A stretch of 64,000 bases of DNA. Origin: Planctomycetota bacterium. Its GTDB lineage: Bacteria; Planctomycetota; Phycisphaerae; WQYP01. The position numbers were made by a program, and so were the translations under genes. The notes under the pieces were generated by a model. That model saw only the letters and a list, made by a program, of their open reading frames with translations, had not been told where the DNA came from and did no database searches. Shown in pieces: positions 1-64,000 of the stretch. Positions within the stretch are counted from its first letter, which is position 1. Every line of letters begins with the position of its first letter. The stretch covers positions 1 through 64,000 of the forward strand of contig JAKAVA010000092.1 in NCBI GenBank assembly GCA_021827645.1. The letters run 5' to 3'.

Positions 1-1
1 G

Positions 2-127
2 AGTTACCTTTTCGCTGCAGCGGATGTTGCCCGGGCGATGAAAGCGGTTGACAGCACAGTTTATCGGGCGAATCGGTACATGCTCGCCGCTGCCCGCCGC
101 TACGCCCGGATGGCCGGCATGCATTGA
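2..127 (+). CDS. 3' end of an unidentified gene (partial)
   Basis: The second reading frame is open from the window edge to a TGA at 125-127, giving 41 residues rich in Ala and Arg (ending ARMAGMH). The start lies outside the window. I do not recognise the family; the short Ala/Arg-rich helical tail carries no motif. It sits just upstream of the predicted promoter of the ribosomal-protein cluster. In many bacteria fusA/tuf or rpsL/rpsG lie here, but this tail matches none of their C-termini that I know. It could be a chance open frame. Confidence 0.4.
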   Translation, partial: SYLFAAADVARAMKAVDSTVYRANRYMLAAARRYARMAGMH

Positions 128-451
128 TAACCGCGGATATTTCCCTTTCTTTCCGCCTCTGCCCGATTTGCGGGGGTATTGACAAATTTGGTGGCGGGTG
201 TAGACTTCTTGGTCTTGCCTGCGGGCGGACAGGTGGTTGCGCAGCGAAGCTGCTCTCAGCTTTTCGCATGTTGCAGGCCACGGATTGAGTCCGCAGCGGA
301 TTTTGGCCCCAGCCGAGCCGAAGGTTGTGAGGATGAAATCTCCTGCAGGAAGCAGGGTCGTACCGGCTGAAATGGCCGGTGTTGGCGGCCCCTGTTGTGT
401 TGATGGTTGTTTTGTTTTTCGGCAGATAAATAGCGGTTGGTTGGATAAATT
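128..451 (+). other. Upstream/leader region of the ribosomal-protein cluster
   Basis: No convincing gene is seen in these 324 bases. They hold a predicted promoter (179-206) and then a leader of about 240 nt before rpsJ. The leader contains a 6-bp hairpin (ACCGGC 362-367 with GCCGGT 375-380) flanked by CAGGG and CCCTG, which could extend it. Long structured S10 leaders bind L4 for autoregulation in Enterobacteria; whether this one does is unknown. Confidence 0.5.
179..206 (+). promoter_or_regulatory. Predicted sigma-70 promoter for the S10 cluster
   Basis: A perfect TTGACA -35 hexamer (179-184) is separated by 16 nt from TAGACT (201-206), which matches TATAAT at 4 of 6 positions. The expected transcription start is near 213, leaving a leader of about 240 nt before rpsJ. 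Predicted from sequence alone. Confidence 0.5.
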
Positions 452-769
452 ATGGCGGGTACAGCAAACGACAGGATTCGAATCCGGATGGAAGCTTACG
501 ATCATCGTGCGCTGGATTCATCCGCTCGGGAAATCGTAGAGCATGCCAAGCGTACCAGTGCCAAGGTGCTTGGGCCGATCCCGCTGCCGACCCGAATTGA
601 ACGATTTACCGTTCTCCGCTCGCCCCACATTGACAAAAAGAGCCGAGAGCAGTTTGAAATTCGCACCCACAAGCGGGTGATTGACATTCTCGAACCGAAT
701 CCGCGGACCATTGAAGCCTTGAATCGGCTGGTGGTGCCTGCGGGTGTGTTCGTGAAGATTAAGGCTTGA
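452..769 (+). CDS. rpsJ: 30S ribosomal protein S10
   Basis: S10 of 105 residues, the usual length. It is a 30S head protein and, as NusE, part of transcription antitermination complexes. The core [13 protein letters not shown], the HKRVIDI segment and the C-terminal [11 protein letters not shown] are typical of the family. It is the first gene of the S10-spc-alpha cluster, as in most bacteria, and is followed by a 247-nt structured spacer before rplC. The palindrome GGATTCGAATCC at its 5' end is coincidental coding sequence and not a tRNA arm. Confidence 0.97.
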
Positions 770-839
770 CGGCCACAGGCCATCAAGTCGGCATGAACGA
801 AGTTTTTTTCCGTTGTTCATCGCCACCTGAGTGATCTCG

Positions 840-894
840 GATGGGCTGTAAAACGTCGGCTTCGGCCGCGGGCTTCAGTCCCATCTCGAAGCCG
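840..894 (+). promoter_or_regulatory. Structured leader upstream of rplC (possible pseudoknot or switch)
   Basis: Two interleaved inverted repeats lie in the 247-nt rpsJ-rplC spacer. GATGGGCTG (840-848) can pair with 876-885 (CAG, one bulged T, CCCATC), and CGGCTTCG (857-864) can pair with CGAAGCCG (887-894). Their order (arm 1, arm 2, arm 1', arm 2') is that of an H-type pseudoknot, or of two competing folds. This is consistent with a regulatory mRNA element controlling rplC and downstream genes; the function is inferred. Confidence 0.35.
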
Positions 895-1016
895 GTTAGA
901 GGGTTGCCAACTGTGGTGGCCCGGCGGCCGGACGGGATATCCGGGAGAACCTGACACCGCAATCGCTTGCGGAAAACGGGTTCCCAGATGAGCGTAAACG
1001 ACGGTAGAGGTATGCC

Positions 1017-1709
1017 ATGAGCGAAACTGGTTCCCCATCTTCTATTGCCATTGCGGCCATTTTGGGTCGTAAGGTCGGTATGACACGCATTTATGATGAA
1101 ACCGGTACGGTGGTACCGGTGACGGTCGTGCAGGCCGGCCCGTGTGTGGTGACTCAGGTCAAAACTTCAGACGGCCGCGACGGTTACAATGCCGTTCAGC
1201 TTGGTTTTGAAGATATTCGCACGCAGCGGGCGTCGAAGCCGATTGTCGGTCATTGCCAGAAGACGGGTAATACGACGCCGAAGAAGTTTTTCCGGGAAAT
1301 TCGCCTCGACGAGAAGCCGACGGTTGCGACGGGTGCAACGGTCGATGTTTCGCAATTTGATGCAATCAAATATGTGGACGTGGTCGGCACCAGCAAGGGT
1401 AAAGGGTTTCAGGGCGTCATGAAGCGTTGGAACTTTGGCGGCCAGCCGGGCTCGCACGGTACGGAGCGTAAGCACCGTTCGCCGGGGTCCATCGGTGGCG
1501 GCCAGGGTACCCGTGGTCATGGTCGGGGTATCAAGAAGGGAAAGAAAATGGCGGGTCACCTTGGAGATGAACGGGTGACGGCTCGAAATCTCCGGCTGGT
1601 GGGTGTGGATAAAAGCAAGCACCTGCTGCTGATCAAGGGGACGGTGCCGGGCGCCAACGGCGGATTGTTGTTTGTTCGGAGTGCCAAGACGATGAAGCAC
1701 GGGGCGTGA
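1017..1709 (+). CDS. rplC: 50S ribosomal protein L3
   Basis: L3, 230 residues. It nucleates assembly of the 50S subunit and reaches toward the peptidyl transferase centre. The hallmark ILGRKVGMTRIYDE lies at residues 15-28, and the Gly/Arg/His-rich loop (GSHGTERKHRSPGSIGGGQ) typical of L3 lies near residues 147-165. Residues 1-13 (MSETGSPSSIAIA) are a short extension compared with most L3 proteins. It is separated from rplD by 92 nt that contain a strong hairpin. Confidence 0.97.
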   Translation: MSETGSPSSIAIAAILGRKVGMTRIYDETGTVVPVTVVQAGPCVVTQVKTSDGRDGYNAVQLGFEDIRTQRASKPIVGHCQKTGNTTPKKFFREIRLDEKPTVATGATVDVSQFDAIKYVDVVGTSKGKGFQGVMKRWNFGGQPGSHGTERKHRSPGSIGGGQGTRGHGRGIKKGKKMAGHLGDERVTARNLRLVGVDKSKHLLLIKGTVPGANGGLLFVRSAKTMKHGA

Positions 1710-1724
1710 GCCATGGCGTGCTTT

Positions 1725-1752
1725 CGAAGCCGGTCGGTTGTCGGCGGCTTCG
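1725..1752 (+). repeat. Inverted repeat in the rplC-rplD spacer
   Basis: A perfect 8-bp stem, CGAAGCCG (1725-1732) with CGGCTTCG (1745-1752), encloses a 12-nt loop. The same arms, in the opposite order, occur in the rplC leader at 857-864 and 887-894. There is no U-tract, so it is not a terminator. It may be an RNA processing or translational control site. Confidence 0.4.
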
Positions 1753-1801
1753 GTTCCAGGGTTGTCCACGGGGCGGCCCGTTTATGCGGAAGTATTAGAA
1801 T

Positions 1802-2449
1802 ATGATTGAATTGCCGGTATACAATCAGAGCGGTCAGGAAGTCGGTAAGCTGAGCGTTGACGAAAAGCAGCTTGGCGGCGAAGTGAATGCGGCCCTGCTC
1901 AAGCAGGCGGTGGTGATGTACCACGCCAACCTGCGTCAGGGGACGGTGGCGACGCGGGGTCGGGGCGATGTGGAGGGGTCCACCCGCAAGCTGTATAAAC
2001 AGAAACATACGGGCAGTGCGCGTCGCGGTAACATCCGCACGAATGTGATGAAGGGCGGCGGTATGGCGTTTGCGAAGCGTCCGCGAGATTTCCGCCAGTC
2101 CATGCCCACCCGCCAACGCCGCCTTGCCCGTAACAATGCCATCCTCGCCAAAATTGAATCCAAACAAATAAAAATTCTCGATCAGTTGTCACTGCCTCAG
2201 GCCAAAACAAAAGAAATGGCCCGAGTGCTTTCGGCGCTGAAGATTGATCGGTCGGTGCTCATTGCCCCGGCCAAAACCGATCAGACTCTCGTGCTTTCAT
2301 CGCGCAATATCCCGAATGCCAGCATCAAGCCGGCCTTGGAAATTAATGCCTACGACATCCTGAAGGCGAAAACGCTGCTGATGACACGCGATGCGATGGA
2401 GACGCTTTTGAAATCGCCGGTCAAAAACGCCGGCGCAACCGGTGCATGA
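1802..2449 (+). CDS. rplD: 50S ribosomal protein L4
   Basis: L4, 215 residues, a 50S protein lining the exit tunnel and a known autoregulator of S10 operons in some bacteria. The N-terminal YNQSGQEVGKLSV strand, the central tunnel loop rich in Gly/Arg (QGTVATRGRGDVEGSTRK) and the GSARRGNIR segment are family hallmarks. Length and order are normal, and it is followed 34 nt later by rplW. Confidence 0.97.
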   Translation: MIELPVYNQSGQEVGKLSVDEKQLGGEVNAALLKQAVVMYHANLRQGTVATRGRGDVEGSTRKLYKQKHTGSARRGNIRTNVMKGGGMAFAKRPRDFRQSMPTRQRRLARNNAILAKIESKQIKILDQLSLPQAKTKEMARVLSALKIDRSVLIAPAKTDQTLVLSSRNIPNASIKPALEINAYDILKAKTLLMTRDAMETLLKSPVKNAGATGA

Positions 2450-2483
2450 GGATTCGGCCGATGAGCCGCAATGAGGAATGACT

Positions 2484-2768
2484 ATGGAATTGACAGCAAC
2501 CGACATCATCAAGCGCCCGCTGATATCTGAAAAGAGTTATCACTACGGCGAACGATTCAATGCCTACAGCTTTGAAGTGGACAAGCGGGCCGATAAAGAG
2601 CAGATTCGCCGGGCGGTGGAGGAGATATACAAAGTGAAGGTGGATGATGTCCGCACGATTGTGCTGCCGGGCAAACCGAAACGCACGCGGAAAGGCGAGA
2701 AAACGACGCCCTCGTGGAAGAAGGCGATTGTCAAGGTGCACGGCGATCATAAGCTGGAAATTTATTAA
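2484..2768 (+). CDS. rplW: 50S ribosomal protein L23
   Basis: L23, 94 residues, sits at the tunnel exit and is the docking site for trigger factor and SRP. The IIKRPLISEKSYH motif near the N-terminus and VRTIVLPGKPKRTRKG are typical. The ATG at 2484 is preferred over the one at 2478 because GAGG at 2473-2476 is 7 nt upstream of 2484 but only 1 nt from 2478. Confidence 0.95.
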   Translation: MELTATDIIKRPLISEKSYHYGERFNAYSFEVDKRADKEQIRRAVEEIYKVKVDDVRTIVLPGKPKRTRKGEKTTPSWKKAIVKVHGDHKLEIY

Positions 2769-2821
2769 TCGTCGCCCGGCCGATCCGGGCTTTTTGAATC
2801 AGATGGAATGGTGAGTGCCTT

Positions 2822-3688
2822 ATGCCGATCAGACAATATAAACCTGTAACCGCCGGACGGCGTTTTTCGTCGGTGAATGCGTTTACGGAAATCACCCGCA
2901 GCACACCGGAAAAATCGCTGCTGGAACCGAAGAAAAAAACGGGTGGTCGCAATCATCGGGGCTGGATCACCTGCCGTCATATCGGCGGCGGTCACAAGCA
3001 GCAGTATCGGAAGATTGACTTCAAGCGGAACAAGGACGGCATCAAAGCCACGGTAGAATCGATTGAATATGATCCCAATCGCACCGCGTTCATCGCCTTG
3101 CTGTCGTATGCGGATGGTGAAAAGCGATATATTCTCGCACCGCAGGGGCTGAAGGTCGGCGACATTGTGGAAAGCGGCACGCAAACCAACATCGAAAAGA
3201 CGCCGGGCAACGCGATGCCGCTGGAAGTGGTGCCGACGGGTATTGAAATTCATAACATCGAGGCGGTCCCGGGTAAAGGGGGCAGTCTGGTGCGAAGTGC
3301 GGGCGGCGTGGCCCGGTTGATCGGTAAGGACAACGGACTGGCGACGGTTCAGTTGCCATCGGGTGAAATTCGGCAGTTGAATTGGCACTGCCGGGCGACG
3401 ATCGGTCAGATCGGCAATCCGGATTGGGCCAATATCCGGTGGGGGAAGGCCGGTCGGACGAGGCACCGGGGCATTCGCCCGACGGTGCGTGGTGTGGCTC
3501 AGAACCCGGTAAGCCATCCGCTGGGTGGTGGTGAGGGGCGTTCAGGCGGCGGTCGGCACCCGGTCAGCAAGTGGGGCGTTCCGGCCAAGGGTGGCAAGAC
3601 GCGCAACCCGCGAAAGAATTCGTCGGACAAAATTATTCGTCGCCGCATGACGGTGCGTTATGGTGAATCGGTCTTGCGTCGGCGTTGA
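2822..3688 (+). CDS. rplB: 50S ribosomal protein L2
   Basis: L2, 288 residues, is needed for subunit association and peptidyl transfer. It starts [14 protein letters not shown] as usual. The [20 protein letters not shown] segment and the C-terminal [16 protein letters not shown] loop (with the conserved catalytic-region His) and KTRNPRKNS are present. The next gene is rpsS. Confidence 0.98.
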
Positions 3689-3763
3689 TGGTGGCGTTGA
3701 TTGTTGCCCGGTGCGGCGGATGATGTCGGCCGGGTGTGTCTGGATAAACACTCTGAGGTATTC

Positions 3764-4039
3764 ATGAGTCGCAGTTCAAAAAAAGGCCCGTTTGTGGCGT
3801 ACCACCTGTTGGAAAAGGTGAACCGGCTGAACGAGTCGCGGAAGAAAGACCCGATCAAAACGTGGTCGCGGGCGAGTACGGTGATCCCGGAATTTGTCGG
3901 TCACACCTTCATGGTGCATAATGGTCGGCAGCACATCCGGGTGTTTGTCACGGAAGACATGGTAGGCCACAAGCTTGGTGAATTTGCCCCCACGCGGACA
4001 TTCAAGGGGCACACCATGGTGAAGAAAGAGACGGCCTGA
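3764..4039 (+). CDS. rpsS: 30S ribosomal protein S19
   Basis: S19, 91 residues, lies in the 30S head and contacts S13. [11 protein letters not shown], the [21 protein letters not shown] segment and [14 protein letters not shown] are diagnostic. The ATG at 3764 is chosen because TGAGGT is about 6 nt upstream and the family starts here; an in-frame ATG at 3701 would add an unrelated 21-residue leader. Confidence 0.97.
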
Positions 4040-4121
4040 TAAGACCGCGGAATGCGGGTGGCCCGGTTGGGTGCCCGGCGAAATGGGCCGATGGGCGGCT
4101 GATTAGAGTTGAGGTTGATTT

Positions 4122-4508
4122 ATGTATACATCAACATGGCGATATGCAAGAATTTCTCCGCGGAAGGCCCGCCTTCTGACGGACTTGATCCGTGGGAAAT
4201 CGGTTCAGGAAGCGCTTTCGGTGTTGAGCTTTTCCAAGAAACGTGCGGCGATCATGGTGGCCAAGGTTCTCAAAACGGCGATTGCCAACGCCGATGAAGG
4301 CGGGGCGGATGTCGCTGATCTTTATGTGAGCGCGACGTACTGTGATGGCGGCCCGATCATTAAACGTTTCATGCCGAAGGATCGGGGTAAAAGTTACGCC
4401 ATCATGAAGCGCACGAGTCACATCACGGTGACGGTAGATGAAGGTGCGGCCAAGGTGAAGGAAGCCAAGGCCGGGAAGAAGCGAAGTAAAGCGGCGAAAG
4501 CTGCGTAA
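4122..4508 (+). CDS. rplV: 50S ribosomal protein L22
   Basis: L22, 128 residues, lines the exit tunnel. It begins MYTSTWRYARISPRKARLLTDLIRGK, the typical RISPRKAR start, and contains the tunnel hairpin RFMPKDRGKSYAIMKRTSHITV. A Lys/Ala-rich tail of about 18 residues extends the C-terminus. It is followed by a spacer with hairpins and a T-run before rpsC. Confidence 0.97.
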   Translation: MYTSTWRYARISPRKARLLTDLIRGKSVQEALSVLSFSKKRAAIMVAKVLKTAIANADEGGADVADLYVSATYCDGGPIIKRFMPKDRGKSYAIMKRTSHITVTVDEGAAKVKEAKAGKKRSKAAKAA

Positions 4509-4515
4509 CAGAAGG

Positions 4516-4552
4516 CGGTCTTGAGACCGTCGCCCGTTAAGTGGGCTTTTTT
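4516..4552 (+). terminator. Weak terminator/attenuator-like element between rplV and rpsC
   Basis: A 5-bp hairpin (CGGTC 4516-4520, GACCG 4525-4529) is followed by a second, GCCC (4532-4535) with GGGC (4543-4546), then TTTTTT at 4547-4552. The S3 ribosome binding site GAGG follows directly. The second stem is only 4 bp, so any termination would be partial and could set the level of genes from rpsC on. Confidence 0.3.
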
Positions 4553-4562
4553 GAGGTTTTCT

Positions 4563-5414
4563 ATGGGTCAGAAAGTCAGTCCAGTCGGTTTTCGGACCGG
4601 TATCACCGAGGGGTGGTCCAGCCGGTGGTTCGCACCCAAGCGGCTCTTTGGCGAGCTGCTGGTGGAGGATCACAAAATCCGCGAGTACATTGAATCCCGG
4701 CTCAACGGTGGTCCCTCAACGGTGCGACCGCCCAAAGCCAAGGCGGCGGAACCGGCTGCTCCGGCTGCAGCGCCCGCCGGTGAGGGAGGCGAAGCTGCCG
4801 CGGCCGCTCCTGCAAAACCGGCGCCGCGTCCGATTCGCACGCTCAATCGGCCAACTGGTAATTATGCCGCGATTTCGCGTATTGAAATTGAACGCACCCG
4901 CGAAGAACTCCGCATCATCCTGCATACCGGCCGTCCGGGTGTGGTGATCGGTTCCAAGGGTGAGGAAATCAATCGCCTTACCAAAGAATTGGAAGACCTG
5001 ACCCAGCGGAAGGTGAAGATTGAAACGGTCGATATCGGCAATCCGGATCTCAACGCTCGACTGGTGGCGGATGGAATTGCTGAGCAATTGAAAAAGCGAG
5101 CTGCCTTTCGGCGCGTGATGAAGCAAAAGGCCGAGGCGGCGATGAATGCCGGTGCTCTGGGGATCAAAATCCAGATCGGCGGTCGAATCGGCGGGGCGGA
5201 AATCGCCCGTGTTGAAAAGCAGATTGTGGGCAGCATTCCGCTTCACACGCTGCAGGCCGATATTTCCTACGGTCTGGTGCATTGCAATACGCCGTTTGGT
5301 GTGATCGGCATAAAAGTGTGGATATACCGTGGTCTTTATGCGGACATTGAAGCCCGTGCCGAGGCTGCAGGACAGGCGGCCCGTGGCGGTCCGCGTCGTC
5401 CCCGGCGGCGGTAA
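4563..5414 (+). CDS. rpsC: 30S ribosomal protein S3 with an Ala/Pro-rich insertion
   Basis: S3, 283 residues against about 210-235 in most bacteria. It lines the mRNA entry channel. MGQKVSPVGFRTGI at the N-terminus, the KH domain with VVIGSKGEEI near residues 117-126, and the C-terminal GRIGGAEIAR and DISYGLVHCNTPFGVIGIKVWIYRG segments are standard. Between residue 48 and the conserved SRIEIER at about 105 lies a low-complexity insertion of roughly 55 residues, rich in Ala, Pro and Lys, where other S3 proteins have only a few residues. The start at 4563 (GAGGTTTTCT before ATG) matches the family; an ATG at 4521 does not. Confidence 0.97.
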   Translation: MGQKVSPVGFRTGITEGWSSRWFAPKRLFGELLVEDHKIREYIESRLNGGPSTVRPPKAKAAEPAAPAAAPAGEGGEAAAAAPAKPAPRPIRTLNRPTGNYAAISRIEIERTREELRIILHTGRPGVVIGSKGEEINRLTKELEDLTQRKVKIETVDIGNPDLNARLVADGIAEQLKKRAAFRRVMKQKAEAAMNAGALGIKIQIGGRIGGAEIARVEKQIVGSIPLHTLQADISYGLVHCNTPFGVIGIKVWIYRGLYADIEARAEAAGQAARGGPRRPRRR

Positions 5415-5421
5415 TATCGGC

Positions 5422-5490
5422 TGCGACCGTTGGGGTCGCAATGAAGTGTGCCTCAGGCACAAAAAATTGTCCGCAGCGTAAGGCGTGCGG
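5422..5490 (+). repeat. Three consecutive hairpins in the rpsC-rplP spacer
   Basis: The 135-nt spacer holds TGCGACC (5422-5428)/GGTCGCA (5434-5440), TGTGCC (5447-5452)/GGCACA (5456-5461) followed by an A-run, and CCGCA (5471-5475)/TGCGG (5486-5490). None has a U-tract on the + strand. They may stabilise or mark processing of the polycistronic mRNA. Confidence 0.35.
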
Positions 5491-5549
5491 CAATAACGGT
5501 GAGCGGCTAAAAGTAACGGATCAAGCCGCCGAATTGAGGAGTTAAAGCC

Positions 5550-5969
5550 ATGGCCATGATGCCAGCAAGAGTTAAATGGCGTAAGCAGCAGCGCGGTACC
5601 ATGAAGGGGAACGCGACTCGCGGCAACCGCATCAGTTTCGGCGAATATGCTCTCCAGTCGCTGGAGCCGGGGCGTCTTAACGGGCGGCAGATTGAAGCCG
5701 GCCGTATGGTGATTTCACACCAGCTTGCCCGGGAAGGTCGCGTGTACATTCGCATCTTCCCGCATAAGAGTTTTTCGAAGAAACCGCTGGAAACCCGTAT
5801 GGGTACCGGTAAGGGTGAGCCGGAATTCTGGGCCGCCGAAGTGAAGCCCGGCACGATCCTCTATGAGGTGGGTGGAGTCGATGAGGTGGCGGCCAAGCGG
5901 GCATTTGCGCGTGCGGCGGCCAAGATGCCGGTGCGATGCCGATTTGTCCGTCGTCGTCACACCCTGTAA
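5550..5969 (+). CDS. rplP: 50S ribosomal protein L16
   Basis: L16, 139 residues, organises the A-site region and binds 5S rRNA neighbours. The sequence runs PARVKWRKQQRGTMKG, ISFGEYALQSLEPGRL, RIFPHKSFSKKPLETRMGTGKGEPEFWAAEVKPG, all hallmarks. GAGGAG at 5536-5541 is 8 nt before the ATG. The next gene, rpmC, begins 16 nt downstream. Confidence 0.97.
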   Translation: MAMMPARVKWRKQQRGTMKGNATRGNRISFGEYALQSLEPGRLNGRQIEAGRMVISHQLAREGRVYIRIFPHKSFSKKPLETRMGTGKGEPEFWAAEVKPGTILYEVGGVDEVAAKRAFARAAAKMPVRCRFVRRRHTL

Positions 5970-5985
5970 GGATATTGAGGAATAA

Positions 5986-6258
5986 ATGGTTGCTCCGGTC
6001 CGTGCGGCCGGTACAGGCAAGAGGAAAAAAATGGCTGTAAAGCGTAAACAGATGCTGGATGAGCTTAATAAGCTGGACTTGGAGCAGTTGCGGCTTCGGA
6101 GTGCGGAATTGCGCCGGAAGCTCCTGGAACTGCGAAGCCAGAAGGCGGGCGATAAGGTTTCGGATCTTTCGCAGTTCAAAAAGAACCGTCGCGAAGTGGC
6201 GCGTGTTGAGACATTGATCCGCAGGCATGAGCTTGCCGGCAGCGTAAAGTCAAACTGA
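5986..6258 (+). CDS. rpmC: 50S ribosomal protein L29
   Basis: L29, a short helical-hairpin protein at the tunnel exit. The core LDELNKLDLEQLRLRSAELRRK and FKKNRREVARVETLIRRHEL are typical. From 5986 it has 90 residues; an internal ATG at 6031, with its own GAGG 6 nt upstream, would give 75 residues, closer to the usual 65-75. Both starts have ribosome binding sites, so the first 15 residues are uncertain. Confidence 0.93.
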   Translation: MVAPVRAAGTGKRKKMAVKRKQMLDELNKLDLEQLRLRSAELRRKLLELRSQKAGDKVSDLSQFKKNRREVARVETLIRRHELAGSVKSN

Positions 6259-6281
6259 ATTGAATGGGTATTGAGGCGATA

Positions 6282-6674
6282 ATGGTTATGACTGAAAGTT
6301 CCACGGGTTCCGGTTCTTCGAAGCGTCGTCTTCGGCCGCGTATTATCGGTATTGTTACCGGTGATCGGGTAAGCAAGACGCGCAAAGTTGTATTTGAATA
6401 TCTCTCCCGGCATTCCAAGTACAACAAATACGTCAAGCGGCAGACGGTGCTGCATGTGCATGACGAAAATAATGAAAGCCGGGTCGGAGACCATGTGGAA
6501 GTCATGGCGTGCCGTCCGTTCAGCAAGACCAAAACTTATCGTCTTGTGCGGATCGTCACCCGTGCGGCGCAGATTGATACGTCCATTCTGTCCGGCGAGG
6601 CATCGCAGATGTTCGAAAAGCCAAAGGCGGATAAGGCCTCCGAGCAGCCGAGTCAGGAAACGGCCGGGGCATAA
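6282..6674 (+). CDS. rpsQ: 30S ribosomal protein S17
   Basis: S17, 130 residues. The OB-fold core IGIVTGDRVSKTRKVVFEYLSRHSKYNKYVKR and VGDHVEVMACRPFSKTKTYRLVRIV are typical. About 35 extra C-terminal residues, rich in Glu/Lys/Ser, extend beyond the usual 80-90. Start 6282 is preferred because GAGG (6273-6276) lies 5 nt upstream; ATGs at 6264 and 6288 are alternatives. Confidence 0.95.
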   Translation: MVMTESSTGSGSSKRRLRPRIIGIVTGDRVSKTRKVVFEYLSRHSKYNKYVKRQTVLHVHDENNESRVGDHVEVMACRPFSKTKTYRLVRIVTRAAQIDTSILSGEASQMFEKPKADKASEQPSQETAGA

Positions 6675-6736
6675 TTTATTCCCGGCGGATGGGGCCTGCC
6701 ACGAGCAGGCGAATGTTTTGAGGATCAGGTGAAGAT

Positions 6737-7123
6737 ATGATTCAGCAGCAAACCCGGCTTGATGTAGCCGACAATACAGGTGCCAAGCAGGTGATGTGCA
6801 TTAAGGTGCTCGGCGGCTCATCGGCGCGGGGAAAATTTACGCGAAAAACAGCCGGCGTCGGGGATTTGATTGTGGTGGCCGTTAAAAAAGCCCTTCCCAA
6901 CGGGGATGTGAAACAGGGCGAAGTGGCCAAAGCCGTCATTGTGCGGACGAAGCAGCCGATTCGCCGGGCGGACGGCAGTTACGTTCGGTTTGATCGCAAC
7001 GCGGCGGTTATTGTTGATGCGGAGGGGAGCCCGCGGGGCACCCGTATTTTCGGTGCGGTCGCCAGAGAACTGCGGGAAAAGAACTTTATGAAGATTGTGT
7101 CTCTGGCCAGCGAAGTGGTGTGA
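6737..7123 (+). CDS. rplN: 50S ribosomal protein L14
   Basis: L14, 128 residues, forms part of an intersubunit bridge. It starts [28 protein letters not shown] and ends [21 protein letters not shown], both diagnostic. A short insertion at [15 protein letters not shown] is within family range. Spacing to rplX is 72 nt. Confidence 0.98.
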
Positions 7124-7195
7124 AGTCATTCTCGATCGGGTGGCCCGGGGCATCCCGGATACCAGATGCGATCGTGAAGATATGAGGTTAGATCA

Positions 7196-7522
7196 ATGGC
7201 AGCACGTATAAGAAAAGATGACTTGGTAATCGTCCGGTCGGGCAACGAGCGTGGAAAGACCGGTAAAGTCCTCTCGGTATTGCCCGACAAGCAGCGGGTG
7301 GTGGTGGAAGGGGTGAACGTTGTGTGGAAGCACATCAAGCCCACCCAGCAGAACCGCAAAGGGGGTCGGATTCAAAAACCGGCGCCTATTCATGTCAGCA
7401 AAGTGCAACCGATTGATCCGGAAACGGGCCGAGGTACACGGGTTAAAATTGGATACCGCGATGGTTTGAAGGTTCGTACCAGCAGCAAAGGTAAGGAATT
7501 GAGCGTAGTCGGCAAGGCCTGA
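7196..7522 (+). CDS. rplX: 50S ribosomal protein L24
   Basis: L24, 108 residues, an early 50S assembly initiator with a KOW motif ([20 protein letters not shown]). The [19 protein letters not shown] and PIHVSKVQ segments are typical. The order rplN-rplX-rplE is normal. Confidence 0.97.
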
Positions 7523-7578
7523 ACCGGGCGTGTAAGCGCCCCGGGTTAATCGCCGACTCTTCATGAGGTCAGTTGAAA

Positions 7579-8358
7579 ATGGCAAAACAGGAAAAAGAAT
7601 CAAAGCCCAAATCGCAGCGTACGCCCGAGCAGATCGAGGCGGAAAAAGCGGCTAAAGCGGCGAAGAAGGCAGAGCATGCGGCTGCGGCTAAAGCCGACCG
7701 CGCCAAGTCGGGCGATTCGGGCCGGTCGCGGGCAAAAGATGCTCCGCCGGCAGAAGAGATCAAGTTTCCGCAGGGGTATGTTCCCCGTCTTTATAAGCGG
7801 TATCTTGAAGAAATTGCACCGCAACTGGGCAAGGAACTCGGCTGCAAAAATCGTCTGGAGATTCCGCGGATTACCAAAGTGGTGATCAACATGGGGCTGG
7901 GTAAGGCGATTACTGAAAAGCCGCGGCTCGAAGCGGCGGTAAAAGAGCTTACGGCCATCTCCGGACAGAAGGCGGTCATCTGTCAGGCTCGCAAGAGTGT
8001 GTCGAATTTCAAACTCCGTCAGGGAATGGAAATCGGCGTGAAGGTAACCCTTCGTGGGCAGAAGATGTGGGAATTTCTCGATCGGCTGATTTATCTGGCC
8101 ATTCCGCGTGTTAAGGACTTCCGTGGGCTGAACCCGAAAGCATTTGACGGGCGGGGTAATTATAATTTGGGCCTCACGGAACAGTCGGTATTCCCTGAAG
8201 TGCACGGCGATCAGGTGACGTTCCATCAAGGGTTGAACATCACCATCGTGACGACGGCGGAAAATAATGTCGCCGGCCACGCGCTCCTGCAGCACTTGGG
8301 CATGCCGTTCACGCGGGATCAGGCGGCTGATAAATCGGCCGCACGGAAGGCCGGGTAA
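7579..8358 (+). CDS. rplE: 50S ribosomal protein L5 with a Lys/Ala-rich N-terminal extension
   Basis: L5, 259 residues against about 180 usually. It binds 5S rRNA in the central protuberance. The core begins near residue 67 (YVPRLYKRYLEEI) and contains ITKVVINMGLGKA, RQGMEIGVKVTLRG and the usual GLTEQSVFPEV. The first 65 residues are low-complexity, rich in Lys, Ala and Glu, and absent from canonical L5. ATG 7579 has GAGG (7565-7568) 10 nt upstream; TTG 7573 is an alternative. The extension is in frame, with no sign of a misplaced start. Confidence 0.96.
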   Translation: MAKQEKESKPKSQRTPEQIEAEKAAKAAKKAEHAAAAKADRAKSGDSGRSRAKDAPPAEEIKFPQGYVPRLYKRYLEEIAPQLGKELGCKNRLEIPRITKVVINMGLGKAITEKPRLEAAVKELTAISGQKAVICQARKSVSNFKLRQGMEIGVKVTLRGQKMWEFLDRLIYLAIPRVKDFRGLNPKAFDGRGNYNLGLTEQSVFPEVHGDQVTFHQGLNITIVTTAENNVAGHALLQHLGMPFTRDQAADKSAARKAG

Positions 8359-8422
8359 GCGGGTAAAGTTGAGCCGCAGAGTGCGGCCGGATATGGATTT
8401 GTTGCCAATTAAGTGAGTATGT

Positions 8423-8692
8423 ATGTCAACTAAAGCATGGAAATTGCGGTATCAGAAGCGTAAAGAGACGGTCGCCAAATATGCGGAAGTGCGGAAGCGG
8501 CTCAAAAAGGAAAAGAACTATTTGGAACTTTCCATGCTTCCACGCGATGCGAGCCCCACGCGGGTGGCGAACCGCTGCGAGCTTACCGGGCGTCGGCGCG
8601 GCTATTACCGGAAGTTTCGGATGTCGCGATTAATGCTTCGGCAATTGGCCCTGGAAGGGAAGATACCGGGACTCAAAAAAGCCTCCTGGTGA
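8423..8692 (+). CDS. rpsN: 30S ribosomal protein S14 (zinc-free form)
   Basis: S14, 89 residues. [32 protein letters not shown] is the family signature region. Only one Cys is present (NRCE), so it lacks the CxxC pairs of the zinc-binding form and belongs to the longer C-minus type. The downstream spacer holds a small hairpin GCCTG (8710-8714)/CAGGC (8719-8723). Confidence 0.97.
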
Positions 8693-8781
8693 TCGTCTTG
8701 GATGGAATAGCCTGTTATCAGGCGGATTTTGATTGAATTGGACGGGTTAATAAACCTGACCGGAAAGCGAAGAAGACAAAC

Positions 8782-9177
8782 ATGACCGACACAATCGCGG
8801 ACATGCTTACCCGAATTCGAAATGCAGCTCATGCCCGACACAAGACGGTGGACGTAAAAAATTCGCGCATTTGCGAAGGCATTGCGAAAGTCCTCAAGGA
8901 AGAAGGGTACATTGAAAATTATCATGTACTCGATGACGGCACCCGCCAGGGATTGATCCGCATCACCATCAAGTACACGATTGATGGTCAATCGCTCATC
9001 CGTCATGTCGACCGCGTGAGCAAGCCGGGTTGCCGCATTTATCGCAGCGTGAAGGAATTTCCGCGGATACTCAACGGAATGGGAATCTCGGTGCTTTCGA
9101 CGAGCCGGGGCGTTTTGAGCGATCGTCAGGCACGGCAGCAGAATATTGGCGGCGAATTGCTGGCGACGATCAGTTGA
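8782..9177 (+). CDS. rpsH: 30S ribosomal protein S8
   Basis: S8, 131 residues, binds the central domain of 16S rRNA and in E. coli represses the spc operon. It starts MTDTIADMLTRIRNA and ends near GISVLSTSRGVLSDRQARQQNIGGELL, the standard S8 C-terminal signature (STSRGV, GGE). Spacing to rplF is 97 nt. Confidence 0.98.
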   Translation: MTDTIADMLTRIRNAAHARHKTVDVKNSRICEGIAKVLKEEGYIENYHVLDDGTRQGLIRITIKYTIDGQSLIRHVDRVSKPGCRIYRSVKEFPRILNGMGISVLSTSRGVLSDRQARQQNIGGELLATIS

Positions 9178-9274
9178 TCAGGGGTTTGCCAGGCAGGAGT
9201 ATGACGGGACAGAAACTGCGAGTTGTTAATGAGTCATCGGCCGCTGGAAGCGGCATGAACCACAAGAGGTCGTT

Positions 9275-9850
9275 ATGAGTCGAATTGGAAAAAAGCCCAT
9301 TGCTTTGCCATCGAATGTGAAGGTAGATCTTCAGGGGCGCACCATTACCGTTGAAGGTCCCAAGGGGAAGCTGACCTTGGAGCATCATGCCAATGCCCGT
9401 GTTTCGGTTGTTGACGCGCCGGCGCCCGCCAAGGGGAAACAGGTGGTGGTGGAACGGGTCAGCGACGAGAAAATCAGCCGGGCTGTGCACGGGCTTACGC
9501 GGGCGCTGCTGGCCAATATGATCAAGGGAGTGACCGACGGCTATACCGCCGAGCTTGAAATTCAAGGCGTCGGTTACAAAGCGGAACTTCAGGGTAAGTC
9601 GCTGGTGCTCTCGGTGGGATTCGCGAATCAAATCACGCATGCGGTTCCGGATGGATTGACGGTGAAACTGGAAGGCCAGGGAACCCGGGTCAACATCAGC
9701 GGAATTGATAAGCAGCTCGTCGGACAGTTTGCCGCCGATGTCCGCAGCACCCGCAAGCCGGAACCGTATCTGGGCAAGGGAATTCGCTATGTGGGCGAAG
9801 TGGTGAAGCGCAAGGCGGGCAAACAGTTTGCCGGTGCCGGTGCCAAGTAA
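9275..9850 (+). CDS. rplF: 50S ribosomal protein L6
   Basis: L6, 191 residues, near the factor-binding site. It starts MSRIGKKPIALPSNVKV and contains HGLTRALLANMIKGVTDGY, IQGVGYKAELQGK and the C-terminal RKPEPYLGKGIRYVGEVVKRK. A short Ala/Pro/Lys segment near residues 48-56 (DAPAPAKGK) is slightly longer than usual. Confidence 0.98.
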   Translation: MSRIGKKPIALPSNVKVDLQGRTITVEGPKGKLTLEHHANARVSVVDAPAPAKGKQVVVERVSDEKISRAVHGLTRALLANMIKGVTDGYTAELEIQGVGYKAELQGKSLVLSVGFANQITHAVPDGLTVKLEGQGTRVNISGIDKQLVGQFAADVRSTRKPEPYLGKGIRYVGEVVKRKAGKQFAGAGAK

Positions 9851-9920
9851 GAATCATTCATTACCGGTTCGACAGGTTGTGCGGCGGATGGACGCTGCAT
9901 TTATGATGGGATTGTGAATC

Positions 9921-10292
9921 ATGAGTTCGATGCATAAAGTGAAATTGGTTCGACAGAAGCGACGCAAGGCGCGGATGAAGGGTTTGGTGCGAGGCACTTC
10001 GGAACGTCCGCGTCTGCGGGTATTCCGGTCCATTAAAAATATCTACGCCCAGATCATCGACGACAGCGCCGGTGTGACTCTGGTGGCGGCGAGTTCGGCC
10101 GAAAAAACATTCCGCGCCGGGGCCAAGCATGGCGGAAATGTGACTGCCGCTCAGCAGATCGGTCGGCAGATTGCGCAGAGGGCTGTTGAAAAGGGGATCA
10201 AACAGGTGGCGTTTGATCGTGGCGGATACAAATATCACGGTCGCATCAAGGCGCTGGCTGATGCGGCACGTGAAGGTGGTTTGCAGTTTTAA
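9921..10292 (+). CDS. rplR: 50S ribosomal protein L18
   Basis: L18, 123 residues, binds 5S r[37 protein letters not shown] and the C-terminal [28 protein letters not shown] are diagnostic. It lies between rplF and rpsE as usual. Confidence 0.97.
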
Positions 10293-10362
10293 GGGTAGGC
10301 CTTCGGCATGCCGGCGGAAGTGTTCCGGCCGCTGAATGGATTTCATTTTTTCAGGATAAGCT

Positions 10363-10857
10363 ATGACAGATCGGCAACCCATGGATGAAGAACGCGGCTT
10401 TGACTCCAGCACGGTCGGTGTATTCCGCAGTGCGAAGGTGGTTAAGGGTGGCAAAAACTTTTCGTTTGAGGCATTGGTCGCATCAGGCGATCGGAGCGGA
10501 CGCATCGGTCTGGGTTATGCCAAGGCGAAGGAAGTACCGGCCGCCGTTGAAAAAGCCACCAAAGACGCGCGTAAAAATATGATCACGGTGTCGTTGGAAG
10601 GTGGAACGATTCCGCATGAAGTTCTGGGCCGATTCGGTGCCAGCCGCATCAAGTTGGTTCCAGCCCGCCCGGGAACGGGTGTGAAGGCAGGCCGCTTTGT
10701 GCGTCCTCTGCTGGAGCTTGTAGGTATCCGCGATGTACTTACCAAGGCGTACGGATCGACGAACAAGAAAAATCTCTGCAAGGCGACACTGGCGGCGCTG
10801 GAGTCGCTTCGGACGCGCGAGTCCATTGAAAAAGACCGCGGCATGCCGCTGCAGTAA
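10363..10857 (+). CDS. rpsE: 30S ribosomal protein S5
   Basis: S5, 164 residues, contributes to decoding accuracy. KVVKGGKNFSFEALVASGDR..GRIGLGYAKAKEVPAAVEKA, HEVLGRFGASRIKLVPARPGTGVKAG and VRPLLELVGIRDVLTKAYGSTNKKN are typical. rplO follows after only 39 nt, so rpmD (L30), which normally lies here, is absent. Confidence 0.97.
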   Translation: MTDRQPMDEERGFDSSTVGVFRSAKVVKGGKNFSFEALVASGDRSGRIGLGYAKAKEVPAAVEKATKDARKNMITVSLEGGTIPHEVLGRFGASRIKLVPARPGTGVKAGRFVRPLLELVGIRDVLTKAYGSTNKKNLCKATLAALESLRTRESIEKDRGMPLQ

Positions 10858-10896
10858 GGTGCGGCTTAAACCGCTTAACTTTGGAGTAACATCACG

Positions 10897-11406
10897 ATGA
10901 TGATTCATGAAATAACGGAAAAAGCCGGCGCCCATAAAAAGCGCAAGCGTGTGGGACGCGGTGAGAGCAGCGGTCATGGGAAAACGTCCGGTCGCGGCAC
11001 GAAGGGAAGTTATTCCCGTGCGGGCGGCGGGCCTGCTTTCGGCAGCGAGGGTGGAAATCTACCGCTGTTTCGACGTCTTCCCAAGCGCGGCTTCAACAAT
11101 AACTACTTTGCGCAGAAGTTCAGCATCGTGAATGTTGGTGATCTGAACCGTCATTTTGCTGATGGCCAGACGGTGGATGTTTCCACACTGATTGAAAAGC
11201 ATCTGGTTCGCGATGAAAAGCTACCGGTAAAAATCCTCGGTGATGGGGAACTGACGCTTAAATTGAAGGTCGTGGCCCAGAAAATTTCGGCGCAGGCTTC
11301 CAAAAAGATTACCGCAGTTGGTGGATCGATTGAACTGCTTGAATTGGATCGTAATAAGTCCAAAGTGGACCCAAAAACGGGCAAATTTAAGCCGCGAAAA
11401 GCCTGA
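10897..11406 (+). CDS. rplO: 50S ribosomal protein L15
   Basis: L15, 169 residues. The Gly/Lys/Arg-rich N-terminal arm KKRKRVGRGESSGHGKTSGRGTKG and the LPLFRRLPKRGFNNNYFAQKFSIVNV segment are diagnostic. It is the last spc-type ribosomal gene before secY, from which it is separated by an unusually long 351-nt gap. Confidence 0.97.
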   Translation: MMIHEITEKAGAHKKRKRVGRGESSGHGKTSGRGTKGSYSRAGGGPAFGSEGGNLPLFRRLPKRGFNNNYFAQKFSIVNVGDLNRHFADGQTVDVSTLIEKHLVRDEKLPVKILGDGELTLKLKVVAQKISAQASKKITAVGGSIELLELDRNKSKVDPKTGKFKPRKA

Positions 11407-11757
11407 TTGGAGTATCGGAGGCCACGGGGGAGCGGCGGAGTGCCAAATTTCTCCGACGGACTCTCCGGTCCGACGACTGCCAAAGCCTGTTATCCCGGCT
11501 TGCTGCCTCATGGATTCGCAGCTTGACGACCGGTATGTCTTGCGGCTTTTATCAGGGCGCCGCCCGGTGTATTATGGTGGGCTCGGGGATTCTGACGCGG
11601 GGAGTTCTGCTTCCCCTGTCGGTGTCGGCGCGGTCGGGTGCAGCCGGAGGGCTTTGCTTGGCCAGCGATTTTTACTGGTTTGGCAGACTCATAAGGTGCT
11701 CATGATACAAACCGTCGCTGCCTGAAGATTGATCGCGACGTAGGACGAGGTATAACG
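11407..11757 (+). other. 351-nt spacer between rplO and secY
   Basis: No recognisable gene. Short frames of about 60 codons exist but show no family features. The region contains a TTGACG hexamer at 11523-11528, but the nearest -10-like sequence is about 20 nt away, so a promoter is only a weak possibility. GAGG at 11747-11750 is the secY ribosome binding site. Confidence 0.4.
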
Positions 11758-13200
11758 TTGTTCCGCACACTGGCCAATATTTTCAAAATCCCCGAGTTGC
11801 GAACTAAGCTTCTTTTCACCATTGGCATGTTGTGTGTCTATCGCATCGGCTTTTATGTGCCCCTGCCGGGCGTTGATACGCAGATGGTCTCGCAGTTTGT
11901 AAATAACAACAGCAGCAGTGCGGTGGGGCAGATATCCAATTATCTGAGCCTGTTTTCCGGCGGCGGCCTTGGGTACAGCACGCTGTTTGGCCTGGGTATC
12001 ATGCCGTACATCAGTGCGGCTATTATCTTTCAATTGCTCGGTACGGTGGTTCCTTCATTGGAGAAACTCCAGAAGGAAGGTGAGCCGGGCATGAGGAAAA
12101 TCAACGAATGGACACGCTACGCGACGGTCGGACTCTGCGTGATTCAATCGTTTGTATGGCTGCGGTATTTAACAACAAGTTCGCCAAGTCATCCTCATGG
12201 ATTTCTTTATAAATCCGTCTTCTATAACCACCTTTTCCTCTTTTGGGTGACGGGTATCTGTGCCCTGACAGCCGGAAGTATTTTTCTGATGTGGCTGGGG
12301 GAACAGATTGACGCCTACGGGATCGGCAACGGCGTTTCGCTGATCATTATGGCCGGTATTGTATCGAGAATTCCCTCGGCGATCAGCGATCTTTGGAGCC
12401 ACTCCACTTTTCATCTGGGCGGCAGCGCCGTGCACCGCTATGGAATCGGCACCATGCTGTTTCTGGCCGCGGCATTTGTGTGTGTTTCAGCCGGAGCCGT
12501 GATTTTGGAGCAGGCGCAGCGGCGAATCGCGATCCAACAGGCCAAGCATGTCCGTGGTAACCGCGTCTACGGCGGGCAGCTTCAATACCTCCCGCTGCGG
12601 GTGAACCATGGTGGCGTGATGCCCATCATTTTTGCCAGTTCACTGATGTTGATACCCTCGGTTGTGCTTCAGTTGGGGTTCTTTACGGAACATTTCGGCC
12701 GCTATGCGTGGTTTCAGATATTGGTTGAGAGTATTCAGATCGGCGCGTTTTTCTATATTGTGGCATACGTGGCGATGATCTTCTTCTTCTCCTATTTCTG
12801 GAATACGGTACAGTTCCAGCCGAAGGAAATGGCGGAACAGCTTCAGGATTACGGCAGTTTCATCAAGGGATTGCGGCCGGGTAAACGCACAGCGGAATAT
12901 CTTGAAAATGTGATGTCGCGGGTTACCTATTGCGGCGCGGCGTTTCTGGCGGTGATTGCCTTGGTGCCGACCGTTGTATCGAATTACCTTGGGATCAATT
13001 TCATGATCACGCAGTTCCTTGGTGGAACCGGACTGCTGATTACCGTAAGCGTGATGCTGGATTTTATAAACCGAGTGGAGGCGAATCTTGTCATGCGGAA
13101 TTACGGCGGGCTGACGGATGGTCCATCCGGGGTACCGGCTCCGCGGAGGCGAACCAAGGGGCCGCCGTTGGGTGGTGATGTTCGTGAGTCTGCAGCATGA
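11758..13200 (+). CDS. secY: Preprotein translocase subunit SecY
   Basis: SecY, 480 residues, the channel of the Sec translocase in the inner membrane. It begins at TTG (MFRTLANIFKIPELRTKLLFT) with GAGG 7 nt upstream. The first transmembrane segment and FYVPLPGVD, GLGIMPYISAAIIFQLL, GNGVSLIIMAGI and LPLRVNHGGVMPIIFASS are all typical of SecY. The C-terminus ends in a basic tail. The stop overlaps the adk start by 4 nt (ATGA), indicating translational coupling. Confidence 0.97.
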   Translation: MFRTLANIFKIPELRTKLLFTIGMLCVYRIGFYVPLPGVDTQMVSQFVNNNSSSAVGQISNYLSLFSGGGLGYSTLFGLGIMPYISAAIIFQLLGTVVPSLEKLQKEGEPGMRKINEWTRYATVGLCVIQSFVWLRYLTTSSPSHPHGFLYKSVFYNHLFLFWVTGICALTAGSIFLMWLGEQIDAYGIGNGVSLIIMAGIVSRIPSAISDLWSHSTFHLGGSAVHRYGIGTMLFLAAAFVCVSAGAVILEQAQRRIAIQQAKHVRGNRVYGGQLQYLPLRVNHGGVMPIIFASSLMLIPSVVLQLGFFTEHFGRYAWFQILVESIQIGAFFYIVAYVAMIFFFSYFWNTVQFQPKEMAEQLQDYGSFIKGLRPGKRTAEYLENVMSRVTYCGAAFLAVIALVPTVVSNYLGINFMITQFLGGTGLLITVSVMLDFINRVEANLVMRNYGGLTDGPSGVPAPRRRTKGPPLGGDVRESAA

Positions 13201-13865
13201 GGCTCGCATTGCTCGGCCCACCTGGAGCGGGCAAGGGCACGCAGGCAGCACGGATATGTGATGCTTTTGGGTTGCTGCATTTCTCAAGCGGCGATCTGCT
13301 TCGGGCGGAAAAGCTGAAGAAAACTCCCGAAGGTCAGAAGATACGTGATTACATCGACAGTGGGCGTTTTGTCCCTGATGAGCTGATGTTGGGGATCATT
13401 CGTAACAAGCTGGCGTCTATCGCCAAGCAGGGTTTTGTACTCGACGGGTTTCCACGCACATTATCGCAGGCGACGGCCCTGACTGAATTTTTGGCGGAGA
13501 TGAATCGTACGTTATCGTTGGTGATCGATCTGGCTGTTGATCCGGCCGTGCTTTCCAGACGATTTGAAGGTCGACGGGTATGCCCGGTTTGCCTGAGTGT
13601 ATACCATGTCGACCTCATGCCACCGCAACGTGAAGGGATTTGCGATCACGACGGGGCGAGGTTGGTAATCCGACCGGATGATATGCCGGCCGTCGTCCGC
13701 ACCCGAATCGATACCTACCGCCAGACCGTCACCCCGCTGCTGGATTACTATCGACAGGCGGGTTTATTGTGGAAAGTTGACGCGTCGGGATCTGTTGATG
13801 ATGTGTGGGTGCAGATTGAAGCCCGACTCTCGCAGCCGGATATGCGGGGTTCTTCAGCAGCGTAA
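13197..13865 (+). CDS. adk: Adenylate kinase
   Basis: Adk, 222 residues, interconverts AMP and ATP with two ADP. The P-loop GPPGAGKGTQ is at residues 7-16, followed by FSSGDLLR and GFVLDGFPRT. The LID domain carries CPVC and CDHD, a zinc-binding C-X2-C/C-X2-D set seen in many Gram-positive and planctomycete-type kinases. It is the usual secY-adk-map-infA order and starts within the secY stop. Confidence 0.97.
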   Translation: MRLALLGPPGAGKGTQAARICDAFGLLHFSSGDLLRAEKLKKTPEGQKIRDYIDSGRFVPDELMLGIIRNKLASIAKQGFVLDGFPRTLSQATALTEFLAEMNRTLSLVIDLAVDPAVLSRRFEGRRVCPVCLSVYHVDLMPPQREGICDHDGARLVIRPDDMPAVVRTRIDTYRQTVTPLLDYYRQAGLLWKVDASGSVDDVWVQIEARLSQPDMRGSSAA

Positions 13866-13896
13866 CAGGATGTCATCGCAATCAGGGGCGAAGCAT

Positions 13897-14679
13897 ATGA
13901 GCATTTCAATCAAAAGCCGGGATGAAATTGACCTGATGCGCCGCGTGGGAAGGATTGTGCATCAGACTCTGGCCACGTGTGCGGCAGCGGCCAAGCCGGG
14001 TATGACAACCGCCGAGCTGGATCAGCTCGCGCTGGAGACCTGGTCGCGGGCAGGTGCCGAGGGGTTGTTCAAAAATTATCCGACCTATCAGCCCGGCAAA
14101 GGGTTTCCAGGCAATACCTGCATCAGTGTGAATGATGAGGTGGTTCACGGAATACCCGGCCCAAGAAAGTTAAACACCGGCGATATCGTCAGTATTGATT
14201 GCGGGTTACGGCTGGGGGGGTGGTGCGGAGATTCCGCCATCACGATTGCAATCGGAGAGCCATCGGCCGAGGCTGCAAAACTGATCCGTGTCGCGTATGA
14301 GACGCTGCAACTTGCCATATCGTTGATTCGACCGGGCCGGCGGTGGAGCGATATCGCTAAACCGATGCAACATCATGTGGAATCGAATGGATTTTCATGT
14401 GTGCGGGAATTTGTCGGTCACGGAATCGGTCGCCGGATGCACGAGGAGCCCAAGGTGCCGAATTTCTTCTCGCGTGAATTGGAGCGGTCGGGCGATTTTT
14501 ACCTTCAGAAGGGTATGACGCTGGCGGTGGAGCCGATGGTAATCATAGGCAAACCGGATGTTGTGGTGTTGGAGGATGGGTGGACGGTATTAAGCAAAGA
14601 TTCGACGTCGGCAGCACACGTTGAGCACACGATTGCGGTTACGGCCGACGGCTGCGAAGTATTGACAGATGGGTCATAA
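13897..14679 (+). CDS. map: Methionine aminopeptidase type I
   Basis: MetAP type I, 260 residues, removes initiator Met from nascent proteins. The five metal ligands are visible: Asp in VSIDCGL, Asp in GDSAITI, His in FVGHGIGRRMHEEP, Glu in LAVEPM and Glu in AHVEHTIAV; the substrate-binding His of EVVHGIP is also present. The ATG at 13897 (AGGGG 8 nt upstream) begins MSISIKSRDEIDLMRR, the standard start; an ATG at 13870 would add 9 residues. Confidence 0.97.
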   Translation: MSISIKSRDEIDLMRRVGRIVHQTLATCAAAAKPGMTTAELDQLALETWSRAGAEGLFKNYPTYQPGKGFPGNTCISVNDEVVHGIPGPRKLNTGDIVSIDCGLRLGGWCGDSAITIAIGEPSAEAAKLIRVAYETLQLAISLIRPGRRWSDIAKPMQHHVESNGFSCVREFVGHGIGRRMHEEPKVPNFFSRELERSGDFYLQKGMTLAVEPMVIIGKPDVVVLEDGWTVLSKDSTSAAHVEHTIAVTADGCEVLTDGS

Positions 14680-14837
14680 AATCGCATAATGAAGTGTTCG
14701 GATGGAGCTCTAAGCCGATAACAGCCTGGCCTTGGTGTTCAAGGTGGATGGCGTATTGTCGGTGATGGAAGGGCGGTCGGGTCATGAAGATATGGAATTG
14801 GCTGCCGGTTTGAGAGTGGTTTTTCGGTGAGAATTTA

Positions 14838-15053
14838 ATGCCCAAGGAAGATGCGATACGCTTGGAAGCGGTGGTTTCTGAAGCGTTACCCAACGCGATG
14901 TTTCGAGTGAAGCTGGAGAACGGCCATATGTTGCTGGCCCACATCTCGGGAAAGATGCGGGTCAACTACATCCGGATTCTTCCGGGTGATAAGGTGACGG
15001 TCGAGCTTTCGCCGTACGATTTATCGCGGGGACGGATCATTACCCGAAACTGA
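14838..15053 (+). CDS. infA: Translation initiation factor IF-1
   Basis: IF-1, 71 residues, binds the 30S A site. [41 protein letters not shown] is the S1-like fold signature, ending [10 protein letters not shown] where most bacteria have RGRITYR. GGTGAG precedes the ATG. It is followed by rpmJ, the usual neighbour. Confidence 0.98.
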
Positions 15054-15179
15054 GTTTTTCGGTGCTCGCCCGCCTCCAAAAGTGGCGGGTGTGGGGCTGG
15101 CATTTTGCCTGCAGATGGGTATACTAATTGGTTTGCGAGTCGGCGGGATGGTAAATCCGCCGTCGGTAGGAGATTTGTC

Positions 15180-15296
15180 ATGAAAGTTCGGTCGAGTGTC
15201 AAACGTATTTGTGAGCACTGTGTGGTGGTGCGGCGGGGCGGCGTTTTGCGCGTTGTCTGTAAAGCCGATGCCCGCCATAAACAGCGGCAGGGTTGA
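15180..15296 (+). CDS. rpmJ: 50S ribosomal protein L36 (zinc form)
   Basis: L36, 38 residues: [14 protein letters not shown] at the start, then a single Cys and His further on (CKADARH). Three Cys and one His form the zinc ribbon of the C-plus type. AGGAG at 15168-15172 is 7 nt before the ATG. It lies between infA and rpsM as usual. Confidence 0.96.
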
Positions 15297-15345
15297 GTTC
15301 AGCCGGGTGTTCGGCTCAGATTTTAAGCCAATGTAAGGAAACGAT

Positions 15346-15732
15346 ATGCCCCGTATTGCAGGTGTGGATATTCCGGCTGATAAGCCCGTTCGGATCAGTC
15401 TTCGTTACGTTTACGGCATCGGACCGGTAAACGCGGTTGAGATTCTCAAAGAAGCGAATATTGATCTGCAGAAGCGTGCCCGTGAGCTGACGGAAGATGA
15501 AGTTGCGCGGATCACGAACATCATCGACCGCAGCTTTGTGGTTGAGGGTGCACTGCGGCGGCAGATTCAGTTGAATATCGCCCGCTTGAAAGACATACAG
15601 TCGTATCGTGGATCACGGCACCGCCGCAGCCTGCCCACACGCGGACAGCGTACCCGATCAAACGCCCGGACCCGCAAGGGACCGCGTAAGACTGTTGCCG
15701 GCAAGAAGGGCGTGAAGGAACTTCACGGCTAA
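15346..15732 (+). CDS. rpsM: 30S ribosomal protein S13
   Basis: S13, 128 residues, in the 30S head at the intersubunit bridge. [26 protein letters not shown] and the C-terminal [32 protein letters not shown] are diagnostic. rpsK follows after 79 nt. Confidence 0.98.
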
Positions 15733-15811
15733 TGGGCTAGTGGAATGATTCATGCGGTCGGCGGGATGTCGGCCGCTCGGTTACATCAGGCAGGGTATCC
15801 AGAGGTTATTC

Positions 15812-16192
15812 ATGGCAAAAACTACCAAGAAAAAAGTTCGTCGAAATGTCCTTCGTGGCATTGCCCACATCCGCGCCAGTTTCAACAACACGCAGGTTAC
15901 CATTACCGATATCAATGGTGAAACCTTGGCGTGGGATTCCGCCGGGACGGTGGGTTTTAAGGGTGCACGGAAAAGCACGCCGTTTGCCGCGACTCGGGCG
16001 GCTGAAAACTGCGCGTCAAAGGCGAAAAAATTCGGTGTGCTGGAACTGGAAGTGCGGGTCAATGGCCCGGGATCGGGTCGCGAATCCGCCATCACCGCCC
16101 TGCAGGCAAGCGGTATGAAAATAACCTCCATCGAAGATAATACCCCGCTGCCGCATAATGGGTGCCGTCCGCCGAAGAAGCGGCGGGTTTAA
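15812..16192 (+). CDS. rpsK: 30S ribosomal protein S11
   Basis: S11, 126 residues, on the 30S platform near the Shine-Dalgarno helix. [42 protein letters not shown] and [11 protein letters not shown] are diagnostic. AGAGGT at 15801-15806 precedes the ATG at 15812; an upstream ATG (15752) would add an unrelated leader. rpsD, which normally follows, is missing. Confidence 0.98.
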
Positions 16193-16333
16193 TTTTTTTC
16201 ATCGCGGGATTTTCTGGCGGCGAGGATGGTCAATCCGTCCGGGAGATAGAGAGGCGGGGCGCGGAAGTCCTGATGATCTCAAAGTGAATTTTGATATGTG
16301 TTCCGTCGTTGTGACAGATGCCTTGTGGCGATA

Positions 16334-16347
16334 ATCCGACGTCGGAT
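16334..16347 (+). repeat. 14-bp perfect palindrome before rpoA
   Basis: ATCCGACGTCGGAT is a perfect palindrome just upstream of the rpoA ribosome binding site (CTGGAG). It lies in the 174-nt spacer where rpsD is normally found. As RNA it would form a tight stem close to the start; as DNA it resembles an operator. No function is shown. Confidence 0.35.
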
Positions 16348-16366
16348 GCTTTCTGGAGTATAGGCT

Positions 16367-17407
16367 ATGCGTATGCGTTGGCGCGGGCTGGAATTGCCCA
16401 CTAAAGTTGAAGCGGATCATGCGGTCCATTCATCCACCTACGGTAAATTTATCGTTGAACCCTTTGAACGCGGTTTCGGCACAACCGTCGGTAATTCACT
16501 GCGGCGCATCCTGCTGAGCTCCCTGGAAGGGGCGGCGGCTGTGAGTGTTCGCATTTCGGGTGCAGAGCATGAATTTGCGCAACTGCCGGGTGTCGTAGAA
16601 GATGTGACGGACATCATCCTCAACGTTAAGAGCCTGATCATTTCGCTGGATGGGGATGAGCCACGAAAACTGAGCGTCCGCAAACAGGGGCCCGGAACCG
16701 TTACCGGGGCTGATCTTCAAGGTGATGCTTCAATCAACGTTCACAACAAAGACCTGGTCATTGCCACCCTCACCGGCGATCAGGTGTTTGACATGGAATT
16801 GGAAATACATAAGGGGCGGGGCTTTGTCATGGCGGCGGAGAACGCCCCGGACGAGCAGATCATCGGCGTCATTCCGATTGATTCGGTCTACAGCCCGGTC
16901 ACGCGCGTGCGCTACAAGACCGAAGATACCCGTGTAGGCCAGAAGACCAATTATGATCGTCTCATCATGGAAATCTGGACCAACGGCACCATCAGTCCGG
17001 AATTGGCCTTGGTGGAGGCGGCTAAAATCCTGCGTAAACACCTTAACGCCTTCCTGCAGAAATTTGACCTTGGCGATCTGGTCGATGTCCCGGTTGAAGT
17101 GGATGAACCAACGGCACCGGCCGTGTTTAATGATGAATTGGCTGACAAACTCAAACAGCCGCTCTCAGCACTGGATCTTTCCATCCGGGCGGCGAATTGT
17201 CTGGAATCATCCCGGATTCATACCATCGGCGATCTGGTGCGCTTAACGGAAGGCGAATTGCTGAAGGTTCGAAGTTTCGGCAAAACATCGCTTCGCGAAG
17301 TACGGCGTAAGCTTTCGGAACATGGCCTGTCACTGGGCATGGATGTTCCGGACGATATTGATGAGGGTGGCGAGGTGGAGGATTCCTCCGCATCTGCCGC
17401 AAATTGA
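16367..17407 (+). CDS. rpoA: DNA-directed RNA polymerase subunit alpha
   Basis: RpoA, 346 residues. The N-terminal dimerisation domain contains FIVEPFERGFGTTVGNSLRRILLSSLEGAA and the C-terminal domain ends with LDLSIRAANCLESSRIHTIGDLVRLTEGELLKVRSFGKTSLREV, the UP-element/activator contact fold. An acidic tail (about 17 residues) extends the C-terminus. The next gene is rplQ, as expected. Confidence 0.98.
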   Translation: MRMRWRGLELPTKVEADHAVHSSTYGKFIVEPFERGFGTTVGNSLRRILLSSLEGAAAVSVRISGAEHEFAQLPGVVEDVTDIILNVKSLIISLDGDEPRKLSVRKQGPGTVTGADLQGDASINVHNKDLVIATLTGDQVFDMELEIHKGRGFVMAAENAPDEQIIGVIPIDSVYSPVTRVRYKTEDTRVGQKTNYDRLIMEIWTNGTISPELALVEAAKILRKHLNAFLQKFDLGDLVDVPVEVDEPTAPAVFNDELADKLKQPLSALDLSIRAANCLESSRIHTIGDLVRLTEGELLKVRSFGKTSLREVRRKLSEHGLSLGMDVPDDIDEGGEVEDSSASAAN

Positions 17408-17501
17408 TTGTTCCTCCGGGTGCATAACCCGGAAGTATCGGCTGGGATATATGTGCGACCGGGCGTTTTTGCCCGATCTGTAAAGCAAAATCGAGGTTAT
17501 C

Positions 17502-17948
17502 ATGCGTCATCGTGTTACTGGTCGTCGGCTCTCAAGAACGGCTGCTCATCGCACCGCCATGCTGCGAAATCTCGCTCAGTCGCTGATTGAGCACGGGCAG
17601 GTTAAGACCACGCTACCCAAAGCCAAGGAACTGGTTCGGTTTGTTGAACCGCTCATCACATTGGCAAAGAAAAACACCCTTGCATCCCGACGTTTGGTGA
17701 TTGCGCGACTGCGGGATCGGCTCATGACCGATCCTAAGGACCAGGACATATTGCTGGATGATTCGGTGGTGCAGAAGCTGTTCAAGGATGTGGCACCGAA
17801 GTGCGCCGGACGATCCGGTGGTTATACGCGGATCGTCAAAACCGCCAAATGGCGTATCGGCGATGCCGGAGATATCGCCATTGTTCAGCTTGTGGATGTT
17901 GCCCCCACACGTCAGAAACTCACCGCCGCGGAAGCAAAGGCTGAATAA
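17502..17948 (+). CDS. rplQ: 50S ribosomal protein L17
   Basis: L17, 148 residues: [45 protein letters not shown] is diagnostic. The C-terminal part (residues 85-148) fits the longer bacterial version, with [26 protein letters not shown]. It is the last gene of the superoperon and is convergent with a - strand gene 65 nt downstream; I see no clear terminator between them. Confidence 0.97.
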
Positions 17949-18013
17949 ATTCGCTTCTTTGCCCGGCGGTTCGGCCTCTGACGGGAATTTCGTCAAGTAT
18001 TCCAGATTTCATT

Positions 18014-19213
18014 TTATCGGCTGACCGGCGCCGCCAAAGCGATGGCGGAGAGTGCGTCAGCGGCATACTGCGCTTCATTGAGCGTGTTGAAAGCACCAAA
18101 GCTGAGGCGGGTGGTGCCGACATCCGGTATCAGATCGGTTGCGACATTTGAACCCATCGTTGCGTGCGCCCCGGGGGCGCAGTGCAGTCCGGCGCGGGTG
18201 AGGATGCCAAAGTCCTTTTCCAGTGCGGCCGCCAATTCCATCGGCGCCATACCGTTGATCTGCACGCTGAATACCGCAACCCGGTGAGCGACGCCCTGCG
18301 GGCCGAGAATTCTCAGGCCCTCCACGTTTTCAATCCCTTCAATGAATGTGCCGCTCAGTGCCCGCTGATGCTCACTGAGCGATGCGATTCCGCGCTGCAG
18401 GATGTAATCCAAGCCGGCCGAAAGCCCCGCAATTCCAAGGGCGTTGTGCGAACCGGCTTCAAATTTATCGGGGATAAAGGTTGGCTGGGTGTCTTGGTCG
18501 GATACCGACCCGGTTCCACCCTGTCGAAGTGTATCAAGTTCATTCTCCCGGCCCGGGCGGATATACAAAAAGCCAGTGCCCAGAGGGCCCAATAAACCTT
18601 TATGGCCGGGTGCAGCGAGAAAATCGATAGCGTCAGTCTGGACATCGATGGGGAGATGGCCGGCAGTTTGTGCCGCATCTACGAGAAATGCGATGTTGTG
18701 CCGCTTCGCGATCTCTCCGATGCGATGAATCGCCTGCACCGTACCGGTGACGTTGCTGCCGTGGCCGGCGCAGATCAGGCGCGTATGGGGCCGGATGGCC
18801 GCCTCCATATGATTTGGATCGACGATGCCGGTTGCGGAATCGGCGGGAACGCGAGTCACTTGGATATCGCCCCGGGCCGAGAGCTCATTCAACGGGCGCA
18901 GGATACTGTTATGATCCATAGCGGTACAGATGGCATGATCCCCCGGCCGCAGGTAGCCATGAATGGCCAGATTCAGGGCGTCGGTACAGTTGAGAGTGAA
19001 GATGAAATGATCAGGGTTTGCGCCATTGAAAAGTCGGTTAAGTTTTTCGCGGCATGAGCGAAGGACGCTGGCCGACATTTGCGCCTCCGCGTAGGCCCCG
19101 CGGCCTGCGGAGGCCCCGCAGTCGCGGGCGTAATCCACCATGGCCTCCATGACGCTCGGAGGCTTGGGATAGCTTGTTGCGGCGTTATCAAGATAGATGC
19201 GATTGTTGTGCAT
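18014..19213 (-). CDS. Class V aminotransferase, cysteine desulfurase-like
   Basis: A PLP-dependent fold-type I enzyme of 399 residues, near the SufS/IscS-type desulfurases. It opens RIYLDNAATSYPKPPSV, carries the PLP-binding Lys in APGHKGLLGPLG, and has a Cys in GLHCAPGAH where desulfurases hold the catalytic Cys. Such proteins transfer sulfur from cysteine, or act on related substrates. The gene stands apart from suf/isc genes, so the sulfur acceptor is unknown. ATG 19213 is preferred; TTG 19225 would add four residues. It belongs to the group often annotated as a cysteine desulfurase family protein. Confidence 0.85.
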   Translation of the reverse strand: MHNNRIYLDNAATSYPKPPSVMEAMVDYARDCGASAGRGAYAEAQMSASVLRSCREKLNRLFNGANPDHFIFTLNCTDALNLAIHGYLRPGDHAICTAMDHNSILRPLNELSARGDIQVTRVPADSATGIVDPNHMEAAIRPHTRLICAGHGSNVTGTVQAIHRIGEIAKRHNIAFLVDAAQTAGHLPIDVQTDAIDFLAAPGHKGLLGPLGTGFLYIRPGRENELDTLRQGGTGSVSDQDTQPTFIPDKFEAGSHNALGIAGLSAGLDYILQRGIASLSEHQRALSGTFIEGIENVEGLRILGPQGVAHRVAVFSVQINGMAPMELAAALEKDFGILTRAGLHCAPGAHATMGSNVATDLIPDVGTTRLSFGAFNTLNEAQYAADALSAIALAAPVSR

Positions 19214-19286
19214 GACTGTTTTCAACCTCTGCCGGCCCTGCGGGCGTTAGCCCAACGGTAAATCTTAGAAGGAAGATGCCGCCCAT

Positions 19287-20624
19287 TCAATCCAACCCGT
19301 ACTTGGCCATTTTACGATAAAGTGTCCGAACGCTGATTCCCAATTGCTCTGCGGCGGCAGCCCGATCGCCCGATTGTGTCCGCAGGGCTCGTTCAATCGC
19401 CTCGCGTTCGGCGCCTTCCAGATTCAGTGTGTGGTCGGGTCTGGCCTGACGGATGTGGGGGGGAAGGTCTGCAGCCTGCAATTCCGGCTTTTGTTCCAGA
19501 ACCAGGAGGCTTTCCAGAAGATTTCGCAGTTCGCGGATATTCCCGGGCCACGAATATTGCTGTAATGCCGAGATGAAGTCCGGACTCACCGACCTGGCAG
19601 GCAATCCGTGTTCAGTGCAGAGGCGCTGCGTGAGGGATTCCACCAGCAGTGGGATGTCCTCGATTCTTTCGCGCAGCGGAGGCAATTTGATTCTCACGAC
19701 ATTAAGTCGATAAAAGAGATCAGCCCGAAAGCGGCGGCTCTCCACCAGGGCGGCGAGATCCGCATTGGTGGCCGCTAAGACGCGCACATCGATAGCCCGT
19801 TCCCGGGTGGATCCGACGGCTGTCACCATACCGGATTCCAGAACGCGCAGCAGCTTGGCCTGAACGCCGGCCTCCAATTCACCGACCTCATCGATAAAAA
19901 GAGTACCTCCACTGGCCGCCTCAAAATAGCCGCTGGTGCGTTCATTGGCACCGGTGAAGGCGCCGCGCTCATGACCGAAGAGTTCGCTTTCCATGAGAGA
20001 ACTGGGTACCGCTGCGCAGTTGATGGCGATCAGGGGTTTATCCATGCGGGGGCTGAGCTGATGAATCGCGCGGACCACGAGTTCTTTTCCCGTGCCGCTT
20101 TCACCCTCCACCAGCACGGTGCTTTTGAATGCCGCCACCCGCTCGATGGTGCGTGCGATCTCCAGCATCTGGGGAGATCGGCCTATGAAATTTTCAATTT
20201 TTGGAATCCGGTCTCCTCCGGGAAGCAGCTCGTTGACTTCACGTTTGACCCGGCGGTGCTCCATGGCCCGCTGCACCACATCGAGCAGATCCGGTGGGGC
20301 GAAGGTCTTGAGCAGGTAGTCAAAGGCACCGAGTTTCATGGCCCGCACGGCGCTGGGTACCGTTGCGTTGCCGGTGATCATGACAAACTCGGCCGCAGGT
20401 TCGCGCCGGCGTACCTCTTCAAGCAGCGCCAGGCCGTCCATCCTCGGCATCCATAGATCGGATATCACCAGGTGAACCGAAGAATCGACGGCACCGAGCG
20501 CTTCGCGTCCGTCGGATACCGATGTAACTTCGTAGCCTGCCTGCTTCAGCCATTGTGCAATGGCCTGTCGGGCACCCTGATCATCTTCTACCAGCAATAT
20601 CCTGCCCAGTGAACGGGAAGCCAT
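19287..20624 (-). CDS. NtrC-family sigma-54-dependent response regulator
   Basis: Response regulator of 445 residues in three parts. The receiver (residues 8-121) has acidic D14/D15, phosphoacceptor D56 (ISDLWMP), T84 and K106. The AAA+ domain (about 146-375) has Walker A GESGTGKE at 174-181, GAFTGA at 221-226 contacting sigma-54, and Walker B GTLFIDEVGEL. A Fis-type helix-turn-helix ends the protein (AAAEQLGISVRTLYRKMAKY). It activates sigma-54 promoters after phosphorylation. No histidine kinase is adjacent, so the partner is elsewhere. Position 107 is Thr where most receivers have Pro after the Lys. GGAG precedes the ATG. Confidence 0.95.
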   Translation of the reverse strand: MASRSLGRILLVEDDQGARQAIAQWLKQAGYEVTSVSDGREALGAVDSSVHLVISDLWMPRMDGLALLEEVRRREPAAEFVMITGNATVPSAVRAMKLGAFDYLLKTFAPPDLLDVVQRAMEHRRVKREVNELLPGGDRIPKIENFIGRSPQMLEIARTIERVAAFKSTVLVEGESGTGKELVVRAIHQLSPRMDKPLIAINCAAVPSSLMESELFGHERGAFTGANERTSGYFEAASGGTLFIDEVGELEAGVQAKLLRVLESGMVTAVGSTRERAIDVRVLAATNADLAALVESRRFRADLFYRLNVVRIKLPPLRERIEDIPLLVESLTQRLCTEHGLPARSVSPDFISALQQYSWPGNIRELRNLLESLLVLEQKPELQAADLPPHIRQARPDHTLNLEGAEREAIERALRTQSGDRAAAAEQLGISVRTLYRKMAKYGLD

Positions 20625-20749
20625 GAATTCTCCATGCCCGAAAGAAATACCACTGTCAGTGTATGGCTTGGGGCGTAGAGTCTCAATGCAACAGGGTGGT
20701 GATGGGCACCTCGACTGCGGGATGATGAAGATGAAAAACCAACGTTGGA

Positions 20750-21769
20750 TTATTTAAGGCGCCCCGCCGCCCGGGCCTGAAGACGGGTAATGGAATCTTT
20801 TACCGCACTGTGGCTACGCCAGTAGAGGCGTTTTGCGAGTGGTTTGCGTCTGGCCTCATCCAGCAGGTGGAGATTCTTCGTGTATTGCGAGGCGAGCGAT
20901 TCCATGTCCCGCCAGCGGCACTGAAATGGTGCAGTTTCAAGCGATTCGCCGCTTTTGGCGGCTTGCCTGAGCAACTCATACATCTGCGTGGCAGGTGGTG
21001 GGACGGACATCCCGTCAGAGCCGGCGAAATGACGCAATTCCCGGCGGATAAATCTGCCGGTGAAAATATTCACTGCGTCCTGAACGTCGGGCGTGAAGGG
21101 TATCCCGGCCCAAAGGGCAATTCGGCGCAGCGACGCGGCAGGATCGAGTATGAGTTCATCATAATCGATGGCGATTGTCGGGCGCCCCAGAGTGGCGGGA
21201 ATCATGGCGCCAAGCGTGAACTGTATCCATAGGGCATACGAGAGTTCAGGTGGAAAATTCCACGCACGTCGGCACGATGCTGCCACGGCAGCCGGTGATC
21301 GAATGGTGACGATGTAACGATCAGAGCATTGAGTCTGCTCCATCACCTGCTGCCAGAAGGGAATCAGACGGCCGATGCTGGGATTTTTAATGGCGCATAT
21401 TCGGCCTGGGGATTGGCGGTGGAACTCTTTAAGATAGCTCGCCAACCGCCGGGCGATTGCGCGAACCTTCGGTCTGTCCCACCGGTCGAGAGGGATATTC
21501 CCCGCTTCGGCCGACATATGTTCCCCGAGACCGATCGAGCGATAAACGCGGTGCAGTGCGTCGTAAGTGCAGGCATCTTCCCAAAATCCGGTTGGATTAA
21601 CGCCCTGTTCACTTTTTTGTACCTGGCTGCCGAGTTCAAGCCCCAAGGAGGCCAATCCGCGCGTCAGGGCGCTGCTTCCGGTACGCATCATCCCGGTTAC
21701 GCATATCAGCTTCCAATCGTCCTCGGTGCGGGACGATCTGTTGGCTTGGGCCTCATCAACGCGGATCAT
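20750..21769 (-). CDS. Sulfotransferase-like protein
   Basis: A 339-residue protein with the P-loop-like PAPS-binding motif GMMRTGSSALTRGLA near residues 26-40 and a second phosphate-binding segment VTIRSPAAVAASCRRAW. This is the sulfotransferase family pattern (5'-PSB and 3'-PB). Substrate unknown; such proteins are numerous in planctomycetes and often modify surface polysaccharides or small metabolites. No signal peptide, so it is probably cytoplasmic. It lies between an NtrC-type regulator and a small membrane protein, with no obvious operon link. Confidence 0.75.
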   Translation of the reverse strand: MIRVDEAQANRSSRTEDDWKLICVTGMMRTGSSALTRGLASLGLELGSQVQKSEQGVNPTGFWEDACTYDALHRVYRSIGLGEHMSAEAGNIPLDRWDRPKVRAIARRLASYLKEFHRQSPGRICAIKNPSIGRLIPFWQQVMEQTQCSDRYIVTIRSPAAVAASCRRAWNFPPELSYALWIQFTLGAMIPATLGRPTIAIDYDELILDPAASLRRIALWAGIPFTPDVQDAVNIFTGRFIRRELRHFAGSDGMSVPPPATQMYELLRQAAKSGESLETAPFQCRWRDMESLASQYTKNLHLLDEARRKPLAKRLYWRSHSAVKDSITRLQARAAGRLK

Positions 21770-22067
21770 CTATATCAGTTCCCAAAGTTCAGTCTTTCCC
21801 TGTGCTTATGCACTCGCCACACGCTCAACCATATGACTATACGCGACGTCATCGCCATAGTTACGTAAAAGGCAGGAAAATAAATCGTTCGAATCAGAAA
21901 TGGTCAGCGGATGAGCACTTGTCAAAGATTGCGGCATTCTGAGGAACGGCCAACGGCGTGGCATGCGAATTGCTCTGTACTGAGAGTATTGGCTTGTGCG
22001 ATGCGAGGTAGTGGTTTCTCGCAAACGCTAAAGCGAGGGTGTATCGCTCCTTGAGAAGGAGGTTTTT

Positions 22068-22385
22068 ATGGGTTCTCTTCCATTTAAGGTCGAGTGGACC
22101 CGCCCAGTTCCGTCGGCCCGAAAGGCCCAGCACCGTTTGCATCCCCTGATGTCACAGACAGATGCATATGGACGAGCCGTGCGTGCGGGCGAATTACTCC
22201 TTATCCTTCCGTCCTGCATTCTTGTTGCATTGGTTCTAGTTCAAGCGTTCGCAGGTAACGGTTCGCAGACGATTCGTCACCCAGCGGCCATGATGGCGGC
22301 AGGACCGACTATGCCTGCTGCTTTAGTGAGCGCCGCACCGGTGCCACGCAGCGAACTGATTAATATTGAGGCACAGCGCCCATAA
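22068..22385 (+). CDS. Small single-pass membrane protein of unknown function
   Basis: A 105-residue protein preceded by a near-perfect ribosome binding site (AAGGAGG, about 6 nt before the ATG), the strongest in this region. It has a basic N-terminus (residues 1-40), one hydrophobic segment LLLILPSCILVALVLVQAF at about 43-61, and a Pro/Ala-rich tail of about 40 residues. Topology is probably N-in. I do not recognise the family. It lies alone between - strand genes, and a good terminator follows 180 nt after its stop. A monocistronic unit with its own promoter is likely. Confidence 0.6.
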   Translation: MGSLPFKVEWTRPVPSARKAQHRLHPLMSQTDAYGRAVRAGELLLILPSCILVALVLVQAFAGNGSQTIRHPAAMMAAGPTMPAALVSAAPVPRSELINIEAQRP

Positions 22386-22716
22386 TCCGTGAGTGCCCGC
22401 CGACCGCTTGTTATTCAGCTTTCCACGGTGGCGGTGTTTCGTAAACTTGGCCGATTGGCCGTATGGCCCGTTGCCGCGGGGAATTCGGCCCGTTGCTGTC
22501 GATTTCTTGTCCCTACGGCGTATGCGGGGTATCTGAACCCCCATTCGGCCGCAATTGAAACAGGAAACACCCATCTCGGTAGTACCCGGGATGGGTGTTT
22601 TTGCTGATTCGTTTGTACGGGCCGGACTGTCGGTCGTGCGCTGGCAGACGCTATCAGTCTCGGCCTCCGCGTGCATCCAATAAATCCGTCGCTATGGTGA
22701 CGCGGCTCCGTATTGC
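22386..22716 (+). other. 3' region of the small membrane protein gene; possible small RNA
   Basis: These 331 bases hold no gene. About 180 nt lie between the stop at 22385 and the terminator at 22565-22602, long for a 3' untranslated region. The terminator points in the + direction, away from fba on the - strand. The interval could be a 3'-derived small RNA; nothing in the sequence proves it. Confidence 0.4.
22565..22602 (+). terminator. Intrinsic terminator
   Basis: AAACACCCATC (22565-22575) pairs perfectly with GATGGGTGTTT (22590-22600) around a 14-nt loop, and the T-run continues to 22602. A strong + strand Rho-independent terminator. Confidence 0.8.
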
Positions 22717-23742
22717 TCAGCCCGCCTTTTTACGGGTGTAGTAAGTCGGCATCGGCGAACCGAGTTTTTTCCAGTGGGCGATGACTGTTTCCGCTTTGCC
22801 GGCACTGTTGAGGACGTGCAGCTTGCGCCGCACCATGCCGACGATCGCTTCACGGGCCGGCCCGAGATAATTACGCGGGTCGAATTCGGCCGGTTTGGTA
22901 GCGAAGACTTCACGAATCTTGGCGGTCATGGCCAGGCGCAGATCGGTATCGATGTTGACTTTGCAGACGCCATATTTGCGAACCGCCATGGAAATCTGAT
23001 CTTCCGGGACGCCCTTGGCATTGGGCATGGCACCGCCATACTTGTTCACCAGATCAATGAATTCCTGCGGTACGCTGCTGCTGCCGTGCATGACCAGCGG
23101 TATGCCGGGGCAGGTTTTCATGATTTCCTCAATGCGACCGAAGGCAAGTTTGGCTTCATGCTTGAATTTATAGGCGCCGTGGCTGGTGCCGATGGCGACG
23201 GCAAGCGAATCCAGCCCGGTGCGCTTGCAGAATTCCGCCGCCTGCTGGGGATCGGTAAGGAATTTTTCAACATTTTTTTCATACTCGGCCGCATCCAGGC
23301 CCACCACATCTTCCTCAATCCCGCCCAGCATGCCCAGTTCGGCCTCCACCACCACGCCCGCCGCATGGGCCACCTTGACGGCTTCGGCGGTCAGATGGAT
23401 ATTTTCCTCGAACGGATGATGGCTGCCGTCGATCATCACGCTGGTATAGCCGTCACTGATGCAGGTTTTGATCAGTTCCACGGTGTCGCCGTGGTCGCAG
23501 TGGACGCAGATCGGAAGGTTGGGATATTCCTCAACCGCCGCGTCAATAATTGCCTTGAGAAAACGGATATTGGCATATTTTCGGGCGCCCTTGGATATCT
23601 GAAGGATACAGGGGCTGCTTTCCTTGGCGCAGGCCTCCACGATGGCCTGCGCGAGTTCCATATTGTTGACGTTAAACGCCCCAATTGCGAACCCACCGTC
23701 ATAGGCGAGATCAAACATCGGTTTGCTGGTCATCAGCGGCAT
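22717..23742 (-). CDS. fba: Class II fructose-bisphosphate aldolase
   Basis: A zinc-dependent aldolase of 341 residues that cleaves fructose 1,6-bisphosphate in glycolysis and runs in reverse for gluconeogenesis. Catalytic D83 and zinc ligand H84 lie in CVHCDHGD; further zinc ligands are His in GTSHGAYKF and His in VMHGSSS, with EAELGMLGG containing the usual Glu. The protein begins MPLMTSKPMFDLAYDGGFAIGAFNVNNME. AGGAG lies before the ATG. The gene is single, with no other glycolytic genes nearby. Confidence 0.96.
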   Translation of the reverse strand: MPLMTSKPMFDLAYDGGFAIGAFNVNNMELAQAIVEACAKESSPCILQISKGARKYANIRFLKAIIDAAVEEYPNLPICVHCDHGDTVELIKTCISDGYTSVMIDGSHHPFEENIHLTAEAVKVAHAAGVVVEAELGMLGGIEEDVVGLDAAEYEKNVEKFLTDPQQAAEFCKRTGLDSLAVAIGTSHGAYKFKHEAKLAFGRIEEIMKTCPGIPLVMHGSSSVPQEFIDLVNKYGGAMPNAKGVPEDQISMAVRKYGVCKVNIDTDLRLAMTAKIREVFATKPAEFDPRNYLGPAREAIVGMVRRKLHVLNSAGKAETVIAHWKKLGSPMPTYYTRKKAG

Positions 23743-23917
23743 AATTCAACTCCTCTTAAATCTGCATACCATTTTTTACAGGCGGGTACATCACGTCTGT
23801 CTTGCCTGCGGGAGGCTTGTCCAAGCCGTCCCAAAGCAACTATGTTAGAAGAAAGCGGGCGATTCGCCAATTGCGCCGTCGCTGAATTTGCCAAATGCGG
23901 AGTACCGTCGCAGGATG

Positions 23918-24670
23918 CTACACTTCGTCGCGACTGCCCGACACGAATTCCGCCAAGGCCTCCCACGAGATAACGCCATCTTTGCAGAATCGCTCACGAA
24001 ATTGGCGGGCAAAACCTTCAACTACTTCTTCATAGCGGCCTTGAAAATGGAGGTTGCGCTCCCTTGCCCGGTGGCCAATGGGTTCGATGATGCGCTTGTA
24101 GAGCTCTCTGTCCCCCGTAATGAATTCCCAGAACTTTTGGCCGCATAGCTTTCGGTACGAGCCCTTTTCCTGGCCTTTGTCGGTAGAGCGCCCGTAGCAG
24201 CAACCGTTGATAAACTCCATGGGCAGAGCACCCTTCGACTGGCGGTATATCCTTCCCGCCGTCTTGAAGTTTTCAACCATCTGGCTTATCTGGGAACTGT
24301 TCCCCCAGTTCGGCCCGGATTTTATGGCAACCAGGTAAAGTCGGCCGTTTGACTGGAACTGTAAGTCAATGCCCCTCGCTGTTGATTTCTGCCCCGACCG
24401 ATGTACAAAGTTGCAAAGATATATGGCGAGTCCCTCGAGAAAGTTCCCCAGCAGCGTCTCCTCCTGCGAGGACAGGTGGGCAGCAAGCACCGCGCCGACG
24501 AGTGCCGCGGGTGTCTCAAGCCCCTTCGCCCTCAGCAAATAGGGATTCTTGCGTGATAACACTTTTTCGAGGCTTATGGATTGGATGCTTTTCAGTCGCG
24601 CCTCGTGGAAATCCGGCAACCGCTCCTCCACGTATTTCAGAATGATTTGGTCGTCGATCCGTTTGCCCAC
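23918..24670 (-). CDS. PmeII-like type II restriction endonuclease
   Basis: A 250-residue protein resembling the PmeII family of type II endonucleases. The N-terminal part RKNPYLLRAKGLETPAALV and FLEGLAIYLCNFV, followed by GIDLQFQ and VAIKSGPNWGNSSQ, gives a PD-(D/E)XK-like active site (Asp of GIDL, Lys of AIKSG). It would cut unmethylated DNA of the site protected by the neighbouring methyltransferase. It starts at GTG with CGGAGG 8 nt upstream. Its first 155 nt lie inside the methyltransferase gene in another frame. Family assignment is from memory of the motif; specificity cannot be deduced. Confidence 0.8.
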   Translation of the reverse strand: MGKRIDDQIILKYVEERLPDFHEARLKSIQSISLEKVLSRKNPYLLRAKGLETPAALVGAVLAAHLSSQEETLLGNFLEGLAIYLCNFVHRSGQKSTARGIDLQFQSNGRLYLVAIKSGPNWGNSSQISQMVENFKTAGRIYRQSKGALPMEFINGCCYGRSTDKGQEKGSYRKLCGQKFWEFITGDRELYKRIIEPIGHRARERNLHFQGRYEEVVEGFARQFRERFCKDGVISWEALAEFVSGSRDEV

Positions 24671-25508
24671 TTGGTTTGCCTCCGTTATGGACTATTTCCT
24701 CGTCGCCAAGCGATTGTCGCGCAGCGCTGGCATAGCGGGCCGAAATTTCGATGCCTACCGAATTTCGGCCCAGCAGCTTGGCGACTTGATTGGTAGTGCC
24801 CGATCCGGCGAACGGATCAAGCACCAGATCGCCCGGAACGGTGAAAAGTTTAATGAACCATTCGGGCAGCGCCCGCGGGAATGCCGCGCTGTGATCTTTG
24901 TTTCCGCACTCTGTTGCGAAATGCAATACGTTATCGGGGTAGGCCAGTTCGCGCCCAACCCAGTTGGCGATGTTCTTCCCAAAGCCGGATCCAACGCGGC
25001 TGTCGAGTCGCACTACGTCGTTGGCGCCGAGCCTGCGCAAACGTTTTCTGGCCCAGTCACCCATTGGCACCATCACCGCCTCCTGATACATGTGAAAATG
25101 GCGGGTCTTATTGAACTGGAGGCAGCGCTCCCAGGCGTCGCGGAAGCGGTTCGGCCATTTGCCGGGATGGCAGTTCTTTTTATGCCAGATGAACTCCTCC
25201 GTCCAGAGCCATCCCTGCTTTCGCATTTCTAAAATTAATTCGAGGACGTAGGTGTGGCGCTCGCCGTCCTTGGCTTTCTCTTTAATGTTCAATATGAATG
25301 TGCCGGTTGGCTTAAGCACTCGAAGAAATTGCGAGGATCGCTCGATGAACCAATCGTTATACTTCTCGGGAGGGATACCACCGTACGTGCTTCTCCGCTG
25401 GTCGGCGTAGGGCGGAGAGGTGACGATAAGGTCAAAGGAGTCGTCTGGGTAGTTCGCCAGAACGTTCCCGCAGTCGCCTTGAATAATCTCCGTTTTTACC
25501 TGCTCCAT
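24516..25508 (-). CDS. DNA methyltransferase of the PmeII-like R-M system
   Basis: A 330-residue amino-methyltransferase. The catalytic motif TSPPYADQRR (motif IV) lies near residue 30 and the SAM-binding DPFAGSGTTN (motif I) near residue 240, the beta-class order. It methylates N4-cytosine or N6-adenine. The last 52 residues beyond about 278 run past the normal end of the domain and overlap the endonuclease gene; they look like read-through of the other frame. The ATG at 25508 is followed by MEQVKTEIIQGDCGNVLANYPDDSFD, the typical start. Confidence 0.88.
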   Translation of the reverse strand: MEQVKTEIIQGDCGNVLANYPDDSFDLIVTSPPYADQRRSTYGGIPPEKYNDWFIERSSQFLRVLKPTGTFILNIKEKAKDGERHTYVLELILEMRKQGWLWTEEFIWHKKNCHPGKWPNRFRDAWERCLQFNKTRHFHMYQEAVMVPMGDWARKRLRRLGANDVVRLDSRVGSGFGKNIANWVGRELAYPDNVLHFATECGNKDHSAAFPRALPEWFIKLFTVPGDLVLDPFAGSGTTNQVAKLLGRNSVGIEISARYASAARQSLGDEEIVHNGGKPSGQTDRRPNHSEIRGGAVAGFPRGATEKHPIHKPRKSVITQESLFAEGEGA

Positions 25509-25595
25509 ATACCTTGATTATGCGACGGTCCAGATCGGCTTGCAATCGCGTTCCGAGTCCGGGCGAGGTTGCAACACTTCGGCGCGGAGGCCACA

Positions 25596-26429
25596 ATGAA
25601 CGAACGGTTGGTGAGATTTATAAAAAGTCGAAACGGAGTTATGAATTTGTCCCGCGCACCATCAGACATCGAACTCCCCGCTGGGTCGGATGCAGGCGGC
25701 GAATTATGGATCGAAAAACTGTGGGATTCAGGGCAACGGTTGCTGGTGGCCGGCCGGTATGCCGCCGCACGCCGCGAACTCGAAGCCGCCGAGGCCGCCG
25801 CGTTTCATCGTCGCGATGCGGCCCTTCTAGCACGCATTTATCTGCCGCTGCTGGAGGCATGCCGACAATTAAGGCAGCTTTCGACAGAAGGAATCATTTC
25901 GATCGACGCATCAGGCGGTATGCACCGGTCGGTGCGGGCGGAAATGAAACGACTTGCGGCATTTGGCAGTGGCGTGATCATTACGGCATCTCCTTCCATG
26001 GCGCGGGGGATCAGTCACAAGGCGCGTTTCAGCCGCCATCCGATCGAATGTCTTCTGCTGGTAACAAAAAATCATCAGACGCGGATTCTAAGCCCGCATG
26101 CCATGAGGTTTTCGTACGGTTTGCCGGTTGTGTGGCGGCCGATAGACCGGGCTCAGACGCTTCCGGCCCCACCTGAAGAGATGCGAGTCGCGTTGCCTCC
26201 GCCGGGAATTTATCCACCCGGATCTCCGGGGCACCGTAACGCAGCGGAATCAATCATTCTGCTGCAAGAGGCTTTGGCTCTGAAACAAATGCCCTTGGCG
26301 CGATTGCCGAAGGATGGATGGTCGCAGATCGCGGTGCTCCGCGGTATTCGCATGATGGATATGGCGTGCGAGCCGGTAACCATCCAATTGATGCGCGAAG
26401 CGGAAAAGGTCGCGAATCAGAGTGTCTGA
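25596..26429 (+). CDS. Protein of unknown function
   Basis: A 277-residue soluble protein with no signal peptide or transmembrane segment. GGAGG at 25586-25590 is 5 nt before the ATG; TTG 25569 is a less likely start. Residues 48-85 form amphipathic helices (LWDSGQRLLVAGRYAAARRELEAAE) resembling one TPR-like unit. The C-terminal half contains a proline-rich loop PPPGIYPPGSPGHRN. I do not recognise the family. Its 3' end overlaps the convergent GGDEF/EAL gene by 13 nt, and it is divergent from the R-M genes. Base composition looks like the neighbours. Confidence 0.7.
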   Translation: MNERLVRFIKSRNGVMNLSRAPSDIELPAGSDAGGELWIEKLWDSGQRLLVAGRYAAARRELEAAEAAAFHRRDAALLARIYLPLLEACRQLRQLSTEGIISIDASGGMHRSVRAEMKRLAAFGSGVIITASPSMARGISHKARFSRHPIECLLLVTKNHQTRILSPHAMRFSYGLPVVWRPIDRAQTLPAPPEEMRVALPPPGIYPPGSPGHRNAAESIILLQEALALKQMPLARLPKDGWSQIAVLRGIRMMDMACEPVTIQLMREAEKVANQSV

Positions 26430-29104
26430 CGGCCAACGATCGTATCGGGCGTGTGGCTGACAACCTTGACGCTGAAGGTTTCGGTGGACGCATCACGTGT
26501 TTCGCTGGTGGTGCAAACCGAATGCGAGAACTGGTCGAGCGGCATCGGTTTGGCGAAATAAAATCCCTGATACGATTCACATCCGCGGGTGCGCAGAAAT
26601 TCCAATTGTTCGGCGGTTTCCACGCCCTCGGCAACAACGTGCAGGTTATGGTGTTTGGCCACAGCAAGAATAGCTTCGATCAGGGCGGCGTCGTTGGGGT
26701 TTTTCGGGGCATCTTTGATAAATGACCGATCGATTTTCAATTCATTGATCGGGAGTTTCTTCAGATAACTCAGCGAAGAATAACCCGTGCCGAAATCATC
26801 AATCGACACGTCGATGCCCAATTCACGCAAAGCCTTGATCTTGGCGATGGAATCATCCACATCCTCCAGCACCGTACCTTCGGTGATCTCGACAATCAAC
26901 TGCTTCGGATTGGCCCGGGTCATGCGCAGAATAGCCCGCAGGCGATGAACAAATCTCGGAGATCGAAATTGAATCGGGCTTACGTTTACCGCCAGTCGCA
27001 GATGATGCCCGGCATCCGTGAGCCACCGACTCAGCCTGCAGACCTCGCTGAGAACAAACTCGCCGATCGGCAGGATCAATCCGGTGTCTTCGGCAATCGG
27101 GATGAAATCGGCGGGTGATACCGCTCCGTGCTGGGCGCTCTGCCAGCGCAAAAGAGCTTCGCCGCCGGTCCATATGCCGTCGCAGTTCACCTGCGGTTGA
27201 ATGAAGACCCGCAATTCATGCCGGGCCAGCGCATGGCGGAGAGCGGATTGCAGCGAAAGCTGCGACTCTACCGCCTTCTGCATGCACTCTTCGTAATAGC
27301 CGCACCCGTTGCGGCCGTTTTCTTTAACCCTGTAAACGGCGGTATCTGCCTGTTTGAAAAGTTCTTCGGCTGTGGCGGCGGTGTTGGGAAAAATGGTCAG
27401 GCCGAAACTGGCGGTGATGTAGTGTTCAAACTCGCCGAGCAGAAAAGGTTTGGAGAGCGTTTTTTTCAGTCGATCTGCGACCCGGCGTGCGGCCTGCGCA
27501 GTGCCGGCCATATCCTTCCCAAGTATCGGCAGCACCACACCGAATTCATCGCCGCCCAATCTTGCCAGCGTGTCTTCCGCCCTCAGAACCTCAGAAAACC
27601 GTTCCGCCACCTGCCGCAGGAGCGCATCGCCTGCCGCATAACCCCGTCCTTCATTAACTCGCCGGAAGTGATCGAGATCCACCATGATGACGGCACCAAA
27701 ACTTTTGCCGCCGGCGGTCAGGGCCATGGCGCGCTCCACACGGTCGACAAAAAGGCGGCGGTTCGGCAAGCCGGTGATTTCGTCATTAAATGCGAGTTGC
27801 TCAACCTCCTGCTCGGCAAGTTTCCTGGCGGTGATGTCATTCTGGATGGCGAGATAGTGGGTAACTTTGCCGGTGCCATCCTTGATTGCCGAGACGGTAA
27901 GTTCAAGCCAGATGGGTCGCCCGTTTTTGGTATGATCTCGGAGAGTGGTGTGGAGTAAAACACCCTGTGCGAGCTTTTCCTTGGTCTCGCGGCTGCTGTC
28001 GCTGAACTGCTGGGTGCCCTGCAGGAAGCGGGCGGCCCGTCCCTTGACCTCGTTTAACTTATAGCCGGTCAACGATTCAAATGCGCGATTGACGTAGACG
28101 ATGGGGGCATGAGCCTGCGCCGCATCGCAGAGAATAATACCGTTCGATGCCGATTCAACGATCTGCTTGAAAATGCGCAACGACTCATTGGCCTGCCGGC
28201 GTTCAAATGGGGCTTTAATCCCCTGCTGAAAGACGTAGCGAGCGGTGAAAAAAGTCGTGAGCAGAAGGGCCACGTGGGCGGCAAGTTGCGGTGCAATTCC
28301 TCTTCCGGGGCTCATCGCCTCATCAAGTACCATCATGGTCATGCTGCAGCAGGCGACAGTGAGGTCGCTCAGCGGCGCGGTATCGAAGCTGAAGCTGGAT
28401 CGGGCGGTTCGAAGCCCTGCGCCGACCAGCAAAACCAGACAGGCAAAAGTCAGCATGCCGCCGGGAGTGACAGGCATCAACTGCATGAGTAAGACGATGT
28501 TTCGAACCGGCGTAAGAAAAATCACGGCACAAATCAGAGCGACGAACGAAATGGTCAGAGTGGTCGAGCCAACTCGGCAGAAAAGCTTTTGTGAACAAAC
28601 GGTTCCGCCAAATAATCCGGCTGCACCCAGCGATGCGACGGCACTGAGCGTTGCCATAAGTGCGAGCCAGTTGGCCTGATTGGCTGTGGCATCCGTCAAG
28701 AGCCCCGCGACCTGTAGTACGTGTCCAATATCGAAAAGACCGACTGCGAGAAATCCCAGCGACAGGATCAGAAAGTCTCGGGTCCCGGACCTGAGAAATG
28801 CGGCACTGCCAAGTAGAAAGACGGTTACGCAAACCGCTATATTTCCGCTACCGATGATCGTGTGAAGGAGCTTCCATCGCTCGGCGTCAACCATCGACGA
28901 TATCCAGCCCGCGAGGGAGGGTAGAAGCAGCGTGGGTAGGCTGACGAGGAGCATCGTCAACGTCAATCGAAATAAATGTCGGGAGGGGACAAATTCTGGG
29001 GTTTCAAAGGCGGGGGTGGTTTGAGCTGTATTCGCGGCTGGGGCTTCCTCCGGTCGTGTGTCGAATTGGAGCAGGCTTTGGGCAATCGGCAAACTCCGGG
29101 CCAT
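26417..29104 (-). CDS. Membrane PAS-GGDEF-EAL protein
   Basis: An 895-residue c-di-GMP enzyme. The N-terminal 300 residues hold about seven or eight hydrophobic segments with FDIGHVLQ, resembling a MASE-type membrane sensor. A PAS domain follows (IVESASNGIILCD... to DITARKLAEQEVEQ). The cyclase domain has an intact RLGGDEFG motif, with DEITGLPNRRLF and VDLDHFRRVNE. The phosphodiesterase domain keeps GGEALLRWQ, IVEITEG, and DDFGTGYSSLSYLKKLP, so both activities may be active. GAAGAGG precedes the ATG by 8 nt. Substrate-sensing role unknown. Confidence 0.93.
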   Translation of the reverse strand: MARSLPIAQSLLQFDTRPEEAPAANTAQTTPAFETPEFVPSRHLFRLTLTMLLVSLPTLLLPSLAGWISSMVDAERWKLLHTIIGSGNIAVCVTVFLLGSAAFLRSGTRDFLILSLGFLAVGLFDIGHVLQVAGLLTDATANQANWLALMATLSAVASLGAAGLFGGTVCSQKLFCRVGSTTLTISFVALICAVIFLTPVRNIVLLMQLMPVTPGGMLTFACLVLLVGAGLRTARSSFSFDTAPLSDLTVACCSMTMMVLDEAMSPGRGIAPQLAAHVALLLTTFFTARYVFQQGIKAPFERRQANESLRIFKQIVESASNGIILCDAAQAHAPIVYVNRAFESLTGYKLNEVKGRAARFLQGTQQFSDSSRETKEKLAQGVLLHTTLRDHTKNGRPIWLELTVSAIKDGTGKVTHYLAIQNDITARKLAEQEVEQLAFNDEITGLPNRRLFVDRVERAMALTAGGKSFGAVIMVDLDHFRRVNEGRGYAAGDALLRQVAERFSEVLRAEDTLARLGGDEFGVVLPILGKDMAGTAQAARRVADRLKKTLSKPFLLGEFEHYITASFGLTIFPNTAATAEELFKQADTAVYRVKENGRNGCGYYEECMQKAVESQLSLQSALRHALARHELRVFIQPQVNCDGIWTGGEALLRWQSAQHGAVSPADFIPIAEDTGLILPIGEFVLSEVCRLSRWLTDAGHHLRLAVNVSPIQFRSPRFVHRLRAILRMTRANPKQLIVEITEGTVLEDVDDSIAKIKALRELGIDVSIDDFGTGYSSLSYLKKLPINELKIDRSFIKDAPKNPNDAALIEAILAVAKHHNLHVVAEGVETAEQLEFLRTRGCESYQGFYFAKPMPLDQFSHSVCTTSETRDASTETFSVKVVSHTPDTIVGRQTL

Positions 29105-29602
29105 TTGACTGCCTCTTCCAAAAAGGACAACCCATCCAGCAAAACTCGGCGCCGATCAAAACCTGCAAACAAACCGCGGCACCCGAGACAAGCATGCCGC
29201 CTGAATTGCACTGTGCCCCCTTCGGCTTTCGGTGCATCTGCACCCAAGTTGTCCGTCTTGGATGCCGGCTCAGCTGTCGCCGATGCGATACAAAATGCAC
29301 CGTTGAATCACTGCGCCCAAATTTTAATCGTACGTTATTGACCTGAACTTGAAACGGGACACGGGTGATGACTCAGTCCAGTTGATGAATGTTGAATTTC
29401 GCAAAACGCATGTTCAATATTATGAGACGTCTCGAATCTGAATTTATCTAGTGCGCCGCAATGGGTGCAATGCGTCGAACTTGGGGCCGTTATCTCCCAT
29501 GCAACGACCAATTGGCGGCGGAGTCGACCGACTGGTAGAATCCAGGAGTTGAAATGCAGTTAAAAAAATTTGGCGTGCCATAGCTTTTGGTAGGAGACAC
29601 TC
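29105..29602. other. Divergent intergenic region between the GGDEF/EAL gene and the transporter pseudogene
   Basis: A 498-nt region with no convincing gene. It must hold the promoter of the - strand GGDEF/EAL gene and of the + strand transporter. A 10-bp palindrome GAGACGTCTC lies at 29424-29433, and an AT-rich stretch precedes it. TAGGAG (29591-29596) is the ribosome binding site of the transporter. Confidence 0.4.
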
Positions 29603-31007
29603 TTGCGACGTTTTGTTGAAGTGTTTCGTACACCGGACGGTAAATTGCGGCTCAATACATTTGTGCTGGTGTGCAGCCTTTTTCTGCTCTGGGGTGCATT
29701 CAGCGGCATGATCGATGTGCTGAACAAGCACTTTCAGGATTCGCTGAACCTCTCCAAGGCCATGTCAGGCTTTGTGCAGGGAGCGTGGTACGGAGCCTAT
29801 TTTCTGATTGCGCTTCCGGCGGGCTGGATTGCCCGCAAGCTCGGTTACCGCGGTGGGATTCTCACCGGGCTGGCACTGGCGATTCTCGGATGCCTGATGT
29901 TCGTACCGGCCGTGCAGATCAAGGCTTCGCAATCCATCGTATTCGCGGCCTTTTTGACAGCACTTTTCGTTGTGGGCGCGGGGATGACCTGTCTTGAGAC
30001 GGTCGCCAATCCTTATACCACACTGCTTGGCACTCTCGACGGCGCTGTAGCCCGTATCAATCTCGCGCAGACGTGCAATGCGGTGGGGTGGATGGTGGGG
30101 CCCATCATCATTGGGGCGTTCGTGATGTCCAAGACCAAGGTGGCCGACACGAGCAATCACTCGCTCTATCTGCCCTATCTGGCGCTGGGTGGCGTGGTGG
30201 CGGTGCTGCTGGTCCCGTTTCTTATCTGGCCGGCGCCGGATATTCAGGCTCCCGAGGAGGCCCAAACCACGTCCGGACGGGGTGAGGCGGCGCCCGCTGG
30301 ACCGCGAATGGCACTTCATCTTTGCCGTTGTCGCGCAGTTCTTCTATGTCGCGGGTCAAACCGGAGTTTTCAGCTTCTTCATTAACTATGTCAAGGATAA
30401 AGGATACTCTCCCGCGATTCCGCACTGGCTGGCGGTTCATCTGCCTCCCGATGTGGAATATTCCTCACATCATGCCTTCTATATGACGCAATATGGCGCC
30501 ACAACCCTGCTTTCAATCGCCTTCGGATGTTTCACCATCGGGCGGTTCTCGGGCAGCATGGTGCTGCGCTTCGCCAAGCCCAATCTCGTTCTGGCGCTAT
30601 ATTGATTTCTTAATACATTGTTAATGTTTGTCGTGGTGCTCAACGGATTGAAGGTCGGCTCGATGACAATCGATCTGGGGTGGGTCGGCGTCATCGCGCT
30701 GATGTTGAGCTACTTCTTCATGTCGATCATGTACCCCACCATTTTTGCCCTGGGTATCAAGGGGCTCGGCAAGCGCACCAAGCTCGCCTCAGGATTTATT
30801 GTCATGTCGATTGTTGGCGGGGCACTGGCACCTTTCTTCATGGGCTGGATTGCGGACAGATCGTCGATGCGGATCGGTTTTGTCGTCCCGCTGATCTGTT
30901 TCGCGGTGATCATGCTCTACGGATTCACCTGGAAGTCTTTTTTCAGACGCGACATGCTGCCGGAGAGTGATCATGGCGTCCTGATTGAACCGATTCCCGC
31001 ACCTTGA
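29603..31007 (+). pseudogene. Broken FHS-type major facilitator sugar transporter
   Basis: Pieces match one sugar permease of the FHS (fucose/glucose-galactose permease) branch of the MFS. The first part (TTG 29603 to about 30290) has the N-terminal six transmembrane segments, with QGAWYGAYFLIALPAGWIARKLGYRGGI and TCLETVANPYTTLLG. The reading frame then shifts, in 30260-30310, to a second frame (DREWHFIFAVVAQFFYVAGQTGVFSFF). That frame meets an in-frame TGA at 30603-30605, after NLVLALY, and continues with FLNTLLMFVVVLNG to 31007. One frameshift (a 1-nt insertion or 2-nt deletion) plus one nonsense codon indicate a pseudogene. Sequencing error is less likely with two lesions. The predicted substrate was a hexose or deoxyhexose. 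Confidence 0.8.
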
Positions 31008-31059
31008 AACGCCGCACGCAGCCGACCTCGGTCAGCAAGCGTTGGTCGGGGCAACGGGT

Positions 31060-32964
31060 TCAGCCTCCCCCGAGTTCCTGGCCGGATCGGCGCATCAGTT
31101 CGGTGCGGGAAAGTACGCCGGCAATGGGGGGCGAATCGGGCGTCGGTCGCGGTCCAACTACCGGCAGTATGGGCGTATCGTACCGGTTAAAGACGTCGAG
31201 CGCGTCTTCCAGCGTGGCAGTTGGTTCCAATGGCGGGATGTCGGCCCGGACCAATTCCGTTACCAAAAGCAGCGGAGCAGCTTCAGGGGCCAGCAGAACG
31301 TTTTTCAGATCGTCCAGCGTTAACAAGCCCACATAGCGGTTGCCGCCGTCGACCACCACAAAATCGCGGACTCCCCGCTCGGTACTACGGGCCAGCACCT
31401 GGGAGAGCGTCTCATCGGTGCGGGCAAAATGAGGCGTCTCAAGCGGCAGTTGATCGATGGTGACCCGGCGCAGCGCACTGATTCCCACCGCCGATCCGAG
31501 GCGGACGCCCATCTTTTTCAGGGGAAGGGTATAGATGCTTTCGCCGATGAACAGTTGCTGAATCACGGTGGCGGTGACCGCGGCGAGCATGATCGGCGGC
31601 ATGACATTGTAATTGCGGGTGAGCTCAAAAAGCAGAAATATGCCCGTCAGCGGCGCCTGTATGGCGGCAGCCAAGGTGGCGCCCATGCCGACAAGGGCGA
31701 AGGTGCTCGGCTCGGCGTCGGGCACAAAGTGCTTGAGTACAACGCCGAATGCGCCGCCCACTGCCGCCCCAAGAAAGAGCGACGGTGCAAAGATTCCTCC
31801 AGAACCCCCGCTGCCGAGCGTAAAACAGGTGGCCAGCAGTTTGAGCACGCAGACGGCAATGAGAAATTCAAGCGAGATGGTCTCCACCCGGCCGGAAAAT
31901 ATTTTTTGTCCATTGTACCAAGCCGGATCAATGATCCGGTGAATCGTGGGGTATCCGTCGCCGAATATGGGAATATATCCGGCGGTGAAGCGCGAATGCA
32001 GAAATGGGTCGCCGATGAAAAGCCCCACAATCACCAGCCCGCAAAGGCCGCAGAGCAGACCGCCGATCGCCGGGTGAAGGGCGCCGGGAATAAAGCGGTG
32101 CAGTCTGTCGTGGAGTTGCTCGCTCCATGTCAGGAGTCGGGTAAAAGCCACACCCACGAGCCCGCAGATCACCCCCAATAGAAGGAACCAGGGAAGCACA
32201 TGGAACGTGAAATTGAACTTTTCGGCGTGGCGCGGCATCTGAAACAGGCCGCGAACTTCTCCGCCGCCGGAAAGGCCGACGTAGGTGAGGGTTGCCATCA
32301 CTGAAGAAATAACAATCGGAGTGAGCGTGGCCGCGGAAAAATCCTGCAGCACCACTTCGGTTGCAAACACCACGCCGGAGAGTGGCGCAGCGAAAACGGC
32401 CGAAATGCCGGCGGCAGCGCCGCATCCGATTAGAACATAATTGTACCGGTTGGAGACGCCGGTGATTCGGCCCAGCAGCGATCCGACCGACGCTCCGATC
32501 ACGGCGATGGGAGCTTCGGGTCCTGCGGAACCACCGGAGGCGATGGTAATGCTGCTGGCCACCAGTGTTTCAGCCCCCAGCGAACTGGGAAGGCGGCCGG
32601 ATTCCTTATTCAGGCTGTACAGGATGCCCGAGAGCCCGTGGACCACGCTCCTTCGGTGGCGGTTAAAAAACCACCGCCAAGCCACAAGAATCAAACCGCC
32701 GACGGCCGGGATGAGCGGCAGAAGCAGCAGGGCGGGCCATCGGGTGGTAACGTGCCAGCTATCGACCAGACGGGAAAAATAGAGGGTGTGCATGGATTGC
32801 AGGCAGCGTTTGAACAGCCACGCAGCGGTACCGGCGAGGATGCCGACCAGAAAAGACATGCCGATGAGAATCCGTTTTCCGCTGATGCCCCAGCGGGACA
32901 GCTTCTGCTGGACCCGGAGCTGCAGCGACACGATGCGTCGCGGAATGTCTGAAATTTTAAACAA
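31060..32964 (-). CDS. ClC-family chloride channel/transporter with CBS domains
   Basis: A ClC protein of 634 residues. The anion-pathway motifs are visible: GGSAGPEAPI (replacing the usual GREGP; the gating Glu is kept, flanked by Pro and Ala) and GSGGSGGIFAPSLFLGAA. Two C-terminal CBS domains follow (residues about 480-630; RGVRDFVVVDGGNRYVGLLTLDDL and ALDVFNRYDTPILPVVG), likely nucleotide-sensing. It moves chloride or other halides across the inner membrane. The start is uncertain: TTG 32964 has GAGAGG upstream and begins MFKISDIPRRI; an upstream TTG at 33126 and ATG at 33048 give Arg-rich extensions that look non-coding. Confidence 0.9.
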   Translation of the reverse strand: MFKISDIPRRIVSLQLRVQQKLSRWGISGKRILIGMSFLVGILAGTAAWLFKRCLQSMHTLYFSRLVDSWHVTTRWPALLLLPLIPAVGGLILVAWRWFFNRHRRSVVHGLSGILYSLNKESGRLPSSLGAETLVASSITIASGGSAGPEAPIAVIGASVGSLLGRITGVSNRYNYVLIGCGAAAGISAVFAAPLSGVVFATEVVLQDFSAATLTPIVISSVMATLTYVGLSGGGEVRGLFQMPRHAEKFNFTFHVLPWFLLLGVICGLVGVAFTRLLTWSEQLHDRLHRFIPGALHPAIGGLLCGLCGLVIVGLFIGDPFLHSRFTAGYIPIFGDGYPTIHRIIDPAWYNGQKIFSGRVETISLEFLIAVCVLKLLATCFTLGSGGSGGIFAPSLFLGAAVGGAFGVVLKHFVPDAEPSTFALVGMGATLAAAIQAPLTGIFLLFELTRNYNVMPPIMLAAVTATVIQQLFIGESIYTLPLKKMGVRLGSAVGISALRRVTIDQLPLETPHFARTDETLSQVLARSTERGVRDFVVVDGGNRYVGLLTLDDLKNVLLAPEAAPLLLVTELVRADIPPLEPTATLEDALDVFNRYDTPILPVVGPRPTPDSPPIAGVLSRTELMRRSGQELGGG

Positions 32965-33354
32965 CCCAACCTCTCGTGCAGCTATAGCGCCCGCTGGGTC
33001 AAAGGACCTAACCGGGCAGCGGTATCCCACCTGAAGCGCCGCAGCCATTCGCTCATCGCTCCCTCTCCGCCGGGTATGGCCTTCTGTCCGTCGATGGTGT
33101 CGCGACCCCAGCGGTGCTCGATTCAAGCCGACCTTGGGTAGGAATGAATCGTCTCGAAGTGTTATATGCCGAACTCGGGTCGGAGGCCAGTTTCCCGGTA
33201 TCCTTGACAGTCGGGCCGTCGCGATTTAACTTGCCACATGGGGAAGAGGCCAGACCCCTTGATCGTGAGTCAAGTTTGGGGGGTCCGGCGAGCACGTAGC
33301 TATAAATGGGTGGTTGATTTCGGTGGTGTGGATTGTGCCATTGAGGAGGCGTCC

Positions 33355-34227
33355 TTGAATACAGTAACCAGAATCTTCGTTGTGCTCCAGCTTGTCTTGG
33401 CGCTGGCACTATCTGTGCTGGTGGTGGTTTTTGTCAGCAAGCAGACCAACTACCGGAATGAAATAGTATCGACTCAACGATCCGCGATCGCGGCATATGC
33501 GGCTCTGGCCAAAGAAAAGCTCATGAACAGTAATCTCAGTAATGAACTTGCTACGGCACAGGAGTCCGCTTCGTCGGCCCAGCGGCATCTGAATTCGCAG
33601 GTCGTATCACTGCAGGGCAAGTTGGCTGATGCGCAGACACAGATTGCTGAATTGCAGGCCAGCAACTCCGCCAAGAGCACCAACGTTTCGCTGTTGACCA
33701 ACACCGTCCATTCACTCAATACGCAGGTGGCGGATCAGACCGCACAGATCAACAAGCTCCGGCCGGAACAGTTGACACTGATCAATCAGAACGCGCAACT
33801 CTCCCGTCGAGTGACTGAACTGACCAATGAGAGGAATGTAGCCCGGCAGACTATTCAGGTTCTGCAGGAAAGTGTGGCGAAACTCAACCACCACCTGAGC
33901 GTGGCCATGGAAGCGGCAAAATCTCCATCCAATACCATGGCGAGCAGCGCTGCGGTTCTTAAGGGCGTGCCGACACCCGTAACCGTCAACGGCGCCATCA
34001 CCAAAGTAGCCGAATACAACGGCAAGATGTACGTCAGCTGCAACCTGGGCAGCAAAGATGGTGTCAATCAGGGAACTCGGCTGACAGTTTATCGCGGCCA
34101 GAAGTATATCGCCGATGTGCTGGTACAGAAATCTGATGCGACACACTCGGTGGGCATTGTCACGCTCCAGGCGCCGGGCGAAACGGTAGCCAAAGCGGAT
34201 ATGGTGATGAGCGGACCGGGGATGTGA
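33355..34227 (+). CDS. Membrane-anchored coiled-coil protein
   Basis: A 290-residue protein starting at TTG with a strong GAGGAGG 5 nt upstream (an upstream ATG at 33238 would add a non-hydrophobic leader). One transmembrane segment lies at residues 6-27 (IFVVLQLVLALALSVLVVVFV), followed by a long coiled coil of about 170 residues (Gln/Leu/Asn-rich heptads, roughly 30-200). A small C-terminal domain has VSCNLGSKDGVNQGTRLTVYRG, reminiscent of a beta-barrel such as in MreC-like proteins. It is followed by a miniprotein and then mreB-mreC, so a role in envelope or cell shape is suggested. I know no name for it. Confidence 0.8.
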   Translation: MNTVTRIFVVLQLVLALALSVLVVVFVSKQTNYRNEIVSTQRSAIAAYAALAKEKLMNSNLSNELATAQESASSAQRHLNSQVVSLQGKLADAQTQIAELQASNSAKSTNVSLLTNTVHSLNTQVADQTAQINKLRPEQLTLINQNAQLSRRVTELTNERNVARQTIQVLQESVAKLNHHLSVAMEAAKSPSNTMASSAAVLKGVPTPVTVNGAITKVAEYNGKMYVSCNLGSKDGVNQGTRLTVYRGQKYIADVLVQKSDATHSVGIVTLQAPGETVAKADMVMSGPGM

Positions 34228-34302
34228 TCACGGTCGGCGGTTCTGCCGCCGGTCAAACTCGGAATTTTTATCCTGTCGATCATGAGTCTGAGGTAGTCAG
34301 TT

Positions 34303-34443
34303 ATGTCTCGAGTCGGTCAACCAGTTCGGCGTTATGATAAACCGATCAATGTGTACACGGCTTTGGCGTTTATCGGATTTCTGGCAACGGCGGTGGCGCT
34401 GGTCTGGATGCTGCTGCAGTATCGGGTACTGATTGGATTCTGA
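34303..34443 (+). CDS. 46-residue membrane miniprotein
   Basis: ATG 34303 to TGA 34441-34443 encodes 46 residues. TGAGGT at 34289-34294 lies 8 nt before the ATG. The N-terminus is polar (MSRVGQPVRRYDKPINVYTA) and the rest is one transmembrane helix (about residues 20-40, LAFIGFLATAVALVWMLLQY). It begins 75 nt after the coiled-coil protein and 257 nt before mreB, in the same orientation. Function unknown; position suggests a partner of the coiled-coil or Mre proteins. Confidence 0.6.
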   Translation: MSRVGQPVRRYDKPINVYTALAFIGFLATAVALVWMLLQYRVLIGF

Positions 34444-34640
34444 TTCAGCGTGCGAAATTTCAGGTTAAGATCCGCCGATCTTACGATCGGCCGCCGGGGC
34501 GGGTTATGGAATTGAGATTCGACGGCGAGTAAATTGAACGTGCAGCGAAGTGCGGGTTATCAGGTATCTATATCGCGCAACTTCACTTACACTACTGACA
34601 CGGGAGCCCTCGTTGGGGTTACCATGGAGGGTTTCGCCCT

Positions 34641-34672
34641 GCCGATGCGATTCACTGGTGCATCACATCGGC
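34641..34672 (+). repeat. Hairpin in the mreB leader
   Basis: GCCGATG (34641-34647) pairs with CATCGGC (34666-34672) around an 18-nt loop, shortly before the mreB ribosome binding site GAGGAG (34685-34690). A second stem (CCCTC/GAGGG) precedes it. No U-tract, so not a terminator. Confidence 0.3.
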
Positions 34673-34699
34673 AACCTCTGACCAGAGGAGCGCTCTAGC

Positions 34700-35758
34700 G
34701 TGTTTTTTGATTCATTTCTCGGATGGTTTTCCCTCGATATGGGGATCGACCTCGGCACATGCAACACACTGGTGTGCGTGCGCGGGCAGGGTATCGTTCT
34801 CAATGAGCCGTCTGTGGTGGCGGTTCGAAAAGGCACCAATATTGTCTTGAACAACGGTAATGCCGTCGGCCTGATGGCCAAGGAAATGCTCGGCAAAACG
34901 CCGGGATCGATTACCGCCATTCGGCCCCTGAAGGACGGCGTGATCAGTGATTTTGAAATTACCGAGGCCATGCTGACCTATTTCATCCGGCGCGTGCATG
35001 GACGCCGGACTCTGGTGCGGCCACGCGTTCTCATCGCCATACCCTCGGGCATCACGGCCGTTGAAAAACAGGCCGTATTTCAGTCTGCGCTTCAGGCCGA
35101 GGCACGCAAGGTGTATCTCGTGGAGGAGCCAATGGCGGCGGCCATCGGTGCCGGCCTTCCCATCACCGAGGCAACGGGCAATATGATCGTGGACATCGGG
35201 GGCGGCACCACGGAAGTGGCGATCATCAGCCTTGCGGACATGGCGGTTTCGGAATCCATTCGCACCGCGGGTGATAATTTCGACGAAGCGATTGTGAACC
35301 ACATGAAGAAAACCTACAACCTGATGGTGGGGGAACAATTCGCTGAACGCATAAAAATCGATATCGGCTCGGCGGCGGCGGTCGGCCCGGAAGTGACCAT
35401 GGAGGTCCGCGGTCGCGATATGATTTCCGGCCTACCCCGGAAATGCGTCGTCACCAGCGAGGAAATCCGTGAGGCGCTGCAGGAACCGATCGGTAAAATC
35501 ATCGATGCCATCACCCATACGCTCGAACGGGCGGAGCCGGAGTTGGCCGCCGATCTGGTGGAGACCGGAATTATGCTCGCCGGCGGCGGCAGCCTCCTTC
35601 GCGGCATTGACAAGGTGATTCATCAGGCGACCGGGCTGCCGGTGCGGATCGCAGAAGATCCGCTCACCTGCGTGGCCCGCGGCACCAGCGTATTTCTGGA
35701 GAATCTGGAGAGCTGGAAGGACAGTGTCGCTGTGCACAGCGATGCGGAAGAATCCTGA
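34700..35758 (+). CDS. mreB: Rod shape-determining protein MreB
   Basis: MreB, 352 residues, the bacterial actin that guides peptidoglycan insertion. It starts at GTG with GAGGAG about 9 nt upstream. Actin-fold phosphate loops MGIDLGTCNTLV and MIVDIGGGTTEVAIISL and the adenosine motif IMLAGGGSLLRG are present. The N-terminal MFFDSFLGWFSLD could be the membrane-binding helix. mreC follows after 34 nt. Confidence 0.97.
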   Translation: MFFDSFLGWFSLDMGIDLGTCNTLVCVRGQGIVLNEPSVVAVRKGTNIVLNNGNAVGLMAKEMLGKTPGSITAIRPLKDGVISDFEITEAMLTYFIRRVHGRRTLVRPRVLIAIPSGITAVEKQAVFQSALQAEARKVYLVEEPMAAAIGAGLPITEATGNMIVDIGGGTTEVAIISLADMAVSESIRTAGDNFDEAIVNHMKKTYNLMVGEQFAERIKIDIGSAAAVGPEVTMEVRGRDMISGLPRKCVVTSEEIREALQEPIGKIIDAITHTLERAEPELAADLVETGIMLAGGGSLLRGIDKVIHQATGLPVRIAEDPLTCVARGTSVFLENLESWKDSVAVHSDAEES

Positions 35759-35792
35759 CGGGCGTTTCAACTGGAAGCGTCATGAGGACCCG

Positions 35793-36647
35793 ATGAAATT
35801 TACTCCCCGGCGATCATTCTGGCTGCTCTTTACCGTTGCCATCATCTCGGCCCTGATTTCGGCGCGACGCCCGGGTATCGTCCGGCCGCCTCGCAATACC
35901 GCCGCCGCCGTGCTGCAGGTTCTCATGGAGCCCGTCTCATGGACGCTGACCCGTGCCCAATCCATGCTCGATTCGGTTATCGCCGTGCGACATCCGCATG
36001 GCGGTCAGCTCGAGCGAATCACCTCACATTATGACAAAATTATTACATTGCTCCGCACCCGCATCGAGGTGCTCCAGAGCCTGCTCCATCAGACCCACCT
36101 GCTGGAAAGCAGCTTCCCCGGCATTCAGCCCGGTACCCTCATGGCCGCCAACGTTGACGGCTTTGCCTCCGCCGGAACCGACATGATGTGGGTGGACCGC
36201 GGGTACGTCGTGGATCGGCAGTTGGCTGTCGGTGATCCGGTTCTGGCGCATCTTTCCCTGGTGGGAAAAGTCAGCTCCGTCGGGCCGCAGACATCGAGCG
36301 TCACACTGCTGACCTCACCGGCCATGAAGGAGACGGCCCGCATTGTCCGGATCACCAACGGCGTGGAAAGCGTCGTCAGCCGGGATTGTCTTGTTGTGGG
36401 TACCGGACTGGGATCGATGCACTGCGAACTGGATCAATCCATCGGCAGCATCCGGCCCCGGAAGGGTGACCTGGTGGTACTCAGCGATACCGATTGGCCC
36501 AGCGTGATCAATGGCATCACGCTGGGGACGGTCTCCTCAGTGTCTGCATCTCATCGAACAGCCCTGCGGTGGAGTCTGAACATCACCCCGATCTGCGATA
36601 TGGAGCGCATTCATCATGCCGTCATACTGCTCTCGACACGTCATTAA
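35793..36647 (+). CDS. mreC: Cell shape-determining protein MreC
   Basis: MreC, 284 residues. The N-terminal segment FWLLFTVAIISALISA at about 9-24 is the transmembrane anchor, followed by a coiled coil (about 60-110) and the beta-domain with GTLMAANVDGFAS, LVGKVSSVGPQTSSVTLLT and SIRPRKGDLVV. The ATG at 35793 (GAGGA just before) is more typical than the upstream ATG at 35724, which overlaps mreB. mreD is not found next to it. The gene ends 5 nt from the convergent M48 peptidase. Confidence 0.9.
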   Translation: MKFTPRRSFWLLFTVAIISALISARRPGIVRPPRNTAAAVLQVLMEPVSWTLTRAQSMLDSVIAVRHPHGGQLERITSHYDKIITLLRTRIEVLQSLLHQTHLLESSFPGIQPGTLMAANVDGFASAGTDMMWVDRGYVVDRQLAVGDPVLAHLSLVGKVSSVGPQTSSVTLLTSPAMKETARIVRITNGVESVVSRDCLVVGTGLGSMHCELDQSIGSIRPRKGDLVVLSDTDWPSVINGITLGTVSSVSASHRTALRWSLNITPICDMERIHHAVILLSTRH

Positions 36648-36652
36648 TTTAT

Positions 36653-38176
36653 TCAGCGTTGCAGCGTGAGGTATACTGTCAGAACCAGGACGGTCACCAG
36701 CGAAACGGATATGAACCACCGCCATCGCCGTGCCGCACGGTTCATACGCTTCTGCACATGCGGCGAAAAACTCAGCGTATAGAGGTGGGTGATACGATCA
36801 TCAATGCTGGGATGGGTCAGAAATGTTCGGTCCGTCCGCATCAGATTTTGATCCGCCAGATTTCGCAGTGCCTCCGCACCAAGAGCCGCTCCAGCAATCA
36901 TCGCCTCATGCGACGGCTGCGGCCGCCGTACTTTTTGACCGGAAGTTGCACTTCCGTCGGCCGGCTCCGCGCATTTTGATCGACCGGCCCAATGGTGGGC
37001 GGCAAACCAGTCGGCCTGTAATTCCGACAGGCGACTGAATCTACCGAAAGTGAAGATCAGCATGACGATCAGCAAAGGGGTTGCCGCCGACACGATCCCG
37101 CCAATCCGCCCGCCGGACATGCTGATGCTTTCCGACAGGACATGAAGCGCCAAAATGCCGGTGAGCAGCAGCAGCAGATACCACGTGGCATGGCGATGAT
37201 GGCCGTGACCGAGTTCGTGGGCAAATACATCTTCCAGCTGATCAGTCGAAAAATCGTCGACGATCAGATCAGTGATAAGAATGTAACGCGGGGGGATAAT
37301 GGTGCCGATCCAGGCGGCGTTGGCGATCCGATGATGGGTCTCGATGATGCGAATATCTGTGATGCCGATCTGATGCCGTCGAGCTGCCGCCAGCAGTCGC
37401 TGCCGGAGCGGCCCGTCCTGTAATCGATGCGTCTTCATGATCCGTACCAGAAGGAAGGGATAGATGCTCCAGAAAGCGGGTATCAGCAGGATGGTCAGGC
37501 ACGTCTCGGCATGGCGCTGAATAAAATAGACGCTCGGCAGCCACTGCGGCACATTTCGGTAGCACCATGACATCACCGTCGCAAAGATGAGCAGAGAGAT
37601 GACCAGCCCCGCCGTCACCCGAACCATGTCAAGTGCATACCTCCATGCCGGCGGCCACGGATAAATCTGTTTACCCATGGCAAGCCGGTCCATGTCTCGC
37701 AGGTGCCGCCAGGTGCAGGCAAATCGATAGACGCCGAGTTGTATTAAAAACAGCGCAAAGATGATGATTGCGGCGTACAGAAAGGGAAGCAGACTGGGCG
37801 TCTTGGCAAGCACCGAGTGATCCTCCAGTAGATAGCCGAACCCCAGGTGGCGGACGCTGTAGTAGACTCCGGCAAGCACGCCGAACTGTAACAGCGCCAA
37901 CCGTTTCGTCAGGCGGGTGCGTATCGAGCTGGCTTTGGCGGAATTTGCATTTAATTTTCGACACGCCCGACCGGTCGCCTTACGAGCGATGAGGAAGACT
38001 GCAACAAGCCCGGTGAGCATGACCACGATGACGGGCGGCCAGTGATGGAAAACCTGAGCTCGGGTACCCGCCTGCAGTAAGGATACGAATACATAAATGA
38101 TAATTGCCCAGATCATCCACACATAATTTAACCTGATCACGCCAAAATCGCCCCTCATGTTGGGCGATTCGCCCAT
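36653..38176 (-). CDS. M48-family membrane metalloprotease
   Basis: A 507-residue peptidase of the HtpX/Ste24 type. The zinc motif HELGH is at FAHELGHGHHRH, with the third ligand in RLSELQADWFA. Four or more hydrophobic segments precede the catalytic domain (residues 15-35, 45-62, 95-110, 130-155) and a C-terminal segment (SLVTVLVLTVYLT) ends the protein. It faces mreC tail to tail. M48 enzymes act in envelope quality control; the target here is unknown. No clear ribosome binding site is seen before either ATG (38176 or the alternative at the seventh codon), so the start is uncertain. Confidence 0.88.
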   Translation of the reverse strand: MGESPNMRGDFGVIRLNYVWMIWAIIIYVFVSLLQAGTRAQVFHHWPPVIVVMLTGLVAVFLIARKATGRACRKLNANSAKASSIRTRLTKRLALLQFGVLAGVYYSVRHLGFGYLLEDHSVLAKTPSLLPFLYAAIIIFALFLIQLGVYRFACTWRHLRDMDRLAMGKQIYPWPPAWRYALDMVRVTAGLVISLLIFATVMSWCYRNVPQWLPSVYFIQRHAETCLTILLIPAFWSIYPFLLVRIMKTHRLQDGPLRQRLLAAARRHQIGITDIRIIETHHRIANAAWIGTIIPPRYILITDLIVDDFSTDQLEDVFAHELGHGHHRHATWYLLLLLTGILALHVLSESISMSGGRIGGIVSAATPLLIVMLIFTFGRFSRLSELQADWFAAHHWAGRSKCAEPADGSATSGQKVRRPQPSHEAMIAGAALGAEALRNLADQNLMRTDRTFLTHPSIDDRITHLYTLSFSPHVQKRMNRAARRWRWFISVSLVTVLVLTVYLTLQR

Positions 38177-38467
38177 AATGTCAGATGAAATCGGATTCGG
38201 TGGGCTGTTGTCTCAAGTTTGGTTAACGCAGATGAACGGGGAAATGTGAGGGTTTGATTCCCTCTATCCATCTGTCGTCAATAATTTCCGAAATGAATGT
38301 GGCTTGTAATTGACGGGAACCGAAACTAAGATTCGAATATGTGAAATGGGTTGGTGGCAAGACACTTCGTTGCCTGCCCATTCGGATGGTATCGATTTTG
38401 GCAGGATTTGCCCATGCATCCCCAAATGAATTCAAAATTCTGACGGACATTTTTTGGAGGTAATGCC

Positions 38468-39829
38468 ATGACCACTCGCCGCACGTTTCTCAAAGCAGGT
38501 GTTGCACTGGCAGCCGCCGGTGTGCCGTGGGATATTGCCCGCGGCAATATAGCGAATATTAAATATCCCGGTGTATGGCCTTCGCAGCCGCCGGAAGGGT
38601 GCCCTTTTGCCCCGTCTACAACAGTGACAGGCTTTCGATTCACTGGGCGTCATCAACAGTACGCCAATGCGGACACCTGGTATCCGTCATGGGCCTCAGA
38701 TGGGCACCTATACAGTCAATTTGCGGACGGCAACGCCCCGCGGCCGGGCAAAGGGTCTATTCACGTAAACTGCGGCATGGGGATCCGGGCGGATACCGGC
38801 CTCGCTCGTATTGATGGCGATGACCCCATGCACCTGACTGTTGAAGCGTTGGGAATATCCAAGGCGTCGGCGATGCCGTATGGGGGCCGATATCCATGTG
38901 CCAACCTGGTCTATAACGGCGTCTGGTACACGGGCACCTATTGTTGTGATGAAGGTTGGCGGACGGAACATGGGGTAAGTTGCAACTGGGCATGGCTTGG
39001 GCCATTTGTCGGATTTCAGTATTCACGTGATTTCGGCAAGACGTGGACACCGTGCCCGCATACACCTTGGAGCCCCCTGTTTCCCGAAGAAGTTGGAAAC
39101 TGCGGCCCCGCCCTGAAAAAAATCGCTGCGACACGTTGGAAATTGCCCGTCAATCAGTGGCTTGGAAATGTTCCCGGGTCCGCATTGTGCGAGCGTATTC
39201 CGGGCTTGCCGCTGCCGAAATTCAGCGTTTTGCACGTGGTGGATTTTGGCAGGAATATGGAGCACTCCCCGGACGGTATGGCTTACATGGTTGGCCATGG
39301 CCGCGCACCCGGAATCCCTCACCCACGGCTTGGAGCGGTGAGTTGGCTCAGCGGTGATGCGGTTTATCTGGCGCGTGTCAAACCAACACCTGAGACCATT
39401 AATAATCCTGCTGAGTACGAGTTTTTCGCCGGTTACGATCACCGAAACAGGCCAATATGGTCAAAGCATTTTTCGCAGATAAAACCGATGCTGGAGTGGC
39501 AAAATCACCTTGGGAACAGTGCGATGACTTATATTCCCGGCCTCGGGAAATACATCCTGTGCATAGCCGATGGTTGGCCTTCCACACGAAAGTTCAACAC
39601 GATCGTCCTTGAGTCGGCGCATCCGTGGGGGCCGTGGAAGCTTGTTACGTACATGCGTCACTTCGGTGAACAGGGATATTTTCTCAATATTCCCAGTAAA
39701 TTTATCTCATCCGATGGACGTAAGGCGTGGCTTTGCTACAGTGCTGATTTCACGCGGGTGCGCATTGCATCGTTCCCACCGGGAAGCGGTTATCACCTGT
39801 GCCTGCAGGAGATCGAACTTCTGGGGTAA
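38468..39829 (+). CDS. Tat-exported protein with an Asp-box repeat
   Basis: A 453-residue secreted protein. The N-terminal RRTFLKAGVALAAAG matches the twin-arginine signal (RRxFLK). The sequence contains SRDFGKTW, an Asp-box (SxDxGxTW) found in sialidase-type beta-propellers, and many Trp, Gly and Pro residues, typical of beta-propeller glycosidase-like folds. It may act on polysaccharides but no catalytic residues can be assigned. Similar proteins are often annotated DUF4185 or uncharacterised. GGAGG precedes the ATG. It lies between the M48 peptidase and two PEP-CTERM genes. Confidence 0.7.
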   Translation: MTTRRTFLKAGVALAAAGVPWDIARGNIANIKYPGVWPSQPPEGCPFAPSTTVTGFRFTGRHQQYANADTWYPSWASDGHLYSQFADGNAPRPGKGSIHVNCGMGIRADTGLARIDGDDPMHLTVEALGISKASAMPYGGRYPCANLVYNGVWYTGTYCCDEGWRTEHGVSCNWAWLGPFVGFQYSRDFGKTWTPCPHTPWSPLFPEEVGNCGPALKKIAATRWKLPVNQWLGNVPGSALCERIPGLPLPKFSVLHVVDFGRNMEHSPDGMAYMVGHGRAPGIPHPRLGAVSWLSGDAVYLARVKPTPETINNPAEYEFFAGYDHRNRPIWSKHFSQIKPMLEWQNHLGNSAMTYIPGLGKYILCIADGWPSTRKFNTIVLESAHPWGPWKLVTYMRHFGEQGYFLNIPSKFISSDGRKAWLCYSADFTRVRIASFPPGSGYHLCLQEIELLG

Positions 39830-39941
39830 GTCAATGGCCCTCCATCACTGCCGGGATGATGATGCTGGCCGCCCCATATGCCTCGCTCTCATATCTGGGA
39901 TTAATGGATCACAGGCAGGGCCCGATTCCGGCGGTGATGGC

Positions 39942-39970
39942 AAAAAAGGACGGCGGCATTGCTGCCGCCG
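39942..39970 (-). terminator. Intrinsic terminator for the - strand PEP-CTERM gene
   Basis: On the - strand an 8-bp stem (CGGCGGCA 39951-39958 with TGCCGCCG 39963-39970, loop of 4) is followed, after 3 nt, by a T-run (A-run at 39942-39947 on the + strand). It sits 56 nt past the stop of the gene ending at 40026. Confidence 0.75.
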
Positions 39971-40025
39971 CCTTGGGGGAGATTCGAAAATATTAACCAA
40001 GCCGCCTCGGCGGATGGCGTCGTCT

Positions 40026-40838
40026 TCAGCGTCGCTTTCGCATGAACATCAGCGAGCCGATCGCTCCCATACCGAGAAATGCCAGTACGCTCGGTTCCGG
40101 CGTGGGGGTGGTCGATGGGGTCAGTGGACCGGTTATGCCGCCGCTCGTGCCGTAGCCGACCAGCACGTTGCTAATAGAGGAATTCGCCGTCAGGCCGCTT
40201 ACTTCAACTTGGAAGGTGACGGGCCCGGCGACGATCGGCGAGCTGTTCTGGACGCTGTTTTTGCCGTCAGCGTAGTTAGAATACGGGCTGCTTCCTGCGA
40301 CGATCGACGGCCCGACGAAATCAGTTGGCTTGCCGGTCTGGGTATGCTCTGACGTGAGGTTGAAATAGCCTCCGGAAGTGCCGGAGCCGGTTGTTAGCGC
40401 CCAGTCGTCCTGCAGGTTCGTGCTTGGGCCGACAGCGATGGTTGCGACCGAGTAGGCTCCGTTGCCGCTGTCCGTGAGCTCTGTCGCGCCATTAGGCAGG
40501 TACGCTGCTGAGCTGCCCGGCGTGATTCCGCTAACCTGGAAGTCAATATTGCGGATGAGCTCACCATCGGACTGCGGCATGGAGTTGTTCTCAATCGTCA
40601 CATCGAGATTCCCATTGCTGCTCCCGCTCACGTAGCTGAAAATGACCGTCGCGTTGAGGGCGTTGGTGGTGGTTCCGTCGCCGCCGTTGAATCCGCTGAG
40701 TGTGAAAGACCCCAGCGTGGTGGTCGTTGCTCGGGCGTTCTGGCCGACGGCGGCAACGGATAGTCCGGCGACGGCCGCCGCAGCCAATAACCAGCGGCCG
40801 GCTCCTTTGGAACGATTAACTTGGGTGTTCTTGCTCAT
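40026..40838 (-). CDS. PEP-CTERM surface protein 1
   Basis: A 270-residue secreted protein. The signal peptide is RWLLAAAAVAGLSVAAVGQNARA at about 15-37. The C-terminal sorting signal is TPEPSVLAFLGMGAIGSLMFMRKRR: Pro-Glu-Pro, a hydrophobic helix, basic tail, read by exosortase and its partner. The body (Ser/Thr/Gly-rich, beta-sandwich-like) resembles the neighbouring PEP-CTERM protein, for instance IVAGPVTFQ...NVLVGYGTSGGITG against ILAGPVFFD...GVTFGYGTGGNSIAG. GGAGAG lies before ATG 40838; the longer frame to 40940 lacks one. Function unknown. Confidence 0.85.
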   Translation of the reverse strand: MSKNTQVNRSKGAGRWLLAAAAVAGLSVAAVGQNARATTTTLGSFTLSGFNGGDGTTTNALNATVIFSYVSGSSNGNLDVTIENNSMPQSDGELIRNIDFQVSGITPGSSAAYLPNGATELTDSGNGAYSVATIAVGPSTNLQDDWALTTGSGTSGGYFNLTSEHTQTGKPTDFVGPSIVAGSSPYSNYADGKNSVQNSSPIVAGPVTFQVEVSGLTANSSISNVLVGYGTSGGITGPLTPSTTPTPEPSVLAFLGMGAIGSLMFMRKRR

Positions 40839-41287
40839 AACACTCTCCAAAAAATTTTCTGCGGCACATGGCCGCATCCCCCGCCGCTCCGGCAGGCTAA
40901 CGCCCGTCGACAAAGAGCGGCAGTTCCACTTAATCTGCACAAATCATCAGAAGTGAGCGCCACGAATGCTTTGAGGCGGCTTTTGCCAAGGCCCCGGGTC
41001 CACGCAGTTGGCAAACCCATCAGCGCAACCAATGCGACCAAAGAGCGCAAACGCCAATTTCCTTACCGGCTCATCGCAATTTTACGTCGTGACAAATCCT
41101 TGCTCTCACTACTGGCGAACTGCTTGCACACCCGATGTTTCGGGTTCTGCTGCAACTCACCGTTTGATAGCATACTGCAGATTGGCGCGGGATACAAGGA
41201 AAACTTTAATTTTTTTGCCGAATGTCGATATCGCCAAGCGACAGATAACCCGAATCACTCCCAAGGTCTGTGGACAGGTTCCGTCGG
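40839..41287. other. Intergenic region between two PEP-CTERM genes
   Basis: 449 nt with no supported gene. It should hold the promoter of the PEP-CTERM gene ending at 40026 and the 3' region of the one ending at 41288. A weak hairpin ACCCGA (41130-41135)/TCGGGT (41140-41145) has no T-run. Short frames on the + strand look random. Confidence 0.4.
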
Positions 41288-42130
41288 CTAACTCCAGATT
41301 TTGCGACGAGTTAAGATTGAAAACCCAGCCAACCCCAAGCCTAAGCCCAAGGCAAGCCCCGCCGCTGGTTCCGGCACCGGAACGGCGGCCGGATTCCCCG
41401 CGATCGAGTTCCCGCCTGTTCCGTAGCCGAACGTGACACCGGTAATGGAATCGGTGCTTTGAAGATCGGGAATAGTGAAATCGAAAAATACCGGCCCGGC
41501 CAGGATCGGATCGGACGCCGAGACGGATGATGGATTGCCAAAATATTGATAATTACTTGAATTTGCCGCCGGCCCCAGTAGATCACCCTGCGCTCCGCTG
41601 GCAAGAAGCGAATATTGTCCGCCGCTCTCGCTGACGGTCCACGCAAACGGCAGACCGGCAGTGATGCCTGCCGACAGGGTGCTGGTCTGCAGCGGGGCAA
41701 GGCCCGTGATCTGGGTCAGGTCGGTCTGATTGTCGGAGGCCATGCTCCAGGCATATGGATCGGCGGTATCCCCGGGGGCGGCGTCGGGGCCGCGGGGCGT
41801 CGAAGACAGCGCCCCGGTGCCGGGTGCTGAAATGCCAAATGTAATGCCGCTGATAAGGTCATTGACCGAATCGGGCGACGAGTCATTGATCAATTCCACC
41901 TGCAGGTTCCCCTGCGCGGAACTCGTGAGATAAGTGAATATCGCCCGGCCGGTAAGCTCATGGGTTGAGCCCGTGTTGGTACTGGGGAGATAATATTGTG
42001 CCATGAGGTTATCAGCTGCGGCGGGAGCGGCAGTCCAATTCGCCGCACCCACGCTCAGTGCGACGGCGGCGGCCGCCAGAGCGGATGGAATGCTTCGCCG
42101 GACTCTCCAGACATCTCTTTGAATCGACAT
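41288..42130 (-). CDS. PEP-CTERM surface protein 2
   Basis: A 280-residue secreted protein. A signal peptide with SALAAAAVALSVGAANWTAAPAAA starts the chain, and the end PVPEPAAGLALGLGLGLAGFSILTRRK carries the PEP-CTERM signal. It is a paralog of the gene at 40026-40838: IFTYLTSSAQGNLQVELIND matches IFSYVSGSSNGNLDVTIEN, and the 'AGPV...GYGTGG' segment recurs. The pair is a tandem duplicate that has diverged. GGAG (9 nt) precedes ATG 42130. Function unknown; likely surface or matrix protein. Confidence 0.85.
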   Translation of the reverse strand: MSIQRDVWRVRRSIPSALAAAAVALSVGAANWTAAPAAADNLMAQYYLPSTNTGSTHELTGRAIFTYLTSSAQGNLQVELINDSSPDSVNDLISGITFGISAPGTGALSSTPRGPDAAPGDTADPYAWSMASDNQTDLTQITGLAPLQTSTLSAGITAGLPFAWTVSESGGQYSLLASGAQGDLLGPAANSSNYQYFGNPSSVSASDPILAGPVFFDFTIPDLQSTDSITGVTFGYGTGGNSIAGNPAAVPVPEPAAGLALGLGLGLAGFSILTRRKIWS

Positions 42131-42503
42131 GACGTATCTCCGTAAATGAGAGTTCCCCCGCATCACCGTATCCTCCCGGCTGCTTCCGGAATCCAATGGC
42201 CGCACTCGTCATGCCGGGCGCGGACGGACACCCGTGCAAGGCGTATGGCGGCAACCGACCCGCAAAACATGTTGTCCATCAAGCAGCATCAAGAATCAGC
42301 AATTCCGCATCCTGCATGCGACCGAGAGGCCGATCCGTGGCATCGCCGCTTCAATTGAGCCGTTACATTAAGCTCTGATCTCCCGAACGTCAAGAAAAAA
42401 ACATTTGGAATTCACCACTCATGCCGCCGATAATCGTCCAATGTGAGATGCGGACGTTGGCGCTGGGTTGATCCGGCGTCCATGCAGCGGGCGTGTGATG
42501 GTG
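42131..42503. other. Intergenic region upstream of PEP-CTERM protein 2
   Basis: 373 nt with no supported gene. It holds the promoter side of PEP-CTERM 2 and the 3' side of rodA, both on the - strand. I see no clear terminator or promoter. Confidence 0.4.
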
Positions 42504-43721
42504 TTATTCCGATCGGGGAGCGAGGACAAGGCGGCGGTCGCGCAGGGCCACATTGAGAATCAGCGCTGTGGCCAGCATATCAGCCACCATCGCACTGCCG
42601 CCGTAGGACATGAACGGCAGGGTGATGCCGACCACGGGAATAATCCCCGTGGTCATGCCGATATTGATGGTGGCCTGCGTAATGATCATGGTGCTCAGAC
42701 CGACCACCATAACCCGGCCCATGATGTCGCCGCTGTTGTCGGCGATTTCCAGACATGCGGCAAAGAAAATGATGTAGAGCACGATGATCACCAGGCTGCC
42801 GACAAGGCCGAATTGGCTGGCGACCACGGCAAAAATAAAATCGTTGGATGCCTCCGGCAGAAATCCGTGTCGGATGGCGGTGGTGCCGTCGATCCCCTGG
42901 CCGGTCAGGCCGCCGCTGCCTTCGGCAATCTCGCTCTGCTGCTTCTGATAAAGATTGCCGTTGAGTTGTCGGGCGGTCGGTTTGTGGAACGTGAACATGG
43001 AAATGATACGTTGCTGCTGATAATGGTGCAGGAAGGGGTAGCATCCGGGTGCGACGGCCAGAGCAACCAGTGCAATGGCCACCAGATGGCGCAGGCGTGC
43101 CCCGGCGCTGATCAGCATGGCGTAGAGCACGACGGGAAACATCAACGCCGTGCCCAGGTCCGGCTCAATGACGATGAGCCCCATTGGAACGGCCATGAGC
43201 AGAAAGGGAACCACCAGCGAGCTGAGTTTCTGCATATCGCGGCCGTGGCGAATGTACCATGAAATGACCAGAACAAAGCCGATTTTGGCCAGTTCGCTCG
43301 GCTGGATATCAAATCCGCCGGGCAGAATAAACCATCGATGACTCCCCTTGATGGCGGGGGCAAATCGCACGGCAGCCAGCAGCAGCATGGTGAAGGCATA
43401 AACGGCGGGGGCCCATGAAACAATCTGCCGCGGTTTGGGCACCATTGCCAGAAGCAGGGCGGCAAGCCCGATGAGAATGTGTATCTCCTGTCGCCAGAGG
43501 AGTCCGCGTCCGCAGATATGCACGGCAATGAGACTGGCGGAACAGAGGACAAGGATGGTGAGCAGCATGAGCCAAGCTACGCGGCTGGCGATGAGTTTAG
43601 GGACAACTTGAGTATAGACCTTCTGTAATAATGTCGGGGGGTGTTCCTGACCGGAGCCCTCTGCGGAAGCTGTACCGGCCAGCGGCGGGGCGATGATGCT
43701 TTCGCGTTTTTCCCGCTTCAT
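42504..43721 (-). CDS. rodA: Peptidoglycan polymerase RodA (SEDS family)
   Basis: RodA/FtsW-type SEDS protein, 405 residues, polymerises glycan chains with PBP2 during elongation. About ten hydrophobic segments are visible, with PSELAKIGFVLVISWYIRH, the catalytic-region IEPDLGTALMF, GLTGQGIDGTTAIRHGFLPEASNDFIFAVV and VGITLPFMSYGGSAMV, all diagnostic. The start ATG at 43721 overlaps the mrdA stop by one base (TAATG), showing translational coupling; a longer frame to 43772 is less likely. Confidence 0.95.
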   Translation of the reverse strand: MKREKRESIIAPPLAGTASAEGSGQEHPPTLLQKVYTQVVPKLIASRVAWLMLLTILVLCSASLIAVHICGRGLLWRQEIHILIGLAALLLAMVPKPRQIVSWAPAVYAFTMLLLAAVRFAPAIKGSHRWFILPGGFDIQPSELAKIGFVLVISWYIRHGRDMQKLSSLVVPFLLMAVPMGLIVIEPDLGTALMFPVVLYAMLISAGARLRHLVAIALVALAVAPGCYPFLHHYQQQRIISMFTFHKPTARQLNGNLYQKQQSEIAEGSGGLTGQGIDGTTAIRHGFLPEASNDFIFAVVASQFGLVGSLVIIVLYIIFFAACLEIADNSGDIMGRVMVVGLSTMIITQATINIGMTTGIIPVVGITLPFMSYGGSAMVADMLATALILNVALRDRRLVLAPRSE

Positions 43722-45775
43722 TAATGATTCATCCGAGGCAGATACCCGAGAGCCTGCATGTCCAGCATACATTTCCGGACAATGGGGGCCGCTGTGGCGC
43801 CGCCTTCGCCCCCCATTTCCACCATGCCAACGACCACGTAGCGTGGATTATCGGAGGGCGCAAAGCCGACGAACCAGCCATCGTCCCCCTTGATGACTTT
43901 CATTTTACCGTCGATCTTTTTAATTTCGCGTGTCTGCGCAGTACCCGTTTTGCCCGACGCATCCAGCCCGCTTTGGCCCACCACCGGTGCGGTTCCCCGG
44001 GCGCCGTGGGTGACCAGATACATCCCCCGGCGGACGGTCGCCAATGCCGAGGGATTCAGATAAAAGCGGCGCGGTTTGGGATGCGGCAGGCCACGAATTA
44101 ATATCGGCGGCATCCAGACCCCGCCACGCAGCATCGCCGTGTAGGCGTTGGCCATCTGCAGCGGAGTTACGGCCATCGGTCCCTGCCCGATCCCCATGAA
44201 GATGGAATTGATTCGCTCGGTCTGCGTCTCAGCTCCGGGGCGGGGCGTCGGCAGCATGCCGGGAGATTCATCCGGCAGACCGATACCCGTCAGCGAACCC
44301 AGGCCATAGTCGCGGTAAACATGCACCACCCGGTCAAACCCCAGTGTCATGCCTACGGTGTAGAAATACACATCACATGATTCTTCAATGGCGTGTACCA
44401 CATCAATCGGGCCGTGGCCATAAGGATACGACCAGCAGCGGAAAATATTGGGATGGCCCGGGAAGAGATAGCCGCGGCAATCAATAATGGTCTGCGGGGT
44501 GATGACATCATGCGTCAGGGCCCAGGAAGCCTCGAGTGGTTTGACGATACTGCCGGGTGGAAATACGCCGGAATCTGTGCGGTTGAGAAGAGGGTGACCC
44601 GGTTCGCGAAGAATTCGGGCGTAGTGCCGATGAAAGCCATTGAGATTGTAGGACGGCAGGGAGAGCATCACCAGTACATGGTTGGTATGGATCGACATAG
44701 CCACGAGAGCCATGGGATGAATCTGCCTGTTGATCAGCAGCATGGGGTGGGCGGGATCCATGATTTGCCGCATCAGTTCCTGCTCAAGATCGGCATCAAT
44801 GGTCAGCGTAACCCGGCGGCCGGGAATGGGCTTGCGGTAATCCATGGCCAGCGGCTTGCCGTCAAGATTAACCACTCTCACGCCCCGGGTTCCGCGAAGT
44901 TGTTTTTCGCAGGCCGCCTCCACCCCCGATCCACCCATCAGGTCTCCGGGCAGGTAGCCGCCGAGATTACCCCGGGTGTCGCGGAGGGTGCCGGCGATGA
45001 AATGCGGCAGGCGGAATGGATCGGCCCGAACGGCGGCAGCGGTGACCGGCTCCAGTGCGCCAATCATCTGCGCCGAGATGGAATTAAATGGATAAACCCG
45101 ATGCGTGCTGGAAATAATAACAATGCCGGGATATTTCGATGCGTGCTTGGCAAAATAAAATGCAAGGTCGCGAGAGATATCCGGCACAATGGTGTGGGCC
45201 TCGCGATCCTCGGCCAGATCGAGGCGGTTCGCCTGGGCGAGTTGCATATCCAGGTCGGCGGGAGAGCCGCCGAAATGCTCATGCTTGCGGCGATATCGGT
45301 ATACCCATACATCCTGACGCAGGATCTGCATCCGGGCGCGGATGGTATCAAATGCCGAAAGTACCGTGGACAGGGGAAGGTGGCAGAGATTGGCAATCCG
45401 CTGTGGCATAAGCCGGAGGCGGTGGAGGAGTTTGCGTCGTTCCCGGCTCAGGTGGGCGAATATGGCCGCACGGGTTTTATATTTTTTTTCCAGTCGCCGC
45501 AGCGCGGTATCGGTGATCCACTGCCGATCACGATTCATCGCCTGGTAATTGATGGCAAGGTTATAGCACGGTTCATCGACCGCTAAGATGCGTCCGAACC
45601 GATCGACAATCGGCCCCCGCATGGTGGGAATAATGTAGTGCCGATAAGCAAAACTGCGGGATTTGGCCCGCCAATGGACGGCTTCAAATGCCTGAAGCTG
45701 CGTGAGCCGCAGCGCAATAATGGTCATACCCAGAAGAACGACCGACAGAAGAAAAAACAGGCGAACGCGTACCAT
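43721..45775 (-). CDS. mrdA: Penicillin-binding protein 2
   Basis: PBP2, 684 residues, the elongasome transpeptidase. One N-terminal transmembrane segment (FFLLSVVLLGMTIIALRL), then a dimerisation domain containing MRGPIVDRFGRILA, then the transpeptidase. The active-site Ser is in PPGSIVKP (SxxK), the second motif is SCD in EESCDVYFY, and the third is KTG in ASGKTGTAQ. ATG 45775 is chosen; GTG 45781 gives two more residues. It is coupled to rodA. In many bacteria mreBCD-mrdA-rodA form one operon, here split from mreBC. Confidence 0.95.
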   Translation of the reverse strand: MVRVRLFFLLSVVLLGMTIIALRLTQLQAFEAVHWRAKSRSFAYRHYIIPTMRGPIVDRFGRILAVDEPCYNLAINYQAMNRDRQWITDTALRRLEKKYKTRAAIFAHLSRERRKLLHRLRLMPQRIANLCHLPLSTVLSAFDTIRARMQILRQDVWVYRYRRKHEHFGGSPADLDMQLAQANRLDLAEDREAHTIVPDISRDLAFYFAKHASKYPGIVIISSTHRVYPFNSISAQMIGALEPVTAAAVRADPFRLPHFIAGTLRDTRGNLGGYLPGDLMGGSGVEAACEKQLRGTRGVRVVNLDGKPLAMDYRKPIPGRRVTLTIDADLEQELMRQIMDPAHPMLLINRQIHPMALVAMSIHTNHVLVMLSLPSYNLNGFHRHYARILREPGHPLLNRTDSGVFPPGSIVKPLEASWALTHDVITPQTIIDCRGYLFPGHPNIFRCWSYPYGHGPIDVVHAIEESCDVYFYTVGMTLGFDRVVHVYRDYGLGSLTGIGLPDESPGMLPTPRPGAETQTERINSIFMGIGQGPMAVTPLQMANAYTAMLRGGVWMPPILIRGLPHPKPRRFYLNPSALATVRRGMYLVTHGARGTAPVVGQSGLDASGKTGTAQTREIKKIDGKMKVIKGDDGWFVGFAPSDNPRYVVVGMVEMGGEGGATAAPIVRKCMLDMQALGYLPRMNH

Positions 45776-45883
45776 GGCCACCCTGACCGAACCTGTAAAC
45801 CTCCTTTCAGTATAAGCGAGAGCGGGGTGATCACCATGCGACCGCAGTTCCCGGTGCCGGGGAATACCGCAGGTGAGGCGCGA

Positions 45884-46762
45884 TCAAGATTTCCGCGATT
45901 TTCCAAGGACCAAGGAGATAAATGCTTCGGCTGCCGGATTTTTTCCGCCAGTCGTCACCAGATGCAGAGGGCGCTTGATCGACATACCCGTAACTCTGAC
46001 CTCGATGATCGAGCCGAGCTGAATTTCCTCTTTGCATACCAGTGCCGAAATAACCGCCCGGCCGAAACCCCGCCGTACAAATTCCTTAATCGCTTCCGCA
46101 TTGGCCAGTTCGAAAGTCGGCGTGGCCTTGAGACTGCGGGAAGTCAGAAAATCATCAAATACCGCCCGCGTGCCGGAACCCATTTCCCGCAGGATGAGCG
46201 GGTCGTGCAGCAGTTCGTTGAGGGTGATGGGGGTTTTGGACCATGGGCCATCGGCTGGGGCGATCACGATGAGTTCGTCGTGATGAAAGATGACCGGATC
46301 GGGCAGCGATGAGATCAAACCTTCAACCAACGCGATATCCAACAGGCCGTCGGCAATTTTCTCCTCAATGATGCTGGTGTTGGCCAGTTCGACCGTGACC
46401 TCGATACCCGGGCGCCGGCGGCGGAACTCGGCGAGCATGTCCGGCAGAAGATAGGCACCGATGGTGGTGCTGGCTCCAATGGCCAGCGTACCGGCAGTGG
46501 CCCTTTTGAAATCGTCAATCGCTTTTTGGGCTGCCCCCTCAATGGCTTCGATTCGGGCGGCATAGTCGAATAATATTTTTCCCGCACGGGTGAGCGTCAC
46601 ACCGGAGCGGCTTCTCTCCAGCAGGCGAACCCCGAGATGTTTTTCCAGTTCCGCCACCTGCATGGAGATCGCCGGCTGCCCGATGAAAAGCGTTTCCGCA
46701 GCCCGACTGAATGATCCTGCTTTGGCGACGGCTAAAAACAAGGCGACATGATTTCGATTCAT
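45884..46762 (-). CDS. LysR-family transcriptional regulator
   Basis: A 292-residue LTTR. The N-terminal winged helix-turn-helix is LFLAVAKAGSFSRAAETLFIGQPAISMQVAELEKHLGVRLLERS. The effector domain (about 90-290) has GTLAIGASTTIGAYLLP, DIALVEG and GMGSGTRAVFDDF-like sequence (EMGSGTRAVF), similar to the CysB/CysL group. Target and ligand unknown; nothing divergent is adjacent to give a clue. ATG 46762 is chosen over an upstream TTG- or ATG-initiated extension. An AT-rich region with GTAT/ATAC repeats precedes it, a possible autoregulatory site. Confidence 0.92.
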   Translation of the reverse strand: MNRNHVALFLAVAKAGSFSRAAETLFIGQPAISMQVAELEKHLGVRLLERSRSGVTLTRAGKILFDYAARIEAIEGAAQKAIDDFKRATAGTLAIGASTTIGAYLLPDMLAEFRRRRPGIEVTVELANTSIIEEKIADGLLDIALVEGLISSLPDPVIFHHDELIVIAPADGPWSKTPITLNELLHDPLILREMGSGTRAVFDDFLTSRSLKATPTFELANAEAIKEFVRRGFGRAVISALVCKEEIQLGSIIEVRVTGMSIKRPLHLVTTGGKNPAAEAFISLVLGKSRKS

Positions 46763-47032
46763 AATATCAGTATACGCGATAATACGCAATTAATCAATCA
46801 AATCAACTGATGAATCGGGCGAAGGCGGATTTTTGCGTTCCATCGGGCAGAAGCTATGAGAGAACATCGGACCTGATGATGCGATTGGCAATGGCGTGCG
46901 ACCTCAAAAAGAACGATCGCACCATCCGAACGCAATAACGCCCGGCGTCTGGGTGATCCGTATCAACAGATTCAACCCAAATCAAGGCGTGAGCCTGAAG
47001 TGTTCAACCTGGCAGGCCTATGCACCTGCCGA

Positions 47033-49699
47033 TTAAACAAGCTCGGCACTGAGTCGCAGTTTGTCATCAGCCGACGATTTGCCGACAAACACACTGAAAG
47101 TTCCCGGCGGCGAAACAAACTCACGGCGCGACTCATCCCAGTAATAAAACGCCTGCTGAGTTCGAGGCAGATCAAATTCCACCTTCATCTTTTTGCCGGC
47201 GGGAATATGCACACGCTTGAAGGCAACGAGTTGCTTGATGGGGCGTTTGATGCCGGGCACCTGCGGCGGTGTGATGTAACACTGGACAATTTCATCACCA
47301 TCCACGCTGCCGGTGTTCGCCACATCTAAGGAGATTTTCATGGATCGGCTGGCCGTGAGGCGGTGCGAACTGAGTTTCAGATTGCTGTAGTGCCAGGTGG
47401 TGTAGCTCAGCCCGTAACCGAAGGGGTAGAGGACTTTCCAGTTGAAGTACATGTAGGTGCGATTGGTGATATTGAAATCATGGAACAGGGGAAGTTCACC
47501 GGTATCACGGTACCAGGTGACGGCCGTTTTGCCGGCCGGGTTATAGTGGCCGAACAATACATCGGCGATGGCGGTTCCCTGCGCCTGACCGGCGAAAATT
47601 GCGCCGACAATGGCGGGGAGGTTATCATTCTCCCAATTCACGGCGACGGGGCAGTTGGACGAGACGACCAGAATGGTTTTGGGGTTGGCGGCAAAGACGG
47701 CTTTGGCCAGTTCGTGCTGCGCTCCGGGCAGATGAATGTAGTCGCGATCCTCCTGTTCAGCGTCAACCGACTCATCGGCCCCGAGGACGAGTATGGCCAC
47801 ATCCGCCTCTTTTGCCGCATGGACGGCACGCTCAAATTGTTTTGTGTCGGCCGCTCCCAGTACACCGCAACCCGGCTCATAGATGACGGCAACCGGCGGC
47901 ATGCCACGATGTTGATGGACGACGGGTGTAAATTCAATCCATTCAAGGTTAAAGAGCGCTTTGCCATCGCCGCTGAAGGTAAGAAACAGCTTGTGCTTGC
48001 CGCTGACGGTCTTCAGCTGGCTGTGCAGCGTGACCCACTTCTGCCAGCCCCCGGTGTTTTTGACATCGAAGTGGGCGATGACCGGGCCGTGGCGGGAATC
48101 AAGATGAACTTCAAGCCGTCCGCCAGGACCGGCGCTGGCAACGCGGGCAAGAAGTGCTGTCTTTCCCGTGATATCCGTGATCGGCAGTTCCAGCCAACTA
48201 CCATTGTTCAACCAGCAGACATTCAGGCCTCCTTCGGAACACGACTGTGTTTGGACATTCGGAGATGCGCCGACGAAATCGGATGCACGGATGCCCGGTC
48301 CGGACGAAGCTTGCACTCCAAGCGCATTGGCAATTCCTTGGAGTGGAGATACACGATGCGCCGGATTGCCACTGTATCCGCCGAGGTGAGCCTGAAGGGC
48401 CATGGGGCCGATGACGGCAATACGCTTGGCCTTATTTTTATCCAGCGGCAGAATGCCATCGTTCTTCAGGAGGACAATAGACTCCCGAGCCGCTTCCAAA
48501 GCCAGGGCCGCGTGGGCGGGCGACGCCACCACATCGAAACCAATCTTGTTGTATGGACACGCATCCGGCGGATCAAATTCACCGAACAGAAATCGACCAG
48601 TGAGCACGCGTGCCACCGCACGATCAATGGTGTCAAGAGACACCAGTTCGTCGGCCAGCGCCTTGGCGGTGTACTTTTGATAGGTGTTACCGCAATTGGA
48701 ATCACACCCGGCATTGAGCGCCAATGCCGCTGCCTCATGAAATGTCGGTACGAAGTGGTGGGCACGGCAGATGTCCGCCACGGCGTCGCAGTCGGAAACG
48801 ACATATCCCCTGAATCCCCAACGCCGCCGGAGAATATCGGTAAGCAGCGTGCGATTGCAGGAATTTGGTATTCCATTGACGGCGTTGTAGGAAGACATGA
48901 GCGTAAAGGATTTACCTTCCCGCACACACGCCTCGAAAGCCCGCGTGTAATATTCCCAGAAGCTGCGCGGATCCACAGTTTCGGAAATATAATGGCGGTC
49001 ATCATCCGTACCATTGCAGATAAAATGCTTGATACACGCCGTCATTTTGAGATATTTTTTGCTCGGCCCCTGAATACCACGGATCACCTGCACGGCCAGT
49101 GTCGAGACCAGCAGCGGGTCCTCACCGAGCGTCTCTTCGATGCGGCCCCATCGCGGATCGCGGGCCATGTTGAGGGTTTGGGGTGAATAATAGGCCAGAC
49201 CGCGATTGTATTTTTTATGGTAACCGCGAGCTTCATCTGAAACAGCCGTGTAAATTCGGTATTGGAGATCAGGATTCCAGGCGTTTGCCAGGGCGAGAGG
49301 AAGGGGGAAGGCGGTGACCGGTGGGCCAGTCACAAGGCCGTGAAGGGCTTCGCCGGAGTAATAGTCGTAGGCGGGTAAGCCGATACGCGGAATGGCCGGG
49401 GCCAAGTATCCAAGCTGACTGATTTTTTCTGCAACGGTCATCTTGGATACCAATTCGGCGGCGCGGCGGCGGGCCTTCCGGATGGCGTCCGCCGAGATAC
49501 CATAATCGGGTCCCTTTTCATCCGCCCATTGCATCAAAGCGGTTCGATGCGGCGTGCGAATGGGCTTGCGAACTAGAACGGCGGCTGCTCCAGCGGCAAG
49601 AACCGAACGGCGCGAAATGCCCTTCGCACCGGGCGATTTTTGGTTGGGTTCTCCATCGTTGAGTTTTGGTGATGTGATCCTGATGGTTTTTTCCGCCAT
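47033..49699 (-). CDS. Tat-exported glycoside hydrolase family 3 enzyme
   Basis: An 888-residue GH3 enzyme. A Tat signal sits at GISRRSVLAAGAAA (residues 27-40, RR at 30-31). The catalytic barrel has DPRWGRIEETLGEDP, SSYNAVNGIPNSCN and GFRGYVVSDCDAV, with nucleophile D303. An inserted carbohydrate-binding-like region follows at about 460-600 (WLELPITDITGKTALLARVAS ... GLFLTFS-type), then the alpha/beta-sandwich (GADESVDAEQEDRD) and a C-terminal fibronectin-III-like domain. The SYNAVNG/SDCDAV pattern resembles beta-xylosidases of GH3 but glucosidase activity cannot be excluded. It degrades plant or microbial glycans in the periplasm. Confidence 0.93.
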   Translation of the reverse strand: MAEKTIRITSPKLNDGEPNQKSPGAKGISRRSVLAAGAAAVLVRKPIRTPHRTALMQWADEKGPDYGISADAIRKARRRAAELVSKMTVAEKISQLGYLAPAIPRIGLPAYDYYSGEALHGLVTGPPVTAFPLPLALANAWNPDLQYRIYTAVSDEARGYHKKYNRGLAYYSPQTLNMARDPRWGRIEETLGEDPLLVSTLAVQVIRGIQGPSKKYLKMTACIKHFICNGTDDDRHYISETVDPRSFWEYYTRAFEACVREGKSFTLMSSYNAVNGIPNSCNRTLLTDILRRRWGFRGYVVSDCDAVADICRAHHFVPTFHEAAALALNAGCDSNCGNTYQKYTAKALADELVSLDTIDRAVARVLTGRFLFGEFDPPDACPYNKIGFDVVASPAHAALALEAARESIVLLKNDGILPLDKNKAKRIAVIGPMALQAHLGGYSGNPAHRVSPLQGIANALGVQASSGPGIRASDFVGASPNVQTQSCSEGGLNVCWLNNGSWLELPITDITGKTALLARVASAGPGGRLEVHLDSRHGPVIAHFDVKNTGGWQKWVTLHSQLKTVSGKHKLFLTFSGDGKALFNLEWIEFTPVVHQHRGMPPVAVIYEPGCGVLGAADTKQFERAVHAAKEADVAILVLGADESVDAEQEDRDYIHLPGAQHELAKAVFAANPKTILVVSSNCPVAVNWENDNLPAIVGAIFAGQAQGTAIADVLFGHYNPAGKTAVTWYRDTGELPLFHDFNITNRTYMYFNWKVLYPFGYGLSYTTWHYSNLKLSSHRLTASRSMKISLDVANTGSVDGDEIVQCYITPPQVPGIKRPIKQLVAFKRVHIPAGKKMKVEFDLPRTQQAFYYWDESRREFVSPPGTFSVFVGKSSADDKLRLSAELV

Positions 49700-49740
49700 G
49701 GGGTGCTCCTTGGAAATTTAACATTTTCGACGGCTTACTT

Positions 49741-49748
49741 TGACGTCA
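49741..49748. promoter_or_regulatory. 8-bp palindrome at the predicted GH3 start site
   Basis: TGACGTCA, a perfect palindrome, lies where transcription of the GH3 gene is expected to begin. Such a position suits a repressor. Short palindromes are common, so this is only a candidate. Confidence 0.25.
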
Positions 49749-49756
49749 CATTTTTA

Positions 49757-49785
49757 ATTATAACGTTTGTTCAGTGTCATGTCTT
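49757..49785 (-). promoter_or_regulatory. Predicted promoter of the GH3 gene
   Basis: On the - strand a TATAAT -10 (49757-49762) lies 17 nt from AAGACA (49780-49785), a 4-of-6 match to TTGACA. The expected start is near 49750. Confidence 0.5.
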
Positions 49786-50317
49786 GAGTGGCTCGGCGAG
49801 CCTGCCCCACCTCGAGGGTTCTCTCGGATCGTGGCCGTAGGATGAGTCAGGTCTGGCCGTCAATGGATGAATTTCGCCTGAGCGGACATGTCTGCGACGG
49901 AGGCGACGATACCAAGATAACATCCCAACTCAGCCCACTCATAACCTGCCAATGGGATCGGAGTTTGCGTGGCAAGTTGCACACGCACTTGCGAATTTGA
50001 TTTGAAAGAGTAAACTTATCCCCATGATCAGCGGCGTTTTTATCGCAACGCATCTCGCTGGAGCAAATTTTTTACCGAGCTGGACGGAGTTTGAAATAGA
50101 TCGGCCTCTGGCGAATATGAAAAGATCAGTGAGGATGCGGTGGCGGGGACCGATGAAAATGAGCGGCTGTTTTTGATCAGGACTTAAGCCCAAGCCGGGC
50201 TGTCGAACGGAGTCGACATGTTGGCATGTGATACCGACGTATCAGTCGAATGTGCCCGGGGTAAATGGATTTTGATCGGGCGCCCATTGAGCTCGCTCCA
50301 ACCTCGAAAAATGTTTC

Positions 50318-50346
50318 TTCACCTCGGACTGCCGATGGCGTATAAT
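50318..50346 (+). promoter_or_regulatory. Predicted promoter of the sigma-factor gene
   Basis: TTCACC (50318-50323) is 17 nt from a perfect TATAAT (50341-50346). The expected transcription start is near 50353, leaving a leader of about 120 nt. Confidence 0.55.
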
Positions 50347-50475
50347 CTTTTGCGGCAGATCGAATCGCACAAAGGCGGATTGCACGGATGGTTTTTCGCC
50401 GGAGGCGGGAGACGTTTAGATTTGGGACGCAATGTGTAGAGCGGCCCGCAGGGTTATGGTCAAGGAGTGACCCGC

Positions 50476-51273
50476 ATGGCTAAAACTCGAACCACCACGA
50501 CTGCGGTTGCGCAGGACATTAACGAAGTCTGGATCAGCTTCAAGGCGAAGCCTACCGATGCACTTCGTAACTTATTGATGATGGAATATCTTCCGCTGGC
50601 GAAGTACAACGCTGAACGTATTTACGCCAAGTTGCCGGACGAAGTGGAATTGGATGATCTGATTCAAGCCGGCACGTTCGGCCTCAAGGACGCCATTGAA
50701 TCATTTGATCCGGCCCGCGGTGTCAAGTTTGAAACGTATTGTGCACCGCGTATCCGCGGCGCCATCCTCGATGAACTGCGAAATATGGACTGGGTTCCCC
50801 GCCTGGTTCGGAGCCGATCGAGCAAGGTGGATCAGGCCACCCGCCAACTGGAGATGAAACTGGGTCGTCCACCGACCCATGAGGAACTCTCTGCCCACAT
50901 GGGGGTTCCAAAGGATGAGCTGGATAAGATGCTCAAGGACTCCAATGCGGTTTCACAGGTCAGTTTATCACGCAAATATTTTGAATCTGACGGATCGCGG
51001 GACGTTCACGAGGTGGACATTCTCGCAGATAAAACAGCTCCATCCCCCTTGGACGAAATCTTCCGTCGAGATTTCAAGCAACTCATCGCCCGGGGCCTGT
51101 CACGGTCTGAGCAGATGATTCTGTATCTGTATTATTACGAACAACTCACCATGAAGGAAATTGGTGACGCTCTCGAACTTTCAGAATCGCGGGTCAGTCA
51201 GATGCACTCGAGTATCATTTCACGTCTCAAGACGCAACTTGCCAGCCGCGAAAAAGAATTCTTCTCCGATTAG
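50476..51273 (+). CDS. FliA/WhiG-like RNA polymerase sigma factor
   Basis: A 265-residue sigma-70 family protein of the sigma-28 group. Region 2 has DDLIQAGTFGLKDAIESFDPARGVKFETYCAPRIRGAILDELR, followed by DWVPRLVR, the FliA/WhiG signature. Region 3 (RPPTHEELSAHMG) and region 4 (LTMKEIGDALELSESRVSQMHSSI) follow. In other bacteria it drives flagellar or developmental genes; none are near. ATG 50476 with AAGGAG about 8 nt upstream is preferred to GTG 50467. No anti-sigma factor is adjacent. Confidence 0.93.
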   Translation: MAKTRTTTTAVAQDINEVWISFKAKPTDALRNLLMMEYLPLAKYNAERIYAKLPDEVELDDLIQAGTFGLKDAIESFDPARGVKFETYCAPRIRGAILDELRNMDWVPRLVRSRSSKVDQATRQLEMKLGRPPTHEELSAHMGVPKDELDKMLKDSNAVSQVSLSRKYFESDGSRDVHEVDILADKTAPSPLDEIFRRDFKQLIARGLSRSEQMILYLYYYEQLTMKEIGDALELSESRVSQMHSSIISRLKTQLASREKEFFSD

Positions 51274-51610
51274 CCAAAGCATCGGCGGGATTCAGAGTTT
51301 AATTTGATATCCTCCCCGGTGACCATTGCGGGCATTGATCCCATCGTCTTCCAGCCCTATCATCATCTCGCATTCATGAAGACTCATGCATCTTGGCCGT
51401 TAGACTTGTCGCAGGAATTTTAGAATAGATTCGGCCTCTTGCTCGGCGTGGCTTTCCATTTCCAATCGCCGCGAATTTTTCAGAGTGGATGGATCGTCGG
51501 GGCGGGTAACGAAAAAAGGCTTGATCTGCGGGATTGCCGCAGGGATCAAGCCTTGGTATCCGGTGTATCACCTTCCGCAGGGTGACCGATAACCGAACTT
51601 AATTCGGCTC
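51274..51610. other. Intergenic region with the first copy of a direct repeat
   Basis: 337 nt between the sigma factor and the G1 peptidase stop, convergent. Most of its 3' half is the direct repeat 51447-51646, with a strong - strand terminator at 51512-51554. The rest is featureless. Confidence 0.5.
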
Positions 51611-51646
51611 TCAGGCCCGTTTACGCCGAACTAAAAGCAGGGCCGC
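51447..51646. repeat. Direct repeat copy A (200 bp)
   Basis: Nearly identical to 53533-53731 (seven or so substitutions and one 1-nt indel over 200 bp). It covers the last 12 codons of the G1 peptidase gene (36 nt), its terminator and about 100 bp beyond. The two copies flank the G1 peptidase gene in direct orientation. Confidence 0.9.
51512..51554 (-). terminator. Intrinsic terminator of the G1 peptidase gene
   Basis: Read on the - strand: AAGGCTTGATC (complement of 51544-51554) pairs with its partner at 51516-51526; the inner TGCGG/CCGCA (51527-51531, 51537-51541) extends the stem to about 16 bp with a small bulge, followed by a run of six T. A strong terminator 57 nt past the stop. Confidence 0.85.
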
Positions 51647-53191
51647 ACCACCCATTCCCAGCAGCGCCAGCGCCGCGGGTTCCGGCACAGCCGTGACGGA
51701 TATGTCGGTAACATCGGCGGTCAGATCGCCGATGCCGCTGGTATTAAGAAATTCCAAAGTGGCGGTGGAGGCGTCGGCAATGAAACTGAAGCTTTCATCA
51801 GTGAAATCACTTTGGGAGAGTGTAGTATTGATAAGGTCATTTAATGTGGTACCGCTGCTGCCGAGTACCGATGCCGTTAAATCGACGGAAGCATCCCCGT
51901 TGCGAGCGGCGGCAGCGTAGGATACGAGGTACTTCTGGCCGATGGTAAGGTCGGTAAGCTGTTGCGAGATGCCGTTGCCCGCACCTTGCAGGAAGGCATA
52001 AGTCACCGAGCCGGCATTTGACGGGCCGAAGGGGCTCGAACTCAGGCGTGTTCCATCCCCATTAACTCCGATTCCGCCGGTGCTGCTGGGAGCGAGAATT
52101 TCAGTCCAATCCGTGGGTGCCGACGGATTAGGAGTTGCACTGGTGGGGGTAGTATGGGCCCCCGAGTCGTCATAGCCATTATTTCCGCTATAAAAGGAGG
52201 CATTGGCGGTAAAATTGCCGTTGATGGCGTAATTGTTTACGGGTGCTTGCGGCACGGGAAACGAGTTCGTGCCGCTCGCCACGTTGAATGCCGTTCCCTC
52301 GGACGAGAGCGTACTAGGCTTTGCCGAGAGTTTACCCGTACCCGAACTCAAATTGATCTGGTAGGCCGTTACTCCGTTTAAGCCGGCTAAGCCGGTTATG
52401 GTGCTGGTTTGACTGCTGGAACCGGTTGCCAGCGTGGCAAAGGAGTCAGTGAAAGTTGCCGAGCCGAAGTTGGCTAGAGGCAAAATTCCGTTGTTGGATG
52501 GTGCCTCTGTAACCCATTCGGCGGAATGGAGGTCAACACCGGTTGTGCTGGTGTTGTCCTGATAGGTTTCCCCGGTGGTAGTATCCTGCATGGCAAGGGT
52601 GAAGTCTTGACGTCCACTGGTGGAGTTGATACCGGTATAGGTGACCGATGCGGTGATTTTATCGCCGGGATTGACCGTAAATCGTGAAATGTAGCTCGAT
52701 CCTGCCGGATACAGTTCGGTCCAGGCGTAGTAAGAGGCCCCAGAACTGTGAAAGTAATCTGCCTCGACGCCCAACTGTTCGACAGTAGGTGAGTTGAAAC
52801 CATCCAAGCCTACCCAAAAAGCTGCGTAAGTGCCGGATGAGGTATCCGGGGAAGCGGTTACCGTCGGAACCGTCCACGAGCCGACCACCGAGGTGAAGGT
52901 TGATCCGCTGGGTGCGGTTAGGGCATAGCCGGCCCAATTGCTCGTGGTCCTTGGGGTCGGAGTTGATGCGAAAGTATTGGCTGCACTCAGTGCTGCGGCG
53001 CACAGAACTGCCCCTGCCAGGACGTTCCGAAACTGTCGGTGTTCTGCTCTCCCGGTTGTTCCGGCAGTTGGCGTGGCGTGCTTTTTACCCGCGCGATGCC
53101 CGCTGCAATGTTCGGGGCAATGTGATCCGGTTTCTGAACCGTTCAGATTGCCGAAAAGCGATTGGATCTGTGATAACACCTTTTTGCTCAT
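51611..53191 (-). CDS. G1-family (eqolisin) glutamic peptidase with PEP-CTERM anchor
   Basis: A 526-residue secreted protein in three parts. After an unusually long N-region, the signal helix is NVLAGAVLCAAALSAANTFA (about 57-75). The peptidase G1 domain (about 80-245) contains NWAGYAL, GSWTVPTV, AAFWVGLDG, and the catalytic pair Q139 (VEQLGVEAD) and E225 (HSAEWVTEAP), matching Q53 and E136 of scytalidoglutamic peptidase. A second beta-sandwich-like domain (about 330-495) follows, then VPEPAALALLGMGGAALLLVRRKRA, the exosortase sorting signal. G1 peptidases work at acidic pH. The ATG at 53191 has AGGGG 8 nt upstream; a longer frame to 53305 lacks one. Confidence 0.9.
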   Translation of the reverse strand: MSKKVLSQIQSLFGNLNGSETGSHCPEHCSGHRAGKKHATPTAGTTGRAEHRQFRNVLAGAVLCAAALSAANTFASTPTPRTTSNWAGYALTAPSGSTFTSVVGSWTVPTVTASPDTSSGTYAAFWVGLDGFNSPTVEQLGVEADYFHSSGASYYAWTELYPAGSSYISRFTVNPGDKITASVTYTGINSTSGRQDFTLAMQDTTTGETYQDNTSTTGVDLHSAEWVTEAPSNNGILPLANFGSATFTDSFATLATGSSSQTSTITGLAGLNGVTAYQINLSSGTGKLSAKPSTLSSEGTAFNVASGTNSFPVPQAPVNNYAINGNFTANASFYSGNNGYDDSGAHTTPTSATPNPSAPTDWTEILAPSSTGGIGVNGDGTRLSSSPFGPSNAGSVTYAFLQGAGNGISQQLTDLTIGQKYLVSYAAAARNGDASVDLTASVLGSSGTTLNDLINTTLSQSDFTDESFSFIADASTATLEFLNTSGIGDLTADVTDISVTAVPEPAALALLGMGGAALLLVRRKRA

Positions 53192-53343
53192 ACCCGTATC
53201 CCCTGAAAAGCGCACGCCGGGATGAAAAATCCGGCGAACCGCAATCTTTGCCACCCGGCGCACACGGAAACATTCCGCAGTGATCCATGGCGGCGTAAGT
53301 CGCACTTTCTTGTAGGGGGATTTATGGGGCCTTGCTCACTCTT

Positions 53344-53402
53344 GCCCTACCCCCCTTCCGGCCGCTCAATTTTGTGAGAGACCGGTTAACGGCAGTTTTA
53401 CC
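53344..53402. repeat. Upstream block copy A
   Basis: 59 nt beginning GCCCTACCCCC and ending TTTTACC, about 150 nt upstream of the G1 peptidase start. It matches 53745-53803 at roughly three quarters of positions by eye, with no gaps. Confidence 0.65.
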
Positions 53403-53597
53403 TAGATGTAAAACTATCGTTATTGATAACTCTTTTAAATTCAGATGTCAAGCGTGATCTGAATTTTTATTAGCCAGAGTCGAAAGCCGTCTCGTATATC
53501 GGACGTGCTAAGGGTGTGCTGTGCCAAATATACGTGGCTTTCCATTTCCAATCGCCGCGAATTTTTCAGCGTGGATGGATCGTCGTGGCGGGTAACG

Positions 53598-53640
53598 AAA
53601 AAAGGCTTGATCTGCGGGGTCGCCGCAGGGATCAAGCCTT
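53598..53640 (-). terminator. Terminator in repeat copy B
   Basis: Same hairpin as 51512-51554 (AAGGCTTGATC/GATCAAGCCTT with inner stem) followed by a T-run on the - strand. It now lies upstream of the intact peptidase gene and would stop - strand transcripts coming from RDD-gene direction. Confidence 0.75.
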
Positions 53641-53695
53641 GGTATCCGGTGTTCACCTTCCGCAGGGTGACCGATAACCGAACTGAATTCGGCTC

Positions 53696-53731
53696 TCAGG
53701 CCCGTTTACGCCGAACTAGAAGCAGGGCCGC
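53696..53731 (-). pseudogene. 3' relic of a second PEP-CTERM peptidase gene
   Basis: The 12 codons encode AALLLVRRKRA and a TGA, identical to the C-terminus of the G1 peptidase. Immediately 5' of it (on the - strand) is a non-coding block homologous to the peptidase upstream region, so the rest of the gene has been deleted. Confidence 0.7.
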
Positions 53732-53744
53732 GGCGCACAAAGTG

Positions 53745-53803
53745 GCCCTACCCCCGCGCCGGCCGTTCGATTTTGCGAGAGACTCTTTGGCTGCTCTTTT
53801 ACC
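53745..53803. repeat. Upstream block copy B
   Basis: 59 nt homologous to 53344-53402. In copy B it lies only 13 nt from the 3' coding relic; in copy A it lies about 150 nt before an intact ORF of over 1.5 kb. The difference marks the deletion. Confidence 0.6.
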
Positions 53804-53875
53804 CGAAGATGGCGGGGCGTGCGACAAGAACTCCCGCAGATCCGAATGTCTGACGTGACTTGCGCATCGAGCACT

Positions 53876-54640
53876 TCAGCCCTTGAACCACCCCTCCTGA
53901 AGCACCATCGCGATATTGATAATGTATTGCTCCGCACTCAGATGCTCATATTGATCGGCCTTGAGCTGGAGTATTTTCTGGATGCAGTCCGCGGCGAGTT
54001 CAAAGAGTTCTTCACGGGCGGAAACCTCGAGCTGATCTCGCCGCAGGGCCAGATCAATGATGACATCGCGATGCGCGACGCCGATGCGCTCCAGTATGCG
54101 GGCGCGGATCGCCGGATCTGCCAGAAAGCTGTTGTCACGTCGTCGCATTTCACGGTTGATGGCGGGGGGCAGCACCGTGCGCCGCTGCCGAATCACCACC
54201 GTCTGGGCGGCAAAATCACCGATCCTCCGATGCCACCGGTCCGCGAGCGCCACCAAACCGCCCAGCAGCATGAGTTCCGGTAGAAAATCCACCAGCCGGG
54301 CCATGTTGCGGATGATGACTGCACTGGCGGCGAGCCTTCGTCCATCGGCGTCGATCACTTCCAAGCCCATAGCTTTTTTGCCCGGCGTTCGCCCCCGAAG
54401 ATAGATTTCGAAAATGGGAAAGTAGCCTACGATGATGAGAAAGGTGCCGAGTGTCAGGAGAACAAATGCCAACAGCTGCGAGATGAGGGCTAAGGTGGAT
54501 GAGATGATGAGGACGAAGCCAATCATGCAAATTACAATAATGGCGGCATCGATGATAAATGCCAGGGCCCGGGAGTATATTCCGGCAAGCTCAAATTGCA
54601 GGGTGATCATTTCGGGCGTCGTGATGGTGTAGCGGCGCAT
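53876..54640 (-). CDS. RDD-family membrane protein
   Basis: A 254-residue protein with the RDD domain in the N-terminal half: LAGIYSRALAFIIDAAIIVICMIGFVLII, then a second membrane segment, and RGRTPGKKAMGLEVIDADGRRL with VIIRNMARLVDFLPELMLLGGLVALADRWHRRIGDFAAQTVVIR. The C-terminal 90 residues are soluble and helical. RDD proteins act in transport or stress, mostly of unknown function. The gene is divergent from psd 70 nt away. Confidence 0.88.
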   Translation of the reverse strand: MRRYTITTPEMITLQFELAGIYSRALAFIIDAAIIVICMIGFVLIISSTLALISQLLAFVLLTLGTFLIIVGYFPIFEIYLRGRTPGKKAMGLEVIDADGRRLAASAVIIRNMARLVDFLPELMLLGGLVALADRWHRRIGDFAAQTVVIRQRRTVLPPAINREMRRRDNSFLADPAIRARILERIGVAHRDVIIDLALRRDQLEVSAREELFELAADCIQKILQLKADQYEHLSAEQYIINIAMVLQEGWFKG

Positions 54641-54709
54641 GCAGTCTGCTCCTCAACAGCGGCTGCTCCGCAGCGGCAGCCGACACGGAGTATAATCGAC
54701 CCCGATTAA

Positions 54710-55432
54710 ATGGAAGCGGGCTTGAAGAGGGCTTTTGATTTCATGGCGCGGATGAAATTTTGGTTTCCTTTGGCAATCGTCGGGTGGCAATACTGGATGC
54801 CGATCCTGTTCGGTGGTGCGGTGCTCACGGCCGCGGTGGCCCTGCTGCTGTCCATCTGGGTGGCTGCGATACCGGCGGTTATGACATTGGCGTGTCTGCT
54901 GTTTTTCCGCGACCCGCTGCGCCGAGTGAGTTCTCGGCCGGACGTGATGGTATCCCCCGCGGATGGGGTGGTGACTGAAATTGCGGTGGTCCGATCGGAG
55001 CGGCTTTCGGGCGATGTGCTGCGGGTGAGTATCTTTCTTTCGGTGCTGGATGTGCATCTGAATCGCAGCCCGTGCTGCGGGACGGTGCAATCGGTGAGCT
55101 TTGAAGCTGGGCGTTTTCTCGATGCTCGACATCCGGAATCGGGTGTGCGGAATCAATCCAACAATCTGGTCCTCCATACCTCGTACGGGCCGATCGTGGT
55201 ACGGCAGATTGTCGGGGCCATCGCCCGGCGGATCATATGCCCGGTGCGCAAGGAGGATGTGCTGGAGCGTGGAGAATGTTTCGGGATGATCGCCTTCGGC
55301 AGTCGAACCGAACTGCTGGTGTCGGGTCCGGAGCGGTGGACGCCGTGTGTGAAAGTCGGCGATAAAGTTCGGGCCGGTTCCAGTATTATTCTGGAATGCA
55401 AAGTGGACCAAAGGAGCCCGACGGCGGCCTGA
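54710..55432 (+). CDS. psd: Phosphatidylserine decarboxylase, short form
   Basis: A 240-residue PSD that makes phosphatidylethanolamine. Transmembrane segments lie at about 16-65; VMVSPADGVVTEIAVV and LDVHLNRSPCCGTV are typical. The self-cleavage site is the GS in GMIAFGSRTELLV, which generates the pyruvoyl group and the alpha chain. Short PSDs of this sort normally adjoin a phosphatidylserine synthase; none is adjacent here. The start ATG is 70 nt from the divergent RDD gene. Confidence 0.9.
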   Translation: MEAGLKRAFDFMARMKFWFPLAIVGWQYWMPILFGGAVLTAAVALLLSIWVAAIPAVMTLACLLFFRDPLRRVSSRPDVMVSPADGVVTEIAVVRSERLSGDVLRVSIFLSVLDVHLNRSPCCGTVQSVSFEAGRFLDARHPESGVRNQSNNLVLHTSYGPIVVRQIVGAIARRIICPVRKEDVLERGECFGMIAFGSRTELLVSGPERWTPCVKVGDKVRAGSSIILECKVDQRSPTAA

Positions 55433-55455
55433 TTTGCCGTCCCCAGAACGATCCG

Positions 55456-56259
55456 CTACTTCTTGGGATAAATGACCGTTTCAAATTTGTCGTCGTGCAC
55501 ACCGCGTAATCCGTGGGCGTAGATGCTGTGTTTACCGCCGATGCGGATGGAAGTGGACATAGCGGCGGCGACATCGACAATAACGCTGGGGGTTGTGATG
55601 TATACGCCGTGAAGCACGGAACAGTCGGTCACCAGAACTTTTCCATGCGGGGCGGGGAACACGGTGATGGCATGGGTGAGATGCACGTTGTACGGTACGG
55701 CGTAGACGTGCGGATGTACCTTTTGCACCATGTGCCACGCGTGTCCTTTGGGTCCAAGGAGGCCGGCGTAGGGAGTCCAGATGATGACGGGCCCCTTTTT
55801 CAGTTGACGTTCAAGGCGGTTCACCAATTGTTGACGCTCACCGGGCTGGAAGCTAACGAGCATCCAGCTTTGGTTGACAACCTTGGGGGCCATATGGGTG
55901 GCGAGGGAAAACCTTCGGGCGCGAAGATTATCCACCCGGCGATGCCCCCAGATGATCTTTCCACTGTTGACCATATAGGATGTCCACGGTGCCCAGCCGA
56001 AATAGGGCCCGTAACCGGTGGAGGCGAGCGGTTTAAAAAATGTGCGACGCTGGAATTTCTTCCTGCTGTGGTAGGTGGGCACGTACCCGTAATAATATTT
56101 AAGGGCCGAGGCGAGCGCGTCATAGGAGCATTGATTAAATTGGCCGACCCAGAGGGCTTTTTGTTTTGGCGATGGCCCTTTGGGGGCGGCGCCGGTGACG
56201 CCGGCGCCGACAAGCAGCAGGGATGCGGCAAGAAACGTTGGAACTTTTTTAACCGGCAT
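55456..56259 (-). CDS. Secreted protein with C39-like peptidase features
   Basis: A 267-residue exported protein. The signal peptide is MPVKKVPTFLAASLLLVGAGVTGA. After it comes FNQCSYDALASALKYYYG, reminiscent of the Gln-x-Cys of C39-like cysteine peptidases, later a His in GPKGHAWHMVQ and an Asp in VLVTDCSVLHG, which would complete a Cys-His-Asp triad. The arrangement suggests a papain-like fold but similarity is low. GAGGAGA precedes ATG 56259; a longer frame to 56409 has no good start. Function unknown; it faces psd tail to tail. Confidence 0.6.
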   Translation of the reverse strand: MPVKKVPTFLAASLLLVGAGVTGAAPKGPSPKQKALWVGQFNQCSYDALASALKYYYGYVPTYHSRKKFQRRTFFKPLASTGYGPYFGWAPWTSYMVNSGKIIWGHRRVDNLRARRFSLATHMAPKVVNQSWMLVSFQPGERQQLVNRLERQLKKGPVIIWTPYAGLLGPKGHAWHMVQKVHPHVYAVPYNVHLTHAITVFPAPHGKVLVTDCSVLHGVYITTPSVIVDVAAAMSTSIRIGGKHSIYAHGLRGVHDDKFETVIYPKK

Positions 56260-56543
56260 ATTATTCTCCTCAATCAAGCTGCCAACGTCGGGTTTGCGGT
56301 TGAAAGTATGGTTGCCGCGGCCGGAAAATTCTTTCACTGATTTGGGCGGCGAAGTTTGGGGGCGTTGGCAGTGATTGCCGTTGGTGGCGGTTTTGGAGGG
56401 TGATGTCATCAGATTTCAGAAAATTCAAAAACATGATTGAATTTTTTTCCTCGGCCTGTAGGATATTGCCGGTTGTAAAGCGACCGATTCGGTGCCGGGT
56501 GCTGAATCGGTCGGGGAATTTGATGGTCACAGTGGTAGATGGA

Positions 56544-56572
56544 TTGACATGTTCCGCGGCAAGCATTAGCAT
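56544..56572 (+). promoter_or_regulatory. Predicted promoter of the Act cluster
   Basis: A perfect TTGACA (56544-56549) lies 17 nt from TAGCAT (56567-56572), four of six matches to TATAAT. The expected start is near 56580, with a leader of about 130 nt before actA. Confidence 0.5.
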
Positions 56573-56602
56573 CGCCGACCGGACTTTGTGCAAAGTTTCA
56601 CA

Positions 56603-56620
56603 ACCTCGTCATGACGAGGT
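56603..56620. promoter_or_regulatory. 18-bp perfect palindrome in the actA leader
   Basis: ACCTCGTCATGACGAGGT is a perfect inverted repeat, extended by CAC/GTG with one bulge (56599-56623). It lies just downstream of the predicted start. It may bind a dimeric regulator or fold as an mRNA hairpin. Confidence 0.4.
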
Positions 56621-56709
56621 GTGAGGATCGTTGGAAAGCCGCCGCTTGGGCCCCGTATAACTGCCCGGCCATCAGGTGGCAGCCTGTTTGAGGATTGCGG
56701 CCGAATAAC

Positions 56710-57438
56710 ATGAGCGAACGTCCATTTTTTGTATTTCCGAAGTGGTCGGACTGGCTCACAAAAGTGTTTGTGATTTCCACGCTGATCATTCCGATTTACC
56801 TCGTCATTTTGATCGCATATGGTTGCAGCGCCCGGACGCTGAATGTCAATTACGCGCCTAAGCAGCCGGTGCCGTACAGTCATGCCTTTCATGCCGGTAA
56901 GCTGGGCATCAACTGCGAATATTGCCATACCGACGTGAAGCGGGCCGCCTATGCCGCCCTGCCGCCGACTCAGACGTGTCTCAACTGTCATTCCTTGATC
57001 GCCGCCAAGAGCCGTAAACTACAGGCCATCCGTAACAGCTACGGCACGGGCAAAAAAAGTCTCGCCGGGCTTTCGGTACCTTGGATTAAAGTTGATGACC
57101 TGCCGGATTATGTGTATTTCAATCATGAAGCGCACGTCAACGCCGGCATCAGTTGTCTGGTGTGCCACGGGAAGGTTAACGAGATGACCCGGGTATACCA
57201 GGCCAAACCCTTCAATATGGCATGGTGCTTGAATTGCCACCGGAATCCCGCCCCGTATCTGCGGCCACGAAATGAAGTGACGAACATGAGCTGGACCGGC
57301 AAGAACAAGGTGAAACTGGCCAAAGATCTGGGGCTGACCGTGGCCACGCTGCCGCACAACCTCGGCAAGTACCTGATGAAGCGTTACCACATTCCCAGTG
57401 TCAAATTGCTTACGGATTGCGAAACATGTCATCGTTAA
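56710..57438 (+). CDS. actA: Alternative complex III subunit A, pentaheme cytochrome c
   Basis: ActA, 242 residues. An N-terminal membrane segment (VFVISTLIIPIYLVILIAYG at about 17-37) is followed by five CxxCH heme motifs: CEYCH, CLNCH, CLVCH, CLNCH and CETCH. It receives electrons from quinol in alternative complex III. The ATG at 56710 begins MSERPFFVFPKWSDW; a TTG 15 nt upstream is possible. It overlaps actB by 13 nt. Confidence 0.95.
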   Translation: MSERPFFVFPKWSDWLTKVFVISTLIIPIYLVILIAYGCSARTLNVNYAPKQPVPYSHAFHAGKLGINCEYCHTDVKRAAYAALPPTQTCLNCHSLIAAKSRKLQAIRNSYGTGKKSLAGLSVPWIKVDDLPDYVYFNHEAHVNAGISCLVCHGKVNEMTRVYQAKPFNMAWCLNCHRNPAPYLRPRNEVTNMSWTGKNKVKLAKDLGLTVATLPHNLGKYLMKRYHIPSVKLLTDCETCHR

Positions 57439-60400
57439 CAGAAAAATTAGCTACCGGCCGCCAGTATTGGCAGAGTCTTGAGGAATATGCCGGGACACCG
57501 GAATTCACGAACATGATCGAGCGTGAATTTCCGTCGCGGGCGTCGGAGTTTCTCTCCGGTGATCGGCGTCGTTTTCTGAAGTTGATGGGTGCCTCGCTGG
57601 CCTTGGCGGGGCTTGCCGGTTGCCGGCGATATCCCGTTCAAGAACTGGCCCCGTATGCCCATCGGCCGGCGAATCGTGATCCGGGCGTTCCAGTGCAGTA
57701 CACCACGGCCATGGATATCTCCGGTATCGGGCAGGGCCTGATGGTCACCAGTTATGACGGCCGACCGATCAAGGTCGATGGTAATCCTTCGCATCCGATG
57801 AATCACGGCGGAAGCGATTCCTACGATCAGGCCAGCATCATGACGATTTATGATCCGGATCGGGCACGCGGGGTTGTGCAGCGGGCCAACGGAAAATTTA
57901 TCGACAGCAACTGGGTTACCTTCTTCGAGGATTATTGGAAAGACCGGCTCGCGGAGGCGAAAAAAGATGGGGGGCGCGGATTTGCCATCCTCGCCCAAGC
58001 GTATTCATCGCCTAGCCTGCACTACATGCGCACCCGCCTGCAAAAAACGCTGCCGCACATGCAGTGGTTTGAATATGAGCCGATTTCCTTCGATAACGGG
58101 CGTCTGGGGACGCAGATGGCGTTCGGTAAGCCGGTGCGTGTGGTTCCGGAACTCAACGCTGCCCAGATCATCGTGGCGATTGATTATGACATGTTCGTCG
58201 GCGACCCGCTGTCGGTAAAACTGGCACGCGATTTTGCCGAAGGTCGCCGGATGACCAATCCCACCACCGGGGCACTGGCGAAAAAGATGAATCGCTTTTA
58301 TGCGATTGAATCAACATTTTCCATCACCGGATCGCAGGCGGAGAATATGAATCACCGCATGTCGATGGCGGGCGGTGATATTGTCATTGCGGTGGCGTTG
58401 CTGGCGGCCGAATTGAAAAAGCAGGGGTTGCATCTACCCATCGACCTCCCGGCGATGCCCGCAGCGCCCAAAGGGTTTGACGAAAAAACGTGTCGTGCGA
58501 TGGCCGCTGATCTTCTTGCCCATAAGGGGCAGTCGGTTATTACCGTCGGGCATCATCAACCCCCGGTGGTCCACGCGCTGGCGGCCGTACTCAACGATGC
58601 GCTGGGCGGCACGGGCCGCACCGTGAAGTATTACGACGTTCAGGACCCCGATCGCAAAACCCATGTTGAGGCGATTACGGAACTGACCAATGCGATGAAC
58701 ACGGGCAAGGTTAAAACGCTGGCGATTCTCGGTGGAAATCCGGTATTCACGGCTCCGAATGATCTGAATTTCGGCGCGGCGCTGGCGAAGGTGCCCGACA
58801 GCATCCATCTCGCGGATTACGACGATGAAACCTCGGCCCTGTGCCAATGGCATCTCCCCGAGAGCCATTATCTGGAAAACTGGAGCGATGCGCGTTCTTG
58901 TGACGGCCTGATCTCGATTGTTCAGCCGATGATCGAGCCGATCTTCAACGGCAAGAGCCCCGCCGAAGTGGTGGCAATCCTCAACGGCGAGACGCATCTG
59001 GGCGGTTACCAGATTGCACAAGATGCTTTGGGTATTAAAGCCAGTCAGTGGAAATGGAAAAAAGCCCTGTTTGACGGCTATATCGAAGGGACGGCATGGT
59101 CGCCGGCGCACGTGCGGGTACATGCTGGCGATCTGGCGGCGGCGCTGGGTGCGGCACTGCAATCGGCGGCGGGTCGAAAGCTTGCGTCAAATGAATTTGA
59201 AATTGTCTTCCGGCACGATACGAAAATGTACGACGGACGCTGGGCCAACAGCGGTTGGCTGCAGGAACTGCCCGATCCGATGACACGGCTGACGTGGGAC
59301 AATGCGGCGATGGTCAATCCGAAGACGGCCCAGGCCCTTGGGCTCAATCCGCATGTGTCGCAGATGATTGAAATCAGCATTGGCGAGCGCACGCTGAAAA
59401 TGCCTGTGTACGCCTTGCCGGGACAGCCGGAAAATTCCATCAGCCTTCCGTATGGTTACGGCCGCACCAAATCCGGTGTGGTGGGGACGGGAACCGGCTT
59501 TGATGTGTATCAGTTGCGGACCAGCACCCAGATGGACATGGCAGTCGCAAGGGTCAAGCCGACGGGCGAAACGTACCAGCTTGCCACCACGCAGAATCAT
59601 TTCGTCATCGGGATTGTGGGCGAAAAGACCATTGCCGAGCGTATTCCGCAGCTTGTCCACATGGCGACTTTCAAGGAACTGCAGGCTAACCCGTCTCTGG
59701 GGCACAAGCGGCAGACGGCCGTGAATCTCTGGGATGAGCATCACTACAACACGGGTTATCAATGGGGCCTTTCGGTGGACCTGACGTCCTGCATCGCCTG
59801 CGGGGCATGCGTGGTGGCGTGCCAGGCGGAAAATAATATTCCCATTGTGGGTAAGGCACAGGTGCTCAATGGCCGCGAAATGCAGTGGATGCGCATTGAC
59901 CGTTATTTCCGGGGCCCTGATCTGACCCGGCCGGAATCGGTTCATGAGCCGGTGATGTGCATGCAGTGCGAAAATGCCCCGTGCGAAGCGGTGTGCCCGG
60001 TCGGTGCGACCGTTCACAGTCAAGATGGGCTCAATCAGATGGTGTATAACCGATGCATCGGCACCCGTTACTGCATGAATAACTGCCCCTACAAAGTGCG
60101 TCGGTTTAACTTTTTTGATTACAACAGCGGCACCCTGCAAAATCTCTACGAGCCGAATCTGCTTCGTAAACCCATGAATGATCTCGTGGCCATGCAACGA
60201 AACCCGGAAGTAAGTATCCGTGTCCGTGGTGTGATGGAAAAGTGCACCTACTGCGTCCAGCGCATAGAGATGACCCGGGTGACGGCGGAACGGCAGAACC
60301 GTCGCATTCGAGATGGTGAGATTGTCATGGCCTGCCAGCAGGCGTGTCCGACGCAGGCGATCGTCTTCGGCGATATCTTGGATAAATCTTCGAAGGTGGC

Positions 60401-60542
60401 GATTCTGCGAAATCAATCCCGCAGTTACGGTCTGCTCAATGAGATGCTCTTTACCAAACCGCGGACGACGTATTTGCCGAAGATTTCCAACCCCAATCCG
60501 CAAATTCCGCCGAGCGAATTGCCGGACTTGGGAAGCATGTGA
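57426..60542 (+). CDS. actB: Alternative complex III subunit B, molybdopterin-like and Fe-S protein
   Basis: ActB, 1038 residues, a fusion of a molybdopterin-enzyme-like domain (without obvious cofactor role in ACIII) and a ferredoxin domain. Near the N-terminus DRRRFLKLMGASLALAGLAGC is a Tat-like signal. The C-terminal ferredoxin part has CIACGACVVACQ, CMQCENAPCEAVCPVGA, CIGTRYCMNNCPY and CTYCVQ..CQQACPTQA, giving several [4Fe-4S]/[3Fe-4S] clusters. The gene starts inside actA. Confidence 0.95.
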   Translation: MSSLTEKLATGRQYWQSLEEYAGTPEFTNMIEREFPSRASEFLSGDRRRFLKLMGASLALAGLAGCRRYPVQELAPYAHRPANRDPGVPVQYTTAMDISGIGQGLMVTSYDGRPIKVDGNPSHPMNHGGSDSYDQASIMTIYDPDRARGVVQRANGKFIDSNWVTFFEDYWKDRLAEAKKDGGRGFAILAQAYSSPSLHYMRTRLQKTLPHMQWFEYEPISFDNGRLGTQMAFGKPVRVVPELNAAQIIVAIDYDMFVGDPLSVKLARDFAEGRRMTNPTTGALAKKMNRFYAIESTFSITGSQAENMNHRMSMAGGDIVIAVALLAAELKKQGLHLPIDLPAMPAAPKGFDEKTCRAMAADLLAHKGQSVITVGHHQPPVVHALAAVLNDALGGTGRTVKYYDVQDPDRKTHVEAITELTNAMNTGKVKTLAILGGNPVFTAPNDLNFGAALAKVPDSIHLADYDDETSALCQWHLPESHYLENWSDARSCDGLISIVQPMIEPIFNGKSPAEVVAILNGETHLGGYQIAQDALGIKASQWKWKKALFDGYIEGTAWSPAHVRVHAGDLAAALGAALQSAAGRKLASNEFEIVFRHDTKMYDGRWANSGWLQELPDPMTRLTWDNAAMVNPKTAQALGLNPHVSQMIEISIGERTLKMPVYALPGQPENSISLPYGYGRTKSGVVGTGTGFDVYQLRTSTQMDMAVARVKPTGETYQLATTQNHFVIGIVGEKTIAERIPQLVHMATFKELQANPSLGHKRQTAVNLWDEHHYNTGYQWGLSVDLTSCIACGACVVACQAENNIPIVGKAQVLNGREMQWMRIDRYFRGPDLTRPESVHEPVMCMQCENAPCEAVCPVGATVHSQDGLNQMVYNRCIGTRYCMNNCPYKVRRFNFFDYNSGTLQNLYEPNLLRKPMNDLVAMQRNPEVSIRVRGVMEKCTYCVQRIEMTRVTAERQNRRIRDGEIVMACQQACPTQAIVFGDILDKSSKVAILRNQSRSYGLLNEMLFTKPRTTYLPKISNPNPQIPPSELPDLGSM

Positions 60543-60587
60543 TGTGGAGGCGCGAAAGTCAGTCGCTTCGTAGGATGTGATGGAAGT

Positions 60588-62021
60588 ATGACAACGATTG
60601 AAATACCGCAGACGAGACTTGAAACCGGTTATGACAATACCGCAGAGGATTGCATCAACCGCGAACCGCTGATCACCGGGGAGGCAACTTACCATGCGGT
60701 TACCAAGATTGTCTGCGCCACGCCGGAAGCGCGGCGGGCACCGAAGATCTGGTACGTCTGCTTCACCATCTCGCTGATGCTCCTGTGCGTTCTGTTCCTG
60801 ACGATTGCGTACCAGGTTTTCACCGGTGTCGGTGTTTGGGGGAATAATTCTCCGAACGCATGGGGCTTTGACATCATCAACTTCGTGTTCTGGGTCGGTA
60901 TTGCCCACGCGGGTACGATGATTTCGGCCATTTTGCTCATGTTCCGGCAGCGCTGGCGAACGGGTATCAACCGCTTTGCGGAAGCCACGACGGTGTTTTC
61001 CGTTCTGTGTGCGGGCATTTACCCCGCCATTCACGTCGGTCGGCCGTGGTTCGCCTATTGGTTACTTCCATATCCGAACATCATGGGAGACTGGCCGAAT
61101 TTTTACAGTCCGCTGCTTTGGGATGCCTTGGCGGTCGGCACCTACAGTACTTTCTCGTTTCTATTCTGGTATTTCGGAATGGTGCCGGACTTGGCTACTC
61201 TGCGGGACCGCGCCAAAACCCGCACCCGCCACACTTTGTACGGAATCTTTTCACTCGGATGGCGTGGATCAGCCCGCCACTGGAAGATTTATGATCGCGG
61301 TATGATCATCATGGGCGGGCTCGCGTGCGCTTTGGTCATGGCCGTGAGTTCGACGGTGAGTACCGACTTCGCCGTATCTCAGCTTCCTGGCTGGCATGAG
61401 ACCATCTTCCCCCCGTACTTTACGGTAGGTGCGATTTTCTCCGGCTTCGCCACCGTCATCGCGCTGGCGATCCCCGCCCGGCATCTGTTCGGGCTCAAAG
61501 ATCTGATCACCGAGCGGCACATGGACAACCTCGGCAAACTGATGCTGGTGCTTTCCTCCATCGTGCTGTACATCTATCTGATCGAATTTTTCATGGCCTA
61601 TTATTCGGGCAATATCTACGAGCGATTTGCCTATTACAACCGCGAATTCGGCCCTTACTGGTGGATGGGCTGGGCGATGATGTTCTGCAACGGCGTGGTG
61701 CCGCAGGCACTCTGGTTTAAGAAAGCCCGCATCACATGGTGGCTGTCTCTTCCGATTGCGCTGCTGGCTCTTTTCGGCATGTGGACGGAGCGATTCAGCA
61801 TCATCGTGACATCCATTCATCGGGACTTTTTGCCTTCGTCGTGGCACATGTATTCGCCGACCATCATCGATATCGGTATGTTCGCCGGCAGCTTCGGGCT
61901 GTTTTTCACCCTGTTTTTACTTTTCTGCCGTTTCCTACCGATGGTCGCGATGTCGGAAGTGAAGTCCATTCTTCCGCAGTCGCATACGCATCTGCCGGAA
62001 GACTGCAAGGATGCTCAGTAA
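60588..62021 (+). CDS. actC: Alternative complex III subunit C, NrfD-like
   Basis: ActC, 477 residues, an integral membrane quinol-binding protein of the NrfD/PsrC family with about ten transmembrane segments (e.g. MLLCVLFLTIAYQVF, FVFWVGIAHAGTMISAILL, YSTFSFLFWYFGMVPDLA, IYLIEFFMAYYSG). IAHAGTMIS and RPWFAYWLLPYPN are typical. It lies 45 nt after actB. Confidence 0.95.
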   Translation: MTTIEIPQTRLETGYDNTAEDCINREPLITGEATYHAVTKIVCATPEARRAPKIWYVCFTISLMLLCVLFLTIAYQVFTGVGVWGNNSPNAWGFDIINFVFWVGIAHAGTMISAILLMFRQRWRTGINRFAEATTVFSVLCAGIYPAIHVGRPWFAYWLLPYPNIMGDWPNFYSPLLWDALAVGTYSTFSFLFWYFGMVPDLATLRDRAKTRTRHTLYGIFSLGWRGSARHWKIYDRGMIIMGGLACALVMAVSSTVSTDFAVSQLPGWHETIFPPYFTVGAIFSGFATVIALAIPARHLFGLKDLITERHMDNLGKLMLVLSSIVLYIYLIEFFMAYYSGNIYERFAYYNREFGPYWWMGWAMMFCNGVVPQALWFKKARITWWLSLPIALLALFGMWTERFSIIVTSIHRDFLPSSWHMYSPTIIDIGMFAGSFGLFFTLFLLFCRFLPMVAMSEVKSILPQSHTHLPEDCKDAQ

Positions 62022-62047
62022 CAGTTGGAGCTTTTTAAGCGGAACGA

Positions 62048-62620
62048 ATGATGAGCACTTATATACCATCCATGGATGCCCCGGTCGAAGAGCCCGCCTT
62101 GTATGGGCTGCTGGCGGAATTTCATGATCCGCAATCGCTGATGAATGCGGCGAATGTGCTGCGCAAGGCCGGTTATTATCGCTGGGATTGCTACACGCCC
62201 TTTCCGGTCCACGGACTGGACAAGGTGATGGGCCAGCGCCCGTCAATATTGCCGGTGGTGGTGTTTACCGTAGCGGCGCTGGGTTGCATCGGTATGCTGG
62301 CGCTCGCGTGGTATTGCAACGCGTTCGATTACCCGATTGTTGTCTCCGGCAAACCCTATTGGGGTCTTGGCCCGCACATGTTTCTGGCGTTTCCGGTCAC
62401 GGTTCTCGCCAGTGTTACGACAACGTTTTATGCGACATTTATCTTCTGCAAACTGCCGATTTTCCGCCACCCGCTTTTCACCAGTGAGCGCTTTCGTCGC
62501 GCAACGGACGACGGGTTTTTTATCGCCGTCGAAGCCCGCGATGCGAAATTTGACTTGAAGGTCACATCCGAGTTGCTCAATTCTGCCGGGGCATTGGCCG
62601 TCGAGGAGGTTCGCGACTAA
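62048..62620 (+). CDS. actD: Alternative complex III subunit D
   Basis: ActD (DUF3341), 190 residues. The soluble N-terminus has YGLLAEFHDPQSLMNAANVLRKAGYYRWDCYTPFPVHGLDKVMG, the typical DUF3341 start. Two transmembrane segments follow (VVVFTVAALGCIGMLALAWY and MFLAFPVTVLASVTTTFYATF). Two consecutive ATGs make the exact start ambiguous by one codon. Confidence 0.94.
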   Translation: MMSTYIPSMDAPVEEPALYGLLAEFHDPQSLMNAANVLRKAGYYRWDCYTPFPVHGLDKVMGQRPSILPVVVFTVAALGCIGMLALAWYCNAFDYPIVVSGKPYWGLGPHMFLAFPVTVLASVTTTFYATFIFCKLPIFRHPLFTSERFRRATDDGFFIAVEARDAKFDLKVTSELLNSAGALAVEEVRD

Positions 62621-62623
62621 CTC

Positions 62624-63418
62624 ATGAAACGTAAAACGCGAAATTTTTATATTTATGTCAACATCGGGCTTCTGGGACTGGTTCCGTTCGGTCTCATCTG
62701 TCTGGCTCGCCATGAACGCACCACCACACCGCGCTGGGCGATCATTCAAGATATGGACAAGCAGCCCTACTATAAGCCGCAGCGCCCCAGCACACTATTT
62801 GCCGATGGTCGTGCGATGCGGCCGCACATCCCCGGTACGCTGGCGCAGCAGGATTTCATCTACGTCAATCAGGCTCAAGTCCGCGCCCATCCCCACAACT
62901 GGGCCAAGGGGCATGTGGTGCTGAAGAACAAGACCCTCTACGATTCGGTGCTCTACGGCCAGAAACTCGTTCACGGGCAGGGACAGTGGCTGACGCATAT
63001 CCCCATTCCCGTTACGAAACGGTTTGTGGAACGCGGGCGGACGGAATTTAATATTTTCTGCGAACCCTGCCACGGATATAACGGGCGCGGAAATGGAACT
63101 GTCAATCGTTGGGACGAGCGGCTCCGTAAGGATGGCTCTCCGGACGCCGGTACCTGGGTGCCGCCGAGTGACCTTCTTGGTCCTGGAGTCAAGTTCCTTT
63201 CGGATGGCCTGATTTTTAATGTGATCAGCAACGGCGTCGGTACGATGGCTTCGTACAAGGATCAAATTCCGGTTGTGGATCGGTGGGCGATTGTCTCGTA
63301 TGTGCGGGCGCTGGAAAAATCACAGAAGGTGGTTCCCGTATCTAAACTGCCTTATCCCATCCGCCATAGCCTGAAATCACTGCCGGCCAAAACGATGGGC
63401 AACGGGAAGAAGAAATGA
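62624..63418 (+). CDS. actE: Alternative complex III subunit E, monoheme cytochrome c
   Basis: ActE, 264 residues. One N-terminal membrane anchor (FYIYVNIGLLGLVPFGLICL, about residues 7-26) and one heme motif, CEPCH, with a Met in GVGTMASY as likely axial ligand. RPSTLFADGRAMRPHIPGTLA is typical of the family. It starts 3 nt after actD, indicating coupling. Confidence 0.94.
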   Translation: MKRKTRNFYIYVNIGLLGLVPFGLICLARHERTTTPRWAIIQDMDKQPYYKPQRPSTLFADGRAMRPHIPGTLAQQDFIYVNQAQVRAHPHNWAKGHVVLKNKTLYDSVLYGQKLVHGQGQWLTHIPIPVTKRFVERGRTEFNIFCEPCHGYNGRGNGTVNRWDERLRKDGSPDAGTWVPPSDLLGPGVKFLSDGLIFNVISNGVGTMASYKDQIPVVDRWAIVSYVRALEKSQKVVPVSKLPYPIRHSLKSLPAKTMGNGKKK

Positions 63419-63443
63419 AACGTCTTTTTAGCGGGAGCGCGCG

Positions 63444-64000
63444 GTGAGCGTGTCTGATAAAAACATAGTACTTGGAACCCGTGAGCAGATATACATGGAG
63501 CGCATGGCTCCCCGGGTGATGAAATATGCCGGCGGAATCGGTATTGCCGCCCTTATTGCCGCGGCGCTTCTCGGGCTGGCTCTCCATGACAGCATGAAGC
63601 AATTTCTGTGCAGCTATCTGACGGCGTGGGTCTTCTTCTTTGCCTTGGCAGTATCAGCGCTCTGGTTCGTGCTGGCCCATCATCTTTTCAAGGCGGCGTG
63701 GAGTAATGTGGTGCGCCGCATCGGCGAGGCGGTTTCCAACAATTTTATCCTGCTGGCGATACTCTTTATTCCAATCCTTTTGGGCATGAAGGTCATATTT
63801 CCATGGACCAGCCACGCCTTCATGATGTCCGGCTCGGAACTGCGCCATAAACAATTGTTCCTTAATACCCCGTTCTACATTCTTCGTATGGCCATATATC
63901 TGGGCGTTCTGGCTGCCATCAGCATTTATTATCGCCGCATGTCGCTGTTGCAGGATCAGGACGGGCATGTGTCGCGCCTCATGCGTCTGCAGAAGCATTC
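63444..64000 (+). CDS. actF: Alternative complex III subunit F (partial)
   Basis: A GTG start (63444) opens a frame that runs off the window end: 185 residues so far, with MSVSDKNIVLGTREQIYMERM at the start. Hydrophobic segments at about 29-48, 56-77, 99-116 and 148-165 (e.g. FILLAILFIPILLGMKVIF) fit the NrfD-like ActF. It lies 26 nt after actE. Confidence 0.85.
   Translation, partial: MSVSDKNIVLGTREQIYMERMAPRVMKYAGGIGIAALIAAALLGLALHDSMKQFLCSYLTAWVFFFALAVSALWFVLAHHLFKAAWSNVVRRIGEAVSNNFILLAILFIPILLGMKVIFPWTSHAFMMSGSELRHKQLFLNTPFYILRMAIYLGVLAAISIYYRRMSLLQDQDGHVSRLMRLQKH

Follow-up and report, generated by a model that had tools for sequence, protein, structure and literature searches.

A probable body-less remnant of a tandem PEP-CTERM gene pair beside an intact G1 peptidase gene in a Planctomycetota genome

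Introduction

The PEP-CTERM genes, which have long upstream regions, are characterized by rapid paralogous expansion with frequent duplication and loss, as was concluded from proteins by Haft et al. 2006 (PMC1569441), whose text does not mention recombination or near-identical DNA ends around divergent bodies. The quick turnover of exosortase-sorted proteins between close relatives is known, and its mechanism at the DNA level is undescribed in the literature that could be searched. A partial literature search found no paper combining PEP-CTERM with gene conversion, which is weak evidence of novelty. Recombination of this general kind has been described in other systems. In rhs genes with displaced C-terminal tips (PMC2935791), conserved segments recombine, another part of the protein is replaced, and dissociated fragments lie beside the intact gene. 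In the surface antigens of the msp2/p44 type, which are diversified by gene conversion (PMC11946796), recombination separates the histories of the constant and the variable parts. A further class is formed by tandem-duplication remnants, i.e., pseudogene fragments.

Here we describe a locus that resembles each of these systems in part. It lies in a 64-kb stretch of DNA, the whole of which was analysed and is called the window, and it consists of an intact peptidase gene (gene A) and a neighbouring segment at 53533-53811 (B). With the exosortase substrates (PMC1569441), the locus shares a PEP-CTERM tail on gene A and an exosortase in the genome. With tandem-duplication remnants it shares a partial, direct second copy beside an intact gene, in which the upstream and 3' parts are kept and the frame is lost.

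Results

The product of gene A belongs to the Peptidase_A4 (MEROPS G1) family, since its domain scores 123.6 bits against the curated Pfam cut-off of 22.3. Its C-terminal tail reaches 22.4 bits (cut-off 20.7), which together with an exosortase in the same genome (G000:C67, 173.6 bits) places it among the PEP-CTERM proteins; 34 PEP-CTERM tails were detected in this genome at E values up to 0.1. The best PDB relatives are aspergillopepsin II and scytalidopepsin B. In the alignment with 1y43, the Q of VEQLGV pairs with LQTGV and the E of AEWVTE with AEWIVE, and we take these Gln and Glu to be the catalytic residues of G1 peptidases. Residues 320-526 (51614-52235), which precede the tail, show a weak likeness to DUF642 and match many PEP-CTERM proteins that have no peptidase domain. 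As this C-terminal region is common to such proteins, gene A looks chimeric from its domain make-up.

Read along the minus strand, the locus begins with an RDD-family gene (stop at 53876), followed by a block similar to the upstream region of gene A (53811-53745), a 13-nt junction (53744-53732) and the 3' block of B (53731-53533). After a 130-nt spacer come the upstream block of A (53408-53344), a leader, gene A itself (53191-51611) and its own 3' block (51646-51447). The features are listed in Table 1.

Table 1. Coordinates of the features of the peptidase locus within the window.
Feature	Position	Strand	Basis
3' block of A: last 11 codons and stop, leader, terminator, 65 nt beyond	51447..51646	-	193/200 vs 53533-53731
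Terminator of gene A, hairpin-plus-U	51512..51554	-	fold z -5.6
Gene A, intact: Peptidase_A4 (MEROPS G1) domain, C-terminal region of ~200 aa, PEP-CTERM tail	51611..53191	-	Pfam PF01828 E 1e-35, PF07589 E 1e-4
Signal-peptide codons of gene A (VLCAAAL), resembled by the scar junction	52988..53013	-	20/26 vs 53723-53748
Upstream (leader) block of A	53344..53408	-	50/67 aligned columns with 53745-53811; core 33/39
Candidate promoter of gene A, TTGACA-17-TATCAA	53423..53451	-	by eye; absent from consensus-scan list
3' block of B: 11 tail codons, stop (53696-53698), terminator	53533..53731	-	alignment to A
Terminator of B, now 3' of the RDD gene on the same strand	53598..53640	-	fold z -5.6
Scar junction CACTTTGTGCGCC; with tail codons reads TLCAAALLLVRRKRA and stop	53732..53744	-	sequence reading
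Upstream block of B, decayed, hairpin of A's block lost	53745..53811	-	alignment to A, folding
RDD-family membrane protein gene, directly upstream of B	53876..54640	-	Pfam PF06271 E 1e-17

The initial annotation had reported a direct repeat of about 200 bp flanking the peptidase gene at about 96% identity, and pairwise alignment of 51447-51646 with 53533-53731 bears this out with 193/200 identical positions, six mismatches and a single 1-nt gap. It had also held that copy B keeps C-terminal peptidase codons and the terminator, which the alignment makes precise: the shared block comprises 11 codons and a stop (AALLLVRRKRA), a leader of ~55 nt, the strong hairpin-plus-U terminator and 65 nt past it. 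The sole difference within the tail codons is synonymous (TTA/CTA), and the longest exact run common to both blocks is 37 nt. The two blocks are direct repeats 2086 nt apart, so recombination between them could also delete gene A. Likewise, the 13-nt junction of the same annotation and its 59-bp upstream homology (53344-53402 vs 53745-53803) both hold. The upstream blocks are ~76% identical (14/59 differences), and their 39-nt core (33/39) has a local score of 48, which exceeds the highest scores in 5000 dinucleotide shuffles (29) and elsewhere in the window (24). Toward the promoter, beyond 53811, the A/B similarity is not significant (p 0.28 and 0.57), and we rejected an upstream homology that reaches as far as the promoter. 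The annotation had finally noted that the 3' parts are much more alike than the upstream blocks and had named gene conversion; the contrast of 6/199 against 14/59 differences is indeed significant (Fisher p = 3.5e-6), and the 65 nt past the terminator, with 2 differences, also stand apart from the upstream block (p = 8e-4).

The upstream block folds in A (z -4.1) and not in B (z 0.35), and its core is absent from 60 relatives, which points to sequence homology rather than to a conserved structured RNA element. The latter was therefore rejected, as was a known RNA element, there being no Rfam match above threshold.

B stays in frame across its junction and reads TLCAAALLLVRRKRA-stop, i.e., LCAAAL-LLVRRKRA-stop, so that codons resembling a signal peptide run into the tail frame. 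The junction region 53723-53748 matches the signal-peptide codons of A at 20/26 positions, a value reached by none of 500 shuffles of the gene (maximum 18). With the letters of the 3' block left out, the match is 13/17, and 18/500 shuffles are as good (p about 0.04). The junction element GGCGCACA has an equally long copy once in the leader of A. Since the 20/26 is partly a chance likeness of two AAL runs, the 13/17 is weak and GGCGCACA recurs in the leader, the junction match by itself is no more than suggestive. The in-frame reading fits what is expected of a deletion that joins signal-peptide codons to tail codons via short homology, and the scar probably fuses a signal peptide to the PEP-CTERM tail. 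The RDD frame stays open past its TGA for 59 codons up to the PEP-CTERM tail of B (53696-53878), probably by chance.

Each of the two blocks occurs at two places only in the genome. The 3' block is absent from 396 other genomes of the class, and apart from these two pairs, direct repeats that reach 40 nt are absent from the whole window. The initial annotation had named a terminator-plus-C-terminus repeat dispersed at unrelated loci as the sign of a mobile repeat; what was found is two adjacent places, no paired terminal inverted repeats around the blocks and no plasmid match for the repeat, and we rejected a dispersed element of the MITE or IS-like type.

The peptidase locus is apparently specific to this genome. 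In the congeners G002 and G003, a small ORF and then secA come after RDD, with no peptidase between, and in the congener G001 a different gene follows RDD. Within 50467-54640 the synteny is broken, as RDD and the sigma factor (protein identity ~91-95%) are found on separate contigs in the congeners. The nearest relatives of the peptidase share 40-50% identity across the domain and occupy other loci, and the collections of genome contigs and viral contigs that were searched yielded no relative of it. A comparison with strains carrying two intact copies, which the annotation had proposed, was made with the relatives searched: there was no orthologous locus and none with two intact copies here, and an orthologous tandem locus in them was rejected.

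Near-identical ends around dissimilar bodies recur among other PEP-CTERM genes. In a tandem pair on contig C65 of the same genome (L148), the 3' ends are 96% identical over 225 nt and the 5' ends 77% over 319 nt, and body similarity is weak (39% over 114 aa, E 2e-4). On contig C41, a gene (L162) matches this pair at 92-93% identity in the 3' end and at 83-91% in the signal region, with no detectable body similarity. The tail codons and 3' flanks of the trio (L148:1602-4600, G000:C65; L162:446-1811, G000:C41) are near identical, the C65 pair has an identical 300-nt stretch from the stop codons into the 3' flank, and the region around it (L148:800-5250) is dense in interspersed repeats of type CGCAGAGGTAACGAAGGTACGCAGAGG. 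In the relative G041, a pair in L177 is ~93-98% alike upstream and 97% in the tail, with bodies 44% identical. As its upstream ends are as alike as its 3' ends, homogenisation is not always on the 3' side. In the relative G002, a pair in L178 has tails 99% and bodies 32% identical.

A tandem array of four genes in G041 (L171) shares intergenic regions and has no mutually detectable body similarity. Between its first two genes lies a 92-codon frame (L171:2346-2624, G041:C32) in which a linker of 35 residues connects a signal peptide to a PEP-CTERM tail; on this reading it is an independent unit without a body that has decayed less than B. Sharing of a 3' end with another gene (at least 80 nt at no less than 80% identity) was found in 11/65 PEP-CTERM genes against 1/185 other genes in the same DNA (p = 1.8e-6), fractions that are not genome-wide rates, as the compared loci were picked around PEP-CTERM tails and clusters; the lone other gene borders the L171 array. 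PEP-CTERM pairs without such constant ends exist as well (L152, L157), so the pattern is not universal.

Discussion

We conclude, with a probability of roughly 0.6, that A and B go back to an older tandem pair of genes for PEP-CTERM surface proteins, in which A survived and B decayed into a unit without a body, and that recombination homogenised the 3' end of B. In B, the upstream block, junction, tail and terminator follow in direct order beside the intact gene that has the same parts. In a plain tandem-duplication remnant, all duplicated parts are expected to diverge equally, and they do not here: the 3' end has diverged by 3% and the upstream part by 24%, so that one duplication date is insufficient and a later homogenisation of the 3' end is likelier. 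Selection on the terminator could keep the hairpin, but neither the tail codons nor the 65 nt beyond, which is why we prefer an older duplication with later 3' homogenisation.

The course of events may have begun with a tandem duplication of the unit formed by the upstream region, signal peptide, body, PEP-CTERM tail and terminator. The body of B would then have been deleted, with signal-peptide codons (AAL) joined to tail codons (AALLL) via short homology, as the junction suggests, and a second loss must be assumed for the leader between the upstream block and the signal peptide (334 nt in A). Gene conversion or an equivalent process would subsequently have kept the 3' ends at 97% identity, while the upstream blocks drifted to 76%. 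The terminator of B now probably ends RDD transcripts too.

The initial annotation had proposed a tandem duplication followed by loss of the second peptidase frame. The order and orientation of the unit beside A uphold the duplication, and the G1 identity of the lost frame does not follow from B. Many unrelated proteins carry PEP-CTERM tails, and between 53731 and 53745 no peptidase-domain sequence survives. The lost body was probably a peptidase, as the neighbouring gene makes plausible, though B does not demonstrate it.

A single recent tandem duplication, after which most of the second frame was deleted, the 3' block was kept by selection as the RDD terminator and the upstream block decayed, would also account for the order and orientation of the parts and for an intact terminator in B, 3' of RDD on the same strand. 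We regard it as unlikely, for terminator selection leaves unexplained both the near-identity of defunct tail codons, third positions included, and the 2 differences in 65 nt past the terminator, and the same 3'-end likeness occurs elsewhere between genes whose bodies are only distantly related. In another explanation, the tail plus terminator is a self-standing copied module that B received 3' of RDD, the upstream block being the trace of a different, older gene. A sister module does exist in the same genome, twice on C65 and once, around an unrelated body, on C41; ends of this type can therefore move without the tandem duplication of a whole gene. We nevertheless consider this origin of B distinctly improbable: the A/B module has just two copies, adjacent and in direct order, the upstream block beside B matches that of A and nothing else, the junction is in frame with signal-like codons, and the C65/C41 trio has its 5' ends in common too.

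That B is functional by itself, either as a short transcript with the peptidase 3' end or through a 43-codon peptide that starts at TTG 53827 and ends in the tail, appears very improbable. Its strong terminator, the frame open from the RDD stop to the tail stop and a GGGAG ahead of the TTG would suit such a function, but its upstream block has lost the fold seen in A, the promoter homology is not significant, no Rfam family matches and the relatives searched gave no sign of conservation. Least credible of all is an artefact that arose when this contig was assembled from a metagenome. The genome is a draft of 119 contigs, but the 3' blocks carry seven scattered differences, every flank differs, and with a longest exact shared run of only 37 nt such an artefact can hardly be expected.

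The scar as such is an ordinary one, and the interest lies in the constant-ends pattern. The comparisons suggest that PEP-CTERM genes swap, duplicate and lose their middles through recombination. We tentatively propose, at somewhat less than even odds, that in this planctomycete-like class PEP-CTERM genes form families whose constant ends, i.e., the upstream and signal-peptide part and the tail and terminator part, are held alike in DNA by recombination as the bodies diverge, are swapped or drop out; the body-less units at 53533-53811 and L171:2346-2624 would be by-products or landing sites of this process. If constant ends drive turnover by recombination, surface-protein repertoires in these bacteria can change as bodies are swapped or deleted between a start and an anchor that stay fixed. 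Units without a body would then be an expected by-product, and their count per genome would measure the rate.

Compared with the known systems, the locus departs from tandem-duplication remnants in that the two ends of B differ strongly in divergence, which misfits a single duplication date. The msp2/p44-type antigens (PMC11946796) offer a functional parallel only, because the units described here look like complete genes with their own ends, and neither a silent archive nor a single expression site was observed. In mechanism, rhs genes with their displaced tips (PMC2935791) come closest among the described systems, but only one end is constant there and two are here. The part that stays the same in rhs is the N-terminal core, and orphan tips persist; in the present case the two ends resemble each other, the variable part is the middle, and what is left over is a unit that lacks it.
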